A DNA stretch of 20,951 nucleotides, from positions 1 through 20,951 of the forward strand of contig JAUWCW010000008.1 in NCBI GenBank assembly GCA_030609125.1, in the 5' to 3' direction. Positions within the stretch are counted from its first letter, which is position 1. The number at the start of each line of letters is the position of its first letter. Under the pieces are notes generated by a model, which saw only the letters and a list, made by a program, of their open reading frames with translations, was not told the DNA's origin and made no database searches. Both the position numbers and the translations under genes were made by a program. Shown here piece by piece: positions 1 through 20,951 of this stretch. Source of the stretch: JAUWCW01 sp030609125 [NCBI: Candidatus Rokuibacteriota bacterium] (GTDB lineage: Bacteria; JAUVQV01).

Positions 1-375
1 GAGCTTGGTCTCGGCATGCCGGAGGATGCGGTGAAGGGCATCCGGGTCTCTCTTCAGGAGGAAGGGAACCTGCTCGTCATGTCCGCCGCGGGGAAGCGGC
101 CCGTGGGGATAGTGCACTTTTCGGCGAAGGAACTGGCCGAGGCCGTGGGCTCACCCCTGCAGAAGGAGGAGTACCGGGAATCCTTCAACGCCGCCCTCCC
201 CGGGGGGCGGCTGGCCGTCGTCGCGGTGCCTCTCATCGCCAGGGAGCGGGTGGTCGGCGTGGTCGCCGTCAGCCGCAGTGAGCCTCCCGTGATCAAGCGC
301 AGCGAAGTCGAACTCCTCATGCTCTACGCCAACACAGCGGGATTGACGGTGGAGAGATTCGAACTGTACGGATAG
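1..375 (+). CDS. GAF-domain protein, C-terminal part (5' end outside window)
   Basis: The reading frame is open from the first base and ends at a TAG at 373-375, so this is the C-terminal 124 residues of a longer protein. An ATG at 16 is only an internal methionine. The visible part looks like the second half of a GAF domain: a strand-rich core, the segment VAVPLIARERVVGVVAVSR, then a helix of the type LLMLYANTAGLTVER that closes GAF domains. GAF domains bind small ligands or mediate dimerisation in signalling proteins. The protein ends straight after the domain, with no kinase, cyclase or HTH domain following, so any output domain must lie upstream. It points the same way as guaB but has no obvious functional link to it. 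Confidence 0.75.
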   Translation, partial: ELGLGMPEDAVKGIRVSLQEEGNLLVMSAAGKRPVGIVHFSAKELAEAVGSPLQKEEYRESFNAALPGGRLAVVAVPLIARERVVGVVAVSRSEPPVIKRSEVELLMLYANTAGLTVERFELYG

Positions 376-492
376 ATGCACAAGTGCCTGGAAAACCACG
401 AGACCGTAAACCATGCCAGCAGGATCTCCGCCTGCCGCATCCAGGATGCCGGTTCCGGTAACGGCCGCATGAAATCGTCCTGCACCAAGTGA
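376..492 (+). CDS. possible small ORF of 38 codons between the GAF gene and guaB (doubtful)
   Basis: An ATG directly abuts the TAG of the GAF gene (TAGATG) and opens a 38-codon frame that closes with TGA nine bases before the guaB ATG. It begins MHKCLENHETVNHASR and has three cysteines, at residues 4, 20 and 36. Third codon positions are mostly G or C, as in the neighbouring genes, and the position would allow translational coupling. Against it, there is no clear Shine-Dalgarno apart from what lies within the GAF gene end, no recognisable family, and the region could simply be the guaB 5' leader. I do not recognise a function. Confidence 0.2.
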   Translation: MHKCLENHETVNHASRISACRIQDAGSGNGRMKSSCTK

Positions 493-1968
<1,476 letters not shown>

Positions 1969-1980
1969 CATGGTGCATTC

Positions 1981-2098
1981 TCGAAGCCCCCTTCGACTTC
2001 GCTCAGGGCAGGCTTTTTCCGCTCTGGCCGCGTTGCGCTGCAGTTCGCTTGTGCGGTCCGCCTGAGGCGGACCTCCGGCAGCCTTCAACGCCTTGTCA
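1981..2098. repeat. interspersed hairpin repeat of the 'CPERSRR' type between guaB and guaA
   Basis: Just after guaB lies a perfect hairpin (TCGAAG-CCCC-CTTCGA, 1981-1996) running into CTTCGACTTCGCTCAGGGC (1991-2009). Read on the minus strand in one frame, this gives the string CPERSRR, which I recognise as a hallmark of spurious ORFs over a short repeat common in environmental bacterial genomes. A second perfect palindrome with 8-bp arms and a TGA loop follows at 2055-2073 (GGTCCGCC / GGCGGACC). The whole has no coding signal. The outer limits are approximate because there is no second copy in the window to align with. It resembles REP or MITE-like extragenic repeats and could give stem-loops in a guaB-guaA transcript. 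Confidence 0.65.
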
Positions 2099-2191
2099 GT
2101 CTTGAAAATACCTCTTGAAAACAGCCCACGCTGGCCTGAGGGAAGGAACCAGCTGAGAAAAGTGATGTCAATAGGAGCGAAAACGCCCCTG

Positions 2192-2200
2192 TGGTAGAAT
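2192..2200 (+). promoter_or_regulatory. probable extended -10 promoter of guaA
   Basis: TGG-TAGAAT is an extended -10 element (TGn plus TAGAAT, 5/6 to the sigma-70 consensus), about 25 bp before the guaA start codon. No convincing -35 is present, as expected of extended -10 promoters. The guaA leader would be about 18-20 nt and contains an AAAGGGAG ribosome-binding site. An imperfect stem-loop with an AAAA loop lies just upstream at 2173-2190. The assignment rests on the motif alone. Confidence 0.4.
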
Positions 2201-2225
2201 CCCCGGACTTAAAGGGAGAAAAAAG

Positions 2226-3818
2226 ATGGCCGAGAAGAAGAAGACAACAACCGCTCGGGAGCTGCATTCCGAGAAGGTGTTGATCCTTGATTTCGGATCC
2301 CAGTACACCCAGCTCATCGCCCGGAGAGTCAGGGAGGAGAAGGTTTACTGCGAGATCTGGCCCTGCACCGCCAAGCCGGCGGCGGTCAGGCGCTTCAATC
2401 CCCGTGGAGTGATACTCTCCGGAGGGCCCGCGTCAGTCTATGATGAGGCGGCTCCGCTGGGGCCGAAGGGCGTTTTCGAGCTCGGTGTTCCCGTGCTCGG
2501 CATCTGCTACGGGATGCAGGTCATGGCCCACACGCTGGGCGGGGAGGTCGGGCACGCCCGCGGTCGGGAGTACGGCAGAGCGCACCTGGAGATCCTTCGA
2601 CGGGGAGGGCTCTTCCACGGGCTGTCGGGAAAGAGCGGCGAGAGCTCTGACGTTGTCTGGATGAGCCACGGGGACAAGATCAACGTCCTTCCGAAAGGGT
2701 TCAGGCCGCTGGCAAGGACGGCGAACGCTCCCGTGGCTGCCATGGCGGACGTGAAGAGAAAGCTGTTCGGTCTGCAGTTTCACCCCGAGGTCGTTCACAC
2801 CCCCATCGGAACCAGGATCCTGGAGAACTTCGTCCGCCGCATCTGCGGCTGCCGGCCCATCTGGGACATGAAATCCTTTGTGGACTACACGATTGCGTCG
2901 GTGCGCCGTCAAGTCGGAAAGAACGGAAGGGTGGTCTGTGCCCTCTCGGGTGGAGTGGACTCCTCGGTGGTCGCCCTGCTCCTGCACCGCGCCATCGGCG
3001 ACCGCCTGACGTGCATTTTCGTCGACAACGGACTTCTCCGCCGGAATGAGGCGGAAGAGGTCGTGCGCACCTTTCGCGACCACCTCCACCTGAACCTCGA
3101 TCACGTCGACGCCGCGAGGAGGTTCCTCCGGCAGCTCAAGGGTGTCGTGGACCCGGAGAAAAAGCGCAAGATCATCGGCCGGGAATTCATCAAGATCTTC
3201 GAAGAGGAGGCGAAAAGGATAGGCAAGGTGCATTTTCTCGCCCAGGGTACGCTCTACCCCGACGTGATAGAATCCGTTTCCTTCAAAGGGCCCGCGGCGG
3301 TCATCAAATCGCACCACAACGTGGGAGGCCTGCCGGAGGTGATGAAGCTGAAGCTCATCGAGCCCCTCAGGGAGCTTTTCAAGGATGAGGTAAGGATTGT
3401 CGGCCGGGAGATAGGCCTCCCGGAGGAAATCGTGCACCGTCAGCCCTTTCCCGGCCCGGGCCTCGCGATCCGGATCATTGACGAGGTGACGGACGAAAAC
3501 CTGGAACTGCTTCGGGCCGCCGACGCCATCATCACCGAGGAGGTGGTGAAGGCTGGTCTCTACCGGGAAATATGGCAGTCTTTCGCGGTGCTTCTGCCGG
3601 TAAGGTCGGTGGGGGTCATGGGAGATTTCCGCACCTACGAGAAGGTCGTCGCCGTCCGGGCCGTCCACTCCCGGGACGGGATGACGGCCGACTGGGTCGC
3701 CCTGCCTGCAAGGATTCTGCGGAGGATCTCGAACCGGATCATCAACGAGGTCCGTGGGGTCAACCGGGTCGTCTACGACATCTCCTCCAAGCCTCCCAGC
3801 ACCATCGAGTGGGAGTAA
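2226..3818 (+). CDS. guaA: GMP synthase (glutamine-hydrolysing)
   Basis: GuaA converts XMP to GMP using ATP and ammonia released from glutamine. The 530-residue protein has the full family architecture. A class I glutamine amidotransferase spans about residues 16-205, with nucleophile Cys94 in GICYGMQ and His186/Glu188 in FHPEVV. The ATP pyrophosphatase domain has its P-loop SGGVDSS at 241-247, followed by the C-terminal dimerisation domain, which ends in the usual [11 protein letters not shown] short extra lysine-rich N-terminus ([10 protein letters not shown]) precedes the first strand. The start is supported by AAAGGGAG upstream. The TAA stop codon (3816-3818) is also one copy of a three-base direct repeat that brackets the inserted element just downstream, yet the protein end is intact. 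Confidence 0.98.
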
Positions 3819-3996
3819 GGGCTCACGCAAGAATAAGTTCACAGAATTGGCGCTCAGGTTCAGGTCGGATTTGGTCGATCTGAATAAGCGAAACCGCAGG
3901 AATAGCGGGCTATTTTGAGGATTTTGTGATTGAGGATAGGCCGAAGACGGCCCGAATATGAGATGCGAAAATGGGAAGTTATTCTTGCGTGAGCCC
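3819..3996. mobile_element. 178-bp MITE-like element with 22-bp terminal inverted repeats and TAA target duplication
   Basis: Bases 3819-3840 (starting GGGCTCACGCAAGAATAA) are the reverse complement of 3975-3996 with one mismatch in 22; similarity stops sharply inside both ends. TAA occurs immediately outside each end (3816-3818 and 3997-3999), as a three-base target-site duplication would. The interior has no ORF, is clearly richer in A+T than the flanking genes, and holds a small GGCCG-AAGA-CGGCC hairpin (3939-3952). This is the layout of a non-autonomous transposon derivative (MITE) mobilised in trans by a transposase not seen here. A three-base TNA duplication is reported for some IS5-family subgroups, but I cannot name the parent. 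It sits between the convergent guaA and leuA genes and could be read into from both sides. Confidence 0.75.
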
Positions 3997-4008
3997 TAAG
4001 GTGAGAGG

Positions 4009-5571
4009 TTAGAAGCCCCTGGGTTTCGCTTTGGGGGAGGTCCTCTTCCGGCCCTTTTCAGCGGGCCGGGCAGCGAGCATCTTGTTGACGGCCACGAGGT
4101 AGGCGCGAACCGAGGCCTCGATGATATCCGTGGAGGCCGCCTTTGCCGGGACTTCCCAATCCCCGAACCTGACCTTCACCTTCGCCTCGCCGAGAGCGTC
4201 CTTCCCCGAGGTGACGGCCGTGATGCTGTACTCCGCCAGCTTCCCCGGCAGACCGGTGATTTTGTCGATAGCCCGGTACGCCGCGTCCACCGGGCCGTCC
4301 CCCGTGGAGGAATCCTGGAAGGTCTCGTTCTCGCGCCGGAGGATGACCGTCGCGGTCGGAATGGTGCTGCTGCCGCTGTTGGTGTTGAGATACTCGAGCC
4401 GGAAAATCTCAGGCACCGTAACGATCTCCTGAGCGACGATGGCGATCAGGTCCTCATCGAAGACCTCCTTTTTCTTGTCGCACAGGTCCTTGAATCTTTC
4501 GAAGGCACTGTTGACCTGCTCCTTCGAGAGCTTGAGGCCGAGGCTCTGCAGCCGCTTCTGCAAGGCATGCCTGCCGGAGTGCTTTCCCAGGACGAGGTGG
4601 CTCTGCGGGAGACCAACCGATTCGGGTGTCATGATCTCGTAGGTTCGGGCGTCCTTGAGCATCCCGTCCTGATGGATCCCCGCCTCGTGGGCGAAGGCGT
4701 TCTTCCCGACAATGGCCTTGTTGGGCTGGACGCCAATGCCCGTTATCCGGCTGAGGAGCCTGCTGGTCTTGTAGATCTCCTCCGCCTTCACCCCCGTGGA
4801 TACCTGAAAGAGGGCCTTGCGGGTTTTGACGGCCATGATTATCTCTTCCAGGCTGGCGTTGCCTGCCCGTTCGCCGATGCCGTTGATGCTGCCCTCGATC
4901 TGGCCCGCCCCGTTCTGAACCGCAGCCAGGGAATTTGCCACGGCGAGGCCGAGGTCGTTGTGGCAGTGAACGGAGAGTACCGCCGCGTCTATGTTGGGCA
5001 CTCTCTCACGGATCTTGCGAATGAGTTCTCCGAACTCGGAAGGGATGGCGTAGCCGACGGTGTCGGGAATGTTGATCGTCGTCGCGCCGGCGTCGATGGC
5101 CGCCTCCACGACCTGACAGAGAAAGTCCACGTCGCTGCGGAAGGCGTCTTCGGCGGAGAATTCCACGTCGTCGCAGTAGCCTTTGGCTCTCTTTACGGCC
5201 TTGACGGTTCTACGGAGGATTTCCTTGCGGGTGGTCTTGAACTTGTGGAGGATGTGTATGTCGGAAGTAGCTATGAACGTGTGGATCCGCGGCCGGGACG
5301 CGTCCTTGACGGCATCCCAGCAGCGATCGATGTCGCCCGGTACGGCCCTGGCGAGACCGGCGATGGTCGGCTTGCGGACTTCGCGGGCTATGGTGCGGAC
5401 CGCCTCGAAGTCCCCTTCGGATGAAATGGGGAAGCCCGCTTCGATGATGTCCACGCCGAGGCGGGCCAGCTGCTTGGCCATGGTCAGCTTTTCGCCGATG
5501 TTCATGGAAAAGCCCGGAGACTGCTCCCCGTCCCTCAGTGTAGTGTCGAACAGATAGATGCGTCGGGCCAT
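4009..5571 (-). CDS. leuA: 2-isopropylmalate synthase
   Basis: LeuA condenses acetyl-CoA with 2-oxoisovalerate, the first step specific to leucine. The 520-residue product has a DRE-TIM metallolyase barrel at about residues 5-275, with [10 protein letters not shown] at 8-17 (Arg13, Asp14) and the metal ligands His202 and His204 in VHCHNDLG. Linker subdomains follow, then a C-terminal leucine-sensing regulatory domain at about residues 385-500 and a basic tail. The length and the regulatory domain favour LeuA over citramalate or homocitrate synthases. The frame stays open far upstream, but the ATG at 5571 ([17 protein letters not shown]) is the family start and has GGGAGGG just before it; the upstream frame only shadows pssA. 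It is the last gene of the ilv-psd-pssA-leu unit, 17 bp after pssA. Confidence 0.97.
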
Positions 5572-5588
5572 GTCGACTGCCCTCCCGG

Positions 5589-6362
5589 TCACGATAGTGG
5601 CCGCTGGTTTGCCTTCCTCCGCTTCTCCCCGGATACCGCCAGCAGGCCCTTTCTCAAGAGCGGTGCGAGCACCATCTCCACGGGGCCGGAGAGCACGTAG
5701 ACCACGGCCATGGTGAAGAGCGTGATGCGGGGCCGCAGGGCGATGATGGAAAAAAGGAAAACAGCTGAAACAAGAAAGGAGAAGGGGTGCTTCTGGCGCA
5801 TCCCGAGTTCTTTGAAGCTGCGGTACCTTACGGTGCTGACCATGAGGAAGGCCAGAAGATAGGCCTGGAGGATGAAGACGATCCCCAGGGGCCGGTCGAA
5901 GACGACCGGGGTCTTCAGCAGGAGAATGGTCGTTGCCGCACAGGCCGAGGCGGCTGGAATGGGCAGGCCGATGAACCACTTGCGGTCGCTTGTGTCCGCC
6001 TGAACGTTGAAGCGTGCAAGCCGCAGGGCGCCGCAGGCGACTATGAGAAAGGCCGCCACCCATCCTGCCCTGCCGTAGGGCTGCAGGGCCCAGAGGTACA
6101 TGAGGACAGCCGGGCCGGCGCCGAAAGAGAGAAGATCCGCGAGGGAGTCGAACTCCATGCCGAAACGGCTGCTCGACCCGGTGAAGCGGGCAATCTTGCC
6201 GTCGAAGATGTCCAGGATCCCGGCAAGAACAAGGGCCACGGCGGCCCTCTCGAACTCGTGGTTGACCGCCGCGATGATGGCGTAGAAACCGGCGCAGAGA
6301 TTTCCTGCCGTCAGAAGATTCGGAAGGATGTAGACTGTCTTCTTGACCTGTTTCGTCTTCAT
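5589..6362 (-). CDS. pssA: CDP-diacylglycerol--serine O-phosphatidyltransferase
   Basis: PssA makes phosphatidylserine from CDP-diacylglycerol and L-serine at the inner membrane. The protein has 257 residues. The CDP-alcohol phosphatidyltransferase signature DGxxARx8GxxxDxxxD is complete, with Asp54, Gly55, Ala58, Arg59, Gly68, Asp72 and Asp76. Several hydrophobic membrane segments are spread over the length (for example about 11-50, 95-110, 130-150, 160-180 and 200-235). The next step is catalysed by the product of the adjacent psd gene. The start has an unusually poor ribosome-binding site (GCTGGA directly against the ATG), and a TAGAAT motif lies about 10 bp upstream, so initiation may be by coupling to psd or from a very short leader. 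Confidence 0.95.
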
Positions 6363-6372
6363 TCCAGCTAAT

Positions 6373-6381
6373 ATTCTATCA
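6373..6381 (-). promoter_or_regulatory. possible internal extended -10 element upstream of pssA
   Basis: On the minus strand TGA-TAGAAT lies between the psd stop and the pssA start. It sits in the 11-base context TGTGATAGAAT, one base different from the guaA candidate TGTGGTAGAAT. A transcript from it would begin only a few bases before the pssA ATG, that is nearly leaderless, and no -35 is visible. This is weak on its own and may be chance in an AT-rich gap. Confidence 0.2.
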
Positions 6382-6386
6382 CAGAG

Positions 6387-7001
6387 CTAATTCCAATGGG
6401 CTATGATATCAGCCCCGCCCTTCACGCGGTCGCCGATCTTCACTGCCACCGGGGCGCCGGCGGGAAGATACGTGTCCACCCTGGAGCCGAAGCGGATGAG
6501 TCCGTAGCGCTCGCCCTGCCGGCCCCTCTGTCCCGGCTTGATCCGGCAGATAATGCGCCGCGCAATGAGGCCGGCCACCTGGACGACCCGCACCGTCCCC
6601 CTGGAGTGCACGATGGTGATGCCGCACCGCTCGTTCTCGTCCGAGGCGATCGTGTTCCAGGCGGCGAGGAAGCGCCCCCTGCGGTAGGAGACATCCGTTA
6701 TCTCACCCGAGGCGGGCAGGCGGTTGACGTGAACGTCGAAGATGGAGAGAAATATGCCGACCTTGACCCCCCCGTCCGGCTGGGGAAGAAGTTCGATCAC
6801 CTTGCCGTCCGCCGGAGAGACCAGTACGTCGTCGCCGGCGGGGACGCTGCGCTCGGGATCCCTGAAGAACCAGATGATGAAAGCCGTCAGGACAAGTGCT
6901 GCGATGGATGCCCACGGAACCTTCAGGGCGAGGCAGAAGCCGAAGAGTGCGGCGGCGCCCAGTATGAAAGGCCAGCCCTCCCTGGCGATCGGCAGTCTCA
7001 C
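6387..7001 (-). CDS. psd: phosphatidylserine decarboxylase, short pyruvoyl type
   Basis: Psd decarboxylates phosphatidylserine to phosphatidylethanolamine at the membrane. The 204-residue proenzyme is of the short bacterial/archaeal type (about 200-230 residues, against about 300 for E. coli Psd). Two hydrophobic segments lie near the N-terminus (about 11-26 and 30-46), followed by FFRDPER, SPADGKV and IFLSIFDVHVNRLP, all typical of the family. The self-cleavage site is in RFGSRVD; cleavage before Ser173 would create the pyruvoyl group and separate beta and alpha chains. Translation starts at a GTG that overlaps the ilvC stop by four bases (GTGA), indicating translational coupling. pssA follows after 24 bp, so the two successive enzymes are made together. 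Confidence 0.94.
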   Translation of the reverse strand: MRLPIAREGWPFILGAAALFGFCLALKVPWASIAALVLTAFIIWFFRDPERSVPAGDDVLVSPADGKVIELLPQPDGGVKVGIFLSIFDVHVNRLPASGEITDVSYRRGRFLAAWNTIASDENERCGITIVHSRGTVRVVQVAGLIARRIICRIKPGQRGRQGERYGLIRFGSRVDTYLPAGAPVAVKIGDRVKGGADIIAHWN

Positions 7002-8005
7002 TCTATCCCCTGGCTTTCCCTGCCCGGGGGATGGATCAGTTTCCTGATCCTCGCGCCGACCTGTTCAATGGGCTTGTCCCTCTGCCGGTCGAGGAGTGAC
7101 GAAAAGACTCTGCGGCCCGAGCGGTTCTCTTCCATCCACTCTTCGGCGAATTTGCCCGAGCGGATCTCGGAGAGAATCTTCTTCATCTCCTCCCGGACCT
7201 CGGGTCCAATGACGCGCGGTCCCCTGGTGACGTCGCCGAACCTGGCGGTGTTTGAGATAACATCCCTCATCCCCGAAATGCCTCGGAGGTGGATCAGGTC
7301 GGCGGTGAGCTTCACTTCGTGGACACATTCGAAATAGGCTGCTTCGGGGGGATAGCCGGCGTCGACGAGGGTCTCGAATCCGGCCGCTATCAGGTGCGTA
7401 AGGCCGCCGCAGATCACGGCCTGCTCACCGAAGAGGTCCGTCTCGCATTCGTCCCTGAAAGTGCTCTCGAAGATTCCGCCCCGCCCGCCTCCGATGGCCG
7501 AGGCGTACTGGAGGGCGGTGTCGCGGGCGTGACCGGAGAAATTCTGCTCAACGGCGACGAGCATGACCAGGCCTCGGCCCCGCCGGAACTCGCTCCTCAC
7601 CTGGTGTCCCGGCCCCTTGGGGGCGACCATGACGACGTCGAGACCGGGGTGAGGCTCTACCTGCCCGAAGTGAAGGGAGAAACCGTGTGCCACAAGGAGG
7701 GTCTTTCCCTCTGCGAGGGATCCGGCCAGATGCCTTCTGTAGGTCTCTCCGTGCTCCTCGTCGGGAATAAGCAGGGCGACCACGTCCGCCTGCGCGGCGG
7801 CTTCCTCGATGCCGAGGACCTGAAAACCGGCCTCAAAGGCCTTCTCCCGGCTGCTGCTGCCTGCCCGCAGGCCTACCGTGACGGACAGTCCACTGTCGCG
7901 GAGATTCTCGGCGTGGGCGCTTCCCTGGCTGCCGAAGCCGATGACGGCGATGGTTCTGCCGCTCAGGGGATTCGCACCGATATCGTTGTCGAAAAGGAGT
8001 TTCAC
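6998..8005 (-). CDS. ilvC: ketol-acid reductoisomerase, class I (first of two in the window)
   Basis: IlvC isomerises and reduces acetolactate or acetohydroxybutyrate with NAD(P)H and Mg2+. The 335-residue protein is a standard class I KARI. It has a Rossmann domain with GFGSQG (23-28) and a knotted C-terminal domain in which Lys130, Asp190, Glu194, Glu226, Glu230 and Ser251 occupy the classical active-site positions. The cofactor loop after the second strand reads GLRAGSSSREKA, with the Arg and Ser residues that normally contact the 2'-phosphate of NADPH. It starts at GTG, 18 bp after ilvN, with no good Shine-Dalgarno, so it probably depends on coupling. Gene order ilvB-ilvN-ilvC marks it as the housekeeping copy. 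Confidence 0.97.
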   Translation of the reverse strand: MKLLFDNDIGANPLSGRTIAVIGFGSQGSAHAENLRDSGLSVTVGLRAGSSSREKAFEAGFQVLGIEEAAAQADVVALLIPDEEHGETYRRHLAGSLAEGKTLLVAHGFSLHFGQVEPHPGLDVVMVAPKGPGHQVRSEFRRGRGLVMLVAVEQNFSGHARDTALQYASAIGGGRGGIFESTFRDECETDLFGEQAVICGGLTHLIAAGFETLVDAGYPPEAAYFECVHEVKLTADLIHLRGISGMRDVISNTARFGDVTRGPRVIGPEVREEMKKILSEIRSGKFAEEWMEENRSGRRVFSSLLDRQRDKPIEQVGARIRKLIHPPGRESQGIE

Positions 8006-8023
8006 CGGTATTTTTTCAGGGTT

Positions 8024-8509
8024 TCAGCCGGTCCGCCCGTCTCGGCCGATGGCGACCTTCCCGGTACGGACCAGCTCCTTGATGCCCAGGGGTCTGAGGA
8101 TCTCGATGACAGCCTGAATCTTGCCGGCATCTCCCGTTGCCTCCAGGGTGTATGACCTGGAGCTGACATCCACCACCTTGCAGCGAAAGATATCCACGAT
8201 GCCGAGGAGCTCGGCCCGGTTCTCCGCCGTCGCCTGGACTTTGATCAGCACGAGTTCCCGGTCGATGAAGTTCACTCCCGTGAGGTCACTGACCTTTATG
8301 ACATCGACCAGTTTGTTGAGCTGCTTGGTGATCTGCTCGATGATCTGCTCGTCGCCCCGGGTGACGATGGTCATCCGGGAAACGGAGGGGTCCTGTGTCT
8401 CCGCCACGGTCAGGCTGTCGATGTTGAACCCGCGTCCGGAAAAGAGGCCCGACACACGTGACAGGACTCCGAACTTGTTGGCTACCAGAACCGATATAGT
8501 GTGCCGCAT
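8024..8509 (-). CDS. ilvN: acetolactate synthase small (regulatory) subunit
   Basis: IlvN (also called IlvH) is the valine-sensing regulatory subunit of acetohydroxyacid synthase and binds IlvB. The 161-residue length is standard. An N-terminal ACT domain covers about residues 3-75 (HTISVLVANKFGVLSRVSGLF, RGFNIDSL), followed by the C-terminal domain (GVNFIDRELVLIKV, ILRPLGIKELVRTGKVAI). The ATG at 8509 is preceded by GGAGGGAGGAAAGGACAGAGG, a strong ribosome-binding region. It lies 63 bp after ilvB and 18 bp before ilvC in the same unit. Confidence 0.97.
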   Translation of the reverse strand: MRHTISVLVANKFGVLSRVSGLFSGRGFNIDSLTVAETQDPSVSRMTIVTRGDEQIIEQITKQLNKLVDVIKVSDLTGVNFIDRELVLIKVQATAENRAELLGIVDIFRCKVVDVSSRSYTLEATGDAGKIQAVIEILRPLGIKELVRTGKVAIGRDGRTG

Positions 8510-8572
8510 CCTCTGTCCTTTCCTCCCTCCGCGGTCATCGCGGGATCCCTTGCTCCGGCTGTTACGGCGCTG

Positions 8573-10258
8573 TCAGGCAAGAAGCATGTTCTTGATCGAC
8601 GCTCCGGCCGGCACCATGGGGTAGACGTTCTCCTCCCGGGAAACGCGAAAATCCATCAGCACCGGATGGGGCAGGGAGAAGGCCTTCTCCAGCGTGGGCA
8701 CCACTTCGTGCGGCTTCGTCGCCCGAAGGCCGACGGCGCCGTAGGCCTCTGCGAGCTTGACGAAATCCGGGCTGCACGTGAGGCACGTCGATGAGTAACG
8801 CTTATTGTAAAAGAGCTGCTGCCACTGCCTCACCATGCCGAGGAACTGGTTGTTGAGTATGGCGATCTTCACCGGAAGCCGGTACTGAACGGCGGTCATC
8901 ATCTCCTGGATATTCATCTGGATGCTTCCGTCGCCGGCGATGTCGATGACGAGCTTGTCCGGGAAAGCCACCTGGGCGCCGATGGCGGCGGGAAAGCCGT
9001 AGCCCATGGTTCCCAGGCCCCCGGAGGTGAGGAGCGTCCTCGGCTTGGTGTACTTGAAGTACTGGGCCGCCCACATCTGGTTCTGGCCCACCTCGGTGCT
9101 GATGATGCAGTCCCCGCCGGTGATCTCGTTGATCTTCTCGATGACGAACTGGGGCTTGATCTCCCGTTTGCCCTGTTTGTAGGCCAGCGGGTAGGTTTCC
9201 TGCCACTCCCTGATCTGGTTCAGCCAGGGTGTGTGCCGGGATTTCCAGCCGGTTTTGATCTCCTTCAGGTGGGGAAGAAGATCCCTGAGGACGTTTTTCA
9301 CGTCGCCCACCACGGGGAGGTGGGCGTGAACGTTCTTCGAAATGGAAGTGGGGTCGATGTCGACCTGCAGGATCTTCGCCCCGGGAGCGAACTCGTCGAG
9401 CTTGCCCGTCACCCGGTCGTCGAAACGGGCCCCCAGGGCGACGATCAGGTCCGTGTCGGAAACGGCCATGTTGGCCCTGTAGGTTCCGTGCATGCCGAGC
9501 ATGCCGAGAAAGAGCGGGTGCGTGCCGGGGAATCCTCCCAGGCCCATGAGAGTTGAGGCGACGGGAGTCTGGGTGTGGGTGGCCAGCTTCTGCACCTCGG
9601 CAGCGGCGTTGGAGGCGATGACTCCCCCGCCGATGAGGATGACGGGGCGCTCCGCCTTGGCGATCATGGAGGCGGCCCGGCGGATCTGTTTTATGTGCCC
9701 CTTGTAGGTGGGGTTGTAGCTCGGGATGTGGGCTTTTTCCGGGTAGTGCGGCTCGGTTCTGGACTGGAGCATATCTTTCGGCAGGTCGATCACCACCGGC
9801 CCCGGACGCCCCGTGGTGGCCACGTAGAAGGCCTCCTTTATCGTCCTGGCCAGGTCCTTCACGTCCCGCACCAGGTAGCTGTGCTTGGTGCAGGGGCGGG
9901 TGATGCCGATGATGTCGGCCTCCTGAAAGGCGTCGTTGCCGATCATTCCCGTCGGCACCTGGCCGGTGAGGACCACCAGGGGAATGGAGTCCATGTAGGC
10001 CGTTGCGATCCCGGTGACGGTGTTCGTCGCGCCCGGACCGGAGGTGACCAGGGCGACGCCGGGTTTGCCCGAAGCGCGGGCGTAGCCGTCGGCGGCGTGG
10101 ACGCCCCCCTGCTCGTGACGGACGAAGATCAGTCTGATGTTGCTGTCGAAAAGGCGGTCGAAGATATCAAGGACCACTCCGCCGGGGTAGCCGAAGATAT
10201 CCTTTACCTTCTCGCGAACCAGACTTTCAATGAGTATTTCAGCGCCGGATTTTTTCAT
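8573..10258 (-). CDS. ilvB: acetolactate synthase large (catalytic) subunit
   Basis: IlvB is the thiamine diphosphate- and FAD-dependent catalytic subunit that makes acetolactate or acetohydroxybutyrate from pyruvate. The 561 residues cover the whole enzyme. The N-terminal domain has catalytic Glu49 in VRHEQGG, followed by a central FAD/regulatory domain. The C-terminal domain carries the ThDP motif, from GDGSIQMN to AILNNQ. It works with the ilvN product encoded next. The ATG at 10258 has AGGGGAA just upstream. It is the second gene after the DUF465 gene in a unit read from the promoter near 10,600. Confidence 0.98.
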   Translation of the reverse strand: MKKSGAEILIESLVREKVKDIFGYPGGVVLDIFDRLFDSNIRLIFVRHEQGGVHAADGYARASGKPGVALVTSGPGATNTVTGIATAYMDSIPLVVLTGQVPTGMIGNDAFQEADIIGITRPCTKHSYLVRDVKDLARTIKEAFYVATTGRPGPVVIDLPKDMLQSRTEPHYPEKAHIPSYNPTYKGHIKQIRRAASMIAKAERPVILIGGGVIASNAAAEVQKLATHTQTPVASTLMGLGGFPGTHPLFLGMLGMHGTYRANMAVSDTDLIVALGARFDDRVTGKLDEFAPGAKILQVDIDPTSISKNVHAHLPVVGDVKNVLRDLLPHLKEIKTGWKSRHTPWLNQIREWQETYPLAYKQGKREIKPQFVIEKINEITGGDCIISTEVGQNQMWAAQYFKYTKPRTLLTSGGLGTMGYGFPAAIGAQVAFPDKLVIDIAGDGSIQMNIQEMMTAVQYRLPVKIAILNNQFLGMVRQWQQLFYNKRYSSTCLTCSPDFVKLAEAYGAVGLRATKPHEVVPTLEKAFSLPHPVLMDFRVSREENVYPMVPAGASIKNMLLA

Positions 10259-10326
10259 TTCCCCTGCCTTCGGGTGTGGTTGTCAAAAAAGAGACCTTCA
10301 AGAGTTCCAGTGCGTTGCCGGGCCGC

Positions 10327-10548
10327 CTATTCCGGCCGGGCCTGGCGGACCATGCGGGACATCTGATCTTTCCCGCTGAGCTTGAGCTTCTGGATCGTTT
10401 TGCGCTGCAGCTCCTGTTCCGGGGTCAGATAATGGACCTTGTCGAGCTCCTCGAGTTGTCTCTCGTATTTCAAATGCTCCTCGTAGAGTTTCTGAAACTC
10501 TACGTTCTCTTTGAGGAACAGTTGGACGGTTGGATTCTCCTTGTCCAT
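10327..10548 (-). CDS. DUF465 (YdcH-like) small protein, first gene of the ilv operon
   Basis: This is a 73-residue, charged, mostly helical protein with no signal peptide or membrane segment. The heptad-like stretch FLKENVEFQKLYEEHLKYER, then LTPEQELQRKTIQKLKLSGKDQM, is the pattern of the DUF465/YdcH family, small proteins predicted to form helical hairpins; their function is not established. A GTG six bases upstream keeps the frame open, but it overlaps the AGGAGG Shine-Dalgarno, which is correctly spaced for the ATG at 10548, so I chose the ATG. A strong promoter lies about 33 bp upstream, making this the leading gene of DUF465-ilvB-ilvN-ilvC-psd-pssA-leuA. Whether it has any role in that pathway is unknown. 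Confidence 0.85.
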   Translation of the reverse strand: MDKENPTVQLFLKENVEFQKLYEEHLKYERQLEELDKVHYLTPEQELQRKTIQKLKLSGKDQMSRMVRQARPE

Positions 10549-10580
10549 CGTCACCTCCTGGAAGATCTGTTCTGTGGCGC

Positions 10581-10609
10581 ATGCTAATTGAAAAGGAGTT
10601 CTCTGTCAA
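10581..10609 (-). promoter_or_regulatory. sigma-70 promoter of the DUF465-ilvBNC-psd-pssA-leuA unit
   Basis: On the minus strand a perfect -35 TTGACA (10604-10609) is followed after exactly 17 bp by TAGCAT (10581-10586, 4/6 to TATAAT). The predicted start is about 25 bases before the DUF465 ATG, so there is no room for a leader peptide or attenuator. It is the best -35 seen in the window and lies in the only real gap between tsaB and the ilv genes. Confidence 0.6.
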
Positions 10610-10648
10610 TGCCGGCCGGGAGGGGCAGTCTGCGTTGAAGACCGGAAT

Positions 10649-11419
10649 TTAACACGCTTTTTTCTTGTTCTCTTCTGCCCGCCGTCTCTCCCTCGATCTT
10701 TTCGCCTTGCGTTTCACATTGGCTTCGGCGTCGGAGGGGCGGAGGTAGAGCGGGACCAGGGTCTGCGTCTCGGAGGGGCGCCCTTCCGCGAGAGAGGCCT
10801 CCCCCCTCAGGGCGACCACCGCGGCCCTCGGGGCGTTCTGGTGGACCGGCGCCAGGGAGACTCTCCGCTTCCCGCGGCTCGGCAGAAGATCCGTGAGCTC
10901 CGCGGGAAGATCTCCGAGGACGAGCGTTTCAGGCGGGAGAGACGCCGCCAGCTCCGCCGGTGTCATGATCTGCTCCCGTCGCACCCTGACGGGTTTCGTG
11001 CCGGAGGCGCGGAAGAGGGCGGCGAAGACCTCCCCCCGCCTGGCATCGATGACCGCACAAGTCAGTCCCCTGCCGGGTGAGGCGTTGGCCGCCAGGACCT
11101 CCAGGGTGGGGATGCCGAAGAGGGGCACGCCGAGAGAGAAGGCGAGCCCTTTGGCGGCGGCGACCCCGATACGCAGGCCCGTGAAGGAGCCCGGACCGAC
11201 GGAGACGCTCACCGCCGTCAGGTCCTGTACCGTAAGGGATGCCGCCTTCAGGAGCGTCTCAACCGAGGGCAGGAGCCTTTCGGAGTGGGAGCGGGGATTG
11301 GTGAGCGACAACTCGCCCAGGAGGGCTCCGTTGGAGCAGAGAGCAACGCTCCCGCGGGGAGTGGCGGTTTCGATCCCCAGAACCGCCCCCGAGGGGCTGC
11401 TCTTTTTAGGAGACGGCAT
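10649..11419 (-). CDS. tsaB: tRNA threonylcarbamoyladenosine biosynthesis protein TsaB (YeaZ)
   Basis: TsaB is the ASKHA-fold partner of TsaD in the complex that places t6A at position 37 of ANN-decoding tRNAs. The 256-residue product has the N-terminal signature GAVLGIETATPRGSVAL, then SHSERLLPSVETLL and the family hallmark VSVGPGSFTGLRIGVAAAKGLA. The C-terminal part includes LVPLYLRPSDAEANVKRKAK and then a strongly basic tail ending NKKKAC. The frame is open about 770 bp upstream, but that part shadows the second KARI gene; the ATG at 11419, 11 bp after the KARI stop, gives the usual N-terminus. The ribosome-binding site is weak (CTTCCGG), consistent with coupling to the upstream gene. Confidence 0.94.
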   Translation of the reverse strand: MPSPKKSSPSGAVLGIETATPRGSVALCSNGALLGELSLTNPRSHSERLLPSVETLLKAASLTVQDLTAVSVSVGPGSFTGLRIGVAAAKGLAFSLGVPLFGIPTLEVLAANASPGRGLTCAVIDARRGEVFAALFRASGTKPVRVRREQIMTPAELAASLPPETLVLGDLPAELTDLLPSRGKRRVSLAPVHQNAPRAAVVALRGEASLAEGRPSETQTLVPLYLRPSDAEANVKRKAKRSRERRRAEENKKKAC

Positions 11420-11430
11420 CCGGAAGCCGT

Positions 11431-12531
11431 CTAGTTTGCTTTCCTGCCGGCTACGCCCCTGGTCTTCCTGGTGACGGCCCTGGCCTTTTCCTTCGGGCGA
11501 AGCTTGCGAACCGCTGCACCGGTCTGCCACATCTCGGAGTTGCCCATGACGGCCAGCTCCTTGCCGAGGACGTCCCTGTAATTGCTCTTGCCGACGGAGC
11601 GGATGACCCGTCGCGTCTCTTTTCCCGACTTGACCGATTTGTAGAGCTCCTTGAACACGGGCAGCGTGGCCTTCTTGAATTTCGGCTTCCAGTCCAGCGC
11701 CCCCCGCTGGGCCGTGGCGGAGCAGTTGGAATACATCCAGTCCATGCCGTTCTCGTCCACGAGCCGGATGAGGCTCTGGGTCAGTTCCTCCACGGTCTCG
11801 TTGAAGGCCTCGCTGGGAGAGTGCCCGTTCTTTCTGAGCACGTCGTACTGGGCTTCCATGATGCCCGCCAGGGCGCCCATCAGAACACCCCGCTCGCCCG
11901 TCAGGTCGCTGTAGACTTCGTTCTGGAAGGTCGTCGGGAAAAGGTACCCCGACCCGATTCCGATGCCCAGGGCAAGGCAGCGCTCTTCCGCCCTCCCCGT
12001 GGCGTCCTGGAAGACGGCGTAGCTGGAGTTGATGCCGGCGCCGGAGAGGAAATTGCGCCGCACCGAGGTACCGGAACCCTTCGGGGCGACCATGATGACG
12101 TCCACTCCCTCGGGGGGAATGACCCCGGTCTGGTCCTTGTAGACGATGGAGAAGCCGTGAGAGAAGTAGAGGGCGTCGCCGGGGTCGAGACACTTTTTGA
12201 GCTTCGGCCAGAGAATTCGCTGGGCCGCGTCGGTGACGAGAAACTGGACAATCGTCCCTCGCCGGGCCGCCTCTTCCACGTCGAAAAGGGTCTTGCCGGG
12301 GACCCAGCCGTCTTTCCTGGCCCGGTCCCAGTCATTCCGAAAGGCCTTGGCCTGCCCGATAATGACGTTGAAACCATTGTCCTTGAGGTTCAGCGCCTGC
12401 GCGGGCCCCTGGACGCCGTAACCGATTATGGCTATTGTTTCCTTCTTCAACACCCTGCGGGCGCGGGTCATGGGAAACTCTTTCCGGATGACCACTTTTT
12501 CCTTCACACCGCTGAAATTGATTACTGCCAT
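11431..12531 (-). CDS. ilvC: second ketol-acid reductoisomerase, divergent Bacteroidetes-like type
   Basis: This 366-residue protein is a second KARI, only distantly similar to the one encoded at 6998-8005. The opening MAVINFSGVKEKVVIRKEFP, GYGVQGPAQALNLKDNGFNV, DGWVPGKTLF and NGMDWMYSNCSATAQRGALD resemble what I recall of the KARI group of Bacteroidetes. Active-site residues are kept: Lys151, Asp209, Glu213, Glu245, Glu249 and Ser271. The cofactor loop reads GQAKAFRNDWDRA, with Asp67 where NADPH-type loops end in Ser. It ends in a basic tail (about 345-366). The track start 30 bp earlier is rejected because GGAGGAAGCA directly precedes the ATG at 12531. It lies between the usp gene and tsaB, outside the ilv operon. 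Confidence 0.93.
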   Translation of the reverse strand: MAVINFSGVKEKVVIRKEFPMTRARRVLKKETIAIIGYGVQGPAQALNLKDNGFNVIIGQAKAFRNDWDRARKDGWVPGKTLFDVEEAARRGTIVQFLVTDAAQRILWPKLKKCLDPGDALYFSHGFSIVYKDQTGVIPPEGVDVIMVAPKGSGTSVRRNFLSGAGINSSYAVFQDATGRAEERCLALGIGIGSGYLFPTTFQNEVYSDLTGERGVLMGALAGIMEAQYDVLRKNGHSPSEAFNETVEELTQSLIRLVDENGMDWMYSNCSATAQRGALDWKPKFKKATLPVFKELYKSVKSGKETRRVIRSVGKSNYRDVLGKELAVMGNSEMWQTGAAVRKLRPKEKARAVTRKTRGVAGRKAN

Positions 12532-12573
12532 TGCTTCCTCCGTTCGTGGTAAATGGTGCATCGTGCCGAGAAC

Positions 12574-13041
12574 TCAGGGCATGACAAACTCCCGCTGCTC
12601 CGACTGGACCGAAAGGACGGGGCAGGGGGCCTTGCGGACGACTTTTTCCGCCGTGCTGCCGAAAATGATGTGCTCGAAGCCGGAGCGGCCGTGGGTGCCG
12701 ATGACGATGAGGTCTATGTCCTCCTCCTTCGCAAAGCGGATGATTTCGAGAAAAGGCTCTCCCTGCCTGATGACGGGCTCCCAGTCCAGGCCTTCCGCGT
12801 CTTCCGAACGGACGACTGTCTTCAGGCGCTTTCTTGCCTCGTCGGCCATCTCCTTCTCCAGGGATTCGCGGGAGATTACCCTGGGCAGGTTGTACCCCTC
12901 CGTGAAAATTTTCTCGCTCACGACGTGGAGGACGTACGCCTTGGCCTTGAACTCCCTGGCAAAGGAAATCGCGTACCTGGCGGCTTCCTCGGATGTTTCC
13001 GAAAAATCGGTAGGAAAAAGGATCTTCTTCAGTTTAATCAT
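12574..13041 (-). CDS. universal stress protein, UspA family
   Basis: The 155-residue, single-domain USP protein starts MIKLKKILFPTDFSETSEEA, the usual first strand and helix. It has the ATP-binding signature G-2x-G-9x-G-S at Gly115, Gly118, Gly128 and Ser129 (GTHGRSGFEHIIFGST), so it is probably the nucleotide-binding kind, followed by the closing strand APCPVLSV. The family is soluble and linked to stress, starvation or metabolic state; the precise role here is unknown. The ATG at 13041 is preceded by GGGAGG at good spacing; the longer frame from 13083 has no such site. The divergent KARI gene follows after 42 bp, so the two are likely co-transcribed, perhaps from a promoter in the 125-bp gap upstream. 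Confidence 0.93.
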   Translation of the reverse strand: MIKLKKILFPTDFSETSEEAARYAISFAREFKAKAYVLHVVSEKIFTEGYNLPRVISRESLEKEMADEARKRLKTVVRSEDAEGLDWEPVIRQGEPFLEIIRFAKEEDIDLIVIGTHGRSGFEHIIFGSTAEKVVRKAPCPVLSVQSEQREFVMP

Positions 13042-13109
13042 GTGTGCCTCCCGACTCTCAAATTGGAATTGATGGAGCGCCACGTTCTGCAGGTACTTAG
13101 ACCAACACT

Positions 13110-13138
13110 ATCATACTGAAAAGCTCCGGGAAGTTCCA
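13110..13138 (-). promoter_or_regulatory. possible promoter of the usp-ilvC2-tsaB genes
   Basis: On the minus strand a good -10 TATGAT (13110-13115) is preceded at 17 bp by TGGAAC (13133-13138), which matches TTGACA at only 3 of 6 positions. It falls in the 125-bp gap after the tatD-radical SAM gene, about 70 bp before the usp ATG. This would let the usp gene, the second KARI and tsaB be expressed apart from metG. The -35 is weak, so the call is tentative. Confidence 0.3.
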
Positions 13139-13166
13139 GAGATATATGGCGCCGGATACCATTGTC

Positions 13167-14537
13167 TCAGCCCACGTTGTTGTAGGCCCGGGCGCGAAAG
13201 CCGACGCCAAGCTCGTCCGTGGCGATGCGGCGGCAGGCTTCGATGTCGACCCCCGGCGCGGCAACAGCCGTGGCGATCACCTCCGGGACGTAGCGGCGGG
13301 CCTCGCTGATGAACTCCTTCACGGCAGTGAAGGCGCTCTCTCCGCCCTCGGGCCGGCAGAGGCGAAGATACTCGCCGGGGCCGGAGGCGTTGAGGCTCAC
13401 CGAGAGGGCGTCGACGATCCCCTTCATTTCGGGAAGAACGTCCCGGCCGAGAAAGAGCTTCGACTGGCCGTTGGTGTTGATGCGGATCCTCGCGCCCCGC
13501 TCCTTGAGGGCCGCTGCCGCCGCCCTCACGACGTCCCACCGCAGGAGGGGCTCGCCGTATCCGCAAAAAACGATTTCCCGGTACGGGCCGACGTCGCCGA
13601 CAGCGTCGAGAATCTCCAGGGCCGTCGGTTCACCTTCGAGACGCAGATTGTGTCCCTTGACAACGGGCCTCTTCTCGCGGCCGCAGAAGACGCAGCGGTT
13701 CGAGCAGCGGTTGGTGACGTTGATGTAGAGTGAGTCGCGGATGGGGTAGGCGATTTGCCCCGCATCGTCCCCCCGGAAAAGGCCGAAGAGGGACCGGGCG
13801 TTGAAGGTCGTGATGCGTTGGACGTCGTCCTCCGACAGGCCCTTCAGTTCCGCCACGGCCCTCGCCGTTTCCGCCACGTAGGCCGGTTCGTTGCGCTTAC
13901 CGCGGAAGGCCTGGGGCGCGAGATAGGGAGCGTCGGTTTCGACGACGAGGGCTTCCACCGGTATGGCGCGGACAACGTCCGGGAGCTTCGAATTGGGGTA
14001 GGTCAGCGGTCCGGCAATGGAAATGAGAAAGCCCATGCCGATTGCCCTCCGGGCGGTCTCGATCGATCCGGAGTAGCAGTGCATGACGCCGCCGACTTCA
14101 GAGGCCTTCTCGCGCTGCAGGATGTCGAGGGTCTCCTCCTCGGCGCTGCGGGAGTGGATGATGAGCGGTTTGCCGACGCGGCGGGCGAGTTCCAGGTGGC
14201 GCAGAAAGAGCTCCAGCTGTCTGTCGTGAGGCGCATAGTCCCTGAAAAAGTCGAGGCCTGTCTCGCCGACGGCAACGACCTCCGGATCGGCGGCGCCCTC
14301 GGAGATCACCCTCCACGATGCTTCGGTGAAGACGCCGGCATCGTGCGGGTGGATGCCGGCGCTGATAGAGACGTTCTCGTTGCGGCCGGCGATCTCCCTG
14401 TTGCGCAGAAAGGAATCATCGTCGATGGAGACGCTGATGATGTGCCCCACGCCGGCCTCCCGCGCCCGGCGAAGCACGTCCTTCAGGTCCGGGGCGAACT
14501 GCTTCATGTCCAGGTGAGCGTGGGTGTCGATGAGCAT
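13167..14537 (-). CDS. TatD family metal-dependent hydrolase fused to a radical SAM domain
   Basis: This is one 456-residue reading frame with two enzymes. Residues 1-255 are a complete TatD-type amidohydrolase (putative 3'-5' DNase): HAH at 6-8, GIHPHD at 61-66, GETGLD with Glu92, His128, His153 in MHCYSGS, and Asp202 in ETDAPYLAP. Residues 268-456 are a compact radical SAM domain: NVTNRCSNRCVFCGR with the 4Fe-4S ligands Cys278, Cys282 and Cys285 (CxxxCxxC), then CGYGEPLLRWD (SAM binding), INTNG and SVSLNA. TatD-associated radical SAM proteins are known as a family, sometimes fused, but their substrate is not. The ATG at 14537 has GGAGAG upstream and gives the normal TatD N-terminus. It follows metG by 41 bp, a common place for tatD genes. 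Confidence 0.92.
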   Translation of the reverse strand: MLIDTHAHLDMKQFAPDLKDVLRRAREAGVGHIISVSIDDDSFLRNREIAGRNENVSISAGIHPHDAGVFTEASWRVISEGAADPEVVAVGETGLDFFRDYAPHDRQLELFLRHLELARRVGKPLIIHSRSAEEETLDILQREKASEVGGVMHCYSGSIETARRAIGMGFLISIAGPLTYPNSKLPDVVRAIPVEALVVETDAPYLAPQAFRGKRNEPAYVAETARAVAELKGLSEDDVQRITTFNARSLFGLFRGDDAGQIAYPIRDSLYINVTNRCSNRCVFCGREKRPVVKGHNLRLEGEPTALEILDAVGDVGPYREIVFCGYGEPLLRWDVVRAAAAALKERGARIRINTNGQSKLFLGRDVLPEMKGIVDALSVSLNASGPGEYLRLCRPEGGESAFTAVKEFISEARRYVPEVIATAVAAPGVDIEACRRIATDELGVGFRARAYNNVG

Positions 14538-14578
14538 GGGTCTCTCCGGAAAGGACAGCGCGGAGCCGGGGGCGCCGG

Positions 14579-16114
14579 TCAGTCCTTCTCCTCGATCCGC
14601 GGAAAGAGCGGTCCCGAGAGGGTGGTCCTGCCCCCCTCGGGCAGGCCGTTCCACCCGGGGACCGTCCCGCGCAGCGAGGGCCCGCCGTCCAGGCCCAGGT
14701 CGGCCCACATCCGGGCGGCGGTGTGGGGCATGAAGGCCGCCAGGAGGATGGCGGTGAACCGCAGGGCCTCCAGCCCCTCGCGAAGGCAGCGGGCCAGACG
14801 GTCCCTCTGCTCAGGGTCCCTGGCGAGGATCCAGGGCTTCTCGTCGTCCAGGAACTTGTTGATGCGGCCGATGAACTCCCATATGGCCGCGAGGGCAAGG
14901 TGGGGGGCGATCTTCTCCGCCGCCTTGCCGACTTCCTCCCAGGCGGCGGCCCCCTGCGCCGCCAGGGGGCTCTCGCCGCTCCCGGAAGGGGGCACAAAGC
15001 CGTCGAAGTATTTCTTCGTCATGGCCAGGATTCTTGAGAAGACGTTGCCGAGATCGTTGGCGAGGTCGTTGTTGATCCTGCCGATGAGAGCCCTTTTCGA
15101 AAAGTCTCCGTCGAGCCCGAAGGGGACTTCGCGCATGAGAAAGTAGCGGATCGCGTCTATGCCGTACTCCTCGGCGAGCCGGCCGGGATCGACGACGTTT
15201 CCGAGAGACTTTGACATCTTCCTGCCCTCGATGGTCCACCAGCCGTGGGCGAAGATCGTTTTCGGCTGCGGCAGGCCGAGGGCGTGAAGCATGATAGGCC
15301 AGTAGACGGCGTGGGTGGTCAGGATGTCCTTGCCGATGAGGTGGTGGGCGCCCTCCCAGGTGCGGGTGAAGCGCTTCTCGTCGACGAGGTAGCCCGGGGC
15401 CGTGATGTAGTTCGTCAGGGCGTCGAACCAGACGTACGTGACGAAGTCCGTGTCGAAGGGGATCTCCACCCCCCAGGAGAGGCGTTCCTTCGGCCGGGAG
15501 ATGCACAGGTCTCCCAGGTCTTTCCTGAGAAAGCCGAGGATTTCGTTGCGGCGGGTCTGGGGCCGGACAAAGTCGGGGTTCTCCGTGATGTAGTCCACCA
15601 GCCACTGCCGGTACTTGCCCATGCGGAAGAAGTAGTTCTCCTCCGTGATCTCCACCACGGGACGGCCGCAGTCGGGGCAGTTGCCTCCTTCGATGTCCTT
15701 CTCCGTCCAGAAGCGCTCATCGGGGACGCAGTACCAGCCCTGGTAGGAATCCTTGTAGATCTCGCCGCGGTCATGCAGATCTGTCAGGATCGCCTGGACG
15801 ACCCTGATGTGGCGCTCCTGGGTGGTGCGGATGAAGTCGTCGTGGGAGGTGTCGAGCTGACGCCACAGGTCCTGGAAGCGGTGAACCATCCGGTCGCAGT
15901 GGTCCTGGGGTGAGATGCCGGCGGCCGCCGCGGCCTGTTCCACCTTCTGGCCGTGCTCGTCGGTGCCGGTGAGAAAGAAGACCTCCTCACCCCGGAGACG
16001 GTGAAAGCGCGAGAGGCAGTCGGCGACGACCGTCGTGTAGGCGTGCCCCAGGTGGGGAACGTCGTTCACGTAGTAGATCGGCGTCGTGACGTAGAAGGTT
16101 TTTTTGTCTGTCAT
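14579..16114 (-). CDS. metG: methionyl-tRNA synthetase
   Basis: MetG charges tRNA-Met in the cytosol. The 511-residue protein has the class Ia core: VNDVPHLGHAY with the HIGH-type motif HLGH at 21-24, LTGTDEHGQKVEQ, the connective peptide, GGVDxx-free WFDALTNYIT, HGWWTIEGRKMSKSLGN with KMSKS at 299-303, and a helical anticodon-binding domain to the end. It lacks the C-terminal EMAP/Arc1p-like tRNA-binding domain of longer MetGs. In the zinc-binding region the usual CxxC...CxxC reads CVPD (Cys129, Asp132) and CPDC (Cys146, Cys149), so one ligand is Asp instead of Cys. The ATG at 16114 follows AAAGGG, and a good promoter lies just upstream. It heads the tatD-rSAM, usp, ilvC2, tsaB block. Confidence 0.97.
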   Translation of the reverse strand: MTDKKTFYVTTPIYYVNDVPHLGHAYTTVVADCLSRFHRLRGEEVFFLTGTDEHGQKVEQAAAAAGISPQDHCDRMVHRFQDLWRQLDTSHDDFIRTTQERHIRVVQAILTDLHDRGEIYKDSYQGWYCVPDERFWTEKDIEGGNCPDCGRPVVEITEENYFFRMGKYRQWLVDYITENPDFVRPQTRRNEILGFLRKDLGDLCISRPKERLSWGVEIPFDTDFVTYVWFDALTNYITAPGYLVDEKRFTRTWEGAHHLIGKDILTTHAVYWPIMLHALGLPQPKTIFAHGWWTIEGRKMSKSLGNVVDPGRLAEEYGIDAIRYFLMREVPFGLDGDFSKRALIGRINNDLANDLGNVFSRILAMTKKYFDGFVPPSGSGESPLAAQGAAAWEEVGKAAEKIAPHLALAAIWEFIGRINKFLDDEKPWILARDPEQRDRLARCLREGLEALRFTAILLAAFMPHTAARMWADLGLDGGPSLRGTVPGWNGLPEGGRTTLSGPLFPRIEEKD

Positions 16115-16137
16115 CGCTACCCTTTCGGAAACACCAG

Positions 16138-16166
16138 ACTTTACCTAATGCGCTCATCCCTGTAAA
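16138..16166 (-). promoter_or_regulatory. sigma-70 promoter of metG
   Basis: On the minus strand TTTACA (16161-16166, 5/6) is followed after exactly 17 bp by TAAAGT (16138-16143, 4/6), with the metG ATG about 24 bp further on. It lies in the 246-bp divergent gap between metG and leuC and does not overlap the leuC promoter. Confidence 0.5.
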
Positions 16167-16249
16167 GAGCCGTGAGATTCCGGCCGGCGCCAGTGCCGGA
16201 AAGCAGGTTGTTCTTGCGGCGGATCCCAGGGCACGCAGCGGGAAGAAAG

Positions 16250-16279
16250 TAGACCTGATCCCTTGATAGTTGCTATAAT
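16250..16279 (+). promoter_or_regulatory. promoter of the leuC-leuD-asd unit
   Basis: A perfect TATAAT (16274-16279) carries an extended -10 TG (16271-16272), with TAGACC (16250-16255, 4/6 to TTGACA) 18 bp upstream. The predicted leader is about 75 nt to the leuC ATG. It contains GC-rich stretches and a T6 run at 16338-16343 but no leucine-codon leader peptide or clear terminator stem that I can find. Confidence 0.55.
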
Positions 16280-16360
16280 GCGCCCGACTCGAAAGGCGCG
16301 GATGGTTATTTTGGCTCCCCGGATAGGTCGGTGGGGCTTTTTTGTTCGAGGAGACAGGGC

Positions 16361-17638
16361 ATGGCAATGACGATCACGGAGAAAATCCTGGCGGCCCACG
16401 CCGGCAGGGACGCCGTTGTGCCGGGTGAAATCGTGCGGGTTCCGGTGGATCTGGCGCTGGCCAACGACATAACCGCACCGCTGGCCATCAGGGAGTTTAA
16501 AAGGGGGGGGGCGAAGAAGGTCTTCGACCCCGACAAGGTAGTTCTCGTCCCGGATCACTTCGCCCCCAACAAAGACATCATGTCCGCCGAACAGTGCAAG
16601 CAGATGCGGGATTTCGCCCGCGCCATGGGCATCGCCCACTACTACGAGATAGGCCGCATGGGCGTCGAGCACGCCCTGCTGCCGGAAGAGGGGCTGGTGC
16701 GGCCCGGGATGGTCATCATCGGCGCCGATTCCCACACCTGCACCTACGGCGCCATGGGCGCCTTCTCCACCGGGATGGGCAGCACCGACCTGGCCGCCGC
16801 CTGGATCACCGGGTGGACGTGGCTGAAAGTTCCGGAGTCGATGAAGTTCACCGTCACGGGGCGGATGCCGCGGTGGGTGGGCGGCAAAGACATAATCCTC
16901 CACATTCTTGGGAAGATCGGCGTCGACGGGGCGCGGTACCGCGCCATGGAATTCACCGGCGATGCCATAAGAGGCCTCGGCCTGGACGGCCGGCTCTCCA
17001 TGTGCAACATGGCCGTGGAGGGGGGTGCGAAGAACGGCATTATCGAAGCCGACGCTCTTGTGGAAGACTATCTCAGGGGGCGGACCGAGACCGCCTACGT
17101 GATGCATCGAAGCGACGACGACGCGAACTACGTGGAGAGCCTTGAGATCGACGTCTCCGGCCTGGAACCCCAGGTTGCCAGGCCCCACTCGCCGGACAAC
17201 GTTGCCGGTGTGAGCGACGTGGGGGAGGTGAAGATCGATCAGGCCTTTATCGGTTCCTGCACCAACGGCCGCCTCACCGACCTGAGAGAGGCGGCGGCGG
17301 TGCTCAAAGGGAGGGAGGTCGATCCCGCGGTGAGGCTGATCGTCATCCCCGCCACCCAGGCGGTCTACGCCCAGGCGATGCGGGAAGGGCTCCTGGAGGT
17401 CTTCGTCGAGGCCGGCGGGGCCGTCAGCACGCCGACGTGCGGACCCTGCCTGGGCGGGCACATGGGTGTCCTCGCCGAGGGGGAGACCGCCGTGGCCACA
17501 TCGAACAGGAATTTCATCGGCCGGATGGGACACACGGGGAGCAAGGTCTACCTCGCCAATCCGGCCGTTACCGCCGCTTCCGCAGTTCTGGGGAGAATCG
17601 CCTCCCCGGCGGAGCTGAACGGGAGGGGAGGGCAGTGA
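16361..17638 (+). CDS. leuC: 3-isopropylmalate dehydratase large subunit
   Basis: LeuC, with LeuD, interconverts 2- and 3-isopropylmalate in leucine synthesis. The 425-residue length is that of the LeuC2/homoaconitase-like group rather than the roughly 465-residue E. coli type. The aconitase-fold features are clear: DHFAPNKD (65-72), GADSHTCTYGAMGAF (121-135), and the 4Fe-4S ligands Cys300 (GSCTNGR), Cys360 and Cys363 (PTCGPCLGGH). A GTG at 16331 keeps the frame open, but the ATG at 16361 has GAGGAG seven bases before it and gives the normal MTITEKIL start. A run of nine G (16503-16511) codes RGGA. It overlaps leuD by one base (TGATG). A homoaconitase-like substrate cannot be ruled out from sequence, but the leu context favours isopropylmalate. 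Confidence 0.94.
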   Translation: MAMTITEKILAAHAGRDAVVPGEIVRVPVDLALANDITAPLAIREFKRGGAKKVFDPDKVVLVPDHFAPNKDIMSAEQCKQMRDFARAMGIAHYYEIGRMGVEHALLPEEGLVRPGMVIIGADSHTCTYGAMGAFSTGMGSTDLAAAWITGWTWLKVPESMKFTVTGRMPRWVGGKDIILHILGKIGVDGARYRAMEFTGDAIRGLGLDGRLSMCNMAVEGGAKNGIIEADALVEDYLRGRTETAYVMHRSDDDANYVESLEIDVSGLEPQVARPHSPDNVAGVSDVGEVKIDQAFIGSCTNGRLTDLREAAAVLKGREVDPAVRLIVIPATQAVYAQAMREGLLEVFVEAGGAVSTPTCGPCLGGHMGVLAEGETAVATSNRNFIGRMGHTGSKVYLANPAVTAASAVLGRIASPAELNGRGGQ

Positions 17639-18138
17639 TGACACTCAAGGGGAAGGCCTGGAAGTTCGGGGACGATGTCGACACGGACCTCATCATCCCC
17701 GCCCGATACCTGAACACGACGGATACGGAGGAGCTGGCCAGGCACTGCCTCGAGCCGGTGAGGCCCGAGTGGGCCGGAGAGGTCGCCCCGGGGGACATCA
17801 TCGTGGCGGGCAGGAACTTCGGCTGCGGTTCGTCCCGCGAACACGCCCCCATCGCCATCAAGGGCTGCGGCGTCGCGGCGGTAATCGCCGTGAGCTTCGC
17901 GCGTATATTCTACCGGAACGCCTTCAATATCGGCCTTCCCGTCGTCGAGGCCCCCGAGGCCGCCGCTGCCATCGCCGAAGGTGACACGGTGGAGATCGTA
18001 CTCGAGGAGGGCGTGGTCCGCAGGGGCGAGGGCGGCGAGACTTTCCGGTTTGCCCCCATCCCCGTCTTCATGATGGATCTTGTACGGGAGGGTGGGCTTA
18101 TTCCATGGCTTCAGAAAGAAGTTAAAACAGAGAGATAG
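17638..18138 (+). CDS. leuD: 3-isopropylmalate dehydratase small subunit
   Basis: This is the swivel-domain partner of LeuC. The 166-residue protein is of the short type (about 160-170 residues) that pairs with the LeuC2 group, in keeping with its neighbour. It shows KAWKFGDDVDTDLIIPARYL, AGRNFGCGSSREHAPIAIKG (the substrate-binding Cys-Gly-Ser-Ser-Arg loop), ISFARIF-like VSFARIFYRNAFNIGLP and a C-terminal LIPWLQKEV. An in-frame opening about 200 bp earlier lies inside leuC; the ATG at 17638 shares one base with the leuC TGA and follows a GGGAGGGGAGGG stretch. asd begins five bases after its stop. In related genomes leuB often follows; here it does not. Confidence 0.95.
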   Translation: MTLKGKAWKFGDDVDTDLIIPARYLNTTDTEELARHCLEPVRPEWAGEVAPGDIIVAGRNFGCGSSREHAPIAIKGCGVAAVIAVSFARIFYRNAFNIGLPVVEAPEAAAAIAEGDTVEIVLEEGVVRRGEGGETFRFAPIPVFMMDLVREGGLIPWLQKEVKTER

Positions 18139-18143
18139 CTGTT

Positions 18144-19166
18144 ATGAGTGAAATAAAAGGATTAACTGTTGCGGTGGTCGGCGCCACCGGCGCCGTCGGT
18201 CAGGAGATGCTCAAGGTCCTGGGGCAGAGGGACTTCCCTGTCGCAGAAATACGGCTCCTCGCTTCCGAGCGCAGCGTCGGAAAGACGCTGCCGTTCAGGG
18301 GCAGGGAAAAATCCGTCCGGCTTCTCGAGGAGACCTCCTTCGAAGGTGTCCAGATCGCCCTCTTTTCAGCCGGGGGATCTGTCAGCAGGCAGTTCGTGCC
18401 CGCCGCCGTGAAAGCCGGGGCAATCGCCGTGGACAACACCAGCGCGTTCCGCATGGAGCCCGGGATCCCGCTGGTCGTCCCCGAAGTCAATCCCGACGCC
18501 ATACGGGGACACAAGGGCATCATCGCCAACCCGAACTGCTCCACCATCCAGATGGTGGTCGCCCTCAAGCCTCTGCACGACAGGGCACGGATTCGCCGGA
18601 TCGTCGTCTCCACCTACCAGGCGACCTCCGGGGCCGGACAGAAGGCCATGGACGAGCTCTTCAAACAGACCAAGGACCTGCTCAGCGGCGAGGACGCCGA
18701 GGTCAAAGCCCTTCAGCACCGGATAGCCTTCAACTGCATTCCTCACATCGACGTTTTCCAGGAGAACGGGTACACCAGGGAAGAGATGAAGATGGTTGAG
18801 GAGACGCGGAAGATTCTCGGAGACGACTCCATCGCCGTCACCGCCACCGCCGTCAGGGTGCCGGTCTTCTACGGGCACGCCGAGGCGGTGACCATCGAGA
18901 CGGAGGAGAAACTCACCGCCGACGAGGCGCGCCGGATTCTCCAGGACGCTCCCGGTGTGCGGGTCAAGGACGACCCTTCCGCCAATGTCTACCCGATGCA
19001 GATGGACGCCGCCGGCCAGGACGACACGCTTGTCGGCAGGATAAGGGAGGACATCTCGCACCCGAAGGGTCTCAACCTGTGGATCGTTGCGGACAACATC
19101 CGGAAGGGGGCGGCGACCAACGCCGTCCAGATCGCCGAGTACCTCGTCCGCGAGAACATCTGCTGA
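18144..19166 (+). CDS. asd: aspartate-semialdehyde dehydrogenase
   Basis: Asd reduces aspartyl phosphate to aspartate semialdehyde, the branch point to lysine, diaminopimelate, threonine, methionine and, through threonine, isoleucine. The 340-residue protein has the NADP-binding GATGAVGQ (13-20), DNTSAFRM (97-104), the nucleophile Cys132 in NPNCSTIQ, the loop TYQATSGAG and the catalytic His in VPVFYGHAEAV, ending KGAATNAVQIAEYL. It is the common Gram-negative/B. subtilis-like class. It starts five bases after leuD with a poor Shine-Dalgarno (GAGAGATAGC), so it is likely coupled to leuD. The gspI gene begins 49 bp later. Confidence 0.97.
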   Translation: MSEIKGLTVAVVGATGAVGQEMLKVLGQRDFPVAEIRLLASERSVGKTLPFRGREKSVRLLEETSFEGVQIALFSAGGSVSRQFVPAAVKAGAIAVDNTSAFRMEPGIPLVVPEVNPDAIRGHKGIIANPNCSTIQMVVALKPLHDRARIRRIVVSTYQATSGAGQKAMDELFKQTKDLLSGEDAEVKALQHRIAFNCIPHIDVFQENGYTREEMKMVEETRKILGDDSIAVTATAVRVPVFYGHAEAVTIETEEKLTADEARRILQDAPGVRVKDDPSANVYPMQMDAAGQDDTLVGRIREDISHPKGLNLWIVADNIRKGAATNAVQIAEYLVRENIC

Positions 19167-19215
19167 CTGGGGCGGAGCCGGATTGTCCGGCCATCGACGG
19201 GGGCGGGTCAAGCAC

Positions 19216-19626
19216 ATGAAGTCTCGCCGTACAGGGAGTCTCACCACCGGGGGAGGCGCTTGCGATGAGGCGGGCCTGACCCTTCTGGAAGTCCTCTTCT
19301 CCATCGCCATCCTCGGCATCGGGCTGGCCGTCATCATGCAGGGCCTCGCCCTCGGCCTGCGTGTGCGCCGGGATTCGGCGGCCATGCAGGAGATGAGCCT
19401 GGTCGCCGGAAACACCCTGAACCGGCTGCTGTTGCTGGGGGAGGCCCCGCCGGATGCCGAAGAGGGGGAGGCGGGTGACTACAGGTGGAGGATCGAGCCG
19501 GACCCGTCTCTTGCCGGAGAGGAGCAGGAGGAAGGGGCGAGCGTCCCCCTCCGCATCGTCATCGAGGCGCCTTCCGGCAGGTCCCTGGAGGTGGTCACGG
19601 TCTTTCCGGCCGGGGACGGAAAGTGA
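19216..19626 (+). CDS. gspI: type II secretion system minor pseudopilin GspI-like
   Basis: The 136-residue product has a 20-residue leader ending in DEAG and then LTLLEVLFSIAILGIGLAVI. This is a type III (prepilin) signal with cleavage after Gly20 and the conserved Glu at +5 (Glu25), followed by one long hydrophobic helix. The order I-J-K and the spacing support GspI, a core of the pseudopilus tip with GspJ and GspK in the inner membrane and periplasm. The ATG at 19216 gives a leader of typical length; earlier in-frame starts run into asd. The ribosome-binding site is weak (GGGGGCGGG). It overlaps gspJ by four bases (GTGA). Confidence 0.85.
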   Translation: MKSRRTGSLTTGGGACDEAGLTLLEVLFSIAILGIGLAVIMQGLALGLRVRRDSAAMQEMSLVAGNTLNRLLLLGEAPPDAEEGEAGDYRWRIEPDPSLAGEEQEEGASVPLRIVIEAPSGRSLEVVTVFPAGDGK

Positions 19627-20264
19627 GGGACGACGTGCTCCAGGGGGGGAAGGGCCGCCGTGGGTTCACGCTCCTCGAGGTCCTGCTGGCCCTCACCCTT
19701 CTTTCCATGGCCGGCGCCATCGTCTACGGTTTTCTCGGCACCGCCTTCGTCTCCTGGACAAGCGGTTTCGCCGCCGGCAGACGGAGCCAGGTGGCCAGGA
19801 TAGCAGTCGACCGCCTCTCCCAGCAGCTCAAGTCGGCGGTTCCGGCGAAGGCGCTCAAAACAGGAAAGCCCGTTGCGGCCTTCGCCGCCGGCGAGGGGTC
19901 ACTCCGCTTTGTCACGCTCCTGCCAACGGGAGTGCGGTCACTCTCCCAGGTTTCCTACTCCATCGAGGAGGGTGAGGGTGGTCCGCACCTTGTCTACAGG
20001 GAGTATCCCTGGCCGGACAAAAAGTTCTTCGAGGGAGGGGAGCCGCGGAAGGAGGAGATTCTCCCCGAGATCGCCGGCATGAAGGTGGTTCTCCTTGCCC
20101 GGGATGAGGAACTGGACCGGGGTGAGGAGGCGTCAGAGTGGGATCCGGACGGCCGCGAACTTCCCGGGGTGGTGACGGTCACCCTCGTCGCCGCGGGGGA
20201 GGAGGGCGGCCAGGGAACGGTTTTCACCGCTACCATCCCCCTTCTCGCCCATCCGGTCAGGTGA
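19623..20264 (+). CDS. gspJ: type II secretion system minor pseudopilin GspJ
   Basis: The 213-residue protein has a prepilin signal GRRGFTLLEVLLALTLLS with cleavage after Gly14 and Glu at +5 (Glu19), then a helix and a long globular part. The segment VDRLSQQLKSAVP is a GspJ-like helix, and the strand-rich half includes RFVTLLPTG, LVYREYPWP and VVLLARDEE. GspJ joins GspI and GspK at the pseudopilus tip. The start is GTG at 19623, overlapping the gspI stop by four bases, which argues for coupling; the frame is open further upstream but lies within gspI. The stop is five bases before gspK. Confidence 0.88.
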   Translation: MRDDVLQGGKGRRGFTLLEVLLALTLLSMAGAIVYGFLGTAFVSWTSGFAAGRRSQVARIAVDRLSQQLKSAVPAKALKTGKPVAAFAAGEGSLRFVTLLPTGVRSLSQVSYSIEEGEGGPHLVYREYPWPDKKFFEGGEPRKEEILPEIAGMKVVLLARDEELDRGEEASEWDPDGRELPGVVTVTLVAAGEEGGQGTVFTATIPLLAHPVR

Positions 20265-20269
20265 GGATC

Positions 20270-20951
20270 ATGGAGAAGCCGCCCCTTTTCCGAACGGCCT
20301 GCGGCGGCGACTCGGGGATCGCCATGGTGCTGACCGTCTGGGCCCTGGCGATCCTCGCCGTCATAGTCGGGGAGATCGTCTTCTCCAGCCGCCTGAAGAC
20401 GAAAGCCGACATGCACCTGATGCGCGAAGTGCAGTCGTACGGGCTGGCGCTGGCGGCGTATCACGCCGCTCTCGATGCCCTGGGAGAGGACCTGACGGGC
20501 CTGAGCCGCGACGACGAGGGGCGCCTCGTCCTTCACCGCGGCAAGGACGATCCCGAGGTGGCCGCCGAATCCGTCGGCGTGCCCCTGGGAGAGGGGACGT
20601 ACTCCTTCGCCATAGACGACGAAGACGGCAGGATCGATATCAACCGGCAGGCCCGGCCCGGTCTGGTCGCACTCTTTCGGAAAGCCGGGCTGGAGGCCGG
20701 GGCGGAAAGAGACGGCCTGGTGGACTCCATCCTCGACTGGAGGGATCCCGGCCGGGAGCACCACCTCAACGGGGCCGAGGAAGACTACTATGGGTCGCTG
20801 GAGGAGCCCTACTCCTGCAAGGACGGGCCCCTGGACGTGGTGGAGGAGCTTCTCCTCGTGAAGGGGATGAAGCCGGAGTATCTTTTCGGCGGGACAGTCG
20901 ACGAAACGCCGTTCCTGCCCGTCGGCGACTGGATCACCGTCTATCCTGTCA
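20270..20951 (+). CDS. gspK: type II secretion system minor pseudopilin GspK (3' end outside window)
   Basis: A frame opens with ATG at 20270, five bases after gspJ, and runs 227 codons to the window edge without a stop. The N-terminus GGDSGIAMVLTVWALAILAVI is a prepilin-like signal cut after Gly16. The residue at +5 is Leu, not Glu, which is characteristic of GspK, the tip pseudopilin. Further on come DEDGRIDINRQARPGL and SILDWRDPG, then LNGAEEDYY and DVVEELLLVKGM, the conserved GspK helical-domain features with acidic residues near the calcium sites. About 80-100 residues of a normal GspK are still missing. gspL and gspM may lie beyond. Confidence 0.9.
   Translation, partial: MEKPPLFRTACGGDSGIAMVLTVWALAILAVIVGEIVFSSRLKTKADMHLMREVQSYGLALAAYHAALDALGEDLTGLSRDDEGRLVLHRGKDDPEVAAESVGVPLGEGTYSFAIDDEDGRIDINRQARPGLVALFRKAGLEAGAERDGLVDSILDWRDPGREHHLNGAEEDYYGSLEEPYSCKDGPLDVVEELLLVKGMKPEYLFGGTVDETPFLPVGDWITVYPV

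What the first reader, a model, noticed from the sequence alone, without database searches (positions are those of the whole stretch)
6998..12531. Two unrelated-looking ketol-acid reductoisomerases within 5 kb
The ilv operon encodes a standard class I KARI (335 residues). Another 366-residue KARI of clearly different lineage is encoded 3.4 kb upstream on the same strand, in a usp-tsaB context. Both keep all the metal and substrate residues (Lys, Asp, Glu, Glu, Glu, Ser), so neither looks dead. The second resembles the Bacteroidetes-type KARI from memory, suggesting acquisition by transfer rather than duplication. Most bacteria carry one ilvC.
Basis: partly seen in the sequence, partly recalled or inferred. 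Interest (0 to 1): 0.6.

Follow-up and report, generated by a model that had tools for sequence, protein, structure and literature searches.

The report
Native and borrowed ilvC genes together
This bacterium carries two very different copies of one enzyme for making valine, leucine and isoleucine: its own copy, now changing unusually fast, and a well-kept foreign-type copy, probably caught part-way through one gene replacing the other.

Summary
Two intact ketol-acid reductoisomerase (KARI) genes are present as described. ilvC1 (6998-8005, 335 aa) lies in an ilvB-ilvN-ilvC-psd-pssA-leuA operon whose order recurs in other families. KARI2 (11431-12531, 366 aa) lies between usp and tsaB. At 34% identity they are not recent paralogues. 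KARI2 belongs to the class I lineage of a mitochondrial KARI and Bacteroidales ilvC; nearest are Fibrobacterota and Kiritimatiellota proteins. The 'standard' copy is the odd one: ilvC1 has the longest ingroup branch of its class, while IlvB, IlvN and LeuA of the same genome do not. And the only other genome of the phylum held has a KARI2-type gene as its sole KARI, with no ilvC between ilvN and psd. The two KARI2-type genes sit at different places and do not group, but the test is borderline (p 0.03 and 0.08). I read this as xenologous displacement of ilvC in progress; which enzyme carries the flux is inferred. No PanE domain was found in either genome, so a ketopantoate role is possible. Ordinary in kind, mildly interesting.

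The parts
6998..8005 (-). ilvC1: class I KARI of the ilv operon, 335 aa, GTG start, fast-evolving
   Evidence: TIGR00465 395.7 bits; end branch 1.31 against median 0.34; no Shine-Dalgarno pairing (+0.4 kcal/mol)
11431..12531 (-). KARI2: class I KARI of the mitochondrial/Bacteroidales/PVC-group lineage, 366 aa, between usp and tsaB
   Evidence: TIGR00465 308.8 bits; best solved relative 7toc, a mitochondrial KARI; 75-84% to the best 80 public loci
8024..8509 (-). ilvN, acetolactate synthase small subunit
   Evidence: NF008864, TIGR00119
8573..10258 (-). ilvB, acetolactate synthase large subunit
   Evidence: TIGR00118; groups with G001 at 100/99
6387..7001 (-). psd, phosphatidylserine decarboxylase (name recalled from the sequence, not scanned against a library); overlaps the end of ilvC1 by 4 bases
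   Evidence: ORF; matches in the same place in other genomes
5589..6362 (-). pssA, CDP-diacylglycerol-serine O-phosphatidyltransferase
   Evidence: TIGR00473 over its cut-off
4009..5571 (-). leuA, 2-isopropylmalate synthase (start placed from the family match)
   Evidence: NF002086, TIGR00973
10649..11419 (-). tsaB (start placed at ATG 11419), directly 3' of KARI2
   Evidence: TIGR03725; sequence
12574..13083 (-). usp, universal stress protein, directly 5' of KARI2
   Evidence: PF00582

Best explanation
Xenologous gene displacement caught with both genes present. Shown: ilvC1 sits in an ilvB-ilvN-ilvC-psd-pssA-leuA order that recurs in other families; KARI2 is a distinct lineage lying between usp and tsaB, which are adjacent in the other genome of the order (G001); ilvC1, unlike ilvB, ilvN and leuA, has an accelerated branch; G001 has no ilvC1 and carries a KARI2-type gene after leuA. 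Inferred: KARI2 came by transfer from a donor related to PVC-group or Fibrobacterota bacteria and, being well conserved with a strong ribosome-binding site, now carries most of the acetohydroxy-acid step. ilvC1, made redundant, is under relaxed constraint but still encodes intact catalytic motifs, so it is a reserve or a specialising enzyme rather than a pseudogene. Which enzyme works in the cell is not shown.
For: Operon order around standard ilvC genes of other families. In G001 psd starts 22 bases after the ilvN stop, and G001 has one KARI_C match, KARI2-type, 79% identical, after leuA. ilvC1 end branch 1.31, median 0.34, in 59 rows. Same-taxa control without G001: ilvB 0.31, ilvN 0.27, leuA 0.54 (medians of the others 0.52, 0.54, 0.52), ilvC1 1.05 (median 0.30, max 0.57); repeated with 13 taxa, ilvC1 0.98, next 0.61. 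ilvC1 departs at 15 of 109 conserved columns, against median 2 and max 9 in 54 proteins from genomes without a KARI2-type gene; KARI2 departs at 2 of 224 (80 rows: median 2, max 10). Anti-Shine-Dalgarno pairing: KARI2 -9.5, ilvC1 +0.4 kcal/mol. Less selected check: in the KARI_C search of 386 genomes, by my reading only one genome whose best E is below 1e-50 (G302) has a weaker best match than ilvC1.
Against: Acceleration could be adaptive, not relaxed; no close relative was available for dN/dS. The catalytic motifs of ilvC1 are intact. The reference rows were mostly top-scoring matches and lean towards conserved proteins. Of the four other genomes with both types whose standard copy was compared, one (L125 of G088, Goldiibacteriota) is ordinary, rank 42 of 59. 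G001 is one genome (95% complete), so the loss there rests on one assembly, although the empty place is seen directly. Independent arrival of KARI2 in the two families is weakly supported (AU p 0.031 in 83 rows, 0.085 in 50). 33 of 80 inner branches of the KARI2 tree are open and its bootstrap had not settled, so the donor is not fixed. GC3 and codon use of both genes lie within the range of their neighbours, so composition gives no sign of transfer.
Confidence: 0.6

Rival explanations
1. Division of labour: both enzymes are needed. KARI2 does the branched-chain step and ilvC1 has specialised, for example as the ketopantoate reductase that replaces a missing PanE in pantothenate synthesis, or for one of the two acetohydroxy acids.
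For: No ApbA_C (PanE) domain match in G000 or G001 (0 of 2; rings in 8 of 14 controls), while panB, panC and panD are present in G000 and in G001 (panC; panB, panD). IlvC replaces PanE in Buchnera by complementation, and is cited there as doing so in C. glutamicum (PMC4306246, passages). ilvC1 keeps its catalytic motifs while diverging.
Against: G001 also lacks an ApbA_C match and has a single KARI, so a second KARI is not required. Three of the nine control genomes with PanC lack an ApbA_C match, so the absence is common; and C. glutamicum does give an ApbA_C match, so the domain is a rough proxy for PanE. PanG and gaps of the 92% complete genome are not excluded.
Confidence: 0.17
2. Single old acquisition of KARI2 in the ancestor of the order, later moved within the cluster in one lineage; ilvC1 was then lost in G001 only. 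This differs from the best explanation only in the number of arrivals.
For: Both KARI2-type genes lie beside the same gene cluster. A joint clade is not rejected in the 50-row test (p 0.085).
Against: 79% identical to each other, while G000's is 84% identical to that of an unclassified bacterium (L041) and G001's 84% to a Verrucomicrobia sequence (L099). G001 groups with a Verrucomicrobia sequence at 95/81 and 99/85; joint clade p 0.031 with 83 rows; different insertion places.
Confidence: 0.3
3. Recent duplication within the genome.
For: None found.
Against: 34% identity; different nearest relatives.
Confidence: 0.01
4. Binning or assembly artefact: KARI2 belongs to another organism.
For: G000 is a fragmented assembly, 376 contigs, 2.15% contamination.
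Against: Both genes are on one contig, and KARI2's two neighbours, usp and tsaB, are neighbours of each other in G001; codon use fits.
Confidence: 0.02

Closest known systems
Class I KARI, IlvC (TIGR00465, NF004017)
   Same: ilvC1: length, domains, catalytic motifs, operon place
   Different: Longest ingroup branch; 15 of 109 conserved columns changed; best match in 386 genomes outside its own is 58% identical
Mitochondrial (fungal, by recall) and Bacteroidales-type class I KARI: 7toc; ilvC of Parabacteroides and Phocaeicola
   Same: KARI2 aligns over 346 residues with 7toc at 421.5 bits, about twice the next solved KARI, 211.4; 62-64% to the two Bacteroidales genes
   Different: Closer to PVC-group and Fibrobacterota members (75-84%); lies outside the ilv operon
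Two-ilvC genomes of Streptomyces (ilvC1/ilvC2; PMC4353338, abstract and passages seen)
   Same: Two KARI in one genome; functional divergence between copies
   Different: There the S. coelicolor copies are 97% identical paralogues; here they are old separate lineages

Membership tests
KARI (IlvC) | Score above the curated TIGR00465 cut-off | tested here: met
   395.7 and 308.8 bits against 226.15
KARI (IlvC) | Conserved metal-binding Asp/Glu and substrate Ser | tested here: met
   Motif positions
KARI (IlvC) | Isomeroreductase activity | not testable with these tools
   No enzyme data
Class I KARI | Single C-terminal domain, about 340 residues | tested here: met
   One KARI_C stretch each; 335 and 366 aa (class definition: PMC5940873, passages)
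Mitochondrial/Bacteroidales/PVC-group KARI lineage | KARI2 closer to this lineage than to standard class I | tested here: met
   421.5 bits to 7toc, 211.4 or less to the other 36 solved sequences listed
Recent paralogue pair | Each other's close relatives | tested here: not met
   34% identity
Xenologous gene displacement | Foreign-lineage gene present, native gene kept or lost in relatives | tested here: met
   Both in G000, native one absent in G001
Xenologous gene displacement | Direction and source of transfer resolved on a tree | tested here: inconclusive
   Low support in the KARI2 tree; AU p 0.031 and 0.085
Xenologous gene displacement | Foreign copy carries the function | not testable with these tools
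   Needs expression or knockouts; G001 is the indirect case

The most novel reading that the evidence does not exclude
After arrival of KARI2, the native operon ilvC1 has turned into a dedicated ketopantoate reductase that fills the missing PanE step, so the two roles of one ancestral dual-role enzyme have been split between a native and a transferred gene.
Probability: 0.1. Interest if true: 0.5.

Novelty: new member of a known kind. Interest (0 to 1): 0.33.

Why it matters
It is a readable intermediate of gene displacement in a core amino-acid pathway: two families of one order show the state with both genes and the state with the foreign type alone. Genomes with both types look uncommon: of the 80 genomes holding the best matches to KARI2, 4 also carry a standard KARI of over 200 bits. 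If the divergence proves adaptive, it would show how a transferred enzyme frees a native one to specialise.

Tried and rejected
Recent paralogy: rejected at 34% identity. Lineage-wide fast evolution as the cause of the long ilvC1 branch: rejected by ilvB, ilvN and leuA in the same taxa. ilvC1 as an in-place replacement from elsewhere: not excluded, but its nearest rows, G275 and G139 (96/92), have the same operon order and are also G000's nearest rows in the LeuA tree after G001; in the IlvB and IlvN trees G118 comes next instead. PanE absence as proof of specialisation: rejected, since G001 with one KARI lacks the domain too. ProC absence, to test a proline role: both genomes have ProC. Shared usp-tsaB context in the donors: in the 80 loci no usp match appeared, and the tsaB matches (27-37% identity, 46.2 bits or less, made without composition correction) I take as noise. 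Faster standard ilvC in two-type genomes in general: 5 rows against 54, one-sided Mann-Whitney p 0.0075, but two of the five are sisters (L126, L127), one is ordinary (L125), and the reference rows are biased to high scorers, so I do not claim it. Literature: in the listings I recognised no paper on a native plus mitochondrial-type KARI pair in one bacterium (searches returned none at all); only open PMC papers were searched and three were opened, in part.
Full report
What is there. On the minus strand the order is metG, tatD/radical-SAM, usp, KARI2, tsaB, a small ORF, ilvB, ilvN, ilvC1, psd, pssA, leuA (metG and psd are named by recall from their sequence, not by a library scan). ilvC1 is 335 aa with a GTG start and overlaps psd by 4 bases. 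KARI2 is 366 aa from the ATG at 12531, preceded by GGAGG. Both pass the KARI equivalog model TIGR00465 and have one N and one C domain. The own genome, 2.3 Mb in 376 contigs and 92% complete, has these two KARI_C matches and no other.

Two lineages. The proteins are 34% identical. Among solved structures KARI2's best relative is 7toc, a mitochondrial KARI (of a fungus, by recall), at 421.5 bits; the other 36 sequences listed score 211.4 or less. ilvC1 matches 7toc at only 148.6 bits and other bacterial KARIs at up to 421.9. By the group table, 64 of these 80 are titled Verrucomicrobiota (26), Kiritimatiellota (13), Lentisphaerota (7), Planctomycetota (7), Fibrobacterota (6) or Hydrogenedentota (5); the rest are Myxococcota (3), single titles of other phyla, or unplaced. 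In 19 of 80 an ilvN match lies within 700 bases upstream and in 6 of 80 a leuA match downstream, so in at least those genomes it looks like the operon KARI. Two Bacteroidales records have the type at 62-64%.

The native place. I fetched 8 regions around the closest standard ilvC genes in other genomes (L185-L192). All 8 show ilvB, ilvN and ilvC in that order; pssA follows in 8, psd was detected in 6, leuA in 7. One further genome with two KARIs, G047, differs: there leuA follows ilvC directly, without psd or pssA matches (L121). In G001, the only other genome of the phylum held and of the same order, the order is metG, tatD, usp, tsaB, ilvB, ilvN, psd, pssA, leuA, KARI. There psd starts 22 bases after the ilvN stop, leaving no room for an ilvC; the usp and tsaB frames are adjacent; and the sole KARI is KARI2-type, 79% identical, after leuA. 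So ilvC1 is in the old operon slot, absent in G001, and KARI2 interrupts usp-tsaB in G000.

One acquisition or two. IlvB and LeuA of G000 and G001 group with support 100/99, IlvN with 86/89. Their KARI2-type proteins do not group. G001's falls with a Verrucomicrobia sequence (95/81 in 83 rows; 99/85 in 50 rows). G000's falls weakly (86/86) with a Myxococcales-titled bin, Fibrobacterota and Kiritimatiellota. Holding the two together is rejected at p 0.031 in the large set but not in the small one (p 0.085). The bootstrap had not settled and 33 of 80 inner branches are open. Two acquisitions are the better reading, not an established one.

The native copy is the odd one. In a tree of 59 class I proteins ilvC1 has an end branch of 1.31 (median 0.34), the longest apart from the outgroup. 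In the same-taxa control without G001 (9 to 11 taxa by gene, quick trees), the G000 end branch is 0.31 for ilvB, 0.27 for ilvN and 0.54 for leuA, against medians of the others of 0.52, 0.54 and 0.52, but 1.05 for ilvC1 (median 0.30, max 0.57). ilvC1 departs at 15 of 109 columns conserved in at least 90% of 54 proteins from genomes without a KARI2-type gene; those 54 have a median of 2 and a maximum of 9; the standard copies of four other two-type genomes depart at 5, 7, 8 and 10. KARI2 departs at 2 of 224 columns (80 relatives: median 2, maximum 10; G001: 5). These reference sets were mostly top-scoring matches and so lean towards conserved proteins. A less selected check: among the genomes whose best KARI_C match is below 1e-50, by my reading only G302 has a weaker one than ilvC1. 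The catalytic motifs of ilvC1 are intact. Its ribosome-site pairing is the weakest of the 12 genes whose assumed start is a start codon (+0.4 kcal/mol; KARI2 -9.5). GC3 and codon use of both genes lie within the range of their neighbours, so composition shows no sign of a recent transfer.

How common. In 386 genomes, G000 and G001 included, 266 have a KARI_C match; by my reading of the table 13 have two. Ten of these 13 have best E-values of only 1e-22 to 1e-36, as expected for class II enzymes with two C domains, which I did not check genome by genome. Of the 80 genomes holding the best KARI2 matches, 4 also have a standard KARI of over 200 bits: G061 (bacterium Glo_18), G075 (Binatota), G088 (Goldiibacteriota) and G439 (Verrucomicrobia). 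Four others (G082, G085, G424, G451) have a weaker further match. In G061 and G088 the standard copy again lies between ilvN and pssA-leuA (L194, L196). The quality of those assemblies is not told, so contamination is possible.

Function. KARI2 most likely carries the branched-chain pathway, since a KARI2-type enzyme is the sole KARI found in G001; this is inference. Neither genome has an ApbA_C (PanE) match, while panB, panC and panD are there. IlvC can reduce ketopantoate: shown for Buchnera by complementation, and cited there for Corynebacterium glutamicum (PMC4306246, passages). C. glutamicum itself gives an ApbA_C match in the control, so that domain is only a rough proxy. Streptomyces KARI paralogues differ in substrate range (PMC4353338, abstract and passages). 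So ilvC1 may be redundant and decaying, or specialising. G001, if its assembly is complete here, shows that a second KARI is not needed for either task.

Verdict. Real, correctly observed, and best explained by a known process: transfer followed by displacement. The useful addition is that the operon copy is the one that has diverged, and that another family of the order shows the state without it.

Noticed in passing
13167-14540: One ORF carries both a TatD nuclease domain and the TatD-associated radical SAM domain (TIGR04038); a single match in G001 spans the junction in the same place.
   Followed up: no
10327-10554: Small minus-strand ORF (75 aa, GTG) between tsaB and ilvB with a DUF465 match below its cut-off.
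   Followed up: partly
L232 (G000) and L231 (G001): panB-panC-panD in a row in both genomes with no ApbA_C match found in either: the ketopantoate reductase step is open.
   Followed up: partly
L036 9485-11262 (G001): Two plus-strand ORFs (448 and 143 aa) without Pfam match between guaA and the KARI gene; the window has only 190 bases between guaA and leuA.
   Followed up: no
L121 and L122 (G047): Another genome with two KARI genes: one in ilvBN-leuA-leuC context, one far divergent (34-36% to the KARIs of the window).
   Followed up: no
G439 (genome of L090): A Verrucomicrobia-titled genome of 12.6 Mb with three KARI_C matches of different strength; may be a mixed bin.
   Followed up: no
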